Below, piece by piece: positions 1 through 64,000 of a DNA stretch of 64,000 bases (positions are counted from its first letter, which is position 1; every line of letters begins with the position of its first letter). The position numbers and the translations under genes are program-made. The notes below the pieces were generated by a model. The model was not told the origin of the DNA and made no database searches. It saw only the letters and a program-made list of their open reading frames with translations. Source of the DNA: Selenomonadales bacterium (GTDB taxonomy: Bacteria; Bacillota; Negativicutes; Sporomusales; UBA7701); assembly GCA_029975165.1 (NCBI GenBank), contig JARKPR010000081.1:1-64000 (forward strand), in the 5' to 3' direction.

Positions 1-1
1 G

Positions 2-313
2 TTTCACAATCGTACCCGGGCCTACGACATCCTGCAAGCGGTGAAAAACATCCGGCCGCGCATCGACGTCGAAAGAGCGAAATACTTCACCGAATCCTTC
101 AAAGAAACCGAAGGCGAACCGCTCATCCTGCGGTGGTCCAAAGCGATGAAACACATCGCCGCAAACATCTCCGTATACATCGACGACAAGAAGGACCCTG
201 ACAAGTACCGGGGACTGATTGTGAGGATAGCCGGCTACAGCGCCTACTTCGTAGACCTGTCGCCCGACCTGCAGGACGACCTGATCGCCCGCACCGAACA
301 CGCCGCCATCTAG
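2..313 (+). pseudogene. Glycyl radical enzyme reduced to its N- and C-terminal ends (partial at window edge)
   Basis: The frame is open from the window edge, so the 5' end is missing. The first part (RAYDILQAVKNIRP, then ERAKYFTESFKETEGEP and LRWSKAMKHIA) matches the N-terminal region of pyruvate formate-lyase-like glycyl radical enzymes. After a VYIDD segment at about 176-190 the frame jumps straight to KDPDKYRGL and RIAGYSAYFVDL, which is the extreme C-terminus with the glycyl radical loop (Gly in RIAGY). Intact enzymes of this family have roughly 800 residues. The whole barrel, including the active-site cysteine loop, is absent, yet the join is in frame. It is most likely an internal-deletion remnant; a GrcA/YfiD-like stand-alone radical domain or an assembly collapse are alternatives. 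Family assignment is firm; the subfamily is unknown. Confidence 0.8.
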
Positions 314-329
314 CGCCTGCCATGGCGAT

Positions 330-384
330 GTAAGTCCCGTTTCCGGATTGCGGATTACCGGGGCGGGACTTACACGCCTTTTTT
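330..384 (+). terminator. Rho-independent terminator after the glycyl radical remnant
   Basis: Ten-base arms GTAAGTCCCG (330-339) and CGGGACTTAC (364-373) pair perfectly and are followed by a T-run at 378-384. It lies 16 bases after the stop of the remnant, so the deleted gene kept its transcription end. Confidence 0.8.
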
Positions 385-535
385 ACCTAAGTTTTGTCTG
401 AGATATGGACAACAGGATATTCGCTCACCAACCGCGAACAATGGGCAGAAGAAGTATCCGGACCCATGTTCGCCGAGCTTGCCGGGTGCGGGCCGGATGG
501 AACGTGTGGTTAAATATGGGGGGCGTTTATCTGAT

Positions 536-1339
536 ATGGCAGTTAAGGCGGTATATTTCAGCCCGACGGGGACGACGAAAAAAATAGTACTTGGCATAGC
601 AGGGGTGCTCTCCGGTAATAGCGGCGGAGACGTGGCGCATGTTGATTTCACATTGCCGCGCGTCCGGCAGCAACCGGCGGCGTTTTCCGCCGACGATATC
701 GTCGTCCTGGGCGTTCCGGTCTATGCCGGCAGGGTCCCCAACATATTGCTGAAATACTTAAATTCACTGGCCGGCAACGGCGCGTTGGCGATTGCTGCCG
801 TTGTATACGGAAATCGGAACTACGACGATGCCCTGATTGAATTGGCGGATATTCTTGCTGCAACCGGCTTTAGGGTTATCGCGGGCGGCGCTTTTATCGG
901 CGAGCATGCATTTTCGAAAACTTTGGCGCAAAGCAGACCGGACGATAAAGATATGGCCATGGCGAGGGAGTTCGCCGCGAGGCTGGCCATAAAAATATCG
1001 GCCGGAAATACCGTGAATGTGACGGTAAAAGGTAACCGGCCGTACCGAAAATACTACATGCCGGTAAATGAAAGCGGCCAGCCGGTCGATATCAGAAAAG
1101 TGACCCCAAAAACAACCGACAAATGTATCGATTGCAAACTTTGCGCGGCGAAATGTCCCATGGGCTCGATCGATTCCGAACAAGTATCGCGTATAAACGG
1201 GATCTGCATAAAGTGCGGCGCTTGCATCAAAGCTTGCCCTGCGCAGGCAAAGTACTACGACGATCACGATTATTTGCGCCATAAGCATGAATTGGAAAGA
1301 GACTATGCGCTCCGGAGAGAACCGGAATTATTTTTATAA
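536..1339 (+). CDS. EFR1-type flavodoxin / two-[4Fe-4S] ferredoxin protein
   Basis: The N-terminal half is a flavodoxin-like domain: VYFSPTGTTKK at the start is the FMN phosphate-binding loop. The C-terminal quarter carries two [4Fe-4S] motifs, CIDCKLCAAKCP and CIKCGACIKACP. This matches EFR1-family flavodoxin-ferredoxin proteins of anaerobes, which move electrons in the cytoplasm; the partner cannot be read here. The ATG at 536 is chosen because a G-rich ribosome-binding site lies just upstream (about 519-525) and the flavodoxin strand begins directly after it. The longer frame opening at 479 adds 19 residues of non-family sequence. Its place beside a glycyl radical enzyme remnant would fit an electron donor for radical activation, but no activase is visible, so this is only an idea. 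Confidence 0.8.
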   Translation: MAVKAVYFSPTGTTKKIVLGIAGVLSGNSGGDVAHVDFTLPRVRQQPAAFSADDIVVLGVPVYAGRVPNILLKYLNSLAGNGALAIAAVVYGNRNYDDALIELADILAATGFRVIAGGAFIGEHAFSKTLAQSRPDDKDMAMAREFAARLAIKISAGNTVNVTVKGNRPYRKYYMPVNESGQPVDIRKVTPKTTDKCIDCKLCAAKCPMGSIDSEQVSRINGICIKCGACIKACPAQAKYYDDHDYLRHKHELERDYALRREPELFL

Positions 1340-1398
1340 GCGGAACCGATTTTTTAAAAAAGCCACTATGCCGGCAATAGCATAACGTCTGCGGCCGG

Positions 1399-2184
1399 TT
1401 ATTGGCTGGGCGGGAAGACGTACGGATTTTTCGGCTCCGGGACCTGTTTCAGGGAAGTAATCTTTATGGCGGGGACCGGTCTGTCCTCGTAGGTGGTTCG
1501 CTGGAGGAATCCCTTGATGGACAGCCATGTTCCCTCTTCATACTTGGCCGCGTCCGGCAGCTCGCACAGGACGCCGTACGGCAAGGCATCCGCCGTGCAG
1601 CACATCACCACGTAGCGGACCAGCGAGAACTGGTTATCGGCGCTGCCGGGCGGCCTAAAGACAAAGCCGGTCATCACGATTTCCTTGCCGATGTAGTCCT
1701 GGGGAAAAAACTGGATTTCGCTCATTATTTCAGCGTAGTCCCGGTCGATGACCTCGATCGAGGACAGTTGACGAAGCTGGGGGGCCAACGGCCGCGACAT
1801 TTCATAAGTGGAAACGGGAGCGGATAATTGGCTGTTGAACCCCTTGGCGTTGACGAAGCTGGCGTTGAGAGTACTGTTGGGGAGCGCGAAGGCGAGTCCC
1901 AGCACGAGCATAAAGGGGATATACATCAAGCGGCCGAGGTGGCTATGGTGATGATTGTGAAAGGCGTTGGCAGGGCGGAAGACGGTCAGCGCCTGGGTCA
2001 GAAACATGGGCAGCAGGAGATAGCTTGCTATTTCGACCAGCACGGTAAATTTGGGATTGATATACAGGGTCAGTTGCTGCGTCCTTACAAGCCACATGAG
2101 CAGAACCACAAACCCGAGCAGGATGACGGCCCGCAAAAAAGCATCGAAGTCGAATAGATACCTTTTCTTCGACCTGTGCTTCAA
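1399..2184 (-). CDS. TIGR03943 (YcgQ-like) membrane protein, permease partner
   Basis: Two or more N-terminal membrane helices (residues about 15-35 and 48-70), a His-rich loop (FHNHHHSHLG) and a further helix are followed by a soluble C-terminal domain. This is the layout of the TIGR03943/YcgQ family, which accompanies a DUF318-type permease. The family is linked to zinc limitation in Bacillus subtilis (ycgQ and ycgR are in the Zur regulon). The start is set by the ribosome-binding site: AGAGGAG on the minus strand overlaps the GTG at 2193, which is too close, whereas TTG at 2184 has 8 bases of spacing. It lies 13 bases behind the permease gene and is surely co-transcribed with it. The substrate is not established. 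Confidence 0.78.
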   Translation of the reverse strand: MKHRSKKRYLFDFDAFLRAVILLGFVVLLMWLVRTQQLTLYINPKFTVLVEIASYLLLPMFLTQALTVFRPANAFHNHHHSHLGRLMYIPFMLVLGLAFALPNSTLNASFVNAKGFNSQLSAPVSTYEMSRPLAPQLRQLSSIEVIDRDYAEIMSEIQFFPQDYIGKEIVMTGFVFRPPGSADNQFSLVRYVVMCCTADALPYGVLCELPDAAKYEEGTWLSIKGFLQRTTYEDRPVPAIKITSLKQVPEPKNPYVFPPSQ

Positions 2185-2197
2185 GACCCACACTCCT

Positions 2198-3175
2198 CTA
2201 TAACAGATTAATTAAATAGGCGGCAGCGCCGCACAAGAGCGCCACGACAACCGACAGCCAGAGGATAAAGCGCGCCCGGAAGGCATGCAGCAGCATCAGG
2301 GTATTTTTAAAGTCGATCATCGGCCCGAACACCATGAAAGCGATCAGCGATCCCGGCGAAAAACTGGTGCTGAAGGATGCGGCGATAAAAGCGTCGGCCG
2401 CCGAACAGACCGAAATGACAAAAGCGAACAGCATCATCACCCCGACCGATGCCAGGGGATCCCGGCCGACGGACAGGAGCAGCGCCCGGGGCAGCACGAT
2501 CTGGGCCAAAGCTCCCAGCATCGCCCCCATCAGCAAGTACTTGCCCATTTCGAAAAACTCGTTGCTGGCGTCGTGAACGGTGCGGACCAGCTTTTCGCTA
2601 AAAGTGAATGCGGCGATAGCGTTATCCTCAGCATGATGGTCGCAGCAGCCGCAGGCGTGATGGTGAATAGCGGCGTTTGCTTTCAGTTCATTGCCGCGGA
2701 AAAAAACGCTGGTCAGCCAACCGGCCAGGCAGGCGACGAAAAAGGTCGTTGCCAAGCGATATACGACCATGTCGCCGTTGGTCCGGAAGGCGAAGGCGGT
2801 GGCGGCCGTCACCACGGGGTTGATAATCGGCGCGGCCAGCATGAAAGACACGGCGGCATGCAGGGGAACCCCCTTCATAACCAGGCGGCGCACAATGGGA
2901 ACCATGCCGCAGTCGCATACCGGGAACAGGATACCGAGCAACGACGCCGGTACGATACTGAACAGCTTGTTTTTGGGGATCAATCTGCGGATCATATCCT
3001 CGGTGACAAAATTATTCAAGATTGCCGAGACAAGAACGCTGATCAGCACGAAGGGCAGCGCTTCAAGCACAATGCTGAGCAATATGATTTTAAAATTGGC
3101 GATATTATCCATGTTAATGGCGTTTAGAACAGTAGTGGATATTGCCGGCAAATTATCCAAATATTTCGCCACCAT
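2198..3175 (-). CDS. DUF318/ArsP-type permease (YcgR-like)
   Basis: This polytopic membrane protein of about 325 residues has the family hallmark CDCGMVPIVRR near residue 90, the paired repeat structure of DUF318 permeases and a central cytoplasmic loop rich in His and Cys (HHHACGCCDHHAED). In B. subtilis the homologous pair YcgR-YcgQ is zinc-responsive; other members move arsenicals. The His/Cys loop and the neighbouring Fur-family/ZnuABC genes favour a divalent-metal role here, which is inference. It is the first gene of a two-gene minus-strand unit, divergent from the secreted CHAP-like gene. No strong ribosome-binding site is visible before the ATG at 3175, so the start is moderately uncertain. 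Confidence 0.78.
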   Translation of the reverse strand: MVAKYLDNLPAISTTVLNAINMDNIANFKIILLSIVLEALPFVLISVLVSAILNNFVTEDMIRRLIPKNKLFSIVPASLLGILFPVCDCGMVPIVRRLVMKGVPLHAAVSFMLAAPIINPVVTAATAFAFRTNGDMVVYRLATTFFVACLAGWLTSVFFRGNELKANAAIHHHACGCCDHHAEDNAIAAFTFSEKLVRTVHDASNEFFEMGKYLLMGAMLGALAQIVLPRALLLSVGRDPLASVGVMMLFAFVISVCSAADAFIAASFSTSFSPGSLIAFMVFGPMIDFKNTLMLLHAFRARFILWLSVVVALLCGAAAYLINLL

Positions 3176-3192
3176 CCTTTCGGAGACAGGCC

Positions 3193-3210
3193 ATGATTGG
3201 TTTCAATCAT
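3193..3210. promoter_or_regulatory. Inverted repeat in the divergent promoter region (possible operator)
   Basis: ATGATTG (3193-3199) and CAATCAT (3204-3210) form a 7-4-7 inverted repeat 18 bases before the YcgR-like start and within the promoter region shared with the divergent gene at 3315. A metal-responsive operator is plausible from context only. Confidence 0.35.
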
Positions 3211-3314
3211 CATTATATTCCACAATTTTGCGGATATGCAAAAGCGATTTTAACAAAGCGTTGCAATGTGATATATTTAAAAATATGCATAGAATTCGAA
3301 AGGGGGCGTTTCGC

Positions 3315-3779
3315 ATGAACAGATTGCAATCCAAAATACTTATCGTGATTTTTTTGCTAGTGCTTCCTGCTCGACAGGCCTTTGCCTGAGGCTGTGACGA
3401 CGGCCCTTTGTATAAGGGCTTTCCTCTGGCCAAGGCCACCGGATATTTTGCCAGGGAGTTTGACAAAATAGCTCCTGCGCCGGGGATGGACTGGACCGAT
3501 GCCGCGTATCTTTGGCTGGACAGCGCCGCCCAAAAAGGTTGGGTAGTGAAGAAGTCCTTCATGGATGCTAAACCGGGGGCACTGATCGTGGGCTTGGACC
3601 GGTCCCGCAATGACCTGGTCGGTATTGTGCGGGAGGTACGGGACGGCAAGATTTCCTATGAAACATTGGACGAGGCGGGAAAAGTGGTCAGGCATGAAAT
3701 TGCTGCGGAAACACCGGGACGGGACATTATCTTCGCCGGCTACATCTGGCCAGAACGAGCCGGGGACGGCAAGCCATAG
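3315..3779 (+). CDS. Exported CHAP-like protein interrupted by an in-frame TGA (selenocysteine candidate or nonsense mutation)
   Basis: ATG at 3315 follows a strong AAAGGGGG site and starts a clear signal peptide ending ARQAFA. The next codon is TGA (3387-3389), after which the same frame continues uninterrupted to TAG at 3777-3779: GCDDGPLYKGFPL, then GMDWTDAAYLWLDSAAQKGW, AKPGALIVG and VGIVREV. This resembles a CHAP (amidase-type) fold, but the usual GQCTW cysteine and GHV histidine positions read ATGYF and DLVGIV, so the catalytic pair appears lost. A hairpin meeting the bacterial SECIS rule follows the TGA (separate entry). Read through, the product is 154 residues with Sec-Gly-Cys at the predicted mature N-terminus. 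The alternative is a single nonsense change in a pseudogene; nothing else in the frame is damaged. Confidence 0.55.
3403..3419 (+). other. SECIS-like hairpin downstream of the in-frame TGA
   Basis: GCCCTT (3403-3408) pairs with AAGGGC (3414-3419) around a five-base loop TGTAT (3409-3413). The loop starts 20 bases after the TGA and has G at its second position. Published bacterial SECIS models ask for a loop 16-37 bases after UGA with a G among its first two bases, so it fits. GAGG (3388-3391) can also pair with CCTC (3423-3426) to give a lower stem. Chance hairpins of this strength are not rare in GC-rich DNA. Confidence 0.4.
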
Positions 3780-3869
3780 GCGCTACACACCCTGATTGCG
3801 ACTGGAACTTGTTCCAGTCTTTATTTATGGCCAAACGCCGATATATATTGCCGATTGAGTATTAAAATA

Positions 3870-3899
3870 GTAAAATTATAAATAATATTATTATTAATT
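3870..3899. promoter_or_regulatory. AT-rich promoter region of the Fur-family gene with palindromic core
   Basis: The stretch before the regulator is strikingly AT-rich for this window and contains the palindrome AATAATATTATT (3881-3892) followed by ATTAATT. The spacer side of the znuA operator at 5991-6003 carries the related word AATATTATTAATT, so the same Fur-family protein could bind both. That is inference from word similarity. Confidence 0.35.
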
Positions 3900-3917
3900 G
3901 GGAGCGTGCTGCAATTG

Positions 3918-4340
3918 ATGGAAGACATTATAAAAAAACTCAAAGACAAAGGCTGTAAAATTACGCCGCAGCGCCGGGCCGTGATCCAGTCGCTGGCTAA
4001 ACTTGCCAAGTTCCCGACGGCCTTGGAGCTTTGCAACGATATCAGGCAGGCTAACCCCGAGATCGGTCTGGATACTGTTTATAGGAATCTTAACCTGCTT
4101 GCCGACATGGGGGTAGTCAACCAGATCAACCTGCCCGGCAAGGACACGAAAGTCTTTGAACTGGCCCTTGGGAAGCACCATCATCACCTGGTCTGCCTCG
4201 GCTGCGGGAAAGCCAACTGCCTGGATTATTGCCCGGTGGACGAGCAAGAATTGCAAAAGGCGGCGGGGTCAAAATTCGAGATCGTCGGCCATTCTCTCGA
4301 ACTATACGGATATTGCCAAAAGTGCCGGACGGCAAAATAG
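3918..4340 (+). CDS. zur: Fur-family metalloregulator, probably Zur
   Basis: This has Fur-family architecture: an N-terminal winged helix (KITPQRRAVIQSL, DTVYRNLNLLADMGVV), a His-rich metal segment GKHHHHLVC, and two CxxC structural zinc pairs (CLGC and CQKC). The product is about 141 residues, the usual length. The ATG at 3918 is preferred over the GTG at 3906, because GGGAG (3900-3904) would almost touch the GTG. The gene lies 11 bases upstream of znuC-znuB-znuA and near a YcgQR-like pair, which makes a zinc-responsive repressor the best reading. The sequence alone does not separate Zur from PerR or Fur. Confidence 0.75.
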   Translation: MEDIIKKLKDKGCKITPQRRAVIQSLAKLAKFPTALELCNDIRQANPEIGLDTVYRNLNLLADMGVVNQINLPGKDTKVFELALGKHHHHLVCLGCGKANCLDYCPVDEQELQKAAGSKFEIVGHSLELYGYCQKCRTAK

Positions 4341-4351
4341 GGGAGCAAACA

Positions 4352-5092
4352 ATGAACGCTTTTGAATTCGAGAACGTATCTTTCGCCTATCCCAATCATA
4401 ACGTTTTTAGCCACCTGAACCTCAGGATCGCCGTGGGCGATTTTGTGGCCATCGTCGGCGGCAACGGGGCAGGTAAATCCACCCTGCTGAAGCTGTGTGT
4501 CGGCGCGTTGACGCCCGATTGCGGCCAGATAAGGATCTTCGGCCTGCCGGTTGCGGCGTACCGGGATTGGTCCAAAATCGGCTATGTCCCGCAAAATCCG
4601 CTACGGGACAAATCGTTTCCCATAACGGTTGAAGAGATTGTCGCCATGGGCCGGGTCGCCGGCCTCGGCATCGGCCGCAGAATGCGCAAGGGCGACCGCG
4701 ATATCGTCACCCGCGCCCTGCGCTTAGTCGGCGTCGACAATCTCCGCTCGCAGATGATCGGCAACCTTTCCGGCGGCCAGCAGCAACGCGTGATGGTCGC
4801 CCGCGCCCTGGCGGCCGAGCCGGAAACGCTCATCCTGGATGAACCGACCGCCGGCATTGATGCGGCAGGTACGGAAGGTATTTACTCCCTCCTGAAAAGC
4901 GTGAACAAAGACCTCGGCATCACCGTACTTCTTGTCTCCCACGATTTGGAGCGGGTAGCCCGATATGCTGGCACGATCGCCAACCTCGACGAGGGGTTGA
5001 ATTATTACGGTGCTGCCGACCGTTTTTGCCGGCGGCAGGCATACGCAAGGACCGATGCCGCCTTAGAAGGAGAAGCTGTGAACCATGCTTGA
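4352..5092 (+). CDS. znuC: Metal ABC transporter ATP-binding protein (ZnuC-like)
   Basis: It has an ABC ATPase with Walker A GGNGAGKST, the Q-loop in VPQNPLRDK, signature LSGGQQQRV, Walker B LILDEPTAGID and the switch His in VSHDLE. About 246 residues is normal for ZnuC/MntB-type subunits. The ATG at 4352 follows GGGAGC at spacing 6. Its stop overlaps the start of the permease gene, and the whole zur-znuC-znuB block is tightly packed, so the four genes probably form one zinc (or manganese) import locus at the inner membrane. Confidence 0.88.
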   Translation: MNAFEFENVSFAYPNHNVFSHLNLRIAVGDFVAIVGGNGAGKSTLLKLCVGALTPDCGQIRIFGLPVAAYRDWSKIGYVPQNPLRDKSFPITVEEIVAMGRVAGLGIGRRMRKGDRDIVTRALRLVGVDNLRSQMIGNLSGGQQQRVMVARALAAEPETLILDEPTAGIDAAGTEGIYSLLKSVNKDLGITVLLVSHDLERVARYAGTIANLDEGLNYYGAADRFCRRQAYARTDAALEGEAVNHA

Positions 5093-5924
5093 TATGTTGC
5101 AGTTCGACTTCATGCAGCGGGCGGTCGTTGCCGGTTTGGTGGTAGGACTGATTTGCCCCGCTATCGGGATATTCATCATTCTCCGCAAGCAGTCCCTTAT
5201 CGGCGACGGCCTGGGGCACATCGCCTTTGCCGGGGTGGCCACCGGCTGGCTGTTGGGCATATACCCGGTCATGAGCGCGATGGTGATTACCGTCCTTGCC
5301 GCAGCGGGCATCGAGGAATTGCGGGCCCGGCGCCCTGCTTACGGCGATATGGTGCTGGCCATTTTCTTTTATACGGGCATCGCCTGCGCCGTATTGTTCA
5401 GCAGTCTGGCCAAAACCAACAGCGTCAGCCTGTTCGGTTACCTCTTCGGCAGTATCGTCACCGTAAGCGTGCAGGATGTGGCGACAGTCGGGGCGCTGGC
5501 GATAGCCGTGCTGCTTACCCTTGGCGTTATGTTCAAAGAACTTCTTTTTGTCACCTTCGACGAGGAAGTCGCCCGCATAAGCGGCCTGCCGATAAAAAGG
5601 ATCAATATGATTCTCGCGATACTGACCGCTCTCACCGTTTCCATCGCCATGCGGGTGGTCGGCATCCTGATGGTCTCCGCCCTGATGGTCATCCCGGTCG
5701 CGGCCAGCCTGCAAATCTCCCACAGCTTCCGCAGTACCCTCGTCAATGCCGTTATAATATCCGAGGCAGCAGTTGTCATCGGCCTGACGGCGTCCTTTTA
5801 CCTGAACTTCGCGTCCGGCGGCACGATTGTAATAACAGCCGCCTTGCTGTTTCTCGCCGCCTTCGTGCTGCGGCAGGTGGTCCTGGAACGCCTGGGACGG
5901 GCGAAAGTCATGAAGCATTGCTAA
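5085..5924 (+). CDS. znuB: Metal ABC transporter permease (ZnuB-like)
   Basis: A 279-residue integral membrane protein of the ABC-3 family has the typical opening FMQRAVVAGLVVGLICPAIGIFIILRKQSLIGDGLGHIAFAG and the late LMVSALMVIPVAAS motif. It forms the membrane channel for the ZnuA/ZnuC pair. The ATG at 5085 overlaps the last eight bases of znuC and is preceded by GAAGGAGAA, indicating translational coupling. It is followed by the dedicated znuA promoter rather than running straight into znuA. Confidence 0.88.
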   Translation: MLDMLQFDFMQRAVVAGLVVGLICPAIGIFIILRKQSLIGDGLGHIAFAGVATGWLLGIYPVMSAMVITVLAAAGIEELRARRPAYGDMVLAIFFYTGIACAVLFSSLAKTNSVSLFGYLFGSIVTVSVQDVATVGALAIAVLLTLGVMFKELLFVTFDEEVARISGLPIKRINMILAILTALTVSIAMRVVGILMVSALMVIPVAASLQISHSFRSTLVNAVIISEAAVVIGLTASFYLNFASGGTIVITAALLFLAAFVLRQVVLERLGRAKVMKHC

Positions 5925-5952
5925 TTTTCTGGCGCCAAAATCTTCTTCAGGC

Positions 5953-6020
5953 TTGACAAGGAAAAAATTGGTACATATACTGTAGATAGGAATATTATTA
6001 ATTAAAAATATTCCTATCTA
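5953..6020 (+). promoter_or_regulatory. znuA promoter with a 14-base-arm operator over the start site
   Basis: TTGACA (5953-5958), a 17-base spacer and TATACT (5976-5981) form a near-consensus sigma-70 promoter. Directly downstream, 5983-5996 and 6007-6020 are perfect 14-base inverted repeats (core TAGATAGGAATATT) separated by ten A/T bases. A site centred near +10 to +20 would block transcription when bound, as expected for a metal repressor. The sequence is not a Fur or a TTAGC-type box, so it marks a separate regulon. Confidence 0.75.
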
Positions 6021-6045
6021 TTATTATTATTCGGGAGGAGATTGT

Positions 6046-6969
6046 ATGCGGAAAACCCTGGCCAAAATTTTGTGTCTGACCTTAACGGCGATGTTTTTAT
6101 TGTCCGGTATCGGTTTCGCCGCCTTCTGGAACGCAAAACCGACCATTGTCACCACCATTTATCCTTTGTACGAATTTACAAAACAGGTGGTCGGCGACAA
6201 GGCGGAAGTTATTCTCCTGGTACCTGCCGGCGCCGAGCCGCATGACTGGGAGCCGGCCCCGGCCGATCTGATCAAAGTCAAGAATGCCGCGATGATCGTT
6301 TATAACGGGACAGGCATGGAGCCGTGGATTGATAAAATGGCAAATACGGTTTTGACCGGCAAGAAAGCCGTCGTCGCCACCGGAGCAGTCAGCCTTCTCC
6401 CGGCTCAATACAACGAAGAAGGCGGTCCCGCCGAGTCAGGGGAAGCTGATCCCCATGTGTGGCTTGACCCGGTCAACGCCCAGGCCATCGTGCAGGCGAT
6501 AGCCGCGGCCGCGGCGGAACTCGATCCCGGCAATGCCGGCTATTATCAAGCCAACGCCGCTGCCTACAACCAGCAACTCGCCGCTTTGCACGAAGAATAC
6601 GCCGCTGCCCTGACGCCGGCGCCCCGGCGCGTGTTCATCACCTCCCACGCCGCTTTCGGCTATCTGGCCAACCGCTATGGCCTTAGGCAGGTCGCGATAA
6701 TGGGCCTGGCGCCCGACGCGGAACCGACCCCGGAAAGAATGGTGGAGATTATCCGCTATGTGCGCCTTGCCGGCATTAAATACATATTCTTCGAGACCTT
6801 GGTCAGTCCCAAGCTTGCGGAAGTAATCGCCAAGGAAGCCGGGGCGCAGACCCTGGTACTGAACCCCATCGAAGGCTTAGCCGACGAGGAACTGGCCCGC
6901 GGCGAAAATTATCTGTCCATTATGCGCATGAATCTGGTTAACTTGAAATATGCTTTAGGGGTTGACTAA
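6046..6969 (+). CDS. znuA: Metal ABC transporter substrate-binding protein (ZnuA/TroA-like)
   Basis: A signal peptide (residues 1 to about 28) leads into a cluster A-I solute-binding protein: IVTTIYPLYEFTKQV, then the metal ligand segment GAEPHDWEP, DPHVWLDP, SHAAFGYL and the final acidic ligand in the FFETLVSPK region. The order His, His, His, Asp/Glu is the ZnuA/TroA pattern. There is no His-rich loop of the kind found in classical ZnuA, so zinc versus manganese cannot be decided from the protein; the Zur-like neighbour favours zinc. The ATG at 6046 follows GGGAGGAG. It captures metal in the periplasm for ZnuBC. Confidence 0.82.
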   Translation: MRKTLAKILCLTLTAMFLLSGIGFAAFWNAKPTIVTTIYPLYEFTKQVVGDKAEVILLVPAGAEPHDWEPAPADLIKVKNAAMIVYNGTGMEPWIDKMANTVLTGKKAVVATGAVSLLPAQYNEEGGPAESGEADPHVWLDPVNAQAIVQAIAAAAAELDPGNAGYYQANAAAYNQQLAALHEEYAAALTPAPRRVFITSHAAFGYLANRYGLRQVAIMGLAPDAEPTPERMVEIIRYVRLAGIKYIFFETLVSPKLAEVIAKEAGAQTLVLNPIEGLADEELARGENYLSIMRMNLVNLKYALGVD

Positions 6970-6997
6970 TTCAAAAACTGTACAAGGAAGGGTAGAT

Positions 6998-7948
6998 ATG
7001 AAGAAATTCATCGTCGCGGTGCTGGCGGGGACAAGTATATTGCTTACATCCTCCGCCTTTGCCGAACAGGTTGAGGTAACCGGCGAAGCCACGGTCAAGT
7101 ATGAAAGAGACACCGCGGCCGGCGATCCGGCCGTATCCGGCACGATGAGCACGCTGAAGCTCACGGCCGAGGCTGATTTAGGGGCTGGCTGGTCGCTGTA
7201 CGGGCGGTTGGGGGCGCAGTACGCCACCCAGCCGCTGGTCGCCGACTTCAATAGCGACGCCTATCCGGCCGGCCGGAAGGGGGTCGCCGGCATTGACCAG
7301 TTCGGTCTGAGCTACAAGGCCGGCGGATGGGCCTATAAACTCGGCCGCCAGGACGTAAACTTCGGGCTTGATGGCCTGTTGTACTGCCGTAAGGATGAAA
7401 AGGTCGGCAAGCGGGTCTTCGTTGACGGCCTGTCTGTTGCCGGGACCAGCGGGGCGACCGATATCTCGGCCGTCTTTGCGCAGGAGGACAACGTCGGCGC
7501 CCAAGACAACCGGCTGTACGCCATCCGGGCCGGCTACAACCCGAGCGAAAGGCTGAACTGGGGGCTCACTTTGGGGCGCTATCAAAATAGCGGGGCCGAC
7601 AGCACCAACCATTGGGCGGTGGACGGGCTCTACAAGTTCGGCAAGGCCAGCCTGGCGGCCCAGTACGCGCAAGCGAGCAGCGCCGCCGACAACAAAGCGT
7701 ACGCCGCAAAAGTGGATTACGATTTTGACGGCAAGACAGCGGTTTCCGTCACCTCTTTCCGGGTCGAGGCCAACGGCGCCATGGGCGGGCAAAGCGACTT
7801 CGACGGCGGCAACAAGGGGCTTCATTACGGGATGACGTACAAACTGAGCGAGACCGCCGGCCTGGAAGCGGTCTATAAGGATCAAAAGGCTATTGGCAGC
7901 GGCCAAAAAAACACGAAATTCGAAATTACGGTAAGCCAAACATTTTAG
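6998..7948 (+). CDS. Outer-membrane porin of the Negativicutes type (zinc-locus copy)
   Basis: This 316-residue protein has a signal peptide ending SSAFA, then alternating short beta-strand segments (VKYERDTAAGDPAVSGTMSTLKL, SLYGRLGAQYATQP, YKLGRQDVNFG) and a C-terminal strand ending in Phe (FEITVSQTF), the outer-membrane insertion signal. It is clearly paralogous to the protein at 35524-36477. The ATG at 6998 is set by AAGGAAGGG. It lies 28 bases after znuA and is likely co-transcribed with it, suggesting that it lets metal or metal chelates across the outer membrane. Beta-barrel topology is inferred from pattern, not computed. Confidence 0.75.
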   Translation: MKKFIVAVLAGTSILLTSSAFAEQVEVTGEATVKYERDTAAGDPAVSGTMSTLKLTAEADLGAGWSLYGRLGAQYATQPLVADFNSDAYPAGRKGVAGIDQFGLSYKAGGWAYKLGRQDVNFGLDGLLYCRKDEKVGKRVFVDGLSVAGTSGATDISAVFAQEDNVGAQDNRLYAIRAGYNPSERLNWGLTLGRYQNSGADSTNHWAVDGLYKFGKASLAAQYAQASSAADNKAYAAKVDYDFDGKTAVSVTSFRVEANGAMGGQSDFDGGNKGLHYGMTYKLSETAGLEAVYKDQKAIGSGQKNTKFEITVSQTF

Positions 7949-8014
7949 GCCGCGTTTCTTTGCCATAGGCGGCAGTCGGTCCAGACGGACCGCACGGCTT
8001 AAGACGCATATATC

Positions 8015-8052
8015 GCCGGTATGGATCATATAAAGTATAAAAAAATACCGGC
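8015..8052 (+). promoter_or_regulatory. Inverted repeat spanning the probable promoter of the DtxR-family gene
   Basis: GCCGGTAT (8015-8022) and ATACCGGC (8045-8052) flank an A/T-rich stretch with TATAAAG and TATAAA words that could be a -10 region. An operator or RNA hairpin are both possible; there is no T-run directly after it. The 7949-8105 gap otherwise holds only a small CGGTCC/GGACCG hairpin near 7977-7992. Confidence 0.3.
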
Positions 8053-8105
8053 AGGGTGACGCTGTTGGGCGACTAAAGCGCCAGCCTGAGAAGGGGGTAG
8101 GCCAA

Positions 8106-8528
8106 ATGCTGTCGCCCAGCTTGGAGGACTATTTGGAGGAAGTATACAGATTCTCCGTCACTCAAGACGTGGTACGGGTTTCCGATATCAGCCACAAGCT
8201 GAATTTTGCCCTGCCGTCCGTCTCCAAAGCGCTAGGCAAGCTGCGGGCCAGAGGGTACATAACTTACCAGAAATACGGGTTTATCGGCCTTACGGACAAA
8301 GGCAGGCAAATGGGCAGCTACCTGGTTGAGAGGAACAAAGTGCTGCAGGATTTTCTCGTAATGCTGCGCACTCCCTGCGATGTGGCGGCCGAAGCGGAAG
8401 CCATGGAACACTACCTGTCGCGGGAAACAATCGACTCTATCCAGGTAATGATGGGTTTCATGCGGGATAAACCTGAGGTATATGAGGCTTTTGTGGATTA
8501 TGCCAACGAGCGTAATAAGAACAAATGA
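8106..8528 (+). CDS. DtxR/MntR-family metal-dependent regulator
   Basis: The opening LSPSLEDYLEEVYRF, the helix-turn-helix VRVSDISHKLNFALPSVSKALGKLRARGYI and the wing GFIGLTDKGRQMG are diagnostic of the DtxR/MntR family. The dimerisation/metal region follows (ERNKVLQDFLVMLRTPCDVAAEAEAMEHYLS). At 140 residues it lacks the SH3-like third domain, as MntR does. It sits between a metal porin and the convergent feoAB genes. Two TTAGC-N4-GCTAA boxes upstream of feoA resemble DtxR/IdeR half-sites, so this protein is a good candidate for the iron regulator of feo (inference). Confidence 0.82.
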   Translation: MLSPSLEDYLEEVYRFSVTQDVVRVSDISHKLNFALPSVSKALGKLRARGYITYQKYGFIGLTDKGRQMGSYLVERNKVLQDFLVMLRTPCDVAAEAEAMEHYLSRETIDSIQVMMGFMRDKPEVYEAFVDYANERNKNK

Positions 8529-8567
8529 GAACAACCGGGGTGCGCTTCACTGCCCCGGTTGTTCCTT
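8529..8567. terminator. Bidirectional terminator between convergent dtxR-like and feoB genes
   Basis: Perfect 12-base arms, GAACAACCGGGG (8529-8540) and CCCCGGTTGTTC (8553-8564), begin one base after the stop codon. The two flanking genes converge here, so it can serve both strands. Confidence 0.75.
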
Positions 8568-8592
8568 TACCGGCATTAGGGAACAGCAAGTA

Positions 8593-9999
8593 TCAGGCAA
8601 AACCAAGGCTCCGGGCGGCCTGCGCCACGACGAAGCAGACGGCGAAGGCGATGACGGTCGGGATAGCGAAAGCGGCGAAGGTCCACTTCAGGCTGCCGGA
8701 TTCCTTATAGGCCGACAGCAGAGAAGTGGTACAAGGCCAGTGGAGGAGACAGAAAAGCATCGTGCACACCGCGGTGAGCCAGGTCCAGCCGTTATTGACG
8801 AGGATGGCGCGCAGCTCCTCCAGGCTGTCGAATTCCAGCATAAAGCCGGAGGAAAGATAGCTCATCAGGAGGATGGGCACCACGATCTCGTTGGCCGGCA
8901 GACCGAGAATGAAGGCCAGGAGAATGAAGCCGTCGAGGCCGACGGCGTAGCCCAGAGGCTGCAGCCAGGCAGCCGTATGGCCGATGACGCTCATGTCTCC
9001 TATGTAGATGTTGCCCAGTATCCAGGTGATGGCGCCGGCGGGCGCGGCCATGATGACCGCCCTTCTCAGGACGAACAGGGTGCGGTCGATGATCGACCGG
9101 TAGATGACGGCGCCGATCTGGGGTTTGCGGTATGGCGGGAGCTCAAGGACCAGGGCGGACGGCTCGCCTTTCAGGATGGTGTGCGACAGTGCCCAGGATA
9201 CGGCAAAAGTCACGGCAATGCCGATCAGGACCAGGGAAGTGATAACACCGGAAGCTACCAGTGCATCGTACCCGGTCGCCGCCGCTCCTCCCATGAAGAT
9301 GGTGGCAACGGCGATGAGGGTGGGGAAACGGCCGTTGCACGGCACAAAATTGTTGGTGATGATGGCAATCAACCGCTCGCGGGGCGAGTCGATGATCCGG
9401 CAGGATACGACTCCCGCGGCGTTGCAGCCGAAGCCCATGCACATCGTCAGCGCCTGTTTGCCGCAAGCCTTGCAGGCTTTAAACAAATGGTCGAGGTTGA
9501 ACGCCACCCGTGGCAGGTAACCGAAGTCTTCAAGCAGCGTGAAGAGAGGGAAGAATATCGCCATGGGCGGCAGCATGACCGAAACAACCCAGGCCAGCCC
9601 GCGATAAAGGCCGAGCACCAATACGCCATGCAGCCACTCAGGGGCGCCGGCCAGTGCGAACCACTCGGACAACTGGTCCTGGAAGGCGAACAAAGCGTCG
9701 GCGATCATGCCTGACGGTACATTGGCGCCTTCGATGGTGATCCAGAAAACCAGCCCCAACAAGGCAAGCATGATCGGATAGCCGAACAGGCGGGAGGTCA
9801 GGACATCATCCAGCTTCGCATCCCAATTTGATTTGGCGTCGCTTGTCTGGCAGACAACCTTGCGGACGATGCTTTCCGCGTTGGCATATATATCGGCAAC
9901 GATGGCATCGCCGAGCTTGCCGCCGCTGCCGAGGCGGATGGACTCCGCCTCGGCGCACACCTCTGCCAGGGGACTTATCGGCTTGACCGTGGCGCTCAT
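8593..9999 (-). CDS. feoB: Ferrous iron transporter FeoB, membrane permease half
   Basis: A 468-residue polytopic protein carries the FeoB nucleoside-recognition/GATE-type repeats: LPPMAIFFPLFTLLEDFGYLPRVAF, GFGCNAAGVVSCRII, NNFVPCNGRFPTL with the conserved Cys, and GLPANEIVVPILLMSYL. The N-terminal ~95 residues are soluble and resemble the end of the FeoB GDI region. In most bacteria this is one chain with the GTPase; here it starts with ATG at 9999, overlapping the GTPase stop in an ATGA junction, so the split is a clean coupled gene pair and not a frameshift scar. It imports Fe2+ across the inner membrane. Confidence 0.88.
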   Translation of the reverse strand: MSATVKPISPLAEVCAEAESIRLGSGGKLGDAIVADIYANAESIVRKVVCQTSDAKSNWDAKLDDVLTSRLFGYPIMLALLGLVFWITIEGANVPSGMIADALFAFQDQLSEWFALAGAPEWLHGVLVLGLYRGLAWVVSVMLPPMAIFFPLFTLLEDFGYLPRVAFNLDHLFKACKACGKQALTMCMGFGCNAAGVVSCRIIDSPRERLIAIITNNFVPCNGRFPTLIAVATIFMGGAAATGYDALVASGVITSLVLIGIAVTFAVSWALSHTILKGEPSALVLELPPYRKPQIGAVIYRSIIDRTLFVLRRAVIMAAPAGAITWILGNIYIGDMSVIGHTAAWLQPLGYAVGLDGFILLAFILGLPANEIVVPILLMSYLSSGFMLEFDSLEELRAILVNNGWTWLTAVCTMLFCLLHWPCTTSLLSAYKESGSLKWTFAAFAIPTVIAFAVCFVVAQAARSLGFA

Positions 10000-10781
10000 A
10001 TCGCCACCTCCCGCGCCGCTTCGCTGACCACTCCCGGCTTGGCCTGCGAATCCAGGTGCAGGCCGATGCTTTCGATGAAGGCCCGGTCGCCGTCCAAAAG
10101 CCGTAGCGCCACCCAGCGGGGATTGAGCCTGTTGCCGACCAGACGCTGTATGGCAGGCAGCAGCTTCTGCACGGTATTCTCCACCTGCTCCGAATATGTT
10201 ATCCGACGCGGATATAATTCAAGCGTACCTGCCGCCACCTGATACATGGTTTCCCGCAATTCATCCAGGCCGTCGCCATTGCGGGCGGTGGTGGCTACCA
10301 CCGGCACACCAAGCTCTTTCTTCAACAAATCGGTATTGACAGTGATATTTTTCTTGCGGGCTTCATCCATGAGATTGACGCAGACGACCATATTGGGGGT
10401 GATTTCCATGACCTGGAGGGCTAAATTGAGATTGCGTTCAAGGCAGGTGGCGTCAAGGACGACCACGGTAACGTCCGGGCAGCCGAAGCAGATGAAATCC
10501 CTGGCGATTTGCTCCTCAACCGTGTGGGCCAGGATGGAGTAAGTGCCCGGCAAATCCACCAGCAGGAAGGGCTTGTCGCGGAAAGTGAAAGTACCCTGGG
10601 CGTTATCCACCGTTTTGCCGGGCCAGTTGCCGGTGTGCTGGCGCAGGCCGGTGAGAGCGTTGAAGACCGTGCTTTTCCCGACGTTGGGGTTGCCCGCGAG
10701 CGCCACCACATATTGGCCGGGCGCCGCGCCGACGCCGAAATGCTCCCGGAGCACACGCCGGGTCACGTCTTGTGTCTGCAT
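9996..10781 (-). CDS. feoB: Ferrous iron transporter FeoB, GTPase half
   Basis: The 261-residue protein is the cytosolic G domain plus part of the GDI domain of FeoB. G1 is GNPNVGKST (residues 30-38), switch I contains NWPGKTVD, G3 is DLPGTYS, and G4 appears as NLMDE instead of NKxD, which is usual for FeoB. The sequence ends after a helical GDI-like segment and hands over to the permease half by an ATGA overlap. The ATG at 10781 follows AGGAGG. It couples GTP hydrolysis to Fe2+ import. FeoA is 19 bases upstream. Confidence 0.88.
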   Translation of the reverse strand: MQTQDVTRRVLREHFGVGAAPGQYVVALAGNPNVGKSTVFNALTGLRQHTGNWPGKTVDNAQGTFTFRDKPFLLVDLPGTYSILAHTVEEQIARDFICFGCPDVTVVVLDATCLERNLNLALQVMEITPNMVVCVNLMDEARKKNITVNTDLLKKELGVPVVATTARNGDGLDELRETMYQVAAGTLELYPRRITYSEQVENTVQKLLPAIQRLVGNRLNPRWVALRLLDGDRAFIESIGLHLDSQAKPGVVSEAAREVAI

Positions 10782-10800
10782 GCCAAAACCTCCTAAAGCG

Positions 10801-11052
10801 TTATATTAAAGAAACCTTAATTTGACTCGCGTCGTCGTGCCGGAGGGCAATCGTCGCCCCCCGCACGCCATAAGCGGTGGGGTCGCCGGACGGGCTCTTG
10901 CGGATGCACTCGACAACGGTGCCCGGTATGATGCCGAGGTCGAGAATCCTTCTCTTTAACAAGCCCGCCAGTTCCACGGAGCAGACCTGGCATGAGGAGC
11001 CGACCGGCAAATCGGCGAGCGAAAGCCGAGCAAAATTGTTTTTCATGGTCAT
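10801..11052 (-). CDS. feoA: FeoA accessory protein for ferrous iron transport
   Basis: An 83-residue SH3-like FeoA protein: LSLADLPVGSSCQVCSV, then LKRRILDLGIIPGTVVECIRKSPSGDPTAYGVRGATIALRHDDASQIKV, the standard FeoA pattern. It is the first gene of a minus-strand feoA-feoB-feoB operon. Two start codons are possible (ATG at 11052 or 11046); GGGGGGAT upstream serves either. Two TTAGC-N4-GCTAA boxes lie directly upstream, predicting iron-dependent repression. Confidence 0.88.
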   Translation of the reverse strand: MTMKNNFARLSLADLPVGSSCQVCSVELAGLLKRRILDLGIIPGTVVECIRKSPSGDPTAYGVRGATIALRHDDASQIKVSLI

Positions 11053-11064
11053 CCCCCCTATGAA

Positions 11065-11078
11065 TTAGCCTAAGCTAA
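11065..11078. promoter_or_regulatory. DtxR-type operator half-site pair, proximal to feoA
   Basis: TTAGC-CTAA-GCTAA, a perfect 5-4-5 inverted repeat 12 bases upstream of feoA. An identical architecture recurs 54 bases away. The half-site resembles the TTAGG/CCTAA arms of DtxR/IdeR boxes. Confidence 0.65.
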
Positions 11079-11118
11079 CAGCGGTCGATAAATATGGCGT
11101 TAGTCGCCACCAACATAA

Positions 11119-11132
11119 TTAGCTGGAGCTAA
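11119..11132. promoter_or_regulatory. DtxR-type operator half-site pair, distal to feoA
   Basis: TTAGC-TGGA-GCTAA has the same arms as the proximal box with a different spacer. The two centres are 54 bases apart, close to five helical turns, so dimers would bind on one face of the DNA. Confidence 0.65.
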
Positions 11133-11295
11133 CACTCGATGTATAATATGACGGAGTCCTAATTTTGCCACCGGGAAGAAAAAATCGGCGGCAGATTCGG
11201 CGGGCATATTAGCCCAGGGGGCTTTACTAAAGCAGTGCGCCGTGTTGACAGGCGAAACCTCGAGCAGTATACTTGAGACAAGTGAATATTGATGA

Positions 11296-11451
11296 GATAG
11301 GTGCCCTACAGGGCTTAATAGGGAAGACCGGTTTAAAGCCGGCGCGGTCCCGCCACTGTATTGGGGAGCAAACCCGAGTTGACGCCACTGGGACAGATGT
11401 CCTGGGAAGGTTCGGGAGAGCGAAGATCCAGAGCCAGGAGAACTGCCTATC
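11296..11451 (+). ncRNA. Cobalamin riboswitch
   Basis: All hallmarks are readable: closing stem P1 GATAGG (11296-11301) with CCTATC (11446-11451), AGGTGCCC near the start, AATAGGGAA, the CCGG/CCGG hairpin around GGTTTAAAGCC, the B12-box-like GCGGTCCCGCCACTG, and the 3' GAGCCAGGAGAACTGCC. It senses adenosyl- or methylcobalamin and precedes a tandem of intrinsic terminators and the cbiK/cbiL/btuFCD genes, so it should switch those genes off when B12 is plentiful. Confidence 0.92.
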
Positions 11452-11522
11452 TGACAATCGCCGCTATTACCCACGAGCGATGGGAAGGAGATTCTCGACG
11501 CACCCTTTTGCGCTGAATCCTT

Positions 11523-11546
11523 CCCGGCATTTTTGCCGGGATTTTT
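11523..11546 (+). terminator. Riboswitch-proximal intrinsic terminator
   Basis: CCCGGCA (11523-11529) pairs with TGCCGGG (11534-11540), followed by ATTTTT. It is 72 bases after the aptamer and is the most likely expression platform. Confidence 0.75.
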
Positions 11547-11574
11547 ACTGGATGCAGTCGCCGCCGGTCATCGA

Positions 11575-11606
11575 AGAAGCCTGCCGTCTTTCGGAAGGCT
11601 TCTTTT
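11575..11606 (+). terminator. Second hairpin with T-run in the cbiK leader
   Basis: AGAAGCCT (11575-11582) and AGGCTTCT (11596-11603) enclose an inner CCG/CGG pair; TTT follows. It lies in the same untranslated leader as the terminator at 11523. Confidence 0.6.
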
Positions 11607-11682
11607 CATTACGGGCCTGCTGGCCACATTCGTTAGCCATTGACGATATGCATTGCTTGCTGCGCCTGGGCAGCGCAGCGCC

Positions 11683-11710
11683 GTCCCTTGCAAGGAGGGA
11701 CACCCTTTTT
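11683..11710 (+). terminator. Third hairpin with T-run in the cbiK leader
   Basis: GTCCCT (11683-11688) and AGGGAC (11696-11701) are followed by ACCCTTTTT. It is the last of three terminator-like hairpins before cbiK. The rest of 11711-11809 shows only the ribosome-binding site AAAGGAGAG near the start. Confidence 0.5.
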
Positions 11711-11809
11711 AAAACACTAAATTGATATATCTAATCCACAGGTAAGGAGTGATTATAGCCGCAAACCGCAAGTTGCCCAGCGCCTACTTAAGCAAAGGAG
11801 AGATGTCGA

Positions 11810-12712
11810 ATGAAAAACATTTCATGGCTGGTGGTAATCATGGTTATGTCTGTATTGATCGGTTCTTTGGCCGTAAATCATAAAGCCTTTGCCGCCGAAA
11901 CAGCCCAAAAAGCCATTTTGGTGGTCAGCTTCGGCACTACATACGATGATACCCGCAAACTGACCACTGACGCGGTGGAAAACAAAATCAGAACGGCTTT
12001 TCCCGACTACGAGGTCCGCCGGGCCTTTACCTCCCGGATCATCATCAAAAAACTGGCTGAGCGCGACGGCCTGCAAATCGACACCGAAAAACAAGCCTTG
12101 GAGCGATTGAAGGCCGAAGGATACAAAGAAGTCATCGTACAGCCGCTGCACATCGTAGCCGGGGCCGAATATGAAAAAATCAGCCGGACGGTAGAGGACT
12201 ATGCTAAAGCCAAAGCCTTCGACCGAATCGTGCTGGGGCGCCCCATCCTCTACTACATGGGGCAGGAAGACAAACCCGACGATTATCTGGCCGCCATCAA
12301 AGCTGTCGAAACCCAACTTCCCAAACTTGGCCGACGGGACGCCGTCCTATTCATGGGCCACGGCGGCGTCCATCCCGCCAACACCGCCTATGCCGCGCTG
12401 CAAATGAAAATGCAGGACGCCGGCCTGGACAAAGTATTTGTATTCACCGTGGAAGCCTATCCCACGCTCGACGGCACCATCGAAAAATTAAAAACCAACA
12501 AAATCAAAAACATAGTACTGATGCCCTTCATGCTGGTAGCTGGCGACCACGCCAACAATGACATGGCCGGCGACGAAAAAGACTCGTTCAAATCCCAACT
12601 GATCGCCGCCGGATTCAAAGTAGAAACCTACGTACACGGCTTGGGAGAAAACGCCGCTATCCAGGATATCTATGTACAACACGTAAAAGACGCCATCGCC
12701 CCGAAAGACTAA
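11810..12712 (+). CDS. cbiK: Exported sirohydrochlorin cobaltochelatase (CbiK type)
   Basis: A signal peptide (residues 1-29, ending KAFAA) precedes a CbiK chelatase domain: AILVVSFGTTYDDTRK at the start, LHIVAGAEYEKI, the active-site His in FMGHGG (His184), FTVEAYPT (Glu215) and AGDHANNDMAGD (His247). CbiK inserts Co2+ into sirohydrochlorin early in anaerobic cobalamin synthesis. The leader predicts a periplasmic or membrane-tethered enzyme, as described for the CbiKP form of Desulfovibrio, which is odd for a biosynthetic step whose substrate is cytoplasmic. It is the first gene after the B12 riboswitch and precedes cbiL and a BtuFCD-like transporter. Confidence 0.88.
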   Translation: MKNISWLVVIMVMSVLIGSLAVNHKAFAAETAQKAILVVSFGTTYDDTRKLTTDAVENKIRTAFPDYEVRRAFTSRIIIKKLAERDGLQIDTEKQALERLKAEGYKEVIVQPLHIVAGAEYEKISRTVEDYAKAKAFDRIVLGRPILYYMGQEDKPDDYLAAIKAVETQLPKLGRRDAVLFMGHGGVHPANTAYAALQMKMQDAGLDKVFVFTVEAYPTLDGTIEKLKTNKIKNIVLMPFMLVAGDHANNDMAGDEKDSFKSQLIAAGFKVETYVHGLGENAAIQDIYVQHVKDAIAPKD

Positions 12713-12731
12713 TGCAAGCGGCGGCCGCTGC

Positions 12732-12774
12732 GAAAAAGGATTCACCGGCGATAACCGTGAAATACGCTTTTTGG
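12732..12774 (+). terminator. Imperfect terminator-like hairpin after cbiK
   Basis: An A-rich arm with GGATTCACCGG pairs imperfectly with CCGTGAAATACG and CTTTTT, giving a bulged stem that ends in a T-run. It may reduce read-through into cbiL. Confidence 0.4.
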
Positions 12775-12810
12775 TAAACTGATAATAGTAAACGAAAACA
12801 GGGGTGCGAA

Positions 12811-12846
12811 TCAACTCCGGCCATGTATTTAGCTGGGGTTGATTTT
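12811..12846 (+). other. Hairpin in the cbiK-cbiL gap
   Basis: TCAACTCCGG (12811-12820) pairs with CTGGGGTTGA (12833-12842) through eight Watson-Crick and two G-T pairs, then TTTT. It could be a second weak terminator or an RNA stability element in the 178-base gap. Confidence 0.4.
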
Positions 12847-12890
12847 GCGCTTTGTTTCGGGATGTAGGAATTTACGATGCGGAGGCCTAT

Positions 12891-13595
12891 ATGGCAGGAA
12901 TTTTTTATGGCGTAGGGGTTGGACCGGGGGATCCCGAATTATTAACCCTAAAGGCTGTCAGAGTGATTCAAGACGCCGATGTCATCATCGCCCCGAAAAC
13001 CGAAAAAAAAGAAGACAGCGTGGCCTTGTCCATTGCCAAGCCTTTCCTGAAAGAGAACGTGGCGATAGCGAAACTCGTTTTTCCGATGGTGTTCAACGCC
13101 GATGCCCTTTCCGAGGCGTGGGAAAGCAACCGGCGCGCCATAATAGCTTTGCTGGCCGCCGGCAAGAAGGTAGTCTTCCTGACCCTGGGCGACCCCATGT
13201 TCTACAGCACTTACATCTACATCTTCCGGCTGCTGGAAAACTGCGGTTACCCGCTTGAAACCATTGCCGGGGTGCCCGCTTTTTGCGCCGTAAGCAGCAA
13301 ACTCGGATATCCGGTAGCGGAGGGCAACGACGTTTTGAGCGTCATTCCTGCCACCGTCCCCGAGGACAAGCTGGACAAAGCGCTGGCCCTGGCGGATAAT
13401 ATCGTACTGATGAAGGTGTATAAGAACAGCGGCAAGGTCGTGGAAAAACTCAAAGAGCATGGACTGGCCGAGCATGCCGTGCTGGTCAGCCGCTGCGGCC
13501 TGGATGACGAGCAGGTGGTCCGCAATCTGACCGACCTCGGCGACCGGAAGATAAACTACTTGTCCACCATTCTGGCCCGCAGGAATAAAGGGTAG
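12891..13595 (+). CDS. cbiL: Precorrin-2/cobalt-factor-2 C20-methyltransferase
   Basis: A class III SAM-dependent tetrapyrrole methylase: GVGVGPGDPELLTLKAVRVI at the N-terminus (SAM loop GPGDPE), FLTLGDPMFYSTY in the middle and AGVPAFCAVSSKLGYPV. These match CbiL/CobI, which methylates C20 of cobalt-factor II or precorrin-2. At 234 residues the length is normal. The ATG at 12891 is set by GGAGG eight bases upstream; the earlier ATG at 12852 lacks a site. It follows directly in pathway order after cobalt insertion by CbiK. The remaining cbi genes are not in the window. Confidence 0.87.
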   Translation: MAGIFYGVGVGPGDPELLTLKAVRVIQDADVIIAPKTEKKEDSVALSIAKPFLKENVAIAKLVFPMVFNADALSEAWESNRRAIIALLAAGKKVVFLTLGDPMFYSTYIYIFRLLENCGYPLETIAGVPAFCAVSSKLGYPVAEGNDVLSVIPATVPEDKLDKALALADNIVLMKVYKNSGKVVEKLKEHGLAEHAVLVSRCGLDDEQVVRNLTDLGDRKINYLSTILARRNKG

Positions 13596-13649
13596 CGGAG
13601 CTTAATAAAAACACGGGGCACTCGTCCGACGATAAGGAGTGAATACGCC

Positions 13650-14621
13650 TTGGGACGGAACAGTCATGGCAAAGCGCTCACATTACTGATTGCTGCCGCG
13701 TTATTGCTGACAGGCTGCGGGACTGGCAAGCAGGCCGCGCCGGAGGCGGCGAAGCAGGCGAGCTATCTGGCGATAAAGGATGACGCAGGACGGGTAGTCG
13801 TCCTTCCGCATAAGCCGGATAAAATCGTCGTATTGTCAACGTCATTCCTCGACCTGCTTTATGCCGTGGACGGCAAGGCAGCCGGCCGGCCCAACTCGAA
13901 GACTTCCGCCGTGCCTCAGCAGGCGCGGGCGGTGCCGGAAGTCGGCTATGTATATAACGTCAGTCTGGAAAAAGTGGTTGCCTTGCAGCCGGACCTGGTG
14001 ATCGCCGTGCAGGGGATGCATGAGAAGCTGGTGCCGGTACTGGAAAGTGGCAATATCCCGGTAGTCCTGCTGCGCTTCAAAACCTATGACGACACTCTGG
14101 CCAAGATCAAATTATTCGGGGATATCGCGGGGACGCCGGAAAAAGCGCAGGCGGTGACCCGGGATATGCAGGCCAGGCTGAAGGCCATAACCGATAAACT
14201 TCCCGGCCGGACCACCAAAATCGCCATTCTGCACGCGACCGCCAAAAGCGTCACCGTGGAGCTGGACAACAGCGTCGCCGGCAGCATGGCCATGATGCTG
14301 AAACTGCACAACGTCGCCGCCGGCGCCCAACCGCTGGAAGCCGGCGCGGATACCACCCCATACAGCCTCGAAAAGCTGGTGGAGAGCGATCCCGATATGA
14401 TCTTCGTCGTTACCATGGGCGATGCGGCCGAAGTCGGCAAAAGAATGCAGGCCGATGTGGCAAGCAACCCCGCCTGGTCCAGCCTGCGGGCGGTGCGGGA
14501 CAAAAAAGTGGCTTTTCTCCCGTCCGACCTGTTCCTGCTGAATCCGGGACTCAGGCTGCCCGAGGCGGCGGAATATATGGCCAGGCAAGCATATCCCGAG
14601 GTATATGCCGATGGCCAATAA
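13650..14621 (+). CDS. btuF: ABC transporter substrate-binding lipoprotein (BtuF/FepB-like)
   Basis: A lipoprotein signal (LLTGCGTGKQ, acylated Cys at about residue 24) leads into a periplasmic binding protein of the helical-backbone class III: DDAGRVVVLPHKPDKIVVLS, FLDLLYAVDGKAAGRP, VGYVYNVSLEKVVALQPDLVI. These proteins bind cobalamin, haem or ferric siderophores. The riboswitch-led cobalamin genes just upstream favour a corrinoid. Translation appears to start at a TTG (13650), served by AAGGAG at 13634-13639; no better start exists before the hydrophobic segment. Its end overlaps the permease gene. Confidence 0.82.
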   Translation: MGRNSHGKALTLLIAAALLLTGCGTGKQAAPEAAKQASYLAIKDDAGRVVVLPHKPDKIVVLSTSFLDLLYAVDGKAAGRPNSKTSAVPQQARAVPEVGYVYNVSLEKVVALQPDLVIAVQGMHEKLVPVLESGNIPVVLLRFKTYDDTLAKIKLFGDIAGTPEKAQAVTRDMQARLKAITDKLPGRTTKIAILHATAKSVTVELDNSVAGSMAMMLKLHNVAAGAQPLEAGADTTPYSLEKLVESDPDMIFVVTMGDAAEVGKRMQADVASNPAWSSLRAVRDKKVAFLPSDLFLLNPGLRLPEAAEYMARQAYPEVYADGQ

Positions 14622-15636
14622 CAGTGCCCCGCCGGCGGGCGGCTTGATCGCCGGCATGGCCAGACCGGCTTGGCGGATGTTTATTTTCGCGTGTTGCGGC
14701 GCCGTCGCCCTTGCCGGCATAACCCTCAGCCTGGCCAAAGGAGCGATGAACATCCCGGTAAGCGATATTGCCGCCGTCATCCTCGGCCAAACAGCAGACG
14801 CCAAGGGACAGGTGATCTGGAATATCCGCCTGCCGCGAACGCTGGTCGGCGCCCTCGTCGGCCTGAACCTGGCGCTGGCGGGCGCCATCCTTCAGGCGGT
14901 AATGAAAAACCCCCTGGCCGACCCGCATATCATCGGCATCTCGTCCGGGGCCGGGCTGGCCGGCGTGGCCGTTTTGATCCTTTTCCCGCACCTGGAATAT
15001 CTGATAACGCCGGTGGCCTTCCTGGGGGCGATGGCGGCGGCCGTGCTTATCTACATAATGGCCTGGAAGGGCGGTATCCGGCCGATAAGGATCATCCTGG
15101 CCGGGGTGGCTGTTTCCGCTTTCCTGGGAGCCGGCATTTCGGCCCTGCTGGTCTTTTACAGCGACCGGGTGCATGGCGCCCTGATGTGGATGGTGGGCGG
15201 CCTGTCAGCCAGAAGCTGGCCGCATCTATATATTATCCTGCCATATTCGGCGCTGGGCGCGCTGTTGGCCCTGGTCGGGGCCGCCCGTCTTAACGTCCTT
15301 AACCTCGGCGACGATGTTGCCCGGGGACTGGGGCTCGATGTGGAAGCCACCCGGCTGACCATGACGGCGGTGGCGGCGCTGCTGGCGGCGAGCGCCGTGA
15401 GCGTGGCCGGGCTGCTGGGGTTTGTCGGCCTCGTGGTGCCGCACGCGGCGCGGCTGCTGATCGGCTCGGACTACCGGTTCCTGTTGCCGGCCGCGGCGCT
15501 CCTGGGAGCCGGAGTGGTAACGCTGAGCGACACCCTGGCGCGGACGATGTTCGCGCCGGTGGAACTGCCGGTGGGCATCATCATGGCTTTTGTCGGCGCG
15601 CCCTTTTTTCTCTACCTGCTGAGGAGGGAACCGTAA
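14605..15636 (+). CDS. btuC: FecCD-family ABC transporter permease (BtuC-like)
   Basis: A 343-residue polytopic permease of the BtuC/FecCD family has LPRTLVGALVGLNLALAGAILQAVMKNPLADPHIIGISSGAGL, the PIRIILAGVAVSAFLGA region and the late GFVGLVVPHAARLLIGSDYRFLLPAAALLGA coupling motif. It forms the channel served by the preceding binding protein and the following ATPase. The start (14605, or 14611) lies inside the 3' end of the binding-protein gene, and its stop directly abuts the ATPase ATG, so the three are coupled. Confidence 0.88.
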   Translation: MPMANNSAPPAGGLIAGMARPAWRMFIFACCGAVALAGITLSLAKGAMNIPVSDIAAVILGQTADAKGQVIWNIRLPRTLVGALVGLNLALAGAILQAVMKNPLADPHIIGISSGAGLAGVAVLILFPHLEYLITPVAFLGAMAAAVLIYIMAWKGGIRPIRIILAGVAVSAFLGAGISALLVFYSDRVHGALMWMVGGLSARSWPHLYIILPYSALGALLALVGAARLNVLNLGDDVARGLGLDVEATRLTMTAVAALLAASAVSVAGLLGFVGLVVPHAARLLIGSDYRFLLPAAALLGAGVVTLSDTLARTMFAPVELPVGIIMAFVGAPFFLYLLRREP

Positions 15637-16419
15637 ATGCTCGAAGCGGCGAAGTTGTCCGTAGGCTTCGGCGGGGCGCCGGTCATCGACAACCTGTGCC
15701 TGACCGCCGAACAGGGAAGGATTCTGGCCATATTGGGGCCGAACGGCTCGGGCAAGAGCACTTTGCTCAAGGCGTTATCGCGAACCCTTAAGCCGGCCGC
15801 CGGCGCCGTTTATCTTGACGGCAAAAATATCCGCTCCTTCAGCGCGAAAAGCCTCGCCTGCCAACTGGCCATCCTGCTGCAGTCGCCCCGTGCCCCCGGC
15901 GACCTGACGGTGCGGGACCTGGTGGAATACGGCCGCTTTCCCCATCAGCATTGGTGGCGGGGCGACCTGGAAGAGGACGGGAGGCTGGTAGAATGGTCGC
16001 TGGCCCAGACGCGCATGGCCGACATGGCCGACCGGCTTGTCGCCACCTTGTCGGGCGGCGAGCAGCAGCGGGCCTGGATAGCCATGGCGCTGGCGCAAAA
16101 TCCGCGGGTGCTGCTGTTGGACGAACCCACCACCTTTCTTGATGTCTGTCACCAGTTGGAGATTCTGGACCTGATCGTCCGGCTCAACCGGGAAAATGGC
16201 ATAACAGTCATCATGGTGCTCCACGACATCAACCATGCCGCCAGATACGCCGATACGGTCGCCGTGCTGCTCCAGGGCAAAGTATTCGCCGCCGGCCGTC
16301 CGGCGGACGTCATAAATGCCCATATGCTGCGCACGGTCTTCCGGGTCGAGGCCGACATCTGGCTGGACGGCGCCGGCAAACCGGTATGCCTGGCGCGGGG
16401 GCTGGCCGCCGGCGAATGA
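15637..16419 (+). CDS. btuD: ABC transporter ATP-binding protein (BtuD/FecE-like)
   Basis: Walker A GPNGSGKST, signature [10 protein letters not shown], Walker B VLLLDEPTTFLD and the switch His in VLHDINHAARYAD define a FecE/BtuD-type ATPase. Early residues (LEAAKLSVGFGG) match this subfamily, and 260 residues is the usual size. It starts at the base after the BtuC-like stop. It energises corrinoid (or siderophore/haem) uptake with the two genes before it. Confidence 0.88.
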   Translation: MLEAAKLSVGFGGAPVIDNLCLTAEQGRILAILGPNGSGKSTLLKALSRTLKPAAGAVYLDGKNIRSFSAKSLACQLAILLQSPRAPGDLTVRDLVEYGRFPHQHWWRGDLEEDGRLVEWSLAQTRMADMADRLVATLSGGEQQRAWIAMALAQNPRVLLLDEPTTFLDVCHQLEILDLIVRLNRENGITVIMVLHDINHAARYADTVAVLLQGKVFAAGRPADVINAHMLRTVFRVEADIWLDGAGKPVCLARGLAAGE

Positions 16420-16456
16420 ATTCTCGGGACAATCTCGCGGAAATCGGAGACTGCAA

Positions 16457-17296
16457 ATGATTATTATCGACGGTTTGGTAAAAAAATTCGGCGACCGCAC
16501 GGCTGTTGACAACCTGACGCTGAACATCGCCAGAGGCGAAACCTTTGGCCTGCTCGGGCCGAATGGCGCCGGGAAAACTACGACGATCCGGATTCTCACC
16601 ATGCTCACCCGTCCCACCGCCGGCGCCTTAACGATAAACGGCTGGCGGCTGCCCGCCGAAGAATTGCAGATCAAAGCCTTCATCGGCGTCGTGCCGCAGC
16701 ACCTCAACCTCGACATCGAACTGACCGCCCGGGAAAACCTCGAGCTGCACGGGCGCCTGCACCATATCCCGGCCGCTGAGCGCGGCCGGCGCATCGACGA
16801 ACTGCTGGAATACGTGGAACTTCAGGGCCGCAGTGACGATATGGTCCAGACCTTTTCCGGCGGCATGAAGCGGCGGCTGATGATCGCCCGCGCCTTATTG
16901 CACCGTCCTAAAATACTGTTTTTGGACGAGCCGACCGTCGGCCTGGACCCGCAGGTGCGCCGCCGGCTGTGGGACCTCATCCGCCGCCTGAACGGAGAAG
17001 GGCTTACCGTCTTGCTGACCACCCACTACATCGAGGAAGCGGAAAGCTTATGCGGCCGGGTGGCGATTCTGGACAAAGGAAAACTGATCGCGCTCAACAC
17101 CCCGGCGGCTTTATGCCGCCGGTTGGGCGAGTATGCGGTGGACTGGGCGGACGGCGAAGGGCTTAAAACGAGCTTTTTCCCCGGACGGGCGGAAGCCGCG
17201 CAGTTTGCCGGCACACTGACTGCCGCGGCCACCATTCGCCGCTCCAACCTCGAAGACGTCTTTGTCGAGCTTACCGGGCGGAAGGTGGCGGGATGA
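16457..17296 (+). CDS. ABC-2 type exporter ATP-binding protein
   Basis: A DrrA/CcmA-type ATPase: Walker A GPNGAGKTT, Q-loop VPQHLNLDIELTARENLELHGRLHHIP, signature FSGGMKRRLMIARAL, Walker B ILFLDEPTVGLDPQVRR and TTHYIEEAE. The C-terminal tail NLEDVFVELTGR is typical of drug- or polymer-exporting ABC-2 systems. The ATG at 16457 follows a weak CGGAGA site 37 bases after btuD. Its last codons overlap the permease start. The substrate is unknown; location suggests the same riboswitch-controlled transcript, but that is not proven. Confidence 0.82.
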   Translation: MIIIDGLVKKFGDRTAVDNLTLNIARGETFGLLGPNGAGKTTTIRILTMLTRPTAGALTINGWRLPAEELQIKAFIGVVPQHLNLDIELTARENLELHGRLHHIPAAERGRRIDELLEYVELQGRSDDMVQTFSGGMKRRLMIARALLHRPKILFLDEPTVGLDPQVRRRLWDLIRRLNGEGLTVLLTTHYIEEAESLCGRVAILDKGKLIALNTPAALCRRLGEYAVDWADGEGLKTSFFPGRAEAAQFAGTLTAAATIRRSNLEDVFVELTGRKVAG

Positions 17297-18036
17297 TGCT
17301 GGGCGATATCTGGACGGTGTTCTGGCGGGACTGGATTGTGCTAAAAAGGCGCCTGAGCCGCTATATTCTGTCGCGGATGATCACCCCGATGCTGTATCTG
17401 GTAGCCTTTGGCTGGGGCTTGGGCAGGGGCATGCAAACAGCTCAAGGCAATTACCTGGACTTCATCGTGCCGGGCGTGATAGCCCTAAATTCGATGACCA
17501 TCAGTTTTAACGCCGTCGGAACGCCGATGAACATGAGCCGCCTGTACCATAAAACCCTGGAGGAATACCTTGTCGCTCCTATCGGCGCGGCGTCGATAGT
17601 CATCGGCAAGATTTTGTCGGGAGTTTTGCGGGGCCTGATTTCATCTGTCGTCATAATTCTGCTGGCGTATGCTTTTGGCGCCAGGTTCTCCGTTACCGCC
17701 GGCTTCTGCCTGGCGCTGGTGTTGAACTGCGCAGTTTTCGCCGCTCTCGGCCTGGTCGCGGCTATGCTTATGGACTCCCACGAGGAAATGGGCAATTTCA
17801 ACACATATGTCCTTACGCCCATGTCCTTTCTCTGTGCTACTTTCTTTGTCCCCGACCATTTGCCGGCGCTGCTGCGCCATGTAATCGAAATATTGCCGCT
17901 TACCCATGCGAGCTATGCGCTGCGGGCCGCCGGGCAGGGCGGAGGTGCGCCCTGGCTGTCGATAGGGCTTATGACCTCATATGTCGCCGCTTTCATCTGC
18001 ATAGGCGTATGGACAATGAAAAAAATCCGCGATTGA
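17293..18036 (+). CDS. ABC-2 type exporter permease
   Basis: A 247-residue six-helix ABC-2 permease: IVLKRRLSRYILSRMITPMLYLVAFGWGLGRGM opens the first helix, followed by FIVPGVIALNSMTISFNAVG and a late FFVPDHLPALLRHVIEILPLTHASYALRAA motif of the NodJ/DrrB type. It overlaps its ATPase by four bases (ATGA), so the two make one half-transporter pair. It is the last gene of the 11.8-18.0 kb run. Confidence 0.8.
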   Translation: MMLGDIWTVFWRDWIVLKRRLSRYILSRMITPMLYLVAFGWGLGRGMQTAQGNYLDFIVPGVIALNSMTISFNAVGTPMNMSRLYHKTLEEYLVAPIGAASIVIGKILSGVLRGLISSVVIILLAYAFGARFSVTAGFCLALVLNCAVFAALGLVAAMLMDSHEEMGNFNTYVLTPMSFLCATFFVPDHLPALLRHVIEILPLTHASYALRAAGQGGGAPWLSIGLMTSYVAAFICIGVWTMKKIRD

Positions 18037-18193
18037 GTATCGGTCGTCTGTATGCCCCTGAACCAAAAGGTGCATAATAATACAATCCTAAAGAAATCGT
18101 AGCGGGGTTCATTTGTTTTAAGATGATTTGAACGGAAAGGAGGGGGAGGGTCTGCTGTAATTCGATAACAAGGAGAGCGATGTAACGCTTGGG

Positions 18194-18252
18194 GAGCAAC
18201 CTAAAGGTTCTGTCAGCGACGGCAGTAGGGGATCTTTAGGCATGCTCTTTTT
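18194..18252 (+). terminator. Long compound hairpin with T-run (structured leader or terminator)
   Basis: GAGCA (18194-18198) and CCTAAAG (18200-18206) pair with CTTTAGG and TGCTC up to 18247; an inner CTGTC/GGCAG stem adds a branch, and TTTTT follows. Upstream (18125-18190) are further G-rich and AGCG/CGCT stems. I could not match it to a riboswitch class. It may end the ABC-2 transcript or be part of an independent small RNA. Confidence 0.5.
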
Positions 18253-18290
18253 AATATATCTACGGAGGAAATAAAAATGGTTACCATACA

Positions 18291-18363
18291 TTGACAACCA
18301 AAGGGGATAATGCTATCATATAACTGAGAATGATTCCCATTCTCAGTTATATGATAGCATTAT
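18291..18363 (+). promoter_or_regulatory. Promoter overlapped by a 26-base-arm palindrome containing a Fur-type box
   Basis: TTGACA (18291-18296), 17 bases, TATCAT (18314-18319). The -10 lies inside a perfect inverted repeat: arms 18307-18332 and 18338-18363, loop ATTCC. Its heart, TGAGAATGATTCCCATTCTCA, is an evident Fur-type box. Arms of 26 bases far exceed what one repressor dimer needs. Confidence 0.8.
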
Positions 18364-18407
18364 TGCGCGGTTCCAAACGAAAAACATTGAAGGCAGGGTG
18401 ATGGTGA

Positions 18408-18722
18408 ATGTCGATCGTGGTCATTGGCGGAGATTACCTCGGAGGAATTGAAAAAAACCTGTACTCAATGGGGGTCACCGAGCTGGTACATATCTCCGGC
18501 AGGAAATCGCTGGAGAGGAGCAAAATCAGTTTGCCTAAGACCACGGCCTTTGTCCTGGTGTTGACCGATTACGTGAATCATGGCACGGCGCAAACGATTA
18601 AATGTATGGCGAAGTCCAGGTCAATACCGCTGGTTTTTGCCAGACATTCCTGGCGGGCGGTAGAAGAAAAACTGAAGGCAACCAATCTGATCGGCACGCT
18701 CGGTACGGGAAGCGTGCAGTAA
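18408..18722 (+). CDS. DUF2325 family protein, probably iron-regulated
   Basis: The 104-residue protein starts MSIVVIGGDYLGGIEKNLY and contains HISGRKSLERSKISLP, VLVLTDYVNHGTAQTIKCMAK and IPLVFARHSW, matching the DUF2325 family of Firmicutes. The Rossmann-like start (VVIGGDYLG) and the ending around SW-A-VEEKL are typical; biochemical function is unknown for the family. It stands alone behind the promoter-palindrome with a Fur-type box, so iron control is likely. No ferredoxin- or nitrogenase-type partner is adjacent. Confidence 0.75.
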   Translation: MSIVVIGGDYLGGIEKNLYSMGVTELVHISGRKSLERSKISLPKTTAFVLVLTDYVNHGTAQTIKCMAKSRSIPLVFARHSWRAVEEKLKATNLIGTLGTGSVQ

Positions 18723-18953
18723 CCTGCGTAGGGTGAAAATAAAGAACAGGGACCCTATTTTATATTTATGGAAGAGATAGTATTTGTTCGGCTCCTTATG
18801 GCGACGGACAGTGGATGCGCGATTGGGCCCAAAGGCTGGGGGCAAAGCTGGCGGCAGCGATTAAATAGGGAAACTGAAAGTTTTCCATACAAGCATTAGC
18901 CAGGCAGTTGCCCCTTCTTGGACGTTCGTTTTTACAAGGGTAAGGTCAGAGTG
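18723..18953. other. Gap with a possible coding remnant
   Basis: No gene is supported. One frame ending at a TAG near 18866 reads APYGDGQWMRDWAQRLGAK and on to AAAIK, which looks like a natural protein C-terminus, but only about 40 codons are open and there is no start or ribosome-binding site. It could be the tail of a deleted gene. Confidence 0.25.
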
Positions 18954-20987
18954 CTACACCCGGAACTTGGATACCGCAGATTGTAAATCGCTAGCCAACA
19001 TAGCCAGGCTTTGGCTTGAAGCGGCGATTTCCTGCATGGCGGCGGTTTGTTCCTCAGTGGCGGCCGAAATGGACTGCGATTCTGCCGCCGAATTCTTGCT
19101 CACGGCGTCAATTTCCCGGATGGCGGTGAACAGAGACTGATTGCCGGCAGCCATCTGATTTATCGCCGCAGTTATATCCTTTATTTGCGCGGATAATTGG
19201 AGAACATCTTCAACAATATTCTTAAACGTTCCGCCTGTGCTATTAACCAGGCGGATGCCCTCTTTAATGCCTGCGGTTCCGGCTTGCGTAGCGGCAACGG
19301 CCCGCTCCATATTGGCCTGATTTTGCTGAATGAGACTGCCGATCTTTCGCGTGGCTTGATTCGACTCTTCCGCTAGTTTGCGGACTTCCTCGGCAACAAC
19401 CGCGAAGCCCCGGCCCGCCTCGCCGGCCCGTGCCGCCTCGATGGCAGCGTTGAGGGCAAGCAAATTTGTTTGGCTGGAAATAGAGGAAATCAAGGTGACG
19501 ATTTCGCTGATTTCTTTAGAGCCTTTACTCAGTTCGCCAATGGCCGTTTCGAGTTCTGCCGATCCTTTGCCGACTTCACCCATTTGTTCTTCGGTGCGGT
19601 CCACCGCCTGCCGGCCTTGCTCGGCCGCCTGTACCGTGGAAAGGGCAATCGAAGACACTTCTTGCGCGGCAAGCGAGATCTGCTCGGTTCTGGCCGACAA
19701 TTCTTGGGCCACTTTTACAACGTGGCCAGCCGTCGCCGATTGCTGCTCCGACCCACTCGCGATCTCGGCAATGGAACCGGCAATCTGGTTGGACGCATTT
19801 GCCGACTGCTGGGCGCTTGCGGTCAATTCTTCACTTGACGCCGCCAGTTGTTCGGATTGCGACAACACTTTGGATACAAGAGCGTGCAGGCTGGTCCGCA
19901 TTTCGCCGAACCCCCGGGCCAATTGCCCGATCTCATCGCGGGAGGAAACATTGCTTGTCTGCGCCCGTAAATCGCCTTGCGCCAACAGCAGGCATTCGTC
20001 GCGGATCAACGCGATAGGAGCCGTGATGCGCTTACTTATAATAACAATAAATATGACGGCCAGAACAATGCACGTTAACGACCCCCAGAGCATGGATTGT
20101 TTCAATGCGCTTAATTCATGGATTGCTTCGGCTTCCGGCGCCGTTACCATCATAAGCCAGCGTTGGCTGCCCAATAGATTAATCGGTGCGATCGTGCCGA
20201 TTCGGTCGACGCCGTCGACGAATTTATATTTGCCGCGCACCGTCTTTCCTGAAGTAGCAGCTTCTTGAACCAGCTTTATCAGCCGGTCGTCCAGTTCGGA
20301 GTGTTGCAGCTTTAAATCGGGATTGATTTTCTTCTGGCTGAGATTGAGCTTGCCCTGCATCTCGGGGAAACGGGGATGGACGATAACAACGCCGTTGGAA
20401 TCCAGCACCAGTGCATAACCGGTTTCCTGGAATTTTGCTTCTTTAACCAACGCATTTAACTTTTCTATCGAAACAGAACCAGTCAGTACGCCGGTTAATT
20501 GTCCTTCGAAAAAAACCGGAGCAGCAACATTAATGCCCGCTTTGCCGGTGGTCCTATTCAACTGGATGTTGGATACCGTCGGTTTTTTTGTGGCCATTAC
20601 CTTCTTGAAATATTCCCGGTCCCCGAGGTCGACCGTGCTGCCGTCAGGCCGCAACGATACGCCGTTGGGCGCGATATAGGTTATATTCTCCAGAACATCG
20701 AGTCGCGAGGCGCAGTCGGACAACGCTTCCTGAAGTGCTTGCCTGTCAGCAGGATTGTATATTCGTTTAATGCTGGCAAACGATTCTAATTGAACCTTCG
20801 CGCTGTAAACATGCCCGGAAATACGGGAAGCATAATCGGAACTCATCGCGGCTGCCGTTTCGTCGACACTGGTGCTGAGGGCTTGCTGGGCCAGATAATA
20901 ACTGATCCCGGCCAACGCCCCGAAAGACAGAATAAAAAGGGGCAATAAAATGATGAGCAACCTTGTTTTCATACTCGTGATTTTCAT
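18954..20987 (-). CDS. Methyl-accepting chemotaxis protein with periplasmic double-Cache sensor
   Basis: Layout: helix 1 (residues about 8-28, [18 protein letters not shown]), an extracytoplasmic dCache region ([52 protein letters not shown]), helix 2 ([14 protein letters not shown]), a HAMP domain ([22 protein letters not shown]) and a signalling domain with the hairpin tip [54 protein letters not shown] in the sensor resembles ligand pockets for amines or carboxylates, but the ligand is unknown. The ATG at 20987 is set by AGGAG upstream and begins with basic residues before helix 1. It lies in an AT-richer block with GGDEF and HD-GYP genes on the same strand. Confidence 0.9.
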
Positions 20988-21043
20988 AGACCAATCAGCT
21001 CCTATTAGTAAATTTGTTGCTTTTGTGCTGCCGGCAGCCGCCT

Positions 21044-21697
21044 TCACTTTTCAGCATCCGGCATTTTGATTACGGTGTTTTTTAGCATCTTTGCTTTATA
21101 TAAGGCTTGGTCGGCCTTTATTAAAAGCTCTTTAAAATTTTGTCCCGGTTCTAGCGGCGCTAAGCCCACGCTTATAGTGAGGCCGTAGGAAGGATAAAAA
21201 GTGGCTTCAACCTTGCCGCGGATCCGCTCTACGACCTCATAGGCGATTGATGGAGAGGTGTTTAATAAAATGATGGCAAATTCGTCTCCGCCCCACCGGG
21301 CGACAATATCGCTGCTTCTGGTATTTCCCTGCAAGACATTCGCAACCTCCGATAATAACACATCGCCTTTAACGTGACCGTATATATCGTTGATTTTCTT
21401 AAAGTCGTCAATATCGAGTAATGCTATACATAATTGCCTGCTCTTTTGCGATGCATCCAATCTTACATGAAAATATCTTTTATTCCATAAACCGGTCAGG
21501 AAATCTATATGGGAGGTTAAACTTAGTCTTTGGATTAACTTCCCTGTTGCCAATCCGGTAACGATTAAACTGATGGAGATTATCAGCCATATCAGCAGTT
21601 CATGGTCGCTGTGACAGACAAATATCAAGTAGTAGCCGGCTAAACTTACTGTTACTCCCCATGTCGCGAGGATTAGTGTAGCATAATTATAAAACAT
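21044..21697 (-). CDS. Membrane-anchored GGDEF diguanylate cyclase
   Basis: Two N-terminal helices (residues about 5-28 and 35-52) precede a GGDEF domain: [17 protein letters not shown], the catalytic signature [11 protein letters not shown] and the metal-binding [21 protein letters not shown]. All catalytic residues are present, so it should make cyclic di-GMP. No clear RxxD inhibitory site appears at the expected five residues before GGDEF. The protein is short (217 residues) with no sensory domain beyond the helices. It lies 41 bases downstream of the HD-GYP gene, pairing synthesis and probable hydrolysis. Confidence 0.88.
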
Positions 21698-21738
21698 TAT
21701 CTTTTTCTACCTTTCTTCTAAGACATCGGAGCAGACTT

Positions 21739-22779
21739 TCATACGAGGCTGACAATCGAAATATCTCTGTTTACTTCCAAATCGATGAATCTTCCGTCGC
21801 GTGTGCAAACGGTAGGATACGAATGGTTGCCTTGATAAACAATCTCCGCCTCTTCGCCATCGCTCAGCAATACCTTTGTGCCGATAAAATAATCTAATAT
21901 ATTGCGCATAAACGTCATGCAAATGGCCGGATCAAGTTTGCCAAAGGTATCCTGTCTTATTTCCTCGATTACCGTGAAAGGCGTCTGTTTTTTGCGATAA
22001 ACCCGGTCTGACGTCATGGCGTCATATATATCCGCAACAGCGATAATTCTGGCGAAAATGTGAATTTGCTCGCCGCTTATCCCAAAGGGATAGCCTGTCC
22101 CGTCAGTTTTCTCATGATGCTGCAATACCCCGTATAATATATCTTCATTAGTGCCCGGTTCTTTCAGCAGCATTTTATAGCCCTCGATCGTATGGCTTTT
22201 CATAATTTTCATTTCTCCCTGCGTCAATTTGGACGGTTTATTTAATATTTCCAAAGGTATCTGCGTCTTGCCGATATCATGCAATAACCCGGCAAAAATC
22301 AAGTCCTTCAGTTTTTCCCCGGACAATCCGATCCACTTGCCCAATATGCCGGAAATGCTCGCGACATTGATGGAATGGCGGAAGGTGTAATCGTCCTGTT
22401 TTCGTATGGTGTGCAAATAGCTGAATAACCCGGCCGCATCCATCATCAAATTGATTGAGGTATCAACCAGTTCTTTCATCTGCATCAAAGGAACTTCTTT
22501 GAAATATCGCATAGTAGAAAAACAACTTTCGATTATTTGCAACGTATCGTCATATACCGCATCAAAAGCCTCGGCGGTTGCCAGAACGGCAGGCGCTTCC
22601 TCGGCGGGTTTTGCCGCGATATTCACGAACTCGAGATTCATAAGCTTGAGCTTTTCTATGAAGGTCGCTGTTAATACCGTGTCCTCGGCAAGAATGATTT
22701 GGCCGCTTTCCGTCAGTATCGAGGATGCCAATTTCATGCCTGGCTCAACCTCGGCAATAGGATATTTTTTGGTAGTCAT
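21739..22779 (-). CDS. HD-GYP domain protein, probable cyclic di-GMP phosphodiesterase
   Basis: The C-terminal half holds the HD-GYP signature set: YTFRHSINVASI, GLLHDIGKTQIPLEILNKPSKLT, the HHEKTDGTGYP motif and VADIYDAMTSDRVYR. The N-terminal ~110 residues (VEPGMKLASSILTESGQIILAEDTVLT) match the domain that often precedes HD-GYP in Firmicutes. A C-terminal extension after residue 290 is PilZ-like in style but not certain. The ATG at 22779 is set by GAGGTGG; the earlier ATG at 22815 lacks a site. It probably starts the minus-strand HD-GYP, GGDEF, chemoreceptor run. Confidence 0.88.
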   Translation of the reverse strand: MTTKKYPIAEVEPGMKLASSILTESGQIILAEDTVLTATFIEKLKLMNLEFVNIAAKPAEEAPAVLATAEAFDAVYDDTLQIIESCFSTMRYFKEVPLMQMKELVDTSINLMMDAAGLFSYLHTIRKQDDYTFRHSINVASISGILGKWIGLSGEKLKDLIFAGLLHDIGKTQIPLEILNKPSKLTQGEMKIMKSHTIEGYKMLLKEPGTNEDILYGVLQHHEKTDGTGYPFGISGEQIHIFARIIAVADIYDAMTSDRVYRKKQTPFTVIEEIRQDTFGKLDPAICMTFMRNILDYFIGTKVLLSDGEEAEIVYQGNHSYPTVCTRDGRFIDLEVNRDISIVSLV

Positions 22780-22921
22780 ACTTTCCACCTCATTGATAGC
22801 AGGCGCGTATTTCAATAAATTCCGCCAATCTCCGACCTGTCAACACTCGAAAGGTTTAGGTCCAAAATAATTATGCCATCGGCTGATTTAGCGAACAATC
22901 TCCTGGCGAAGAAGACTTTAA

Positions 22922-22976
22922 AGAGAAATATTCGCCGTTACTATCCCGCCGGGATAGTAACGGCGAATATTTCTCT
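22922..22976. repeat. 55-base near-perfect palindrome between divergent signalling genes
   Basis: Arms 22922-22948 and 22950-22976 are perfect 27-base complements around one central C. The element sits in a divergent intergenic region (HD-GYP leftwards, V4R rightwards), so it cannot be the end of either gene. There is no T-run on either side. It can form a cruciform or a very stable RNA stem. Confidence 0.85.
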
Positions 22977-23069
22977 AATAATAATTTGGCAGGAGAAAAT
23001 AATGTCGATCACGAAACTAGTTGACAGCTATGACTTTTGTAACATTTTTAGGATAGGGGGAGTGATATT

Positions 23070-23585
23070 ATGGGACGAAAGTATGAGTTTAATTGGAGCT
23101 TATTGGGGGATATTGCCGAAGGCAGGCCGAACTTGGGGCCTATGGTTAGAACTGAGGTTTACCGCCTGATGCAGTTTTGTTTTCGCGATGTTCTCGAAAA
23201 TAACTACAATACTGAAACGGCGGATAAACTGTTTTATGAGGCGGGGCTTCTGGCAGGAAAACAGTTTTATCAAAATGCCATGAAGGAAGCGGTGGATTTC
23301 AACGATTTCGTTCAATCATTACAGTCGGTTCTTGCCGATAAAGGCATCGGTATCTTGCGTATTGAAACGGCGGATTATGAACAAGGAAAATATGTAATGA
23401 GTATCTCGGAAGATTTGGACTGCTCCGGCCTGCCCGAATTGGACTACGAAATATGTGTGTACGATGAAGGTTTTATCGCCGGCCTGCTGGAAAGCTTTAC
23501 CGGGGAAAGATTTAAAGTCAAAGAAGTAGATTGTTGGTGTACCGGCGATCGCACCTGCCGGTTTGTGGCTGAAATATCCAGGTGA
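23070..23585 (+). CDS. V4R-domain ligand-binding protein
   Basis: The 171-residue protein has a helical N-terminus and a C-terminal V4R (4-vinyl reductase) domain ending VKEVDCWCTGDRTCRFVAEI, the Cys-rich signature of that family. V4R domains bind small hydrophobic molecules or metals and often feed regulators such as XylR/DmpR types. ATG at 23070 follows AGGGGG. It is followed 27 bases on by a PAS regulator, so a sensor-regulator pair is likely. Confidence 0.8.
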   Translation: MGRKYEFNWSLLGDIAEGRPNLGPMVRTEVYRLMQFCFRDVLENNYNTETADKLFYEAGLLAGKQFYQNAMKEAVDFNDFVQSLQSVLADKGIGILRIETADYEQGKYVMSISEDLDCSGLPELDYEICVYDEGFIAGLLESFTGERFKVKEVDCWCTGDRTCRFVAEISR

Positions 23586-23612
23586 TAATCCTGTAGCAGA
23601 GAGGGCGTTTCC

Positions 23613-25217
23613 TTGAAGCCGGAATTAGAAAACGAAGTTAATGAAGTAATCCAGCAAATAAATAATGTATTGCAAAGCAAAGCTCTGCCGGCAAGGCTTG
23701 ACGAGTATGCGGACAAATATCCCGGGTTTGCCGAATTGGTGGAAAAACTGCTGGCATTGCGCGAATTCACTTTTGCGTTATCCGACGGCGATTTATCGCA
23801 TACGATGAACCTGCGGGGCTATTGGCCCGGGTCATTGAAAGCGTTACAATCCAACCTTCGTCATTTGACATGGCAGACCAGCATGGTTGCCGCCGGCGAT
23901 TATAGTCAACGCGTCGCTTTCATGGGGGAATTTTCCCAGGCGTTTAATACAATGATTGTTCGCTTAAAAGATGCAACGGAAAATGAGCAGAAATATATCG
24001 CCGAACTTGAAAGACATCAGGCGGCCCTGCGGGAAAGCGAACGAAAATATAGGCTCATTGCCGAGAATACCGATGATGTGATATGGCTGCTGGATAATGA
24101 AATGATTATCCGCTATATCAGTCCTTCCATCGAAAAACTATTAGGATTTGCTCCTGCGGAGGTTGAAGAAAAGGCAATAAGCAATGTACCCTTGCCATTT
24201 TTGCAGGTTGTCTTTCAAAGTGCAACCGTTGACCTTTTGAAAACCGAAGAAGCTCATAACCCGGTTATTATCGAATGTGAACAGCTTCGCAAAGACCGGA
24301 AAGTGATCTGGCTGGAATCGTTGGTAAATGTAGCCCAAAATAGTGACGGCGATATTATCGGGTTTACCGGCGTTACTCGGAATATAAGCGAGCGGAAAAA
24401 GGCGGAAAACCTTTTACACCAGGCCTACGAACGCAGAAAAAAACGCGACTTTTTCAATCAGCTTGTCCAGAGAAATGATAGTGACGATTCCGAAGTCCTT
24501 GATTTAGGCTGGCAGAACAAAATATATCTCCCCAAAGATTTTTCCTTCTTCTTCCTCCTTATCGACACTATCGATATGCTGCCAATCAATGAAGACAATA
24601 TCTATCGCAAACAGCAAATTATTGACACCTTGGTGGACCAACTGAACCGTAAGGAAAGCACCAACGCCTGGGAAACTGCCAGAGGTATCGGGGTCATATG
24701 TCCTGCCCCGGCCGGTACGGCCCGTAAGGAAAAGGAACTGGCGGCAGCCGCAGACTATAGCAGATATATTTCCATGTACTTGCCGGATATACAAGCTTAT
24801 ATCGGCACTGCGAATTACTCCGACGGCTGGAAGAACTTCGCCAACCGCATGAAAAACGCGGAAACAGCCGCGCGAATCGGCAGACAGGTCTGGCCGGCCC
24901 AGAAGATATATCATTATGAAGATTGTGGAATTTACCAGGTTCTCGCCCCGTTCTCCGTAACAGATGAAGCGACCGCCTATGTTTCCCAGCTGATCGGCCC
25001 GCTAACGGAATACCCCGAGTTGTTGGAAACATTGGAAAAACTCTTATCGGGACTGAGCTTCAAAGAGATAGGCGCACAAATGTATCTGCACCACAAAACA
25101 ATCCAGCTCAGAAAACAACGAATCGAACAGCTGCTAAATGCTTCTCTCGATTCTCACGAAACAAGAATAGCACTCACAACCGCTCTCCAACTGATGAAAC
25201 TTTTAAGTGGCAGGTAA
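23613..25217 (+). CDS. PAS-domain transcription regulator with PucR/CdaR-type C-terminus
   Basis: The 534-residue protein has an N-terminal helical segment with a HAMP-like stretch (SLKALQSNLRHLTWQTSMVAAGDYSQRVAFMGEFSQAF), a coiled region, a PAS domain (RKYRLIAENTDDVIWLLDNEMIIRYISP, with GFTGVTRNISERKKAE as PAC tail), a GGDEF-like middle region and a C-terminal helix-turn-helix (GLSFKEIGAQMYLHHKTIQLRKQRIEQLL) of the PucR/CdaR type. No transmembrane segment is present, so it is cytoplasmic. It probably acts with the V4R protein upstream. The target genes are unknown; the start codon is a TTG at 23613 after an AGAGAGGG site. Confidence 0.75.
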   Translation: MKPELENEVNEVIQQINNVLQSKALPARLDEYADKYPGFAELVEKLLALREFTFALSDGDLSHTMNLRGYWPGSLKALQSNLRHLTWQTSMVAAGDYSQRVAFMGEFSQAFNTMIVRLKDATENEQKYIAELERHQAALRESERKYRLIAENTDDVIWLLDNEMIIRYISPSIEKLLGFAPAEVEEKAISNVPLPFLQVVFQSATVDLLKTEEAHNPVIIECEQLRKDRKVIWLESLVNVAQNSDGDIIGFTGVTRNISERKKAENLLHQAYERRKKRDFFNQLVQRNDSDDSEVLDLGWQNKIYLPKDFSFFFLLIDTIDMLPINEDNIYRKQQIIDTLVDQLNRKESTNAWETARGIGVICPAPAGTARKEKELAAAADYSRYISMYLPDIQAYIGTANYSDGWKNFANRMKNAETAARIGRQVWPAQKIYHYEDCGIYQVLAPFSVTDEATAYVSQLIGPLTEYPELLETLEKLLSGLSFKEIGAQMYLHHKTIQLRKQRIEQLLNASLDSHETRIALTTALQLMKLLSGR

Positions 25218-25264
25218 ATGTCCGGCTCGCGCAGAGGACATTAAAAGCAGCCCCAGGGCTCACA

Positions 25265-25299
25265 GGCTGTCGACAAAAGTATTGTCGGCAGCCTTGTTA
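25265..25299 (+). terminator. Terminator after the PAS regulator
   Basis: GGCTGTCGACAA (25265-25276) pairs with TTGTCGGCAGCC (25282-25293) with one mismatch; TTGTTAT follows. Confidence 0.7.
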
Positions 25300-25437
25300 T
25301 ATCTCGATGCCTGGATGCAAGATTTGTTGACAAAAATTGCATTGAAATGCAAATTTACCATTTCTTTTCTAAAGAAATCATCGGTTCGCAGCCTGATAAT
25401 TACCGATATTGCTTAAAAGTCCGCAATCCCTTATAAA

Positions 25438-25453
25438 TGGCATATTTCTTGCT
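25438..25453 (+). promoter_or_regulatory. Sigma-54 promoter upstream of the small-protein/two-component block
   Basis: TGGCATATTTCTTGCT fits the sigma-54 consensus TGGCACRNNNNTTGCW at all positions except one (T for C at position 6), with GG and GC at exactly the required distance. It lies 45 bases before the ATG at 25498, and an NtrC-type activator is encoded downstream. Confidence 0.75.
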
Positions 25454-25497
25454 TTTTAATTCTATTAAGGGCAACCATTTATTAGGAGGAGTGTCGG

Positions 25498-25818
25498 ATG
25501 ACTAACCATTCCCATGCACCGGACGAAGTTGTGGAACAGATTCTGCACGATGTCTCCATTATGGTGAAAAATAAATATGGGCCGCTGTTATCGAAAACGG
25601 AGCTATTCAACCTAAGCAAACTGGAAGCCCTGCTCGGGGCGCAGTTTAAGATAGCCCGGCAAGCCAGGCTTGAAGGCTATGTAATCCAGGACTGCGATAT
25701 GTGTTCCTCTTGGGACAAGGGGTTAAGATACTGCAATTACTACCAGTTCCAACAAGCTAGCCAGACTAGGCTGGACTACTATTATCAGGCGTTGTGTCCG
25801 GCGCTTACCCTCAAATAA
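25498..25818 (+). CDS. Uncharacterised 106-residue Cys-containing protein
   Basis: I do not recognise a family. The protein is soluble, with a helical N-terminus (HAPDEVVEQILHDVSIMVKNKYG), then a Cys-containing segment CDMCSSWDKGLRYCNYYQF and a final LCPAL. CxxC followed by YC and LC could bind a metal or cluster. The strong RBS AGGAGGAG and the sigma-54 promoter upstream support expression. It precedes another small protein and a two-component system, so it may be an accessory or target of that system. Confidence 0.65.
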   Translation: MTNHSHAPDEVVEQILHDVSIMVKNKYGPLLSKTELFNLSKLEALLGAQFKIARQARLEGYVIQDCDMCSSWDKGLRYCNYYQFQQASQTRLDYYYQALCPALTLK

Positions 25819-25841
25819 TAATTTCGCGGAGGTAGCAGAAA

Positions 25842-26024
25842 ATGATAGCAAGGGAAAAGGTTGTCGAGATGGTAAGGGCCCAATTGGCTCACGCGACCGA
25901 GGAGGTAATTAATCGGTTGGCTGACGATATCGTCAGAGATACCGAACATAAACTGTACTCCCTGATAAGAGAGGTGGTGGCCCATGAGAGGGAAACCGCG
26001 CTCGCAAAAATGAAGGACAGATAG
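25842..26024 (+). CDS. Uncharacterised 60-residue helical protein
   Basis: ATG at 25842 follows GCGGAGGTAG. The sequence is amphipathic and almost wholly helical (MIAREKVVEMVRAQLAHATE, RLADDIVRDTEHKLYSLIRE), with no Cys, no signal peptide and no membrane span. It lies 23 bases after the preceding small gene and is probably co-transcribed. No function is assigned. Confidence 0.55.
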   Translation: MIAREKVVEMVRAQLAHATEEVINRLADDIVRDTEHKLYSLIREVVAHERETALAKMKDR

Positions 26025-26166
26025 CTGAACATCGTATACACTCGCAATCAGCCCCAAATTGCCTGATATTCATGGCCTGTGCTTCCGGGTTACAGCCGTC
26101 GCGGGCACAAGGAGATAATCCCCGGGCGGCGAAGTTACCCTCAGACAGCTGACTGACGGAGGAAAT

Positions 26167-27759
26167 GTGAAGCGGCTACTGATTTTACTCGTTATTCTGG
26201 TCGCAGGGCTTTCGCTTACCGCCACCCTGGACTGGTTTCATTGCCGTAACGAATATGCCCGCCACCAACACAACCTGGAATCGCTGGCAGAAAAATTCCA
26301 GAGTGTCGTCATGCACCGTCTGACTGATCTCACGGCGCTTGGCGATTTAAAGGCCTTTCTGGTCGCCCGCGGCGAGCTGCCCGACCGGGCGGCCTTCGAT
26401 CGCTATGCCGCGGAAACGAAAAGATACTATCCCACAGTCACGTATTTCGGCCTCGCGCATAATAACGGCGAGACCATGTACGCGCATTACGCCTCCGGAC
26501 AGCCGGGGACGGAGAACGGGAACAGGGAGGGAAGAGGGCGCGCGCTGGCCACGGCAACCCGGACCGGCACAATGACGCTTGCCGAACCGGTCTATATTAA
26601 GGACCATCTTATCAGCATAGCCGTCGATCCTCTCTACCGTAACGCGGACCTCATCGGATTCGCCGAGGTTCACTTTGACATCGGGGCGATTTTCAATCAG
26701 GCAATGTCCAGTTTAGGTATCGACGACCAGCGGTACTATATCCGGATTGCCGCTGCGGACGGGAATGTCTTCTGGGAGAAAGGGCAACCCGACGACGAAA
26801 CCGCGGCCATGGTCCGCAGCATGGCTATTCCCGTGGGCAATGCGCACTGGGACGCCACCGTAGGCTGGCAGCGGTTGCCCGATAATAACTTTTATATCCG
26901 CAGCCTCATCTGGGGCGGCGGCTGCCTCGTGACGGTATTGCTGCTGATCATCGTCAACGGGGTCTGGCAGCGTCAGGCCTGGCTGACCAAACAAGTCGAC
27001 GAGAAGACAACGGAACTGACCCTCAAGAACAAGACGATCATCAAGGCGAAGGAGGCGCAGGCCCGTGTGGAGAAGCTCTCCTCGCTCGGCTCGATGGCCG
27101 CGGGGGTTTCCCACGAGATCAATCAACCGCTGAACTCGATCAAGATTTTGTCAAGCGGTATTCTCTATTCGCTCCATACGGACGGGTGCTTCAATCCGGA
27201 CGAGATCCGCAAGGTCGTCGAAGAGATTTCCCGCCAGGCGGATCGCATTGCCAGCATCATCAATCACATGAGATCGTTCATCCGCCGCGACAACAACACC
27301 CGGGTGCCGTGCAACGCCAACGAAGCTGTCAAACAGTCGCTGGGGTTGGTAGGGACGCAGATAACGAACCACGGCATCGATATACGCCAAGAACTTTCCC
27401 GGGAACTGCCTACCATCCTGGTGCCTCCCACCGCGCTTGAAGAAGTGCTGGTCAACCTACTTGTCAATGCCATGCAGGCCCTCGACAAAGTCGCCCGGCC
27501 GGATAAGCGGATTACGATCCGGACCTGGCTTGAGGATGGGGTCACGATTGAAGTGGCGGACAACGGTCCCGGCATCAGTGAGGAAATCCGCGATAAAGTC
27601 TTCGAGCCCTTTGTTACGACTCAGGCCGACGGGGAAAATTGGGGGCTAGGATTACCGATCGCCCATGCGATAATAACCGCCTGCAACGGACATATCAGCG
27701 TTACCACCGGGGAGAACGGCACAACCTTTAAAATTCAAATCCCGGCGGTTGCCGAATAA
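26167..27759 (+). CDS. CHASE-like sensor histidine kinase (NtrB/DctB type)
   Basis: A first helix (residues 4-22) and a second (about 244-264) bracket an extracytoplasmic CHASE-like sensor (LKAFLVARGELPDRAAFDRYAAE, TYFGLAHNNGETMYAHY). The cytoplasmic part has the H-box GVSHEINQPLNSIKIL, N-box NLLVNAMQALD, G1 VADNGPGI and the late GLGLPIAHAII. This layout is typical of kinases that drive NtrC-type regulators, one of which starts 18 bases downstream. GTG at 26167 follows GGAGG at good spacing. The ligand is unknown. Together they should activate sigma-54 promoters such as those at 25438 and 29401. Confidence 0.87.
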   Translation: MKRLLILLVILVAGLSLTATLDWFHCRNEYARHQHNLESLAEKFQSVVMHRLTDLTALGDLKAFLVARGELPDRAAFDRYAAETKRYYPTVTYFGLAHNNGETMYAHYASGQPGTENGNREGRGRALATATRTGTMTLAEPVYIKDHLISIAVDPLYRNADLIGFAEVHFDIGAIFNQAMSSLGIDDQRYYIRIAAADGNVFWEKGQPDDETAAMVRSMAIPVGNAHWDATVGWQRLPDNNFYIRSLIWGGGCLVTVLLLIIVNGVWQRQAWLTKQVDEKTTELTLKNKTIIKAKEAQARVEKLSSLGSMAAGVSHEINQPLNSIKILSSGILYSLHTDGCFNPDEIRKVVEEISRQADRIASIINHMRSFIRRDNNTRVPCNANEAVKQSLGLVGTQITNHGIDIRQELSRELPTILVPPTALEEVLVNLLVNAMQALDKVARPDKRITIRTWLEDGVTIEVADNGPGISEEIRDKVFEPFVTTQADGENWGLGLPIAHAIITACNGHISVTTGENGTTFKIQIPAVAE

Positions 27760-27777
27760 CATAGCGAGGTGCTTGGT

Positions 27778-29253
27778 ATGGACATTCTGGTTGTCGACGA
27801 CGACCGCGCCAGTCGCGAAGCGGCCAGTTGGTTTCTGAGCAGACAGGGCCATCATGTAACCACCTGCGGCAGCGGGGCCGAAGCTCTGGCGTTGATGACC
27901 GACGCCGATTACCCCATGGTGCTGTCCGACATAAAGATGGCGGGGATGACCGGGCTTGAGCTTCTGGCGGCCGTAAAAGCCCTGCCGGGAGGTTGGCGGA
28001 CGGACGTCGTCCTGTTTACCGGCTATGGCGACATGGCGTCGGCGATCCAGGCGCTTCGTTCCGGCGCCTACGACTATCTGCTTAAACCAGTGGACGCCCA
28101 GGAGTTGGCGGCAACCGCCGAGCGCATCGAAGAACACCAGGCGCTGCTGCGCGAGAACAGATACTTGTCCCAAAATTTGGCGCATGAGATCAAGGCGGCC
28201 ACGGCGGAAAAAGACCAGGAATTGTTCCGGGTCAAGAGGCTTGTTACCGAATCGCTCTTCGGGCAGATAGGCATCTTTTCCGAAAAAATGCGTAATGTCG
28301 TCGCTCTTGCCCAGAAATATCATAACGACCGGACTATCCCGATCCTGATCGAAGGGGAAACAGGCACAGGCAAGGAGATCATCGCCCAAATCGTGCACTG
28401 GGGCGATGTCCAAAGAGGAAACGACCCGGGGCCCTTCATCGATATAAACTGCGCCGCCATCGCCCCCAGCCTGTTCGAGAGCGAACTGTTCGGCTATGAA
28501 GCCGGGGCGTATACGGGCGGACAGAACCGGGGCCAGAAGGGGAAGCTGGACCTTGCATCCGGAGGCACGCTGTTTCTGGACGAAATCGCCGAAATATCCC
28601 CGGAGATGCAAGGCAAACTGCTCAGGGTCATCCAGGAGAAAGAGTACTATCGCGTGGGCGGGCTTAAGAAGCTGCCGGCGGACGTCCGCATTGTCTGCGC
28701 CACCAACGTGGACATGAAGAAAAACATCGACGAGGGGAAATTCCGCCGCGACCTGTACTACCGTTTCCAGCTCGGCCATATAACCGTCCCTCCCCTGCGC
28801 GAACGCCGCGAGGAGATTATCCCCCTGGCCAACATGTTCTTGCTGCAGGGCGCCAAGCAGCGGGGCAAGAAATTTAAAGGCATCAGTGATGAGGCCGCCA
28901 GAATCCTCGAAAATTACGAATGGCCGGGAAACGTGCGCGAGCTGAAAAATGCGCTTGAATTCGTCGTCTTTATGTACGACGATACGGAAGTGCGGCCCCA
29001 GCACATCCACAAACTCGACCGGGTGGCCGCCGGGGAAAACACCGGGATTGGTTCTTTGCAGCCGGACGAGCCGCGCTTGTCCTTGCCGTTCCCCCGGGAG
29101 GGCTTTACGCTGAAAGATTATACCGACTATATTATCAAAGAAGTATTGAACGCCCATAGCGGGAACCAGATGGCCGCCGCCGCCTACCTCGGCATTTCCC
29201 TGCGAACGCTGGCTTACCGTATCGCCAAGATGAAAAAAACGGACAATAAATGA
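27778..29253 (+). CDS. NtrC-type sigma-54 response regulator with altered GAFTGA motif
   Basis: It has a receiver domain (DILVVDDDRASRE, phospho-acceptor Asp in MVLSDIKMAGMTGLE, Lys in YLLKPVD), an AAA+ domain (Walker [10 protein letters not shown], Walker [13 protein letters not shown], arginine-finger region FRRDLYYRFQ) and a Fis-type helix-turn-helix (NQMAAAAYLGISLRTLAYRIAKM). The sigma-54 contact loop reads GAYTGG in place of GAFTGA. Tyr for Phe is tolerated in known activators, but Gly at the last position is unusual. ATG at 27778 is served by GCGAGGTG. The partner kinase is immediately upstream. Confidence 0.88.
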   Translation: MDILVVDDDRASREAASWFLSRQGHHVTTCGSGAEALALMTDADYPMVLSDIKMAGMTGLELLAAVKALPGGWRTDVVLFTGYGDMASAIQALRSGAYDYLLKPVDAQELAATAERIEEHQALLRENRYLSQNLAHEIKAATAEKDQELFRVKRLVTESLFGQIGIFSEKMRNVVALAQKYHNDRTIPILIEGETGTGKEIIAQIVHWGDVQRGNDPGPFIDINCAAIAPSLFESELFGYEAGAYTGGQNRGQKGKLDLASGGTLFLDEIAEISPEMQGKLLRVIQEKEYYRVGGLKKLPADVRIVCATNVDMKKNIDEGKFRRDLYYRFQLGHITVPPLRERREEIIPLANMFLLQGAKQRGKKFKGISDEAARILENYEWPGNVRELKNALEFVVFMYDDTEVRPQHIHKLDRVAAGENTGIGSLQPDEPRLSLPFPREGFTLKDYTDYIIKEVLNAHSGNQMAAAAYLGISLRTLAYRIAKMKKTDNK

Positions 29254-29260
29254 CAATACC

Positions 29261-29298
29261 AAAACTTGCAGAAGATTCTCGTATTTTCTGCAAGTTTT
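29261..29298. terminator. Terminator after the response regulator
   Basis: AAAACTTGCAGAA (29261-29273) and TTCTGCAAGTTTT (29286-29298) are perfect 13-base arms; the A and T tails suit either direction. Confidence 0.75.
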
Positions 29299-29384
29299 CG
29301 TAAGAAATCTTCGCCCGGAAAGCTGCTTAATTCAGTGGCAGTTTCGACAAACACAGCAAAATCGCCAATCTGCGGGTACAATAG

Positions 29385-29420
29385 GCAAAACGCATACGAA
29401 TGGCATGCGTTTTGCTTTTT
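29385..29420 (+). promoter_or_regulatory. Sigma-54 promoter embedded in an 11-base-arm inverted repeat
   Basis: TGGCATGCGTTTTGCT (29401-29416) matches the sigma-54 consensus at every position except one. The same bases form the right arm of GCAAAACGCAT (29385-29395) / ATGCGTTTTGC (29405-29415), followed by TTTTT. The element could therefore be a promoter, a terminator or both. It lies 51 bases upstream of the ATG at 29467. Confidence 0.65.
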
Positions 29421-29466
29421 ATATTGGCATCGAGGTGAAAAAGCGAGAAAAGAAAGGATCGACGAT

Positions 29467-29880
29467 ATGCCGAGAAGAGTATTCATCACGAATGCGGACA
29501 AGACAAGGCTCCTCGACTTCATCAGCCGCGTGAGGGAGTTCGGCGGCGGCGACAGTGAAAACCTGAAAGACTTGGAATATGAAATAAACCGGGCCCACAT
29601 CTCGGTTGCCAAAAACATACCCAAAGATGTCGTAACCATGCACTCCAGGGTGCAACTGCGGGATATGGACAGTGGCGAGGATGTCGTCTACACCTTGGTC
29701 TACCCGGCCGAGGCTGAGCTGGCGGAAGGAAAGATATCCGTTCTTGCCCCCATCGGTACAGCCATTCTCGGTTACAGGGTAGGCGACGTTGTTGAGTGGA
29801 CTGTTCCCGGCGGGACCGCGCGCTACAAAATCGAAAGCGTTCTTTTCCAACCGGAGGCTGCCGGCAAACAGTCCCTGTAG
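29467..29880 (+). CDS. Rnk/GreA C-terminal-like protein (nucleoside diphosphate kinase regulator type)
   Basis: The 137-residue protein has a short N-terminal helical part and a C-terminal FKBP-like GreA/GreB domain: VTMHSRVQLRDMDSGEDVVYTLVYPAEAEL, ISVLAPIGTAILGYRVGDVVEW and PGGTARYKI. This is the Rnk layout, which binds RNA polymerase without the long coiled coil of GreA. It is first in a probable sigma-54 unit with a VOC protein and glutamate dehydrogenase. AGAAAGGA precedes the ATG at 29467. Confidence 0.75.
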   Translation: MPRRVFITNADKTRLLDFISRVREFGGGDSENLKDLEYEINRAHISVAKNIPKDVVTMHSRVQLRDMDSGEDVVYTLVYPAEAELAEGKISVLAPIGTAILGYRVGDVVEWTVPGGTARYKIESVLFQPEAAGKQSL

Positions 29881-29920
29881 CGGCTTTTGCTGCAGGAAAC
29901 CCCATTGGGAGGTGATCGCG

Positions 29921-30298
29921 TTGACAACGGGAATAACCCCCTTATTGTCAGTGAAAGATATACAAGTCAATACAGACTACTTCGTAAAAACTCTCGGGTT
30001 TAAGCTGGACTTCGTCACCGGCGACGGTACAACGGCAATTCTTAATTACCGCGGGGCCCTGCTGATGCTGCAGGCCGACGGCGGGGACGAACCGCCGGCC
30101 TTGGCGGATAATTTAACCGAGCTCCAAGTAAGGGTAGGCAACATAGAAGAAATCTACGCGAGCGCCCTGTCGCGGGGGGCCATCATCAGGCGCTACCTTG
30201 AATGCACCACGCATAAGGACGGTACGGTCGCCCGGCACTTCACCGTGTCGCTGCCGGACGGCTATCCCTTGACCTTCATCAAAGACGGGGAATCTTAA
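29921..30298 (+). CDS. VOC/glyoxalase-fold protein
   Basis: A 125-residue single-domain VOC protein: TPLLSVKDIQVNTDYFVKTLGFKLDFV begins the first beta-alpha-beta-beta-beta unit and HFTVSLPDGYPLTFIKDGE closes the second. Such proteins are dioxygenases, isomerases, or bleomycin-type binders; the metal ligands are not clear here, so enzymatic activity is uncertain. TTG at 29921 is preferred as start because GTG at 29912 overlaps the GGGAGG ribosome-binding site. Confidence 0.7.
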   Translation: MTTGITPLLSVKDIQVNTDYFVKTLGFKLDFVTGDGTTAILNYRGALLMLQADGGDEPPALADNLTELQVRVGNIEEIYASALSRGAIIRRYLECTTHKDGTVARHFTVSLPDGYPLTFIKDGES

Positions 30299-30345
30299 AC
30301 TATTGACTTCAATTATTCAATAACCACAAGAGGAGGCATACAATC

Positions 30346-31632
30346 ATGAGTAAAGCAACCTACAATGCCTACGACGAGGCCAAGGCGCAGTTCGACCAGA
30401 TAGCGGAGAAAATAGGCCTGGACGAAGCTACGCGGCAGTTTCTCCGGCGGCCGATGCGCGAATACCACTTTACCATCCCCGTGCACATGGACGACGGGAG
30501 CCGGAAACTATTTTGGGGGTATCGCGTCCAACACAACGATGCCAGGGGGCCGGCCAAAGGCGGCATAAGGTTTCACCCGCTGGAAACGGTTGACACGATC
30601 CGGGCGTTGGCAATGTGGATGACCTGGAAATGCGCGGTTGTCGATATTCCGCTGGGCGGCGGAAAAGGCGGCGTTATCTGCGACCCGCGCAGTATGAGCG
30701 ATCGTGAACAGGAGCAGTTGTGCCGCGGCTGGGTAAGACAGATTGCGAAAGACATCGGCCCTTGTATCGACGTTCCGGCCCCTGACGTTATGACAAACGC
30801 CAAGCACATGCTCTGGATGTTGGACGAATTCGAAACAATACACGGCGGCAGATATCCCGGCTTTATCACCGGCAAGCCTGTCGGCATGGGCGGTTCGCTG
30901 GGCCGGAAAGAGGCCACCGGCTTCGGGGTCATCTACACATTAAGGGAAGCCATGAAAGAATTGAATATGAGCATAAAAGACAGTACCGCCAGCATTCAGG
31001 GGTTTGGCAACGTCGCCCAGCATGCGGCAAAATTGTACCAGCAGCTTGGCGGGAAAATAATCGCAATCTCCAGTTGGGACAACACCGACCAGCAGGCCTA
31101 TACCCTCCGTAAAAAAGAAGGCCTTGATTTCAATGATTTAGAAACCATCACAGACCCCTTCGGCAGCATCGACAAAGAAAAGGCTGGCGGCCTAGGGTAT
31201 GAGATTCTGTCCGGCGATGCCTGGCTCGAACAGGACGTAGACATTCTAATCCCCGCCGCTTTGGAAAACCAGCTTACCGCCGACAACGTGCACCGCATCA
31301 GCAAACAGGTGAAAATCGTAGCCGAAGGGGCAAATGGGCCGACAAGCGGAGAAGCAGACAAGGTATTGGTACAACGCAACATATTTGTTATCCCCGATTT
31401 CCTCGCCAACGCGGGAGGAGTCACCTGCAGCTACTTTGAGCAGGTCCAGTCGAATACGAATCACTATTGGGAAAAAGACGAGGTGATTCAGAAGCTGGAC
31501 GCCAGAATGACATCGGCCTTCAAGGCAGTGATCGATTTGGCCAGAGAGAAAAAACTGCATATGCGCGACGCCGCCTATATTATCGCCATCAATCGCGTCG
31601 CATTTGCCGTAAAAAGCCGGGGTTGGGTATAA
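30346..31632 (+). CDS. gdhA: Glutamate dehydrogenase (NAD(P)-dependent)
   Basis: At 428 residues it has the hexameric GDH layout: substrate domain with WGYRVQHNDARGPAKGGIRFHP, catalytic Lys in PLGGGKGG, VPAPDVMTN, then the nucleotide-binding SIQGFGNVAQHAAKL and the C-terminal PDFLANAGGVTCSYFEQVQ. It interconverts glutamate with 2-oxoglutarate and ammonia. The GFGNVA dinucleotide loop with an acidic residue further on is compatible with NAD use, pointing to catabolism. AGAGGAGG precedes the ATG. Placement after a sigma-54 promoter recalls sigma-L-dependent rocG of Bacillus. Confidence 0.9.
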   Translation: MSKATYNAYDEAKAQFDQIAEKIGLDEATRQFLRRPMREYHFTIPVHMDDGSRKLFWGYRVQHNDARGPAKGGIRFHPLETVDTIRALAMWMTWKCAVVDIPLGGGKGGVICDPRSMSDREQEQLCRGWVRQIAKDIGPCIDVPAPDVMTNAKHMLWMLDEFETIHGGRYPGFITGKPVGMGGSLGRKEATGFGVIYTLREAMKELNMSIKDSTASIQGFGNVAQHAAKLYQQLGGKIIAISSWDNTDQQAYTLRKKEGLDFNDLETITDPFGSIDKEKAGGLGYEILSGDAWLEQDVDILIPAALENQLTADNVHRISKQVKIVAEGANGPTSGEADKVLVQRNIFVIPDFLANAGGVTCSYFEQVQSNTNHYWEKDEVIQKLDARMTSAFKAVIDLAREKKLHMRDAAYIIAINRVAFAVKSRGWV

Positions 31633-31636
31633 ACCG

Positions 31637-32545
31637 GTGGTAGTTGGCGGTCCCGGTCAGGCGGAGGAACCTCTAATTGCCGATGAAAGCCTGCTCGACA
31701 TCCTCAGGGAGAGAGAAAAAGAATTAAACTGTCTATATAAGGTTGACGAGATACTGAGCAATCATCAGGCATCTTTACCGGAAATACTTGCGGCTGTCAT
31801 CAACGTCATCCCTGCGGGCTGGCGATTTCCGGGTTCGTGCCGGGCAAGCATCACCTTAAATAACTGCCTTTACCGGCCTCCCGACTTCATCGCTTCACCT
31901 CTGTCGGCAGAATGTCCCATCAAATCCGATGGGGAAATAATCGGCAGCATAGAGGTAATATATTTAGATAATGTACCGGAGACTGCCGAAGGGTTTTTTC
32001 TGGAGAAAGAACGTAAACTCATTCAGGCAATCGCCGACCGTATTGGGCAATTCGTTTTCTACAGGAATACGAAACTGGTTTTAAACGAACTGGATACCGC
32101 CCAGACGGCGAGCACCCCAAACGACGCGATGTATAGGGAGAACGATTACCGCCGGACGGACGGACAAGCGTGGCGGTGGCGCCAATATATGGCCGAACGC
32201 TTGGCGGCAGCGCTCGACGCCCAGCGCTTCGGGGTGAAGTCGGTCTACTTATTCGGCAGTACCAATGACGGAACAGCGGGCCTGAGAAGCGACATTGATC
32301 TGATAATACACTTCGCAGGCTCCGAAGCGCAAAAGGCAGAGCTTTTCAACTGGTTTGAGGGGTGGAGCCTATGTCTGGACGAGATGAACTACTTAAAAAC
32401 AGGCTACCGAATGAACGGGTTATTGGACATACACATAATCACCAACGATGATATAAGCAAGCAGACGTGTTTTGCAGTAAAAATCAGCCTCGCCGCAGAC
32501 CCGGCCTGCCGGTTGCAGTTGAAAGGCGAAATCCACTCAGGCTAG
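31637..32545 (+). CDS. GAF-like domain fused to a minimal nucleotidyltransferase
   Basis: The N-terminal ~150 residues look like a GAF/sensor domain preceded by a helix (LREREKELNCLYKVDEILSN; CPIKSDGEIIGSIEVIYLDN). The C-terminal ~140 residues are a Pol-beta-type nucleotidyltransferase: VKSVYLFGSTNDGTAGLRSDIDLIIHF with the GS and DxD catalytic pattern, and a third carboxylate in LLDIHII. All catalytic residues appear intact. It starts (GTG 31637) four bases after gdhA, without a strong ribosome-binding site, so coupling is likely and the exact start uncertain. A post-translational modifier or a nucleotidyl-transferring toxin-like protein are both possible; function is unknown. Confidence 0.65.
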   Translation: MVVGGPGQAEEPLIADESLLDILREREKELNCLYKVDEILSNHQASLPEILAAVINVIPAGWRFPGSCRASITLNNCLYRPPDFIASPLSAECPIKSDGEIIGSIEVIYLDNVPETAEGFFLEKERKLIQAIADRIGQFVFYRNTKLVLNELDTAQTASTPNDAMYRENDYRRTDGQAWRWRQYMAERLAAALDAQRFGVKSVYLFGSTNDGTAGLRSDIDLIIHFAGSEAQKAELFNWFEGWSLCLDEMNYLKTGYRMNGLLDIHIITNDDISKQTCFAVKISLAADPACRLQLKGEIHSG

Positions 32546-32557
32546 GCCTTCCGGAAA

Positions 32558-32590
32558 GGGCCTCCAGGTTTTAACCGCGGAGCCCTTTTT
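32558..32590 (+). terminator. Terminator closing the gdhA unit
   Basis: GGGCCTCC (32558-32565) pairs with GGAGCCC (32579-32585) with one bulge, followed by TTTTT (32586-32590). Confidence 0.75.
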
Positions 32591-32730
32591 GTTTTGTCTA
32601 ACATATCGCTAACGAACCTTTTTACGAACAGCAAATGCCCTTTTGCGGGAAGCGCGGCAATCCTCGATAGGGATTCGGGGCCTGATGTCGAAGAATTAAC
32701 GGCTGATGAGATTACAGGAGGGCAGATGAG

Positions 32731-33888
32731 ATGGTACGTCAAAAGACCAAAATTATTCTTCTGTTATGCTTGCTGTTCACATTTGGGTGTTCAATCTGCG
32801 CGGCTGCGCCGCCAAACCTTCCCCCCAAAGCGCCGCAGATAGATTATGTCGAAGGGGTTGTCGTCAGTGTTCAACCGCTGGACAGGCCTACCGGAAAAAG
32901 GCTCCCCGGAATGGAAGGCGCCGACTCGGTCGTTATCAGGTTGACGTCCGGCCCGGAAAGCGGCCGGGAAGTAACCAGCATCCATCACAAAATGAGCATG
33001 CCGGGCATGAATATCGAGCCCAAACCGGGCGATAAAATCATCGTTGCCGTTACGCAGGATTTTGGCCGTAGAGACTACCATGTCGCCGATTTCGAACGCC
33101 AGACCTACATCTACGTGCTACTGGGAATCTTTGCGGTGGTGTTGATTGCGGTCGGCGGGCGGGTCGGCCTCAGATCGCTATTTGTAATTTGTTTCGCCGT
33201 CTTCGTGATTTTGCAAATCATGATACCGCTCATTCTGAAAGGCGCGTGGAGCATAACGCTCATAACCTTCGCGGTTAGCGCGGTCATAGCCCTGGTTACC
33301 CAGGTAACGGTAAGCGGCTGGAATCCCAAGACCTGGGGAGCGGCGCTGGGAACGGTCGGCGGCGTGGCAATCGCCGGGCTGCTTGCTTCCGCCTCGATTG
33401 CTTTTATGCACTTGACGGGGCTGGACAGCGAAGAGGCGATCATGCTCAAAGTGACCTCTCTGGCGGCGGTGAATTTTCAGGACGTCCTGTTCGCCGGCAT
33501 AATCCTGGGCTCCTTGGGGGCGGTCATGGACGTTGCCATTTCGATTGCCTCCGCCCAGTACGAGCTCAAACACTCCTGCCCGGAACTGAACTACCTGGAA
33601 CTGCTGAAAGCCGGGCTCAACGTGGGCAAAGACATCATGGGGACGATGTCCAACACTTTGATTTTGGCCTACCTGGGAAGCTTTCTGCCGCTCATACTGC
33701 TGCTGACCTCCCAGAAAAATATGCCGTTGATTAAAGTGCTGAACCTTAACCTGATCGCAACAGAAGTCGCCAGAGCCATTACCGGCAGCATCGGCCTGAT
33801 TTGCGCCATTCCGGTCACGGCGGCGATAACGGCCTTCTTCCTGAGCCGAATCGACAACAGGCGGCAACGCCGGACAACGACAAGGTAA
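32731..33888 (+). CDS. YibE/F family membrane protein
   Basis: A signal-type N-terminus, a soluble extracytoplasmic domain (VEGVVVSVQPLDRPTG, KPGDKIIVAVTQDFG) and then seven or so helices (IYVLLGIFAVVLIAVGGRVG onward) match the YibE/F family. The conserved GIILGSLGAVMDVAISIASAQYEL and MGTMSNTLILAYLGSFLPL segments are present. Function is unknown for the family; transport has been suggested. ATG at 32731 follows ACAGGAGGGC. The cyclase gene begins 13 bases after its stop. Confidence 0.82.
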   Translation: MVRQKTKIILLLCLLFTFGCSICAAAPPNLPPKAPQIDYVEGVVVSVQPLDRPTGKRLPGMEGADSVVIRLTSGPESGREVTSIHHKMSMPGMNIEPKPGDKIIVAVTQDFGRRDYHVADFERQTYIYVLLGIFAVVLIAVGGRVGLRSLFVICFAVFVILQIMIPLILKGAWSITLITFAVSAVIALVTQVTVSGWNPKTWGAALGTVGGVAIAGLLASASIAFMHLTGLDSEEAIMLKVTSLAAVNFQDVLFAGIILGSLGAVMDVAISIASAQYELKHSCPELNYLELLKAGLNVGKDIMGTMSNTLILAYLGSFLPLILLLTSQKNMPLIKVLNLNLIATEVARAITGSIGLICAIPVTAAITAFFLSRIDNRRQRRTTTR

Positions 33889-33901
33889 GGGAGGGTGTCG
33901 C

Positions 33902-34465
33902 GTGATTATTGATTTGACGGTTAAAGTCAAGCAGGAGATATGGCACAAAATCTCAGGCAGCGGCAAAGTCCCGACCTTCGGCCATATCGGGACCCATTTC
34001 GACGTCATGGATAAGGAATTCCCCCTGGAATACCTCAAAACGAACGGCAAAATCATCGACCTGCAAGGCATAGGCGACCGCGACATCGCCAGCGAAGATC
34101 TCGGCCCGGCAGAAATCGGCGAACAGGATTTCGTCATTTTTCACACCGGGTTTTTAGCGGCCAAGCAGTACGGGACAGCCGCCTATTTCGACCACCATCC
34201 CCAGTTGTCTATGAACCTGGTTCGGCGCCTGTTAGACAACAAGGTAAGCATGATCGGCATTGACGCTCCCGGTATCCGCCGCGGCCAAGAACATACCGAA
34301 ACCGACCAGTATTGCGCCGACCATGGCGTGTTCGTCGTCGAGAACCTGGCCAATCTGGCCACCCTTGTCCGGGAAGCGGGAAAAAGACCATTCGTCGTTT
34401 ACACTTTTCCGATAAGCATGGAAGGCATTTCCGGGCTGCCGTGCAGAGTGGTAGCTGAACTTTGA
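33902..34465 (+). CDS. Metal-dependent cyclase/kynurenine-formamidase-like hydrolase
   Basis: The 187-residue protein has the family signature FGHIGTHFDVMDKEFPLE (HxGTHxD metal site), FVIFHTGF, IGIDAPGIRRGQEHTETDQYCADHGVFVVENL with the second His motif, and a short C-terminus. The family hydrolyses cyclic amides or formamides with a divalent metal; the substrate cannot be set from sequence. GTG at 33902 follows GGGAGGGTG. It ends before a strong terminator. Confidence 0.78.
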   Translation: MIIDLTVKVKQEIWHKISGSGKVPTFGHIGTHFDVMDKEFPLEYLKTNGKIIDLQGIGDRDIASEDLGPAEIGEQDFVIFHTGFLAAKQYGTAAYFDHHPQLSMNLVRRLLDNKVSMIGIDAPGIRRGQEHTETDQYCADHGVFVVENLANLATLVREAGKRPFVVYTFPISMEGISGLPCRVVAEL

Positions 34466-34513
34466 CCCGCACATTACAGTGCCCGCTTGGCCAGCGGGCA
34501 ATCGCCGCAGGTT

Positions 34514-34558
34514 CGGGCCGGGCGGTCGCCATGACCTCGCCCGGCCCGAGCTTTTTTT
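34514..34558 (+). terminator. Strong terminator after the cyclase gene
   Basis: Perfect 11-base GC arms, 34514-34524 and 34538-34548, followed by GAGC and seven T residues (34552-34558). Confidence 0.9.
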
Positions 34559-34598
34559 GTTTCGCGCCGAATACCGGGACATAAACGCATTTTAGGGC

Positions 34599-34654
34599 TT
34601 GACAATACCAAAAAATGAGAGTATTGTTATAAAGTAAATGAGAATCGTTCTCAT
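34599..34654 (+). promoter_or_regulatory. Promoter with Fur-type box, autoregulation of the Fur-family gene
   Basis: TTGACA (34599-34604), 17-base spacer, TATTGT (34622-34627). ATGAGAATCGTTCTCAT (34638-34654) follows at the expected start site and is a near-perfect inverted repeat of the GAGAAT type seen in Fur boxes. The gene it controls is itself a Fur-family regulator. Confidence 0.75.
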
Positions 34655-34671
34655 AAAAGGTGAGTAAATTC

Positions 34672-35121
34672 ATGGTTTTACAACAAGCGGAGGATTTACT
34701 GCACGATTACCTGATGGCCCGCGAGCAAAAACTCACGTGGCAGCGAAGGACCATTCTGGCTATATTTTTTGCGGCCAGAACGCACCTGACCATTGAAGAA
34801 CTATATAAAAAAGTCAGGGAACAAAACCGGAATATCGGCGTGGCTACGGTGTACAGAACAGTTAAGATCCTTTGCGATTGCGGCCTGGCCAGCGGCTTCA
34901 AGGACGCTGGCGGCAACGTCAAATACGAGCTGGGGCAGGAATATCACGAACACTTGGTATGTGTCAAGTGCGGGCGGGTCATCGAAGCCGTCGAAGCTGT
35001 TTATCAATTGCCGGCGAAACTTTGTACCGCGAAGAAGTTCAAGGTACTGCATTCCCGCCTGGAAGTGTACGGCATATGCCAAGAATGTTCCAATCCATGT
35101 TCTTGCGCCGGCAAAGCGTAG
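34672..35121 (+). CDS. fur: Fur-family regulator, probably the iron-responsive Fur of this locus
   Basis: The 149-residue protein has the Fur winged helix (KLTWQRRTILAIFFAARTHLTIEELYKKVREQNRNIGVATVYRTVKILCDCGLASGF), the metal-sensing segment EYHEHLVCVKCGRVIEA and a C-terminal CQECSNPCSCAGKA. CVKC and CQEC form the structural zinc pairs. ATG at 34672 is served by AAGGTGAG; a GTG at 34660 overlaps that site and is rejected. It is preceded by a Fur-type box and followed by two further boxes in front of iron genes, supporting Fur over PerR. Confidence 0.8.
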   Translation: MVLQQAEDLLHDYLMAREQKLTWQRRTILAIFFAARTHLTIEELYKKVREQNRNIGVATVYRTVKILCDCGLASGFKDAGGNVKYELGQEYHEHLVCVKCGRVIEAVEAVYQLPAKLCTAKKFKVLHSRLEVYGICQECSNPCSCAGKA

Positions 35122-35197
35122 TTTGCCGCAGACTATCTTCCCTTGGGCGGAAACAACCTAACGCAGTGATTAGGCCGGTAAATCAGCATGGTATACC

Positions 35198-35246
35198 TTG
35201 ACAAATAGAAGGGGCTGGTATATTCTCTGAATGAGAATGATTCCCA
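35198..35246 (+). promoter_or_regulatory. Promoter with Fur-type box before the Cys-rich peptide and porin
   Basis: TTGACA (35198-35203), 17 bases, TATTCT (35221-35226), then TGAGAATGATTCCCA (35232-35246), which shares the GAGAATGATTCCC core with the palindrome at 18325. It predicts iron repression of the genes from 35336 on. Confidence 0.7.
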
Positions 35247-35335
35247 AAGTCCTGGCTGCATGGTGCAGAAAACTGCGGGCAAGCAAGGTTATCAAATGAT
35301 AGATGAGAGATAGGTGAGAGAAAGGAGGGAAGGAG

Positions 35336-35497
35336 ATGGAATCGTTCATACTTACAGGCATAGGTCTCGCGGCACTGGGGTATATCTTTTACGTTATTTG
35401 GCGAAGTGTCCGCGGTAAAAACCGCTGCAGCTGCGGCAGCTCGGGCTCTTGCCCTACAGAGGGCTGCTGCAGCCCCAAGCCGGCTTCGCACAAATAA
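35336..35497 (+). CDS. FeoB-associated Cys-rich membrane peptide
   Basis: A 53-residue protein starts at ATG 35336 behind AAGGAGGGAAGGAG. It has one N-terminal helix (FILTGIGLAALGYIFYVIW), a basic stretch and a Cys-rich tail with CSCGSSGSC and GCCS. This is the pattern of the small FeoB-associated Cys-rich membrane proteins, which accompany ferrous iron transport. Here it is next to a porin and FTR1 genes and not next to feoB (which is 24 kb away), with a Fur-type box upstream. It is 26 bases before the porin start. Confidence 0.75.
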   Translation: MESFILTGIGLAALGYIFYVIWRSVRGKNRCSCGSSGSCPTEGCCSPKPASHK

Positions 35498-35523
35498 GCA
35501 AACTTTGAAAAAGGGGTGGATTT

Positions 35524-36477
35524 ATGAAAAAAGGGATTGCGGTGCTTGTTGCGGGTATGATTGTTGCGGGGGCGCCGGCGGTTTACGCCGAACCGGTCAA
35601 AATTACCGGTGAAGTGACCGTCAAATACGAACGGGATACCGTTGATGGCGACCCTGCCGTTTCCGGTACCATGTCGACCTTCAAACTCAATTTTGAAAAA
35701 GATCTGACACCGAATCTTTCGCTGTATGCCCGTCTGGCTGGACAAAGAGCCACCCAGCCGGCCCTGGCCGATTTCAACACCGCCGCCTATTCGGAAAATA
35801 CTCAAGGAGTGGCGGCCTTTGACCAGTTCGGCTTTATTGTCAAATCGGGCGAGCTTTCGTTCAAGCTTGGGCGCCAAGGGGTGGCGATCGGCACTGAGGC
35901 GCTGTTGTACAAGCGCGATGACGACGGCGTCGGCAAACATGTCTTTGTTGACGGCCTTACCGTCGACGGCAAGGTAGGCGCGGTCGACCTGTCGGCTTAT
36001 GGCGCGCGCGAGGACAACGAGGCCGGCAATCCCCGCGGCAAAATTTATGCCATCCGCGCCGGCTACAGCCCCGTGGAAAAATTGAACTTCGGCCTGACGC
36101 TCGGCCGCTACCAGAACGAGGCCGCCGGCGACACCAACCACTGGGCGGTGGACGGTACATACGAGATGGGCAAGAGCAGCCTTGCCGCTCAGTACACGAA
36201 GTCGAGCGCCGATATCGACAACAAAGGCTATGTGATGAACTATACCTATGACTTTGACGGTAAGACCGCCGCTTCCCTGATCGCCTTCAGGATGGAGGCC
36301 AACGGCGCCATGGGCGGGCAGAGTGAATTCGACGGCGACAACAAGGGCTTCTACTACGCGTTGACCCACAAGCTGAGCGAAGCCGCCAACCTGGAGCTCG
36401 TTTACAAGGATCAGAAACAGATAAGCGACGGCACGAAAAATGCCAAATTCGAAGCCGTAATGAGCTACACCTTCTAA
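35524..36477 (+). CDS. Outer-membrane porin of the Negativicutes type (iron-locus copy)
   Basis: A 317-residue protein with a signal peptide ending APAVYA and a beta-rich mature chain ending in Phe (FEAVMSYTF). It is a close paralogue of the porin at 6998-7948: both share KYERDT, GDPAVSGTMST, ATQP, KLGRQ, TNHWAVDG and EANGAMGGQS blocks. The Fur-type box and the following FTR1/P19 genes suggest that it admits iron or iron complexes. ATG at 35524 follows AAAGGGGTGG. Confidence 0.77.
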   Translation: MKKGIAVLVAGMIVAGAPAVYAEPVKITGEVTVKYERDTVDGDPAVSGTMSTFKLNFEKDLTPNLSLYARLAGQRATQPALADFNTAAYSENTQGVAAFDQFGFIVKSGELSFKLGRQGVAIGTEALLYKRDDDGVGKHVFVDGLTVDGKVGAVDLSAYGAREDNEAGNPRGKIYAIRAGYSPVEKLNFGLTLGRYQNEAAGDTNHWAVDGTYEMGKSSLAAQYTKSSADIDNKGYVMNYTYDFDGKTAASLIAFRMEANGAMGGQSEFDGDNKGFYYALTHKLSEAANLELVYKDQKQISDGTKNAKFEAVMSYTF

Positions 36478-36530
36478 ACGCGGGCGCCCCGCTGATCGCG
36501 GCGTAAAAAACTATTTTTTTTATTGATTCA

Positions 36531-36552
36531 GTGAGAATGATTACCGTTATCA
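36531..36552 (+). promoter_or_regulatory. Fur-type box upstream of the FTR1 gene
   Basis: GAGAATGATTACCGTTATC (36533-36551) matches the classical Fur consensus with few differences. It lies 38 bases before the FTR1 start and after the porin stop, so the FTR1 run has its own iron-controlled promoter. Confidence 0.75.
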
Positions 36553-36589
36553 ATGAATGTTCCCTAAGATGCTGGCGGAAGGGGGTGAA

Positions 36590-37783
36590 ATGATGCGTAA
36601 ATTATTGCTCGTTTTTGTGCTGCCGCTGTTGCTCGTGTTTGCCGTGCAAAATACCGCCCTGGCGGCACCGGCCTGGGGCAAGGTGGTCGACCAGATCGAG
36701 AAAACGCTGGTGCAGTCATTGGCGCTGTATAACAAGGGCGATGTCGAAAAAGCCAAAGAGGTCGTCAACGAGGCCTATTACGGCGTCTTCGAGAAAGAGG
36801 GCATGGAAATCGCCGTCAAGTCCAAGATATCGGGCAAACGGGTCGGTATCGAGGAATATAAGTTCGTGGCGATAAAAAAGTTGATGACCAATAAAGCGCC
36901 GGAGGCCCAGATAAAAAAAGAGATTGACGGCCTGGTCGCCATGCTGCGGGAAGACGCGGCGCAAATGGGCGGCAAAGCCGAGAGCAACCCGATGGAGACC
37001 CTCCTGGCCGCTTTCCTCATCCTGGTCCGCGAAGGCTTTGAAGCCATCCTGGTAATCGGGGCGATCATCGCCTACCTGATCAAATCCGGCCACGGGCAGA
37101 AAACCCGCGTCGTATATTACAGCTCGGCAGCGGCCGTTGCGGCCAGCCTGGTGACCGCCGTCCTGCTGCAGTCGGTTTTCAGCATCAGCGGCGCCAGCCA
37201 GGAAATCCTCGAAGGCGCAACGATGCTGCTGGCGGCGGTGGTGCTTGTCTCCGTAAGTCACTGGATGATCGGCAAGGTGAGCGCCAAGGCCTGGCAAAAT
37301 TACATCGAGGGCAAGGTCCAGGAGGCCGTGAGCGGCGGCAGCATGCTGTCGCTGGGGGCAGCCGCCTTCCTGGCGGTCTACCGCGAGGGCGCGGAAACGG
37401 TTCTTTTCTACCAGGCCCTATTCAGCGATGCCGCCGACCAGGGAGCGATGATCTGGAGCGGGTTCGGCCTGGGCTGCGCGGCGCTGGTGGCGATTTTCCT
37501 CATCGTCCGCTACGGGAGCATGAAATTGCCCCTCAAACCGTTCTTCCTCGGCACGAGTATCCTGATGTACGTTCTCGCCATCAGTTTCGCCGGCGGCGGC
37601 GTCAAGGAGCTGCAAGAAGGCGGCGTCGTCGGCATGACGGCTATCGCCGGGATGGATTCCATCGAACTGCTGGGTATTTATCCTACCTGGGAGACGCTGA
37701 CGCCGCAGATAATCCTCGTCCTCATCGCCATAGCGGGGGTGATTTACCAGCGGCGTAAGCAAGACCCCGCGATGCCGGCCTAG
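36590..37783 (+). CDS. FTR1-family iron permease
   Basis: A signal peptide (residues 1-26) and a helical extracytoplasmic domain (about 27-135) precede a seven-helix FTR1 channel with two REXXE iron motifs, REGFE (147-151) and REGAE (265-269). In Campylobacter jejuni and E. coli the same permease works with P19-type periplasmic protein. It starts the block FTR1, P19, DUF2318, two FtsX-like permeases, LolD-like ATPase, FMN-binding protein. GGAAGGGGG precedes ATG 36590 (36593 is also possible). It moves ferric or ferrous iron across the inner membrane, probably after redox handling by the associated proteins. Confidence 0.88.
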   Translation: MMRKLLLVFVLPLLLVFAVQNTALAAPAWGKVVDQIEKTLVQSLALYNKGDVEKAKEVVNEAYYGVFEKEGMEIAVKSKISGKRVGIEEYKFVAIKKLMTNKAPEAQIKKEIDGLVAMLREDAAQMGGKAESNPMETLLAAFLILVREGFEAILVIGAIIAYLIKSGHGQKTRVVYYSSAAAVAASLVTAVLLQSVFSISGASQEILEGATMLLAAVVLVSVSHWMIGKVSAKAWQNYIEGKVQEAVSGGSMLSLGAAAFLAVYREGAETVLFYQALFSDAADQGAMIWSGFGLGCAALVAIFLIVRYGSMKLPLKPFFLGTSILMYVLAISFAGGGVKELQEGGVVGMTAIAGMDSIELLGIYPTWETLTPQIILVLIAIAGVIYQRRKQDPAMPA

Positions 37784-37840
37784 CAAGCTTAGGGTAGTTT
37801 ACACTCGTCAATGATGAGTGAAATAGAAGGAGGCTACATA

Positions 37841-38401
37841 ATGAAAAAGAGATTGAATCTGCTGGTGGTCCTGGTTACCATGCTCACCCTGGTGGCGACG
37901 GCGGCCGTGGGCTTCGCGGCGCCGGGCGAAAAAGGCTTCCAGGAATATCCCCTCGGCGACGAGCAGGAAGCGCATGGCCTCGTCATCGCCGGCGTTTACT
38001 TCCAGCCCGTCGACATGGTGCCGGCCGGGATGGGGCTGACCAAGGAACAGGCCGATATGCATATGGAAGCGGATATTTCCGCCGGCCCTGACAACAAGTA
38101 CGGTTTTGGTGTGGGCGACTTCGTCCCCTTCCTGAGCGTCAACTATAAAATCACCAAGCTCAATACCGGCGAAGTGGTCGAAGGCAGCTTCATGCCGATG
38201 AACGCCAGCGACGGGCCCCACTACGGCGCAAATCTCAAGCTGCTTGGCGCCGGCCGCTACAAAGTGGAATTTATCATCGATAGCCCGGAAAAAACCGGCT
38301 ATATGCTCCATACCGACAAGGAAACCGGTGTGGAAGGCCGCTTTTGGAATTCGCCGATCACGGTAGGCTGGGAATTCGATTGGATCCCGAGGAAGTGGTA
38401 G
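37841..38401 (+). CDS. P19/Tp34-type periplasmic iron-binding protein
   Basis: A signal peptide (ending GFAA) leads into a P19/Tp34 fold: YPLGDEQEAHGLVIAGVYFQPVDM, the metal-site Met/His segment ADMHMEADISAG, LNTGEVVEGSFMPMNASDGPHYGANL and a late PITVGWEFDWIP. His and Met residues in these positions bind copper and iron in characterised P19 proteins. ATG at 37841 follows GAAGGAGGC, 57 bases after the FTR1 gene. It acts in the periplasm as a partner of FTR1. Confidence 0.87.
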   Translation: MKKRLNLLVVLVTMLTLVATAAVGFAAPGEKGFQEYPLGDEQEAHGLVIAGVYFQPVDMVPAGMGLTKEQADMHMEADISAGPDNKYGFGVGDFVPFLSVNYKITKLNTGEVVEGSFMPMNASDGPHYGANLKLLGAGRYKVEFIIDSPEKTGYMLHTDKETGVEGRFWNSPITVGWEFDWIPRKW

Positions 38402-38409
38402 CAATGCCG

Positions 38410-38443
38410 GGGGGTCCGGGAATGGCTTCCCGGACCCCCTTTC
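38410..38443 (+). terminator. Hairpin between P19 and DUF2318 genes
   Basis: Perfect 13-base arms 38410-38422 and 38427-38439 around a four-base loop, then CTTTCC. The T-run is weak, so it may only lower expression of the downstream genes relative to FTR1-P19. Confidence 0.6.
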
Positions 38444-38487
38444 CGCTTTGAAGCGGCGCTTGAATGGTAGGAAGAGGGGGGGATGGT

Positions 38488-39747
38488 ATGCTGCAAACGC
38501 TGTTGCAAAATCTCCTGCCGGGGTTGCAGAACGCTACTGCGGTCGCGATTCCGCTGGCCGTGCTGCTGGCCTTCGTTGCCAGGCGCCCGGGCGGCTTGAC
38601 GAAGTGGCTCCGGAGGAGCGCGGCACTGGGAACGGCAGGCGCGCTGGCGCTGGCGGCCATGCGCCTGGCCAGCGTTCTGGGCGATCGGGAAGTTCTCGAA
38701 GGCTGGGTTCTCGTATGGGCCATAGTGGCCGAAGCACTGATGCTCGTTTATCTTTGGCGGTCATATAAGGGCGGCTATCCGGACGAAGGGACAAACATTC
38801 CCGTTTGGGCGGTCTTGAGCGTCCCCGCCGCGCTGATATTGGCCAAGGGACTGGACTTTTTCCTGTTCGCGGGCCGATTTGTTATGCCGGCTGCCGATGT
38901 CGTGTGGCCGGGTTATGCTTTGCAGCCGGGCGGCTTCCTCGCGGGGACGGCCCTGGGCCTGCTGGCCGGGCTGGCGGTTTTCCGCGTGGCGTCGATGGTG
39001 TCGGTGCGCGAACTGGTGCGCGGCGCCACCGCCATCTTCGCCGTGGTCATGGCGCAGCAAGCGGTGATCGTCATCCAGGTGCTGCTGGCCAGGGGTATTT
39101 TACCAATGAAGAAGTGGCTGCTCGCCCTGATGGTGCCGCTCATCAATCACCAGAACTGGTTTTTCTGCGCGCTGCTGGCCGTAACGCTCGCCCTGCCCGC
39201 CTTCCTGTTCCTGCGGCGCAGGCCGGCGCCGGCGCCGGGCCTCAACCCGGCTCAGTATCGAAAATTACTGGCCGCCGTCCGCAGGCAAATGCGGTGGGGG
39301 GCTGTCGTCATAGCGAGTATTTCGCTGGTATTCGGCCTGGCTACTGTCGGCAAAGCGTATGCCGACCAAAAACCGGAGCTTTCCCCGGCGGTGCCGGTGG
39401 TGGCGCAAAAAGGCGAGATCGCCATTTCCCTGGACTCGGTGGCCGACGGCAGGCTCCACCGCTATTCCTACACGGCTTCCGGCGGCACGGTGATGCGGTT
39501 CATCATCATCAAAAAAGGCGGCTCGGCCTACGGCGTGGGCCTGGACGCCTGCGACATCTGCGGTCCGACCGGCTATTACGAGCGCGACGGACAGGTGGTA
39601 TGCAAACTTTGCGATGTCGTCATGAACAAAGCCACCATCGGCTTCAAGGGCGGCTGCAACCCCGTCCCCTTCCCCTACAAGATCACGGGCGGGAAAATCG
39701 TCATTGCCGCCGAGGCGCTGGAAAAAGAGAAGAAAAGATTTCGCTGA
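38488..39747 (+). CDS. DUF2318 membrane protein with Cys-rich periplasmic domain
   Basis: Eight or so N-terminal helices (residues 1-300) are followed by a DUF2318 domain: KGEIAISLDSVADGRLHRYSYTASGG, then CDICGPTGYYERDGQVVCKLC and GGCNPVPFPY. The two CxxC pairs suggest metal or redox binding. In C. jejuni the equivalent (Cj1660) belongs to the P19 iron system. ATG at 38488 is set by GAGGGGGGG; the ATG at 38464 lacks a good site. The following permease starts 16 bases downstream. Confidence 0.85.
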   Translation: MLQTLLQNLLPGLQNATAVAIPLAVLLAFVARRPGGLTKWLRRSAALGTAGALALAAMRLASVLGDREVLEGWVLVWAIVAEALMLVYLWRSYKGGYPDEGTNIPVWAVLSVPAALILAKGLDFFLFAGRFVMPAADVVWPGYALQPGGFLAGTALGLLAGLAVFRVASMVSVRELVRGATAIFAVVMAQQAVIVIQVLLARGILPMKKWLLALMVPLINHQNWFFCALLAVTLALPAFLFLRRRPAPAPGLNPAQYRKLLAAVRRQMRWGAVVIASISLVFGLATVGKAYADQKPELSPAVPVVAQKGEIAISLDSVADGRLHRYSYTASGGTVMRFIIIKKGGSAYGVGLDACDICGPTGYYERDGQVVCKLCDVVMNKATIGFKGGCNPVPFPYKITGGKIVIAAEALEKEKKRFR

Positions 39748-39763
39748 GCTGGGAGGATAAAAA

Positions 39764-41053
39764 ATGTTTTGGCGGATGCTTGTTGGCGCTCTTGTCAGGC
39801 AGCGGCGGCGAATGCTCATGGTGGCGCTCACCATTGCCCTGGGCACCTCGCTGAGCACGGCCATGCTCAACGTCATGCTGGACGTCGGCGACAAAGTGAA
39901 CCGGGAACTGAAGGCATATGGCGCTAATATCACGGTCATCCCCAAGTCGGCCTCGGTGCTCAAGGACCTCTACGGCATAGAGGCCGGTCCGGGAGCAGCG
40001 GGCCAATATCTGGCCGAGGCCGACCTGGGCAAAATCAAAACGATTTTCTGGGCGCACAATATCGTGACCTTTGCCCCTTTCCTGGAGAATAAAACCGTCC
40101 TCGGCCAGGGCGGCCGCGAAGTCACGCTGGTCGGGACCTGGTTCGACCACTCGCTTGAATTGCCGACCGGCGAAGTTGCCGAGACCGGTGTCCGGCCGCT
40201 GAAAACCTGGTGGCAGGTCGAAGGCGGCTGGGTGAAGGACGACGACCCCCGGGGGGCGATGGTCGGCAGCCTGCTGGCAAGCAGCGCCGGGCTGCGGACG
40301 GGTGACGATTTCGAAATAACGCCGCCGGGAGGTGCGGGCAAGGAGCGGCTCACGATACGCGGCATCGTAAGCAGCGGCGGCAGCGAAGACGAGCAAATCT
40401 TCGTCCCGCTGGCAACCGCCCAAAAGCTCGCAGGCTTGCCGGGCAAAGTAGGCAGGATCGAAGTGAGCGCGATCACCACCCCGGAAAATGACCTGGCCCG
40501 CAGGGCCGCGCAGAATCCGAAAAGCCTTTCGCTCAAAGATTGGGAGACCTGGTACTGTACCGCCTATGTAAGCGCCATCGCCTATCAGATCGAAGAAGCC
40601 GTAGCCGGTTCCCGCGCCAAACCCATCCGGCAGGTAGCGGAGTCGGAAGGCGTCATCCTGCAGAAAACCCAGCTGCTGATGCTGCTGATCACCGTCCTGA
40701 GCCTGATCGGGTCGGCGCTGGGCATTTCCAACCTGCTGATCGCCGGCGTCATGGAGCGCAGCCGGGAAATAGGCCTGCTGAAAGCGCTGGGCGCCACGGA
40801 CGGCGCCATCCTGTGGCAGAACCTGGCGGAAGCGGTGGCGGCCGGCATTGCCGGCGGCGGGGCCGGCTACTTTTCCGGCCTGGGGTTTGCGCAGGTGATC
40901 GGCCGCAGCGTTTTCGGCTCGGCGGTAGCGGTCAATGCCATGGTCATCCCGCTGGTGGCGGTCCTGGTAATACTCGTTATCCTGGCGGGCAGTCTCCCGG
41001 CCGTGCGGATGCTGTTATCCCTGCGTCCGGCGGAAGTTCTTCATGGCAGGTGA
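39764..41053 (+). CDS. FtsX/MacB-like permease of the P19 iron system (first)
   Basis: The 429-residue protein has an N-terminal helix (MLMVALTIALGTSLSTAML), a large extracytoplasmic domain (about 60-285) and three C-terminal helices including LIGSALGISNLLIAGVMERSREIGLLKALGATDGAI, the FtsX/MacB permease pattern. Its ATPase is encoded two genes on. ATG at 39764 follows GGGAGGATA. In related iron loci the pair of FtsX-like proteins probably energises release or redox handling of periplasmic iron; the exact job is not known. Confidence 0.83.
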   Translation: MFWRMLVGALVRQRRRMLMVALTIALGTSLSTAMLNVMLDVGDKVNRELKAYGANITVIPKSASVLKDLYGIEAGPGAAGQYLAEADLGKIKTIFWAHNIVTFAPFLENKTVLGQGGREVTLVGTWFDHSLELPTGEVAETGVRPLKTWWQVEGGWVKDDDPRGAMVGSLLASSAGLRTGDDFEITPPGGAGKERLTIRGIVSSGGSEDEQIFVPLATAQKLAGLPGKVGRIEVSAITTPENDLARRAAQNPKSLSLKDWETWYCTAYVSAIAYQIEEAVAGSRAKPIRQVAESEGVILQKTQLLMLLITVLSLIGSALGISNLLIAGVMERSREIGLLKALGATDGAILWQNLAEAVAAGIAGGGAGYFSGLGFAQVIGRSVFGSAVAVNAMVIPLVAVLVILVILAGSLPAVRMLLSLRPAEVLHGR

Positions 41054-41061
41054 TAACTAAC

Positions 41062-42189
41062 ATGACCAAATACGCGATGTTCGGCAAGCTGGTGATCCAT
41101 GCGCTGCTGCGCCGCCGCTCCCGCATCCTTGTCGCGCTGCTGGCGGTGGCCACCGGGGCCACGATCCTGTCCGGCCTGATCACCATCTATTACGATGTCC
41201 CCCGCCAGATGGGCCGGGAATTCCGCTCCTACGGGGCCAATCTGCTGTTCATCCCGGCCGGCAGCAACCAAATGCTGCTGGCCGACGATCTCGCCCGCGC
41301 CGGCGGACTGTTGCCGCGGGACAAGGTTATCGGGATCGCCCCCTACCTTTACGAACGGGTAAAAGTGAACGAACAGCCGCTCATGGCGGCCGGCACCATA
41401 TTTAAGGAAGTAAGGAACGTAAGCCCGTATTGGCATATCAGGGGCCAGTGGCCGGAGAAGGCCGATGGCATCGTCGTCGGCGCCGAAGTTGCCGAACTGC
41501 TGAAGCTGGAACTCGGCCAGAAGATTACCCTGGCGGTCGCCCATGCCAGCACCGAAAAGACCTTGACGGTCGAAGGCATCGTCCGCACAGGCGGCCAGGA
41601 AGAGAACTTCGTCTTCACCGACCTGGCGCTGCTGCAACAACTGTTAAATAAGGAAGGGCAGCTCAGCATCGCCCAGGCCAGCATTATGGCGACCGAGGAC
41701 GAACTGACGGCCCTGAGCCGGAATGTGGCCCAGAACGTCGCCGGCGTCAGCCCGCGGCTGGTCAAGCGCGTTACCCAGTCCGAGGGGCAGGTGCTAGGCA
41801 AGCTGCAAGCCCTGGTATACCTGGTCACGATCATAATCCTGCTTCTGACCCTGATCTGTGCCGCCACCACCATGATGGCGGTCGTGACCGAACGCCGGAA
41901 GGAAATCGGCCTCAAAAAAGCCTTGGGGGCGGAAAACAGCGGCATAATCCGCGAATTTTTGGGCGAAGGCCTTGTCCTGGGCGGACTGGGCGGCGCCATC
42001 GGCACGGTACTGGGGTTCTTCTTTGCCCAGGCGGTCAGCCTCAATGTATTCGGCCGGGCCATCTCCTTCCAGCCCTTCATAGCCCTGGTGGCCTTTGTGG
42101 TGTCGATCGGCGTTTCCGGGCTGGCCTGCCTGATTCCGGTAAAAATCGCCATCGATGTTGAACCGGCGATTGTTCTGCGCGGCGAGTAA
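41062..42189 (+). CDS. FtsX/MacB-like permease of the P19 iron system (second)
   Basis: This 375-residue paralogue of the preceding permease opens with KLVIHALLRRRSRILVALLAVATGATILSGL, has a periplasmic domain (about 45-245) and ends with helices containing ATTMMAVVTERRKEIGLKKALGAENSGI. ATG at 41062 is chosen because upstream codons belong to the end of the first permease. It and the first permease likely heterodimerise with the LolD-like ATPase. Confidence 0.83.
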   Translation: MTKYAMFGKLVIHALLRRRSRILVALLAVATGATILSGLITIYYDVPRQMGREFRSYGANLLFIPAGSNQMLLADDLARAGGLLPRDKVIGIAPYLYERVKVNEQPLMAAGTIFKEVRNVSPYWHIRGQWPEKADGIVVGAEVAELLKLELGQKITLAVAHASTEKTLTVEGIVRTGGQEENFVFTDLALLQQLLNKEGQLSIAQASIMATEDELTALSRNVAQNVAGVSPRLVKRVTQSEGQVLGKLQALVYLVTIIILLLTLICAATTMMAVVTERRKEIGLKKALGAENSGIIREFLGEGLVLGGLGGAIGTVLGFFFAQAVSLNVFGRAISFQPFIALVAFVVSIGVSGLACLIPVKIAIDVEPAIVLRGE

Positions 42190-42199
42190 AGGAGGCTGA

Positions 42200-42888
<689 letters not shown>

Positions 42889-42892
<4 letters not shown>

Positions 42893-43365
42893 GAAAAGCG
42901 GCCACAGCGCTGATCGCCTGCCTGGCGGTGGCCGGCCTGCTCGCCGGCTGCGGTGGGCCAAAAGGCGGCGCCCGCAGCGACGACCATACAGCTCCCCTTC
43001 CCAGCGGCGGCTATAAGGACGGGACGTACACTGCCAAGAGCGGCACGGACGAACTCGGCGGCGTGGGAGTTATTACCCTCACGATCGAAAATGGCCGGAT
43101 CACCAAAGCCGACTTCAAGGGGATTCAGGTGACCGGGCAGCCCAAGGACGAGACATACGGCAAAACGATCGGCAATATCAACCAGGAATACTATAACAAG
43201 GCCCAAAAGGCGGTCAAGGGCGCGACCGCTTATGCCCCCAGGCTGGTCGAAACACAGGACATCGGCAAAGTCGATGCCGTTTCCGGAGCCACCGTTTCGC
43301 ACGGCCAGTTTGTCGAAGCGGTGAAAAAAGCCCTCAGACAGGCGCAAGGAGGCCAAAAGCCTTGA
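42889..43365 (+). CDS. FMN-binding lipoprotein, probable covalent flavoprotein
   Basis: A lipoprotein signal (VAGLLAGCGG, Cys at about residue 21) is followed by an FMN-binding domain: DGTYTAKSGTDELGGVGVITLTIENGRITKADF and the flavinylation motif VDAVSGATVSHG, where Thr is the attachment site used by ApbE. The gene overlaps the ATPase stop by four bases (ATGA). In Campylobacter the equivalent place is held by thioredoxin-like genes, so here an extracytoplasmic flavin could supply electrons for iron reduction. ApbE is not seen in the window. Confidence 0.84.
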
Positions 43366-43406
43366 CCGCTGACCGGCGACTGTACCTGGCGACATAGCGC
43401 CACCGC

Positions 43407-43440
43407 AAAACACACTCCTCACATGGGAGTGTGTTTTATA
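43407..43440 (+). terminator. Terminator closing the iron operon
   Basis: AAAACACACTCC (43407-43418) pairs perfectly with GGAGTGTGTTTT (43426-43437), followed by ATAAT. Confidence 0.8.
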
Positions 43441-43552
43441 ATGTTTGCAAAAGAATACCGCGGGAAAGCAGGAGGAACGGCCAGGTTACTCTAAGTAAAA
43501 AGAAGATGAAACCTATTCGCTGATCACAAACGCAATTAAGGGAGGCTGCACA

Positions 43553-44785
43553 GTGACGGTAAGAATCGAGCGCATAAAAGAAAGATTGACGGCTTTGGCT
43601 TTGATCGGCAGGGACGAAGGCGGCGGGACAACCCGCCTTTCCTATACGCCGGAATACCGGCAGGCGACCGAGCTTGTCAAGGAATACATGCAGGCGGCGG
43701 GGATGAAAGTCACCATCGACGCGGTCGGCAACCTGATCGGCCGCTATGGGGGAACATCCCCGGAACTGCCCGCGGTGCTCACCGGCTCCCACCTCGATAC
43801 CGTTCCCGACGGCGGAGCGTTCGACGGCGCCGCCGGCGTTATCGGCGCCATCGAATGCGTGCAGGCGTGGCGCGACGAAGGCTTTATCCCCGCCAGAAGC
43901 GTAGAAGTCATCGCCACCGTCGAGGAGGAAGGGACACAATACGGCCTGGTGCTGGGGTCGCAGGCCATCGCCGGCTTGCTCAACGAAAGCGACCCGGAGC
44001 AAATGCTCAGCCCCGCAGGGCGGTCCCTGGCAGCGTCGCTCAGCGGCTTCGGCCTCGACCCGGCAGCAATGCGGCAGGCCGCCCGCGACCCGCGCTCCAT
44101 CAGCTGTTTTTTGGAACTGCATATCGAGCAGGGGAGCAACCTCGACGACGAAGGCCTGGCCTGCGGCATTGTCAGCGGCATTGTCGGCATCGACAGGCGC
44201 AGGATCACAATAAAAGGCAGCGCCAATCACTCCGGCACCACCAGGATGGACCAGCGCAAAGACGCGCTGGTCGCGGCCGCCCGCTTCATCGGCAGCGTGT
44301 ACGAGCAGGCCCGGAGCGGGGACGGCCGGTATGTCGCCACGGTGGGAACACTGGCGGTTCATCCCAACGCAGTCAATATCGTCCCCGGCGAAGTGGAATT
44401 ATCCTTCGAAATCCGGTTCGTCGCCGGCCGGGATCGCGACGCCGCCTACGCGCACGCTTTGGGCTGCCTGCGCGATATCGAAAAGGAATACGGCGTAACC
44501 GTATCTATCATACCCATGCAATACGCCGCGCCGGTCGAGCTCGACGCCGGCATCGGCAAGCTGCTGGCGGACGCGGCCCGCGAACTGGGCGTCCCGCACC
44601 GGAGCATGCCGAGCTGGGCGGGGCACGACGCGCAGGTCTTCGCCAAACTTGTGCCGACGGCGATGCTTTTCGTGCCGAGCGTCCGGGGGATCAGCCATTC
44701 ACCGCAGGAAACGACCCGCTGGGACGATATAATCATCGGCGTAAAGGTCCTGGAATCCGTTCTCCGCAAACTTGCCCTAACCTGA
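43553..44785 (+). CDS. M20 amidohydrolase (allantoate/N-carbamoyl-amino-acid hydrolase type)
   Basis: A 410-residue dizinc hydrolase of the hydantoinase/carbamoylase family: GSHLDTVPDGGAFDGAAGV (metal ligands His and Asp), VEEEGTQYGLVLGSQAI (catalytic Glu and metal Glu), ELHIEQGSNLDDE, and the C-terminal PSWAGHDAQVFAKLVPTAMLFVPSVRGISHSPQETT. This motif set separates it from peptidase-type M20 proteins. It removes carbamoyl or ureido groups from amino or ureido acids; the exact substrate is open. GTG at 43553 follows GGGAGGC. It stands alone between two terminators. Confidence 0.83.
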   Translation: MTVRIERIKERLTALALIGRDEGGGTTRLSYTPEYRQATELVKEYMQAAGMKVTIDAVGNLIGRYGGTSPELPAVLTGSHLDTVPDGGAFDGAAGVIGAIECVQAWRDEGFIPARSVEVIATVEEEGTQYGLVLGSQAIAGLLNESDPEQMLSPAGRSLAASLSGFGLDPAAMRQAARDPRSISCFLELHIEQGSNLDDEGLACGIVSGIVGIDRRRITIKGSANHSGTTRMDQRKDALVAAARFIGSVYEQARSGDGRYVATVGTLAVHPNAVNIVPGEVELSFEIRFVAGRDRDAAYAHALGCLRDIEKEYGVTVSIIPMQYAAPVELDAGIGKLLADAARELGVPHRSMPSWAGHDAQVFAKLVPTAMLFVPSVRGISHSPQETTRWDDIIIGVKVLESVLRKLALT

Positions 44786-44800
44786 AGACGAACACCGTCA

Positions 44801-44834
44801 ACTGCAACCGGCCCGGGCCGGTTGCAGTTTTTTT
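44801..44834 (+). terminator. Strong palindromic terminator after the M20 gene
   Basis: Perfect 14-base arms 44801-44814 and 44815-44828 with no fixed loop, followed by a run of seven T residues. It forms a stable hairpin with a small loop. Confidence 0.88.
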
Positions 44835-45108
44835 AATTACAAAAATAACGCAATAATTTGTTAAGATGGCTATCTGTCATTAAGAAATGTATGATTAAAT
44901 AGAAAATTTCGTCTAAATGATCCCACTTCGGCAGGGCATGGCGGACCGATGCCGAAATAAAATCCTATGGAAGCTTATTCTGTTGTCGCACTATGCCGCA
45001 GCACGCCCCGGAGATAACCCGGCGCAAGTCAGCGGGACCAAAAACCACACCCGGAAGTAGGTGCTGAAAAAACTCATAAAAAAAACTCATATAAAGGAGA
45101 GATGTTTA
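44835..45108. other. Leader region before the first SLC13 gene
   Basis: No gene. It holds a hairpin TTCGGCA (44928-44934)/TGCCGAA (44951-44957) and, close to the start, a tandem of two near-identical A-rich CTCATA words (45066-45094). No clear -24/-12 promoter at the right spacing was found; a sigma-70 promoter is not obvious. Confidence 0.35.
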
Positions 45109-46512
45109 GTGAACAAAAACCTGCGTAACGGATTGATCGCGGTAGCCGTGGGCATCATCATCTGGTTCTTACCCGTTCCCGCCGGTCTCAAACCGGTAGC
45201 CTGGCATCTGTTCGCCATCTTCGTCGCCACCATCCTCGGCTTCATCCTCCAGCCCCTGCCGATCGGCGCCATCGCCTTCATAAGCCTCGGCCTCGCCGGC
45301 CTGCTCAACGTCCTCAAACCGGCCGAGATCCTCACCGGCTTCGGCGACGTCACCATGTGGCTGATCGTATCGGCCTTCGTCTTCGCCAAAGGCTTCGTCA
45401 AGACCGGCCTCGGCCGCCGCATCGCCTACAAGGTCATGGCCGCCATCGGCGACAGCTCGCTCAAGCTCGCCTACGCCCTGGCCCTCAGCGACCTCATCGT
45501 AAGCCCGGCCACGCCCTCCAACACCGCCCGCGGCGGCGGCATCCTCTTCCCCATCGTCAAAAGCCTTTCCTCGGCGTTCGATTCCGAGCCGGGGCCGTCC
45601 TCGCGCAAAATCGGCGCCTACCTCATGAAATCCACCTTCCAGTGCAACACCATCACCTCGGCCATGTTCCTCACCTCGTGCGCGCCCAACTCGCTGGCTG
45701 CCGCCCTCGCCCTGAAGACCTCCCAAGTGACGATCACCTGGGGCGCCTGGGCCCTTGCCGGCATCGTCCCCGGCCTCATCTCCCTCGCCATCGCCCCCTA
45801 CCTCATCTACAAGCTCTACCCGCCGGAAATCACCAAAACCCCGGAAGCCAAAGTCATCGCCGAGCAGGAACTCGCGAAAATGGGCCCGACCACCTGGGGC
45901 GAAAAAGTCGTCGCCGCCACCTTCGTCCTCGCCCTCCTGCTCTGGGGCACCTCGTCGTGGACCAACATCAACGCCACCGTCGCTGCCATCTGCTGCGTCG
46001 GCGTCATGCTGCTCGGCCAGGCGCTCGAATGGAAAGACATCCTCGAAGAAAAAGGCGCCTGGGACACCCTCATCTGGATGGGCGGCCTCATCAGCCTCGC
46101 CGGCGCCCTCACCAAGGTCGGCTTCATCGGCTGGTTCGCCAAGCTTGTCGGCGTTTCGTTGACCGGCTTCTCCTGGACGGCGGCCCTCGCCATCCTCTTC
46201 ATCGCCTACATGTACACCCACTACGCCTTCGCCAGCATCTCGGCCCACGTCACCGCCATGTACGCCGCCTTCCTGGCCGTGGCCGTCGCCGCCGGCGCGC
46301 CGCCCTTCCTCGCGGCCATGGGCATGGGCGTAATCTCCGGCCTCATGGGCGGCATCACCCACTACGCCACCGGCCCGGCGCCCATCTACTTCGGCGCGGG
46401 TTACATCCCCCAGAACACCTGGTGGCGGATCGGCTTCATTGTGTCGGTCGTCAACATGATCGTCTTCATCGGCTTAGGCAGCATCTGGTGGAAAGTCGTC
46501 GGCCTCTGGTAA
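45109..46512 (+). CDS. SLC13/DASS-family dicarboxylate or sulfate transporter (first)
   Basis: A polytopic protein of 467 residues with DASS-family elements: GDVTMWLIVSAFVFAKGFVKTGLGRRIAYKV, SDLIVSPATPSNTARGGGI (first SNT-type motif) and a late SISAHVTAMYAAFLAVAVAAGAPP with GMGVISGLMGGITHYATG. The two SNT-like hairpins bind the sodium and the carboxylate. GTG at 45109 is set by AAAGGAGA at spacing 8. It imports di- or tricarboxylates, probably with sodium. Codon use is extremely C-ending. Confidence 0.85.
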   Translation: MNKNLRNGLIAVAVGIIIWFLPVPAGLKPVAWHLFAIFVATILGFILQPLPIGAIAFISLGLAGLLNVLKPAEILTGFGDVTMWLIVSAFVFAKGFVKTGLGRRIAYKVMAAIGDSSLKLAYALALSDLIVSPATPSNTARGGGILFPIVKSLSSAFDSEPGPSSRKIGAYLMKSTFQCNTITSAMFLTSCAPNSLAAALALKTSQVTITWGAWALAGIVPGLISLAIAPYLIYKLYPPEITKTPEAKVIAEQELAKMGPTTWGEKVVAATFVLALLLWGTSSWTNINATVAAICCVGVMLLGQALEWKDILEEKGAWDTLIWMGGLISLAGALTKVGFIGWFAKLVGVSLTGFSWTAALAILFIAYMYTHYAFASISAHVTAMYAAFLAVAVAAGAPPFLAAMGMGVISGLMGGITHYATGPAPIYFGAGYIPQNTWWRIGFIVSVVNMIVFIGLGSIWWKVVGLW

Positions 46513-46623
46513 CCGGTTGCCGCCGAGCCGTCTCCGTATCCCAACGCCATAAAAAATGCATGGGTTGTGCGATGTTTTACGTATGCGCCTAGGGAACCCA
46601 TCAGCCCTGGGCATATACCTCCC

Positions 46624-46656
46624 CATGGCATGCCGCCAAGCGACATGCCATGTTTT
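46624..46656 (+). terminator. Hairpin with T-run after the first SLC13 gene
   Basis: CATGGCATG (46624-46632) and CATGCCATG (46644-46652) are perfect nine-base arms, followed by TTTTAT. Confidence 0.65.
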
Positions 46657-46713
46657 ATCTGCGGTCGCCCATGACCTCCAGGCGCCTATCGTCGACGAAA
46701 GGAGGTGGTTATC

Positions 46714-46863
46714 GTGGTAGCGATGTACACACTGGACACGAACATGCCGGAAAAAATCGTGCCGACCGTCGGCGGCATGTTCAGCCGCCGCCGGGCGAAG
46801 AAGCGGAAGATAGCCGTCATGCGCTCCATTGCCCAACTAAGGCTGGTCAATGGCTTCACTTGA
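46714..46863 (+). CDS. Small basic protein between the two SLC13 genes
   Basis: A 49-codon frame opens with GTG at 46714 (ATG at 46723 is an alternative) behind AAAGGAGGTGG, one of the best ribosome-binding sites in the window. It encodes MYTLDTNMPEKIVPTVGGMF, followed by the very basic SRRRAKKRKIAVMRSIA and a short tail. I do not know a family. The strong site and the clean end before the second transporter suggest that it is real; the basic stretch suggests binding to nucleic acid or membranes. Confidence 0.5.
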   Translation: MVAMYTLDTNMPEKIVPTVGGMFSRRRAKKRKIAVMRSIAQLRLVNGFT

Positions 46864-46950
46864 CGAACATCTTTGCATACCCCGTTGCCGGCCTTCAAGC
46901 GGATCGTATCTACAAAGCACTAAGAACGGGATATGTAAGGAGGTAACTTA

Positions 46951-48513
46951 ATGGAATCGTTGACAGATAAGCAACAACAAGCAAAAATCGAATCCACGAG
47001 CAAACTGACGGAAGCGGAAGAAAAATTCGACCGGCGCCGCCGGACTACCGGCTGGTTCCTCGGCCCCATCCTCGGCCTCCTGGTCTTCTTCACCCCCATA
47101 GCCGGCCTCAAGCCGGAAGGCCACATCCTCGCGGCCATCATGACCTTCGTCGCCACCTGGTGGATATGCGAGCCCGTACCCATCCCCGTCACCTCGCTCA
47201 TCGGCCCGGTGCTGGCCGTCCTCTTCGGCGTCGTGCCGGCCAAGGCCGCCTTCGCCCCCTTCGCCGACCCCCTCATTTACCTCTTCATGGGCAGCTTCAT
47301 GATTGCCACGGCCATGATGACCCACGGCCTCGACAAACGCTTCGCCTACGCCATCCTCTCCATGAAATGGGTGGGCTCCAGCCCGGTCCGGATCATGCTC
47401 GCCGTAGGCCTCGTCACCGCCCTGCTCTCCGGCTGGGTGAGCAACACCGCCACCACCGCCATGATGTACCCCATCTCCATCGGCCTCCTGATGGCCATCA
47501 AGGACATGTACAAAGCCAACGGCGAGGACCTCGACCTCAACACCTTCAAATACGCCACCGGCATCATGCTCATGACCGCTTACGCCTCCTCGGTCGGCGG
47601 CGTGCTGACCCCTGTGGGCACCCCGCCCAACATCATCATGATGGGCTTTTTAGAGCAGCTGGCCAAAGTCAAGATCACCTTCTTCCAGTGGATGGTCTGG
47701 GGCTCGATCGCCATGGTGCTCTACTTCATCCTCATGTTCATCGTCCTCAAACAAATGTTCCCGGCCGGCATCACCAGCATCCCCGGCGCCGAAAAGCTCA
47801 TCGCCGACAAGCGCAAGGAACTCGGCCCGTGGTCGGCCGGCGAGCGCAACGCCGTCATCGCCTTCTCCATCGCCGTCATCCTGTGGGTTACGCCCGGCAT
47901 CCTGGCGATAATCTACGGCTCCGACGCCGCCATCCTCAAAACCTACGGCAAATACTTCCCCGAAGCGGTCGTCGCCATGGTCGCCGGCCTGTCGCTCTTC
48001 GTCATGCCGGTCAACTGGGGAAAACGCCAGTTCACCCTCACCTGGAAGGAAGCCAACAAAGGCATCGAGTGGGGCACCCTCATCCTCTTCGGCGGCGGCC
48101 TGGCGCTCGGTTCGATGATGTACACCACCGGGCTGTCGAAATGGATCGGCGACGCCATCGTCAAAACCACCGGCGCCAACTCCCAGGTCATGATCGTCAC
48201 CGTCTTCTCCATCCTGTCGCTGTTCATGTCCGAGCTGACTTCGCACACCGCGGCCACCAACATGGTCGGCCCGCTCGGCATCACCGTGGCCGTCTCCGCC
48301 GGCCTCAACCCCATACCGGTGGCCGTGGCCATCGCCCTGGCGTCCTCGCTGGGCTTCATGCTGCCGGTATCGACGCCGCCCAACGCCATCGTCTACGCCA
48401 GCGGCTACATCCCCATCACCAAAATGATCAGGTCGGGCGTCATCATCGACATCATCGGCCTGGCGCTCATCACCATCCCGCTGGTCGTCTACCTCGTCAC
48501 GGCAGTCGTGTAA
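46951..48513 (+). CDS. SLC13/DASS-family dicarboxylate transporter (second)
   Basis: A 520-residue SLC13 protein with a charged N-terminal tail (about 30 residues), then helices containing VATWWICEPVPIPVTSLIGPVLAVLFGV, WVSNTATTAMMYPISIGLL (first SNT motif), VGGVLTPVGTPPNIIMMG and the late ELTSHTAATNMVGPLGITVA with PVSTPPNAIVYASG. Both SNT-type sodium/carboxylate hairpins are complete, so it should carry di- or tricarboxylates. AAGGAGG precedes ATG 46951. The long frames crossing it on the other phase are artefacts of its C-rich third positions. A PrpR-type activator gene converges on it. Confidence 0.88.
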   Translation: MESLTDKQQQAKIESTSKLTEAEEKFDRRRRTTGWFLGPILGLLVFFTPIAGLKPEGHILAAIMTFVATWWICEPVPIPVTSLIGPVLAVLFGVVPAKAAFAPFADPLIYLFMGSFMIATAMMTHGLDKRFAYAILSMKWVGSSPVRIMLAVGLVTALLSGWVSNTATTAMMYPISIGLLMAIKDMYKANGEDLDLNTFKYATGIMLMTAYASSVGGVLTPVGTPPNIIMMGFLEQLAKVKITFFQWMVWGSIAMVLYFILMFIVLKQMFPAGITSIPGAEKLIADKRKELGPWSAGERNAVIAFSIAVILWVTPGILAIIYGSDAAILKTYGKYFPEAVVAMVAGLSLFVMPVNWGKRQFTLTWKEANKGIEWGTLILFGGGLALGSMMYTTGLSKWIGDAIVKTTGANSQVMIVTVFSILSLFMSELTSHTAATNMVGPLGITVAVSAGLNPIPVAVAIALASSLGFMLPVSTPPNAIVYASGYIPITKMIRSGVIIDIIGLALITIPLVVYLVTAVV

Positions 48514-48543
48514 CGGAGAACCATATAGCTCCCACCCGAAACC

Positions 48544-48571
48544 GGCCTGGCGCAAGCCAGGCCGGTCTTTT
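48544..48571. terminator. Terminator between convergent transporter and activator genes
   Basis: GGCCTGGC (48544-48551) pairs with GCCAGGCC (48556-48563) around a GCAA loop, followed by GGTCTTTT. Confidence 0.75.
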
Positions 48572-48584
48572 GACGCACCTCCAT

Positions 48585-50453
48585 CTATGCGTGGATTCCC
48601 AGCCGCCGCATCTTGCGCCAGAGAGTCGAACGATTGATGCCAAGCAGGCTGGCGGCCTTGCCCGGCTTACCGCCCGCCTGGGCGAGAGCTGCGGTGATAG
48701 CGGCGATTTCCCGGGGAGCAGTGGCCTGACAGTCGGCCCCAATATCCGTCGTATCGAGACATTGAGCCAGGGTCGCTTCGTTTACAAGGCGAGTCTTGTT
48801 GACCACCGCCACCCGCTCGATCGTGTTCTGCAATTGCCGGACATTGCCTGGCCAGTCGTGTTCAACCATCATCTGCAGCGCGGCGGGCCGGAAACCGAGG
48901 GCCTGCCCGTTGGTCCGGGCATACTTTTCCAGGAAGTTCTTGGCATAGAGCGGGATATCCGCCTTGCGTTCGCGCAGCGGCGGCAGCTGCAGCCGCAGGA
49001 CATTGAGGCGATAAAAAAGATCGTCGCGGAACTTCCTTTGGCCGACAGCCTTGTTGAGGTCCCGGTTGGTGGCGGCGATTATTCTCACATCCACCGGGAG
49101 CACGCGGTCGCTGCCCAGGCGCGTGACCACCTTTTCCTGCAAAACGCGGAGCAGCCGGCCCTGGTTGGCGTAGTCCAGTTCGGCGATCTCGTCCAGGAAC
49201 AGCGTGCCGTCGTGGGCCACCTCGAACAAGCCTGGCTTGCCTTCGCGGTTGGCGCCGGTAAAGGCGCCCCGCACATAGCCGAACAGCTCGCTCTCCAGGA
49301 TCTGGGCCGGCAGGGCGGCGCAGTTGACGGCCACGAAAGGGCCGTGGCTGCGCTGGCTGTAATTGTGAATGCTCTGGGCGAAGACTTCTTTGCCGGTACC
49401 TGTCTCGCCGAGGATCAGGATGTTCGCGCCGGTGCGCGCATAGTCCTTGGCCATGTTTACCGCCTGCCGGATCGCGCCGCTTTTGCCCCAGATATCCGCG
49501 AAGGTGAACCTGGCGACATGGCCGGCGGCGTAAATCTCCCGGCGGATGCGGGCCTCCAGCTGCTGAATCTGGCTGATGTCCTGGAAAGTGGCGATAGCTC
49601 CCTCCGGCCGGTTGTTGACGATGATCGGCACCTTGTTGCAGTGGATTTGCACCTCGTTGATCCGGTCGAGCCGGTTGAGCTGCTCCTTGCCGGTGGCGAT
49701 CACCTTCTCCAACTCGAGGGACGGCCACAGTGCGCCGATCTTTTTGCCGGCCGCGTTTTGCCATTTGGTTATCGCGGCGGCGGCCGGATTGATGCTTGTT
49801 ATGACCCCGGCGGTGTCGATGGTGATGATGCCGTCGTGGGCGAAATCCAATACGGCCCCGAACAGCGTGCGTTTATACTTTTCCGTTTCGATGGCTCGCG
49901 CGAGCCGCAGTCCTTCGAAGGCCGCCTGCAAGATCGAGGCCCGGCTGGATTCGATGAAAACATGGGGCAGCTTATGGGCCCGGCAGGCCTGCGCCGCCAG
50001 TGCGCCGCCAACGACGACGTCGTAGCCCCGGGAAAAAGCCTGGCAGACTATTTGCTCGATCGCCTCGGCATTCTCGATATAAAAAAAGCCTATTTCCACG
50101 CCCAGGATCTTGGCGGCATATTCGATGCCTAGCACCATCGACTGAAAAGCGACGACGGCGATGCGGTTGCCGTAGATTTTCGCTTTTTCCACCGCCTGGA
50201 TGATATCGAAGCCGGTTATCGGCAACTCGACCACCGTGAGATCGAAATTCGCCTCGCGGATAACCCTGGCGGTGCCGGCGCGGGCCACCACCACTTCCAA
50301 GCCGTGGGCCAGGTGCTTCTTCACGATGGCCACGCCGTTGGACCACAGGCCGTGCTCGATCGGGATATCGAGCCCCGCCTCCCCGAGCACGCCGGCGGCA
50401 TACCCGACCATTGTTGCATCCGATACGATAAACAGCATTTTTCTGTCGGTCAA
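48585..50453 (-). CDS. Sigma-54 activator with PrpR-N and PAS domains
   Basis: Layout of the 622 residues: N-terminal PrpR_N ligand domain (about 5-180; [38 protein letters not shown]), PAS domain (about 195-310; [24 protein letters not shown]), AAA+ domain (Walker [19 protein letters not shown] intact, Walker [12 protein letters not shown]) and a Fis-like helix-turn-helix ([23 protein letters not shown]). PrpR_N proteins sense small carboxylates or their CoA/catabolic intermediates. It is divergent from the hydro-lyase operon, whose sigma-54 promoter lies in between, so it is the obvious activator. Start at 50453 (ATG) fits. Confidence 0.9.
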
Positions 50454-50566
50454 AACGCATCAACTCCACCATAAAATGCAACGCCTATAAAATAATTATC
50501 CACAAACGACGGAAGTTTTGCAACAAGCCCCCGGAACAAGCCGGACAAATCGCTCCGGCACCGGCC

Positions 50567-50582
50567 TGGAACGCTTTTTGCA
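50567..50582 (+). promoter_or_regulatory. Sigma-54 promoter of the hydro-lyase/aldolase operon
   Basis: TGGAACGCTTTTTGCA matches TGGCACRNNNNTTGCW except for A at position 4, with GG and GC at the exact spacing, 41 bases before the ATG at 50623. Two ATGCAACG/TTGCAAC words upstream (50476-50483, 50517-50523) could be activator sites. Confidence 0.72.
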
Positions 50583-50622
50583 TAGACAGGAAAGCGGTTA
50601 ATACTAGAGAAGAGGTGATATT

Positions 50623-51876
50623 ATGGCCATGCACGCCTTGCACAAGATTATGGCGGCTAAATCCGGCCAAACCGCCGTCGCGCCGGGGGATATCGTCACC
50701 TGCGCCGTCGATGTGGCTGGCATCAACGATATTTACCTGATGGTGGTCCACGCCTTTCGGGCGATGGGCGGCAAACGGGTGATGCGGCCGGAGCGGGTGG
50801 CGATCTTCATGGACCATAACGCCCCCAGCCCAAGCGTGCAGGGCGCCGAGAATCAAAAAGCCTTCCGCGAGTTTGCCGCCCGATACGGCATCGGCCATGT
50901 CTTCGAAATCAACGAAGGCATCTGTCACCAGCTCCTGCCGGAGGCGGGCCTGGTCAAGCCGGGCGACATCGTCGTCATCACCGATTCCCACACCACCACC
51001 CACGGCGCGTTCGGAGCCTTCGGGACAGGCGTGGGCTCGACCGACATGGCGGTCATCCTGCTGGAGGGCAGCCTGTGGCTGCGGGCCCCGGAAATAGTCA
51101 ACGTCAAACTGGCAGGCAAACTCAGGCCGGGGGTCATGGCTAAAGACGCGGCCCTGTTCATCCTGGGAAAACTCGGCACCGATTTCGCCAACTACAAGGC
51201 CATAGAGTTCTCCGGGGCAATCGTACGGGCCTTGCCGGCGGAGGAACGGATGGTGCTGTGCAACATGGCCGTGGAAATGGGGGCCAAGACCACCTATATC
51301 GCCCCGGACGACACGACCATCGCCTATCTGCGGCAATACAGCGACAAACCTTTCGCCATACCGGCGACCGATGCCGATTTCGTATATGAAAAGATCTACG
51401 AATTCGACCTGTCCGGCCTGGAACCGCAAGTGGCGCTGCCGGCCAGCGTGGACAACGTCAAGCCGGTCAAGGAAGCGCTGGGCACACCCATTGACCAGGT
51501 CTTCATCGGTTCCTGCACCGGCGGCAAATTCACCGATATCGAAGCGGCCGCCAAGTATCTGCGCGGGAAAAAAGTGGCCAGGGGCACCCGGCTGGTAGTC
51601 ACCATGGCCTCGAAAGCGACCCTGGGCAAAGCGATCGCCGCCGGCCACTACCAGACCCTGCTAGCAGCGGGGGCCGCTATCACCGTGCCAGGCTGCGCGG
51701 CCTGCTACGGCGGCCACTCGGGGCTATTGGGCGCCGGCGAGCGGTGCGCGACCACCTCCAACCGCAATTTCCCCGGGCGGATGGGCGACGAGTCGTCCGC
51801 GCTGTACCTCGTATCGCCGCTGACCGCGGCGGCTACCGCCGTCGCCGGCAAACTCACCCACCCGGATTACGAATAA
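50623..51876 (+). CDS. Aconitase-family hydro-lyase, large subunit (LeuC/DmdA-like)
   Basis: A 417-residue LeuC-type large subunit: FMDHNAPSPSVQ, VITDSHTTTHGAFGAFGTGVGSTDMAV, then the [4Fe-4S] cysteines in GSCTGGKFTDIEAAAKYL and VPGCAACYGGHSGLLGAGERCATTSNRNFPGRMG. All three cluster Cys are present. The family includes isopropylmalate isomerase, homoaconitase and 2,3-dimethylmaleate hydratase; absence of leuA/leuB and the neighbouring aldolase and sigma-54 activator point to a catabolic hydratase. AGAAGAGGTG precedes ATG 50623. The small subunit follows 16 bases later. Confidence 0.87.
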   Translation: MAMHALHKIMAAKSGQTAVAPGDIVTCAVDVAGINDIYLMVVHAFRAMGGKRVMRPERVAIFMDHNAPSPSVQGAENQKAFREFAARYGIGHVFEINEGICHQLLPEAGLVKPGDIVVITDSHTTTHGAFGAFGTGVGSTDMAVILLEGSLWLRAPEIVNVKLAGKLRPGVMAKDAALFILGKLGTDFANYKAIEFSGAIVRALPAEERMVLCNMAVEMGAKTTYIAPDDTTIAYLRQYSDKPFAIPATDADFVYEKIYEFDLSGLEPQVALPASVDNVKPVKEALGTPIDQVFIGSCTGGKFTDIEAAAKYLRGKKVARGTRLVVTMASKATLGKAIAAGHYQTLLAAGAAITVPGCAACYGGHSGLLGAGERCATTSNRNFPGRMGDESSALYLVSPLTAAATAVAGKLTHPDYE

Positions 51877-51892
51877 GGAGGCGGCAGTAGCT

Positions 51893-52402
51893 ATGGCAAT
51901 CAGAAGCAAAGCCGTCGTGCTGCGGCAAAACAACGTAAGCACCGATCAGATATGGCCGGGCAAATATGTCAATATCTCCGACCCCGGGGAAATGGCGGCC
52001 CATGTGCTGGAAGGCGCCGACAAGACGCTCCGGGACCGCTTCAAAACCGTCGGCCGGATACTGGTCACCGGCAGCAGCTTCGGCTGCGGCTCCAGCCGCG
52101 AACAGGCGGTCATCTCGCTCCTCCAGGCCGGCGTCAAAGCCGTCGTCGCCAGCTCGGTCGGCCGTATATGGTACCGCAACGCCATCAACCTGGCCTTGCC
52201 GGTGCTCATCTGCCCGGGGGCGGTCGACAAAATAGCAGAAGGCGACGAAATCGCCGTCGACCTGGAAGCCGGCACGGTCACCCTGGCCGGCGGGCAAGTG
52301 CTCAAGGGCCAGCCGGTGGGCGAGTTCGTCTTCAACATAATCAAAAGCGGCGGCATCAAACAGCTGATGCGCCAAAAACACGCAGGGGAGGAAGCAAAAT
52401 GA
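51893..52402 (+). CDS. Aconitase-family hydro-lyase, small subunit (LeuD/DmdB-like)
   Basis: A 169-residue swivel-domain subunit with VSTDQIWPGKYVNISDP (substrate loop), TGSSFGCGSSREQAVISLLQAGVKAVVASSVGRIWYRNAINLALPVL. The SSFGCGSSREQA loop is the substrate-binding signature of LeuD-type subunits; the YLIM-type loop used to tell LeuD from homoaconitase subunits differs, so the substrate is open. AAGGAGGCGG precedes the ATG. Its stop overlaps the ATG of the aldolase gene. Confidence 0.87.
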   Translation: MAIRSKAVVLRQNNVSTDQIWPGKYVNISDPGEMAAHVLEGADKTLRDRFKTVGRILVTGSSFGCGSSREQAVISLLQAGVKAVVASSVGRIWYRNAINLALPVLICPGAVDKIAEGDEIAVDLEAGTVTLAGGQVLKGQPVGEFVFNIIKSGGIKQLMRQKHAGEEAK

Positions 52403-53061
52403 GTTCACGCATTTTAGCCAATGCGGCGCCTATCGACGAAAAACTGCTCGACAGAGCGCGCAAACTGTCGCCGGCGCTCCTGTGCGACGCCCTGGGCAAT
52501 TTCGGGGCCATGGACTACCGGGTAAAACCGGTATGGCCAGGGGCGGTAGTCCTCGGCACCGCCCTCACCGTCAACCTGCGGCCGGGGGACAACCTGCTGC
52601 TGCACCGCGCCATCTGCCAGGCCGCGCCCGGCTACGTCCTCGTCGCCGCGACCGGCGGCTGCACGACCAACGCCGTCTGGGGGGACATGATGACAAGGGC
52701 GGCGCTGAAGGCCGGAGCGGCCGGCACCGTCGTGGACGGCGCGGTCCGCGACGTCGACGACATCCGCGACTTCCAATACCCTGTTTTCGCCGTGGGCGCC
52801 ATTCCCCAGGCCGCCCATCGCGACGGCCCCGGCTCGATCAACGTGCCGGTAGCCTGCGGCGGCGTGCCGGTCAACCCGGGCGACCTGGTGTTCGGCAACG
52901 CCGACGGGGTGGTGGTGGTGCCGCAGGCGATACTGGCAGAGGCCCTGCTCCAGGCGGAGAAAAAACTGGCCGGCGAGAACGCCCGTTTCGAGGAAATCGC
53001 CGCCGGCAAACTCGCGCCGCAATGGCTGGGCGGTAAACTCAAAGCCCTAGGCCTGGAATAA
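52399..53061 (+). CDS. RraA-like class II aldolase/decarboxylase (HMG/CHA aldolase type)
   Basis: The 220-residue protein has the RraA fold signatures: LCDALGNFGAMDYRVKPVWPG, RPGDNLLLHRAIC, ATGGCTTNAVWGDMMTRAALKAGAAGTVVDGAVRDVDDIRDFQYPVFAVGAIPQAA. The GAVRD motif with nearby WGD is the metal and substrate site of 4-hydroxy-4-methyl-2-oxoglutarate and 4-carboxy-4-hydroxy-2-oxoadipate aldolases. A retro-aldol step following hydration by the subunits encoded just before would give pyruvate plus an oxo acid. ATG at 52399 overlaps the small-subunit stop (ATGA). Confidence 0.82.
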   Translation: MSSRILANAAPIDEKLLDRARKLSPALLCDALGNFGAMDYRVKPVWPGAVVLGTALTVNLRPGDNLLLHRAICQAAPGYVLVAATGGCTTNAVWGDMMTRAALKAGAAGTVVDGAVRDVDDIRDFQYPVFAVGAIPQAAHRDGPGSINVPVACGGVPVNPGDLVFGNADGVVVVPQAILAEALLQAEKKLAGENARFEEIAAGKLAPQWLGGKLKALGLE

Positions 53062-53106
53062 GCGGCCGGGAAGATGGTTCTGACCGCTAAAATGGAGGGA
53101 TGAAAG

Positions 53107-53988
53107 ATGTTTGAAGGCTTCAAGCATGCACAACTTCAGACCAGCGACCCCGAAGTAAAGATCAACCTCAGGTACGGGGGCCAGGGCCCGGCCGTGCTGC
53201 TGCTGCACGGCAATCCCCTGACCCACGCGACATGGCACAAGGTCGCGCCCTTGCTGGCCAAAGACTTCACCGTCGTCGTCAGCGATCTGCGGGGTTACGG
53301 GGACAGCTCCAAGCCCCAGGGCTTGCCCGACCACAGCAACTACTCCTTCCGGCGCATGGGACAGGATCAGATCGAAGTGATGGAACAACTGGGCTTCAAG
53401 CAGTTCTTCCTCGTGGGCCACGACCGCGGCGCCCGCACCGCCTTCCGCATGGCGCTCGACTATCCCGACCGCATCCAAAAATATGTGCCGGTCGATATCG
53501 TTCCCACCTACACGGTGTGGACCGACCTCTCGCTCAAGAAAGGACTTGAGCTCTATCACTGGTTTTTCATGGCCCAGCCCTACGATTTCCCGGAGCGGCT
53601 GCTCTCCGCCAACCTCGAATATTACATGAAAAAGAAGCTGGAAAAACACATGCACGGGATGGGGGGCATGGCGCCGGAGGCGGTGGCCGAATACTTCCGC
53701 TGCGCGACGCCGGAGCAAATCCATGGCGTCTGCGAGGACTACCGGGCGGCCGCCACCATCGACTTTGCGATGGATAAAGCGGATTACGAAGCGGAGCGCA
53801 AAATCGCGTGCCCGGTAATGGTGCTGTGGGGCGACAAAAGCCATGTTGAAACGTCGCGGCCGCGCGAAGTATGGCCGCGTTATGCCGCGAACATCGTGGC
53901 GATGCAATCGGTCCAGTCCGGGCATTATCCCCAGGAGCAGGCAGCGGAACAAGTATACCAGGCGCTTTACCGCTTTTTGAAGATCTGA
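53107..53988 (+). CDS. Alpha/beta hydrolase, fluoroacetate-dehalogenase-like
   Basis: The 293-residue protein has an oxyanion motif HGNP, nucleophile elbow GHDRGA (Asp106), Arg107 and Arg110 for the carboxylate, Asp130 in VPVDIVPTYTVW, the halide-pocket pair His151-Trp152 in LYHWFFMAQP, Tyr212 in CEDYRAAA and catalytic His273 in SGHYPQ. Same residues, same order and nearly the same spacing occur in known fluoroacetate dehalogenases. An Asp nucleophile excludes ordinary esterases. One pocket Trp seen in those enzymes seems absent (region 178-181), so another haloacid or an epoxide is possible. GGAGGGATGAAAG precedes ATG 53107; it is the fourth gene after the sigma-54 promoter. Confidence 0.78.
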   Translation: MFEGFKHAQLQTSDPEVKINLRYGGQGPAVLLLHGNPLTHATWHKVAPLLAKDFTVVVSDLRGYGDSSKPQGLPDHSNYSFRRMGQDQIEVMEQLGFKQFFLVGHDRGARTAFRMALDYPDRIQKYVPVDIVPTYTVWTDLSLKKGLELYHWFFMAQPYDFPERLLSANLEYYMKKKLEKHMHGMGGMAPEAVAEYFRCATPEQIHGVCEDYRAAATIDFAMDKADYEAERKIACPVMVLWGDKSHVETSRPREVWPRYAANIVAMQSVQSGHYPQEQAAEQVYQALYRFLKI

Positions 53989-54035
53989 TATTTTGCCTTC
54001 GATGGCGACCTGCCCCGAAAACGACTCCGACCCTC

Positions 54036-54068
54036 AAAGGCGCGGGAAACATCCGCGCCTTTCTTTTC
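54036..54068 (+). terminator. Terminator closing the hydro-lyase operon
   Basis: AAAGGCGCGG (54036-54045) pairs with CCGCGCCTTT (54053-54062), followed by CTTTTC. Confidence 0.78.
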
Positions 54069-54175
54069 ACCGGCCCTTTCATCCCTTACACCGCTTGCCA
54101 AACCTTCCCACCCGTGCTATGCTGTGAAAAAACGTCCGGGATTTATTCGTCCCCGCGAAAGCAAGGTGTGAACCC

Positions 54176-55111
54176 ATGCCATTTTTCCAAGCAATACAAG
54201 GCGTCATCGTCATCCTCATCATCGTCGTCCTCGGCTACCTGCTGACCCGCAAAGGCTGGCTCGACGCCGGGGCCCAGACCCTCTTCCCCCGGCTGATCAA
54301 CTACGTCGCCCTGCCTGCGTACGCGACATGGAACCTCATGACGACCTTCGACCGGGATAAGCTGCTGGCCGTTCTTCCCGGCATGCTAGTGCCGCTCTTA
54401 GCCATGCTCTTATCCTTCGCCGTCGGCTGCACCCTGTCCCGCCTGCTGGCCATCCCCCGCGGCCGGCGCGGCGCCTGGCGGTCGATGTTCTTCGTCTCCA
54501 GCTCAATCTTCGTCGGCCTGCCGGTCAACGTCGCCCTGTTCGGCGAAAGCAGCATCCCCTACGTGCTCCTCTATTTCCTGCCAAACGCCTTTCTCTTCTG
54601 GAGCCTCGGCGTCTACAGCATCAGCACCGACGGCGAACTCGCCGGCACCCCCGTCCTCAGCCTCGCCACCGTCAAGAACATGTTCTCGCCGCCGCTCACC
54701 GCCTTCACCCTCGCCACCGCCCTCGTCCTTCTGGGGGCCACGCTGCCGCCGGTACTGGCCAGCACCTTCAAAAACCTCGGCGCCATGACCGTCCCGCTGT
54801 CGCTGCTCTTCATCGGCATGGTCATCCATGCGGCCGGCCTGAAAAGCATCCGCCTCGACAAGGACAGCGCCTTCCTTCTCCTCGGGCGCTTCGTCATCTC
54901 GCCGCTGTCCGTCATCGTCGTGGCCTATTTCATCCCCATCCCCGCGCTCATGCGCAACGTTTTCATCATCCAGGCCGCCATGCCGGCCATGGCCCAGACC
55001 AGCATCGTCGCCCGCCTCTACGGGGCGGACACCCGCTACGCCGCCGTCCAGACCTCGTTGACCGTCGTCGCCTCCCTGCTGGCCATCCCCATCCTGATGA
55101 CACTATTATAG
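54176..55111 (+). CDS. AEC-family (auxin efflux carrier type) transporter
   Basis: A 311-residue, ten-helix membrane protein: FQAIQGVIVILIIVVLGYLLTRKGWL, LPRLINYVALPAYATWNLMTTF, SSSIFVGLPVNVALFGESSIPYVLLYFLPN and the late FIIQAAMPAMAQTSIVARLYGADTRYAAVQTSLTVVASLLAIP. This matches bacterial AEC transporters of malonate/malate type carboxylates. ATG at 54176 fits a GCAAGGTG site. It is separated from the preceding operon by a terminator, so it has its own promoter. Codon use is strongly C-ending. Confidence 0.82.
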   Translation: MPFFQAIQGVIVILIIVVLGYLLTRKGWLDAGAQTLFPRLINYVALPAYATWNLMTTFDRDKLLAVLPGMLVPLLAMLLSFAVGCTLSRLLAIPRGRRGAWRSMFFVSSSIFVGLPVNVALFGESSIPYVLLYFLPNAFLFWSLGVYSISTDGELAGTPVLSLATVKNMFSPPLTAFTLATALVLLGATLPPVLASTFKNLGAMTVPLSLLFIGMVIHAAGLKSIRLDKDSAFLLLGRFVISPLSVIVVAYFIPIPALMRNVFIIQAAMPAMAQTSIVARLYGADTRYAAVQTSLTVVASLLAIPILMTLL

Positions 55112-55324
55112 GCCTGGCAGCAGGCGAGCGAACTAACGCTGGGCACCAAAGAGCCGGACAGGAAGGCTGCCGGGCCGAACCCGTCAGACTCATCGAAATC
55201 AGCGAACTGCCCGCAGGCCCATAACCGCGTCATCTTTTTCCGTCGCCGGCAGGGTTTTCCGCCCCGCGGGCCAATAATAACAAATATGCCAACAAAAACC
55301 TGTCAGCCGAAAGGAAGTGCCCGC

Positions 55325-56623
55325 ATGCTCCATACCGACATCGCCGCCGCCCTGCCCGAAGCCATCGAATGGCGGCGGACCCTCCACCGCTGCCCCCAGC
55401 CCGCCTGGCTCGAACTCTTCGCCACCGCCTTCATCGCCGAAAAACTCACCGCCTGGGGCTACGAAATCAAAATGGGCCGCGACATCATCGCCGGCCAGCA
55501 ACTCCTGCCCCCCAGCGCCGACGAACTCGCTCGCGCCCGCGCCCAGGCCCTTGCCGCCGGCGCCAGCGAACAATTCCTCGCCCCCGCCGCCGGCGGCCAC
55601 ACCGGCGTCGTCGCCATCCTCAAAGGCGACCAGCCCGGCCCCACCGTCGGCTTCCGCTTCGACATCGACGCCAACGAAACCGCCGAATCCGCCGACCCCG
55701 GCCACCGGCCGGCCCGCGAAGGCTTCGCCTCCCAAAACCCCGGCGCTGCCCACATGTGCGGCCACGACGCCCACGCCGCCATCGGCCTCCTCCTCGCCAA
55801 ACACCTCGCCGCCCGTCGCGCCGCCCTGCGCGGCACCGTCAAACTAATCTTCCAGCCCAACGAAGAAAACCTCGGCGGCGCCGCCGCCCTCGTCGCCAGC
55901 GGCATCATCGACGACCTCGACTACCTCTTCGGCGGCCACATCGGCCTCGCCCTCACCGAAATCGGCCACATCTGCCTCAACATCCACGACTTCATGGCCC
56001 TCAGCCGCTTCGAAATCACCTACACCGGCCGGCCCAGCCACGCCGCCCTCCGCCCCGACCAGGGCCACAACGCCCTCCTCGGCTCCTGCGCCGCCATCGC
56101 CAACCTCTACGCCATCGCCCGCCACGGCCTCGGCGCCAGCCGCATCAACGTCGGCTACCACCAGGCCGGCACCACCTGGAACGTCATCCCCGACAAAGCA
56201 TATTTCCGCATGGAAACGCGCGGCGTCAGCAACGAAATCAACGCCTACATGGTTGAAAAAGCCCACGAAATCATCCGCGGTGCCGCCCAGATGTACGGCC
56301 TCGGCCTCGACATCAAACCCGCCGCCGTCGCCGTCGTCGCCGAAAGCACCCCGGACCTCGTCGCCCTTGGCGAAAAAATCGCCGCCGGCCTGCCATCGAT
56401 CAAAAAGATCGTCCCCTCCGCCGCCTTCAACGCCTCCGAAGACTTCACCATCCTCATGCAGCACGTCCAAAGCCGCGGCGGCCGAGCCCTCGCCGCCCTC
56501 TTCGGCACCCCCGTAGGCGGCGGCCACCACAACGCCGCCTTCGACATCGACGAGCAGGTCATCGCCAATGCCGCCGAATTCTACGCCGCCATGCTTGATG
56601 CGATACAAGGGGACCGTCCATAA
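55325..56623 (+). CDS. M20 amidohydrolase (AbgA/AbgB-like aminobenzoyl-glutamate hydrolase type)
   Basis: The 432-residue protein has ALPEAIEWRRTLHRCPQPAWLE at the start, GFRFDIDANET, the metal site HMCGHDAHAAIGLLLAKHLA, catalytic FQPNEENLGGA, a lid with AGTTWNVIPDKAYF and the final ASEDFTILM and GGGHHNAAFDID. This is the peptidase M20D/AbgB pattern, for amide bonds between an aromatic or acyl group and an amino acid. ATG at 55325 is set by GAAAGGAAG. The last codons (GDRP, stop) lie inside a repeat element, which may have replaced the native end. Confidence 0.82.
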   Translation: MLHTDIAAALPEAIEWRRTLHRCPQPAWLELFATAFIAEKLTAWGYEIKMGRDIIAGQQLLPPSADELARARAQALAAGASEQFLAPAAGGHTGVVAILKGDQPGPTVGFRFDIDANETAESADPGHRPAREGFASQNPGAAHMCGHDAHAAIGLLLAKHLAARRAALRGTVKLIFQPNEENLGGAAALVASGIIDDLDYLFGGHIGLALTEIGHICLNIHDFMALSRFEITYTGRPSHAALRPDQGHNALLGSCAAIANLYAIARHGLGASRINVGYHQAGTTWNVIPDKAYFRMETRGVSNEINAYMVEKAHEIIRGAAQMYGLGLDIKPAAVAVVAESTPDLVALGEKIAAGLPSIKKIVPSAAFNASEDFTILMQHVQSRGGRALAALFGTPVGGGHHNAAFDIDEQVIANAAEFYAAMLDAIQGDRP

Positions 56624-56735
56624 GGCCCCATCTGCGTTGTTGCTCCTCGGCTGCCATCCTCAGCGTACGTTTCGTGTACGCTTCCGGTGTCATCCTCCGG
56701 TGCGCCTAGCATCTGGGACCTTCTGAACGGTCCCG
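56608..56735. repeat. Structured intergenic repeat-like element
   Basis: GGGGACCGT (56609-56617) and ACGGTCCC (56727-56734) form terminal inverted repeats. Inside are AGCGTAC/GTACGCT (56662-56668/56676-56682), two CCGGTG words and two CATCTG words. The composition differs from flanking genes. It overlaps the final codons of the amidohydrolase. The layout suggests a dispersed palindromic element; copies outside the window cannot be checked. Confidence 0.6.
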
Positions 56736-56782
56736 GCGGTTCAGGGTTTTCGGGGTGGTGGGGGAGAGGGGATACGTGCGAA

Positions 56783-56816
56783 ATCAAAACTCCCGGAGCG
56801 ATCCGGGAGTTTTGAT
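56783..56816. terminator. Bidirectional terminator before the LprI-like gene
   Basis: Perfect 15-base arms 56783-56797 and 56802-56816 around GCGA; A and T tails suit both strands. It can end the minus-strand gene at 56829 as well as upstream plus-strand transcripts. Confidence 0.8.
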
Positions 56817-56828
56817 CTTGAATATTAC

Positions 56829-57326
56829 CTATTCTGTATCTCCCGTGTACTCGAACTCCAGTTCACCGCCAAGCCGGCGATAATATTCCATCAATTGCAG
56901 CGTCCGGTCCCGCAAACGGAGGCGGTAAGCGTTGCCTTGCTGCACGATGAAGAAGGTTCCCGCTTCTTTGCTTAACGCCTTACTCGTAAATTTTTGTTCG
57001 TTTTCATGGTATTGCAGCCATCCTACCTGCGAATCGATCAGCAATGCCCTTTCCCCGTCGTTTAGTTTGAGTAGGAGCCTCTGATAGATTACGTTCAGTT
57101 CCCGGTCCCATAGCTTGATATATTTTTTATTTACGTCGGCCATACCATAGGTGGTGTGGTTCGCTGGATTGCGCATGTCACTGTTATAATCCCGGTCGAG
57201 GGGATTGGCCTCCAGCAATTTTGACGCATCTCCTGTCATGTCATAGGTATAATACCCCTCGGCGATACTCCCCAGAGGCAAGGCAAGACACAGAATAAAA
57301 ACGAGCAAGAAGAATATTTTCTTCAT
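56829..57326 (-). CDS. LprI/DUF1311-like exported protein
   Basis: A signal peptide (KKIFFLLVFILCLALPLGSIAEG) precedes a region with LWDRELNVIYQRLLLKLNDGERALLIDSQVGWLQYHENE, which fits the DUF1311/LprI pattern (LN..Y..L...L....L...Q..W). Proteins of this family include lysozyme inhibitors, but two of the usual Cys residues are not present. ATG at 57326 follows AAAGAGGAG on the minus strand. It sits next to a lysozyme-like protein gene on the same strand, which is a suggestive pairing. Confidence 0.65.
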   Translation of the reverse strand: MKKIFFLLVFILCLALPLGSIAEGYYTYDMTGDASKLLEANPLDRDYNSDMRNPANHTTYGMADVNKKYIKLWDRELNVIYQRLLLKLNDGERALLIDSQVGWLQYHENEQKFTSKALSKEAGTFFIVQQGNAYRLRLRDRTLQLMEYYRRLGGELEFEYTGDTE

Positions 57327-57407
57327 AAACACTCCTCTTTCAGCGGCACAAAGCAGCATCTATATACATATTTTACCACAATTTTACTATTCAATAAATA
57401 AAAAAAA

Positions 57408-57434
57408 CCCCCAGGTTTTTGGTTAACCTGGGGG
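57408..57434 (-). terminator. Terminator for the lysozyme-like gene
   Basis: CCCCCAGGTT (57408-57417) and AACCTGGGGG (57425-57434) are perfect ten-base arms; read on the minus strand they are followed by a long T-run (57401-57407 complement). Confidence 0.88.
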
Positions 57435-57459
57435 CCATGTTGGCAGTGTAAGCGGCGTC

Positions 57460-58665
57460 TCAAGAATTCGGAAATAGCTCCTGGGGCGGTGGCAGTTCCT
57501 TTCGGCGATAATCGTTATTGAAAAACATGTCGGCTTCGTCTCTTCGCCGCTGCCAAAGTCCTTCGTGACGCTTAACCCCATCCGATATAATATCCTCAAA
57601 CTCCTTCCTAATCTGTTCTGGTGTTGCGGTGCCGCTTATAATGAGACTCCTGAGTTTTGGAGCCCCTTCTAAGCTGCCTAAATTAAACCGTAGACTAACC
57701 AGCGCATCGAATTGTTGTTGCGTTAGTTTTAGATTATTTTCCGCCGCCCACCGATTAATCGCGTCCGCATGCTCCTGTACATCCTTCCTTAACAGTTTCC
57801 ATGCTTCTTTTTCGCTGATACCGTTGCTAAAATCCTCGCCCGGTCGTATCTTATGCCCGAACCCTATAGTTGGAGAATCATTATCATTTTCTGTAGGATT
57901 GTATGGTTTATCCTCAAACTTCTCGTAGTTGGTGATGAAACCGAAAAGGTTCTCGCTGGGCGTCATAGCACCGGGAGTATCTTTTTCTGGCAGTCCCGTA
58001 GCTCCTGGCAGCAGCATATCTCCTTCCGCCCCACCGTTTGCGTACCCGCCGGCATAGGGATTTTCGTCTGTCTGCTGGAAATAGGCCATTTGCAGGCCGT
58101 CCCGACGGTAGCTTGCCGGTTCGCTATTACTCATCGATTGATAACCGCCATCGGTGCCGTTCCCGCCCGGTCCATACTTAAACAGTCTCTCCATCACCCC
58201 CCAGCTGGGAAACATCGTACCGTTCCCCTCCGGCCGGTACCCCGGCGTCGGCGGCTTTGCGCCGAACATATTGCCGTTTTTGCCCCAGTTCAGCGTCCAC
58301 GGCTTGTCAGGTTGCCTTTCCCTGCCCTGCGACGGCGCGAACAGATTCGGCGCCGGCTTCGCCTGCGGCGTAGCATCGTCCTCATCGTCGTCGTCCCAGC
58401 CGCCGTTTAGATAGTGCGCTTCCTTGGGGTCGATGGCGCTCTTGTCGTACGGTTGCCCGAACATGCGCAGGATGCGCGCCTGCAGGCCGGGGTCCACCGG
58501 CTTGTAGCGGGGGTATTGCCATTCATCCTGCTGTCTGGCTGCGTTCCTCCTGTCCATCGCCTCCAGCGCATCCTTGATGTCCTGGTCGTCCATCCCGTCC
58601 ATCGTCGGCTCATACCCCATGTTCTTCATCCTCCGCCGGTACTCATCCTCGAACCATGATGACAT
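57460..58665 (-). CDS. GH24 (T4-type) lysozyme-like protein with long disordered N-terminus
   Basis: The C-terminal ~150 residues form a phage-type GH24 lysozyme: FITNYEKFEDKPYNPTENDND (catalytic Glu in NYEKFE), TIGFGHKIRPGE, then QQQFDALVSLRFNLGS. The N-terminal ~250 residues are low-complexity, rich in Gly, Pro, Asn and Asp (GGWDDDDEDDATPQAKP, GYRPEGNG) and show no signal peptide or known domain. Intact phage endolysins are usually half this length. ATG at 58665 is set by GAGGAGG; ATG 58734 is rejected. It may be a phage or spore-related remnant, or a structural protein with a lytic tail. Confidence 0.75.
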   Translation of the reverse strand: MSSWFEDEYRRRMKNMGYEPTMDGMDDQDIKDALEAMDRRNAARQQDEWQYPRYKPVDPGLQARILRMFGQPYDKSAIDPKEAHYLNGGWDDDDEDDATPQAKPAPNLFAPSQGRERQPDKPWTLNWGKNGNMFGAKPPTPGYRPEGNGTMFPSWGVMERLFKYGPGGNGTDGGYQSMSNSEPASYRRDGLQMAYFQQTDENPYAGGYANGGAEGDMLLPGATGLPEKDTPGAMTPSENLFGFITNYEKFEDKPYNPTENDNDSPTIGFGHKIRPGEDFSNGISEKEAWKLLRKDVQEHADAINRWAAENNLKLTQQQFDALVSLRFNLGSLEGAPKLRSLIISGTATPEQIRKEFEDIISDGVKRHEGLWQRRRDEADMFFNNDYRRKELPPPQELFPNS

Positions 58666-58705
58666 TGCCACATTCCTCCTCTGCCGGTTTTCCGGCATAA
58701 AAATT

Positions 58706-58730
58706 GGAAGACCGCTCGTGGCGGTCTTCC
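58706..58730 (-). terminator. Hairpin with minus-strand T-run just upstream of the lysozyme-like gene
   Basis: GGAAGACCGC (58706-58715) and GCGGTCTTCC (58721-58730) are perfect arms; on the minus strand AATTTTTATG follows. It lies upstream of the gene at 57460-58665, so it would end an earlier minus-strand transcript or attenuate this one. Confidence 0.5.
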
Positions 58731-58933
58731 TCACGCTATAATCATATCACACTTTTTTGCCGGTTAGTCCACCAGAAGTCCACTGAGAGTCCACTGCGAA
58801 ACTTTTTTGCGAAAAAATTTTCCTGCCCTTCCCTCGCCTGGAGGGCGTTTTTTGTCCCGCGGCCGCATATTTAGCCCGTGGGACGGCATACACTAATCCC
58901 AGTGTTGAAAAAGGGTCGGAAAGGAGCGAAACG

Positions 58934-60571
58934 ATGACAACCGTACTGTTCGTGGCCGCCGAAGCCGCGCCGTTCGCCAAATCCGGCGGCCTCGGCGAGG
59001 TCGTCGGCTCGTTGCCGCGGGCGCTCAGGAGGCTGGGGGTCGACGCCAGGGTCGTCATGCCCCTCTACCGCACCGTCCCGCCCGCCTTCCAGGCCGAAAT
59101 GGCCCTCGTCAAGGAGTTCACCGTCCCGGTGGGCTGGCGCCGCCAGTACTGCGGCCTCCACACCCTCAGGCACCGGGACGTGCCTTTTTATTTCCTCGAC
59201 AACAAATACTACTTCGACCGCCCCTACTACTACAACCAGCCCGACGAAGCCGAGCGCTTCGCCTTCCTGGCCCGCGCCGCCCTCGAAGCCATCCCCCACA
59301 TGGGCTTCAAGCCCGACATTATCCACGGCCACGACTGGCACGCCGGCCTCGTCGCCCCCTACCTCGCCGCCCACTACCGCCACCGTCCGTTCTATCGCAA
59401 CATCCGCACCGTCTTCACCATCCACAACCTCAAATACCAGGGCGTGTTCGACAAAGCCATCATCGGCGACATCGTCGACCTCGGCTGGGAGCACTTCACC
59501 TTGGACGGAGTCGAATTCTACGACCGCATCAACTACCTGAAAGCCGGCATCGCCTACTCCGACCGCGTCACCACCGTCAGCCCCAGCTACGCCGAAGAAA
59601 TCCGCCACCTCTACCACGGCGAGCAGCTCGACGGCCTCCTGCGCAAGCGGGGCGGCGACCTCACCGGCATCCTAAACGGTATCGACTGCGAAACCTACGA
59701 CCCGGCGGCCGACCCCCACATCTTCCGCCGCTACGACGCCGCCAGCCCCGAAGGCAAACTGGAAAACAAGCGCTGCCTCCAGGAAGCGCTCGGCCTGACC
59801 GTCGACGCGGCCGCGCCCCTCGTCGCCGTCGTCTCGCGGCTCGTGCGCCAGAAGGGCCTCGACCTCATCATCCGCGTCCACGAGGAAATGCTCGCCCTCG
59901 GCATCCAGCTCGTCGTCATGGGCGACGGCGAAGACTGGTACCGCGCCTTCTTCTGGGACGCCGCCGGCCGCCACGGCGGCAAGATCGTCCCCCTCGCCTA
60001 CGACGACATCGGTTCGCGGCGCATCCTCGCCGCCGCCGACCTCTTCCTCATGCCCTCGCTCTTCGAGCCCTGCGGCCTCGCCCAGCTCACCGCCATGCGC
60101 TACGGCGCCCTGCCGCTCGTGCGCGAGACCGGCGGCCTGCGCGACACCGTCACCCCCTACAACCGCTTTAGCGGCGAAGGCAACGGCTTCAGCTTCGCCA
60201 ACTACAACGCCCACGACATGCTCGACACCCTCGGCTGGGCCCTCTCCCTCTACGGCGACCGGACCGTCTGGCAAACCCTCGTGCGGCGCGCCATGGCCGG
60301 CGACTACGGCTGGGAACGGTCGGCGCGGCGCTACAACGAACTATACGACACACTCGTCGTCAAGGAGGCTGCCCATGCACATCGACAAGAGCGAATTCCA
60401 ACGGGAGTACCTCGCCAAAGTGGCGAAGCTGCACGGCAAACCGCTGGAGGAGACGTCCGACGCCGAAAGGTACCAAGCCCTCAGCAGCCTCATCCGGGAC
60501 TATCTTGGCCTGCAGTGGCTGCGGTCGCGCCAGGCAACGCCGGCGAAGCAGGTCTACTACCTGTCTATTGA
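58934..60571 (+). CDS. glgA: Glycogen synthase with a read-through C-terminus overlapping glgP
   Basis: GT5 glycogen synthase: N-terminal ADP-glucose loop EAAPFAKSGGLGEVVGSLP, HGHDWHAGL, FTIHNLKYQGVFD, the GT-B C-terminal SRLVRQKGLDLI and PSLFEPCGLAQLTAMRYGALPLVRETGGLRDTV. Family homology ends near residue 478 (NELYDTLV, about 60358). The frame has no stop there and continues 66 codons in a different frame over the start of glgP, encoding Arg/Pro/Gly-rich sequence without family resemblance. The native stop seems lost by mutation, or there is a small frameshift. ATG follows AAGGAG. Confidence 0.88.
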   Translation: MTTVLFVAAEAAPFAKSGGLGEVVGSLPRALRRLGVDARVVMPLYRTVPPAFQAEMALVKEFTVPVGWRRQYCGLHTLRHRDVPFYFLDNKYYFDRPYYYNQPDEAERFAFLARAALEAIPHMGFKPDIIHGHDWHAGLVAPYLAAHYRHRPFYRNIRTVFTIHNLKYQGVFDKAIIGDIVDLGWEHFTLDGVEFYDRINYLKAGIAYSDRVTTVSPSYAEEIRHLYHGEQLDGLLRKRGGDLTGILNGIDCETYDPAADPHIFRRYDAASPEGKLENKRCLQEALGLTVDAAAPLVAVVSRLVRQKGLDLIIRVHEEMLALGIQLVVMGDGEDWYRAFFWDAAGRHGGKIVPLAYDDIGSRRILAAADLFLMPSLFEPCGLAQLTAMRYGALPLVRETGGLRDTVTPYNRFSGEGNGFSFANYNAHDMLDTLGWALSLYGDRTVWQTLVRRAMAGDYGWERSARRYNELYDTLVVKEAAHAHRQERIPTGVPRQSGEAARQTAGGDVRRRKVPSPQQPHPGLSWPAVAAVAPGNAGEAGLLPVY

Positions 60572-62897
60572 ATTCCTCCTCGGCCGCCTCACCGACATGT
60601 ACCTCATCGACCTCGGCATCCGCGACACCGTCGCCGCCGCCCTCTTTGACCTCGGCGTCGACCTCGGCGCCATCGAAGACATCGAAGAAGACCCGGGGCT
60701 GGGCAACGGCGGCCTCGGGCGCCTCGCCGCCTGCTACCTCGACTCCATGGCCGCCGAGGAACTGGCCGGCCACGGCTGCGGTCTCCGGTACCGCTACGGC
60801 TTCTTCGAGCAGGGCATCGTCCGCGGCCGCCAGATCGAAGTCCCCGACGACTGGCTCAAAACCGGCTTCATCTACGAATTCCGCCGCCCCGACGAAGCCG
60901 TCGAAGTCCGCTTCGGCGGCACCGTCAGCCTGGAACTCAACGGTAAGCTCCGCTACCGCCTGGAAAACTACGAAGCCGTCCAGGCCGTACCCTACGACGT
61001 CCCCGTCACCGGCTACCTGAGCGACACCGTCAACACCCTCCGCCTCTGGAGCGCCGAACCCTCCCGGACCGAATTCGTCTGCTCGGCGGAAAACCGCAAC
61101 GACTGCCTCAAAACCATCGAATACAAAAACGACGTCGAAACCATCACCAGCGTCCTCTACCCCGACGACTCCACCCACGAAGGCCGCGTGCTCAGGCTCA
61201 AACAGCACTACTTCCTCACCAGCGCCAGCCTCCAGGGCATCCTCGCCGGCCTCGGCCGCCGCGGCATCCCCATTGAAAACCTCCCCGACCACATCGCCAT
61301 CCACATCAACGACACCCACCCCGCCCTGGCCATCCCCGAACTCATGCGCCTCCTCCTCGACGAACACGGCCTCGGCTGGGACGAAGCCTGGCGGCTGACC
61401 GTCGCCACCTTATCCTACACCAACCACACCATCCTGCCCGAGGCCCTCGAAAAATGGCCGGTCGACATTTTCCAGGGCCTCCTGCCGCGCCTCTATATCA
61501 TCGTCAACGAAATCAACGAACGCTTCTGCTGCGAACTCTGGCAGCGCTACCCCGGCGACTGGGACCGCATCCGCGCCATGGCCGTCCTCGCCGACGGCAT
61601 GGTCCACATGGCCCACCTCGCCATCGTCGGCAGCCACAGCGTCAACGGCGTCGCCCAGCTCCACACCCACATCCTCAAAGAACGGGTCATGAACAACTTC
61701 TACCGCTTCTATCCCGACCGGTTCACCAACAAGACCAACGGCGTCACCCACCGCCGCTGGCTCATCAAAGCCAACCCCCAGCTCAGCGACCTCATCGCCG
61801 ACACCGTCGGGCCGGACTGGGTCCGCTTCCCCTGCGACATGCTCCGCCTCCTGCCCCACGCCGACGACCCCTCCCTCCAGGAAAGACTCGCCGCCGTCCG
61901 CCGCTACCACAAAGGCAAACTCGCCGCCTACATCCGCGACACAACCGGCATCAGGCTCGACCTCGACGCCATCTTCGACACCCAGGTCAAGCGCATCCAC
62001 GGCTACAAGCGCCAGACCCTCAACGCCCTCCACATCCTCCACCTCTACAACCGCCTCAAGGCCGACCCCGGCATGGAGCTCACGCCGCGCGTCTTCATGT
62101 TCGGCGGCAAAGCCGCCCCCGCCTACCACCAGGCCAAGCGCACCATTCGCCTCATCACCGCCCTCGCCGAGCTCATCAACAACGACAAAACCATCGGCGA
62201 CAAACTCAAGGTCGTCTTCCTCGAAAACTACAACGTCTCCGTCGCCGAACTTCTCATGCCGGCCACCGACGTCAGCGAACAGATCCCCGCCGCCAGCCGC
62301 GAAGCCTGCGGCACCAGCAACATGAAATTCATCATGAACGGCTCCGTCATCATCGGCACCCTCGACGGCGGCAACATCGAAATCAGAAAGGCCGTCGGCG
62401 AAGAAAACATCGTCACCTTCGGCCTGACCGCCGAAGAAGTGCTCGCCTACTACGAGCGCGGCGGCTACGATCCCTGGGACATCTACCGCGGCGACGAACG
62501 CGTCCGCACCGTCCTCGAACAGCTCGTCAGCGGCTTCCTGCCCGCCGACCCCGACGAATTCCGGCCGCTCTACGACGCCTTCCTCCACCACGGCGACCAG
62601 TACTTCGTCCTCAAGGACTTCGCCCCCTACGTCGCCGCCCAGAAGGAAATCGAGCGGCTCTACCGCGACCGGCGGCGCTGGCTGGGCATGTGCCTCCGCA
62701 ACATCGCCCACTCCGGCAAATTCTCCGGCGACCGCACCTTCACTGAATATGCCATCGACATCTGGAAACTGCGCCCCGCCGCCCCCGTCCGCTGCTACTG
62801 CAGCGCCGACGACGCCTTCGCCCGCGCCGAAAACGGCTGCTCCCTCTCCGCCCGCTTCGGCATGGACATCGAAACCGCCCCGCCCCAGTTCAATTGA
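60375..62897 (+). CDS. glgP: Glycogen/maltodextrin phosphorylase
   Basis: The 840-residue enzyme shows VYYLSIEFLLGRL, EDPGLGNGGLGRLAACYLDS, the HINDTHPALAIPELMRLL motif, KTNGVTHRRWL and the pyridoxal-phosphate region with EACGTSNMKFIMNGSVIIGTLDGGNIE, where Lys in NMKF is the cofactor ligand. It phosphorolyses alpha-1,4-glucans to glucose-1-phosphate. AAGGAGG precedes the ATG at 60375, which lies inside the glgA reading frame. No stop or frameshift is seen. It works with the GH13 enzyme next door in glycogen breakdown, and the pair of glg genes gives a storage cycle. Confidence 0.92.
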   Translation: MHIDKSEFQREYLAKVAKLHGKPLEETSDAERYQALSSLIRDYLGLQWLRSRQATPAKQVYYLSIEFLLGRLTDMYLIDLGIRDTVAAALFDLGVDLGAIEDIEEDPGLGNGGLGRLAACYLDSMAAEELAGHGCGLRYRYGFFEQGIVRGRQIEVPDDWLKTGFIYEFRRPDEAVEVRFGGTVSLELNGKLRYRLENYEAVQAVPYDVPVTGYLSDTVNTLRLWSAEPSRTEFVCSAENRNDCLKTIEYKNDVETITSVLYPDDSTHEGRVLRLKQHYFLTSASLQGILAGLGRRGIPIENLPDHIAIHINDTHPALAIPELMRLLLDEHGLGWDEAWRLTVATLSYTNHTILPEALEKWPVDIFQGLLPRLYIIVNEINERFCCELWQRYPGDWDRIRAMAVLADGMVHMAHLAIVGSHSVNGVAQLHTHILKERVMNNFYRFYPDRFTNKTNGVTHRRWLIKANPQLSDLIADTVGPDWVRFPCDMLRLLPHADDPSLQERLAAVRRYHKGKLAAYIRDTTGIRLDLDAIFDTQVKRIHGYKRQTLNALHILHLYNRLKADPGMELTPRVFMFGGKAAPAYHQAKRTIRLITALAELINNDKTIGDKLKVVFLENYNVSVAELLMPATDVSEQIPAASREACGTSNMKFIMNGSVIIGTLDGGNIEIRKAVGEENIVTFGLTAEEVLAYYERGGYDPWDIYRGDERVRTVLEQLVSGFLPADPDEFRPLYDAFLHHGDQYFVLKDFAPYVAAQKEIERLYRDRRRWLGMCLRNIAHSGKFSGDRTFTEYAIDIWKLRPAAPVRCYCSADDAFARAENGCSLSARFGMDIETAPPQFN

Positions 62898-62944
62898 CCT
62901 CGCTTTGAGGATTTCCTAATCACGCGACTGTGCCCGGTACCTTC

Positions 62945-63215
62945 GCCGCAGTACTCGCCGCTAAATACAGCGCCGGTGGCGGGTTCGGGTGCAGCCACGT
63001 TAGCGAGGACGGCGGCCGCTACTTAGCGAGAGAGCCGGTAACAGCACCGCGCGAGCCGCCATGGACGGCGGCGAGAACCGACAATCGAACACGGACGTTC
63101 GTTTGGCGGTGGCGCGGTGCTGTCGGCGACGAGGTTAGTAAGGCCGCCGCCCGTAGCGAGTGGCAAACCCGAACCCGCCACCGGCGCGTAGTGGCTGCAA
63201 TAACTTCGGCGGACT
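62945..63215. repeat. Large imperfect inverted-repeat element (structured RNA or MITE-like)
   Basis: Perfect 21-base arms at 62970-62990 and 63167-63187 flank further matching blocks: 63041-63052 with 63112-63123 (12 bases), and GACGGCGGCC near 63008 with GGCCGCCG near 63142. GCAGCCAC (62991-62998) also pairs with GTGGCTGC (63191-63198), which crosses the main stem. TTAGCGAG words recur four times in variants. No open frame is supported. The element occupies almost all of the 342-base gap between glgP and the next gene. Confidence 0.65.
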
Positions 63216-63239
63216 AGACGGCGATAATAAGGAGAAACT

Positions 63240-64000
63240 ATGGAAACCGACTGGCTTGTCCACGACTCGCATAACCTCTACTTCCGCAGCCCTTTCGGGG
63301 CTGTTTCTTGTCGCACGCCGCTCACCCTGCGCCTCGCCGTCCGCCGCCACGACCGGCCCGAAGCCGTCCTCCTCCGCCTGTGGCGCGACGGCGAAGGCCA
63401 GGAAGACCTCCCCATGGACCTGTGGCGCGAAGAAGGGGATAGACTCGTCTACCAGGCCGAATTCGCCGCCCCCGCCGTGCCCGGCCTCCTCTGGTACTCG
63501 TTCGTCGTCCGCCACTACGGCCGCGCGTGGTACTGCGGCAACAACCCCGCCCGCCTCGGCGGCCGCGGCCACATCTACGACCACGACCCGGCCGCCTGGC
63601 AGATCACCGTCCACCGGCCCGGGGCCGCCACCCCCGGCTGGCTCAAGGACGCCGTCATCTACCAGGTCTTCGTCGACCGCTTTTTTAACGGCAACCCCGG
63701 CGGCGCCATCATCGACCCGCCCAAAGACAGCCTCATCCACCCCTACTGGGACGCCATCCCCTTCTACGTGCGCGACACCCGCACCGGCGCCATCTTCGCC
63801 TACGACTTCTTCGGCGGCAACCTGCGCGGCGTGCTCGCCAAGCTGCCCTACCTCCAAAAGCTCGGCGTCACCGTCATCTACTTCAACCCCATCTTCGCCG
63901 CCCCCAGCAACCACAAATACGACACCGGCGACTACAAAGCCATCGACCCGCTATTCGGCGACAACGCCCTGTTCGCCGACCTGTGCGAGCGCGCCCGCGC
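63240..64000 (+). CDS. GH13 alpha-glycosidase (neopullulanase-like), truncated by window end
   Basis: ATG at 63240 follows AAGGAGAAA. The N-terminal ~125 residues are a starch-binding beta-sandwich (LYFRSPFGAVSCRTPLTLRLAV, FVVRHYGRAWYCG), then the catalytic barrel begins: WLKDAVIYQVFVDRFFNGNP, YDFFGGNLRGVLAKLPYLQKLGVTVIYFNPIFAAPSNHKYDTGDY. This layout matches GH13 cyclomaltodextrinase/neopullulanase/alpha-glycosidase enzymes. The catalytic residues lie beyond the window, so 253 residues are visible. It would debranch or trim alpha-glucans together with GlgP. Confidence 0.85.
   Translation, partial: METDWLVHDSHNLYFRSPFGAVSCRTPLTLRLAVRRHDRPEAVLLRLWRDGEGQEDLPMDLWREEGDRLVYQAEFAAPAVPGLLWYSFVVRHYGRAWYCGNNPARLGGRGHIYDHDPAAWQITVHRPGAATPGWLKDAVIYQVFVDRFFNGNPGGAIIDPPKDSLIHPYWDAIPFYVRDTRTGAIFAYDFFGGNLRGVLAKLPYLQKLGVTVIYFNPIFAAPSNHKYDTGDYKAIDPLFGDNALFADLCERAR

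Follow-up and report, generated by a model that had tools for sequence, protein, structure and literature searches.

Recurrent linkage of a fluoroacetate dehalogenase-family hydrolase with an aconitase-family hydro-lyase

The toxicity of fluoroacetate runs through aconitase. Bacteria that would rarely be expected to encounter this compound often have enzymes resembling the fluoroacetate dehalogenases (FAcDs), for reasons that appear unsettled. The NOS0089 protein (Alr0039, PDB 3qyj) of Nostoc is an assayed FAcD that acts on fluoroacetate and difluoroacetate (PMC11022551). In the H1 enzyme W180 lines the active site, and in RPA1163 smaller residues at the W185 position let bulkier fluoroacids in (PMC12955510). 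The fluoroacetate cluster of Caballeronia S22 places genes for an aconitate methyltransferase, a fluoroacetyl-CoA thioesterase and CrcB next to the FAcD gene (PMC11812338). In the Cif-type epoxide hydrolases a His replaces one Tyr (PMC8244358).

Here we describe an FAcD-family gene of a Selenomonadales bacterium. It lies in a 64,000 nucleotide stretch of contig JARKPR010000081.1, the whole of which is called the window. The open reading frame that a first-pass annotation of this DNA had reported is present, and the features of its locus are collected in Table 1.

Table 1. Features of the FAcD locus in the window
Feature	Position	Strand	Remarks
SLC13/DASS sodium:dicarboxylate symporter	45061..46512	+	upstream of regulator
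Second SLC13/DASS-family symporter	46951..48513	+	upstream of regulator; possibly same locus
PrpR_N - PAS - sigma54-activator - Fis-type HTH regulator	48585..50453	-	divergent from operon; domain matches
-24/-12 (sigma-54) promoter-like site TGGAACgctttTTGCA	50567..50582	+	sole match in window; 0.18 expected by chance
LeuC-like large subunit, aconitase-family hydro-lyase	50623..51876	+	hacA_fam/IPMI_arch subfamilies; below every equivalog cutoff
LeuD-like small subunit	51893..52402	+	specificity-loop region KYVNIS
RraA-like protein, CHA/HMG aldolase - oxaloacetate decarboxylase family	52399..53061	+	closest named solved structure 3noj
FAcD-family alpha/beta hydrolase, 293 aa	53107..53988	+	D106 nucleophile; H273/D130 charge relay; R107/R110 carboxylate site; H151/W152/Y212 leaving-group site
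Intrinsic terminator-like hairpin, 11-bp stem + U tract	54036..54067	+	3' of FAcD, operon end

The gene is a member of the FAcD family, and its similarity to the family is far beyond chance. A phmmer search against the PDB returned NOS0089 (E = 1e-90), 9c9f (E = 3e-75) and RPA1163 (E = 1.6e-73), and NOS0089 is the closest solved structure at about 50% identity. With a 33-member profile the FAcD-type chains score E <= 1e-93 and the best other epoxide hydrolase about 4e-51, which places the window protein nearer the FAcDs than the epoxide hydrolases in sequence. Pfam assigns a generic alpha/beta hydrolase and nothing narrower, and none of the NCBIfam equivalogs scores above its cutoff. Comparison of a structure model with characterised dehalogenases had been proposed as a check by the first-pass annotation. 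The AlphaFold model (mean pLDDT 92) superimposes on FAcD structures with a TM of about 0.95 and an rmsd of 1.2-1.7.

Alignment places D106, R107, R110 and D130 of the window FAcD on D110, R111, R114 and D134 of RPA1163, and H151, W152, Y212 and H273 on H155, W156, Y219 and H280. The Asp nucleophile and His/Asp charge relay of FAcDs, the Arg pair for the substrate carboxylate and the His-Trp-Tyr halide site are all present and in register, as the first-pass annotation had claimed for these eight residues. Across 104 family members, aligned together with one Cif-type outgroup, the eight positions are invariant with the sole exception of 4nvr at H151, and the outgroup has Ile and Met at the positions of R107 and R110. 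Because they are invariant family-wide, these residues speak for FAcD membership and chemistry and not for a substrate. The chemistry predicted from sequence is an Asp ester intermediate, a two-Arg grip on the carboxylate and a His/Trp/Tyr grip on the leaving group.

The lining of the pocket differs. The window FAcD has N36, M155, H181 and S245 at the positions of F40, Leu, W185 and Gly in RPA1163, and the size-limiting Trp (W185 of RPA1163, W180 of H1) is replaced by H181. This Trp is no strict family trait, as 9c9f, which is annotated as a fluoroacetate dehalogenase, has Arg there. The position is Lys or Met in most of the window FAcD's own clade (52-80% identity) and Lys in the clade of LeuCD-linked FAcDs. 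These observations bear on whether the protein simply dehalogenates fluoroacetate or chloroacetate and sits in the operon for no reason other than co-regulation. Its residues and fold are those of RPA1163, FA1 and NOS0089, as such an enzyme would have. Against it stand the lost pocket Trp, the repeated and independent linkage to LeuCD described below, and the product, since a haloacetate would yield glycolate, which needs neither LeuCD nor RraA. We regard this explanation as improbable.

The operon runs LeuC-LeuD-RraA-FAcD, head to tail, and the start of the RraA-like gene overlaps the LeuD stop (ATGA). The -24/-12 site fits the divergent PrpR_N/sigma-54 activator, and a search upstream of the operon found no inverted-repeat activator site. 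The terminator-like region past the FAcD gene folds at -19.1 kcal/mol (z -3.4). A consensus terminator scan does not call this hairpin, probably because an extension of the stem uses part of the U tract. The next gene after the operon encodes an AEC transporter and has a promoter-like site of its own. Co-transcription of FAcD with the aconitase-family gene is probable, and the operon looks inducible, judged by the PrpR-type sigma-54 activator and the nearby dicarboxylate transporters. The first of the two symporters has an 83% homolog in the same genome that sits in a PrpR-SLC13-LeuCD locus (G000:C26). The window also contains a cobalamin riboswitch (11282-11464, plus strand, 112.6 bits) and a TwoAYGGAY RNA motif (63047-63116, plus strand, 44.5 bits), the latter barely over its gathering score.

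The first-pass annotation had pointed to an aconitase relative beside the FAcD gene. The relative is real and belongs to the aconitase family (PF00330, 315 bits), but it is a two-subunit hydro-lyase of the LeuC/LeuD type and not the aconitase of the TCA cycle. The cluster cysteines of the LeuC are C298, C358 and C361. Against the 3-isopropylmalate dehydratase equivalogs LeuC scores 419 bits (cutoff 610.65) and LeuD 139 bits (cutoff 245.85). The specificity loop of LeuD, KYVNIS, compares with RYLVYT in the isopropylmalate isomerase (IPMI) of M. jannaschii and PYLRTT in homoaconitase; its YVNI is of neither the isopropylmalate (YLVY/YLVM) nor the homoaconitase (YLRT) type. The RraA-like protein likewise falls below equivalog cutoffs (153 versus 179 bits and 139 versus 304.5 bits). 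All FAcD carriers of the class have another LeuC elsewhere in the genome, with 38-43% identity to the linked one, so the linked LeuCD is an extra, dedicated copy. A biosynthetic (leucine) role for the linked pair was rejected on this ground and on the scores below the equivalog cutoffs. The window LeuCD is thus a second, catabolic-looking paralog. Maleate, citraconate and tartrate could not be separated as candidate names for the pathway.

The window FAcD was used as a query against 301 genomes of the class, the window genome and 300 others. FAcD carriers number 17, including the window genome, and in a phylum sample all carriers were members of this class. Among the 16 other FAcD genes, 13 directly abut LeuC or LeuD and are co-directional with it. 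The remaining three lie next to a LysR gene in the same locus as a PrpR-SLC13-LeuCD unit (G113), near a LeuC fragment (G216) and alone (G145). A LysR-type gene usually stands beside the class FAcDs, and SLC13 genes are often near. The LeuCD of L051/L066 resembles a distant copy of the leucine type and did not enter the linkage count. A second type of LeuC (LeuC2, defined by E <= 1e-120) is present in 44 of the 301 genomes, and it occurs in 16 of the 17 carriers against an expectation of 2.5 (hypergeometric 4e-14). At the level of genera FAcD is found with LeuC2 in 8/8 (p = 2e-5), which is the fairer figure because species are not independent. Recurrence and co-occurrence led us to reject chance adjacency of FAcD and LeuCD. 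FAcD is absent from 28 of the genomes with LeuC2 and is therefore an optional partner, or add-on. Among the 301 genomes the exact four-gene order of the operon was found in the window genome only. Beside the second-type LeuCD (LeuCD2), DASS or Tct transporters and genes of the oxaloacetate-decarboxylase type (OadA-like, RraA-like) recur. Two LeuCD2 loci (G005, L147) combine an RraA-like gene with a 2-hydroxyacid dehydrogenase and TctCBA, and two others (L140, L144) have an OadA-like protein.

Several LeuCD loci have further features. The window's own genome contains a related LeuCD on contig C49 (L126, 4756-11808) in the order SLC13 - LeuC - LeuD - CoA-transferase-like - HMG-CoA-lyase-like, looking like a citramalate/itaconate-type catabolic operon. 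The LeuC2 proteins nearest to that of the window (57-60%) belong to a PrpR / LeuC-LeuD-LeuB-like-aconitase operon (L111:8727-13650, L130, L131, L132), which looks like an uncharacterised oxidative route. Beside another LeuCD, a PrpR_N sensor domain is fused to a chemoreceptor (MCP) signalling domain (L142:8450-9589, plus strand), and a gene of the same cluster (L112:15564-16730, plus strand) matches an MCP family. The fusion protein may sense the LeuCD substrate as a chemoreceptor in the cytosol. One LeuCD2 locus (L139) adjoins a SpoIID gene, which hints that the class is one of sporulating Bacillota, probably the Negativicutes.

The first-pass annotation had also suggested that the hydrolase guards the pathway. 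The window FAcD would then destroy fluoroacetate (or fluorocitrate) and so shield aconitase-family Fe-S enzymes. Its family identity, its probable co-transcription with such an enzyme and the known route of fluoroacetate toxicity all agree with a guard. However, the partner is the extra LeuCD, the operon looks nutrient-inducible, its substrate-type activator and transporters point to catabolism, and the 28 LeuCD2 genomes mentioned above manage without FAcD. None of CrcB, a fluoroacetyl-CoA thioesterase and an aconitate methyltransferase is found among the operon and flanking genes scanned, in contrast to the described cluster (PMC11812338). CrcB is never near FAcD among the 17 carriers and was not found at all in nine of them. 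The only CrcB found in the window's own genome is on contig C46, and three fluoride riboswitch matches lie within 2 kb, on both strands, of a further contig (G000:C27:31345-33299). The fluoroacetate-cluster reading gained no support from these CrcB, riboswitch and accessory-gene searches, and the guard proposal is very improbable. The unlinked and often missing CrcB also makes fluoride unlikely as the natural leaving group.

The FAcD-LeuCD pairing has more than one origin. The FAcD tree joins the window protein to that of L003 (100/99) inside a proteobacterial clade, and the remaining LeuCD-linked FAcDs of the class have a clade of their own (100/98). In the tree of LeuC proteins, the copy from the window pairs with that of G105 (100/99), a genome without FAcD, and the other linked LeuCs lie apart. 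Since the window pairing stands apart in both trees, the pairing arose at least twice, and the tree positions imply that the window genome joined a different FAcD to a different LeuCD2 lineage. The five other genomes from the family of the window genome yielded no FAcD. Vertical inheritance of the window pairing was rejected from this absence and the two tree positions. Recurrence and multiple origins make the pairing that the first-pass annotation had called intriguing a meaningful one, though with a partner other than the TCA aconitase. The nearest homolog of the window FAcD (L003:3548-4432, 80%) has no LeuCD beside it. Its neighbours are ribosomal/EF-G genes on one side and a metallo-beta-lactamase-fold gene on the other, in a MAG that carries the label Nitrospiraceae. 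A wrong label or bin, or transfer of the gene, may explain this placement.

Eighty loci with FAcD relatives, mostly proteobacterial and mostly of the window FAcD's clade, were surveyed for neighbours, and the counts carry no genome-wide background. Within 3 kb are PdxA-family genes (39/80), Iso_dh-type dehydrogenases (32/80), MmgE/PrpD (27/80, rising to 47/80 within 8 kb) and TctC (26/80). MmgE/PrpD dehydratases and aconitase-family hydro-lyases share a type of substrate. The theme common to both groups is an FAcD with a hydro-lyase and a di/tricarboxylate transporter. In 15 of the 80 loci, alphaproteobacterial ones, a protein with two rhodanese stretches (L034:2272-3852 and cluster-mates) is encoded no more than 2.5 kb from the FAcD homolog, and this type of neighbour might be a sign of sulfur chemistry. 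If the enzyme had diverged within the FAcD fold, it could act differently on an alpha-substituted acid and displace, for example, a sulfur or nitrogen leaving group. Such a change would suit the rhodanese-domain neighbours and the pocket differences at N36, M155, H181 and S245, but no catalytic or halide-site residue varies in the clade, and we give this possibility little weight.

The explanation that we prefer, with a probability of slightly under one half (about 0.48), is that the window FAcD is an Asp-nucleophile hydrolase and the optional entry step of an inducible operon for di/tricarboxylate degradation. It builds on the established family, fold, catalytic residues, operon structure and recurrent linkage; the reactions and their order would be as follows. 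R107 and R110 would hold the alpha-carboxylate of the substrate. Asp106 would displace a leaving group on the alpha-carbon that His151, Trp152 and Tyr212 stabilise, and water activated by His273 would free a 2-hydroxy acid. The LeuCD-type Fe-S hydro-lyase may then dehydrate, hydrate or isomerise this product or compounds related to it, and the RraA-type enzyme may cleave or decarboxylate an oxo-acid towards pyruvate. The LeuCD2 loci with an RraA-like gene, dehydrogenase and TctCBA, or with an OadA-like gene, suggest that the route probably has an oxo-acid intermediate, which undergoes decarboxylation or cleavage. Halogenated acids are possible substrates, as the first-pass annotation had proposed. 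The group displaced is most likely a halide, carried by a small acid that is probably dicarboxylic, and the CrcB distribution and the separate location of the genome's fluoride riboswitches make chloride likelier than fluoride. No halide transporter or sensor linked to the operon was seen, and to our knowledge natural alpha-halo dicarboxylates are little documented.

The same active site might open an alpha,beta-epoxy (di)carboxylate such as epoxysuccinate. The resulting dihydroxy acid would be converted to an oxo acid by the hydro-lyase and decarboxylated by the RraA-like enzyme. An epoxide oxygen is a possible leaving group because Cif-type enzymes use His at the position of H151 (PMC8244358), and H151 and Y212 would fit a His-Tyr ring-opening pair. 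The RraA-like and OadA-like decarboxylases beside LeuCD2 fit an oxaloacetate intermediate, and fluoride export is unlinked. On the other side, W152 and the Arg pair are FAcD-type, and the Trp is invariant in the family and is needed for C-F, not C-Cl, cleavage in FA1 (PMC11022551). The profile scores set FAcDs apart from epoxide hydrolases (E >= about 4e-51), and the nearest assayed relative is a defluorinase. We rate epoxide opening as rather unlikely, with a chance that is still appreciable.

The recurrent pairing of FAcD with an aconitase relative suggests an unrecognised everyday role of FAcD-like enzymes in the breakdown of substituted organic acids. As a tentative extension, which may well prove too broad, the family would consist not primarily of fluoroacetate detoxifiers but, in this Bacillota class and in Proteobacteria, of entry enzymes of di/tricarboxylate catabolism. 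These would be repeatedly paired with a hydro-lyase (LeuCD2, or MmgE/PrpD as its non-homologous counterpart) and would attack natural halogenated or epoxidised dicarboxylates. That such an operon, with its hydro-lyase and dicarboxylate transporters, formed repeatedly and independently narrows the question to a few substrates that can be tested. It may also lead to wider-pocket defluorinases or dechlorinases from anaerobe-type genomes, which bears on organohalide clean-up. A search of the open-access literature on natural FAcD substrates, genomic context, epoxysuccinate and maleate hydratase found nothing useful, and within that literature the FAcD-LeuCD arrangement provisionally appears not to have been described before.

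Compared with known systems, the window FAcD is most like NOS0089, with which it shares the fold (TM 0.94-0.96) and all eight residues. NOS0089 differs in having Tyr and Trp in the pocket at the positions of N36 and H181, and it falls in a separate clade of the tree. RPA1163 (3r3u) and FA1 (1y37) have the same catalytic triad, Arg pair and halide site at about 42-44% identity, with F40 and W185 of RPA1163 in place of N36 and H181. The Cif-type epoxide hydrolases are also alpha/beta hydrolases with an Asp nucleophile, and their first ring-opening residue is likewise a His, but they lack the Arg pair and have Phe at the position of Trp152. The operon context is unlike the fluoroacetate cluster of Caballeronia S22 (PMC11812338). 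The isopropylmalate/citramalate isomerase and the homoaconitase of M. jannaschii (4nqy/3vba, 4kp2/2pkp) are two-subunit Fe-S hydro-lyases that align with the window LeuCD over the full length, and they differ from it in the LeuD loop and in its equivalog scores. The RraA-like protein shares the RraA fold family and the VRD active-site motif with the 4-carboxy-4-hydroxy-2-oxoadipate aldolase / oxaloacetate decarboxylase (3noj), but scores under the equivalog cutoffs.
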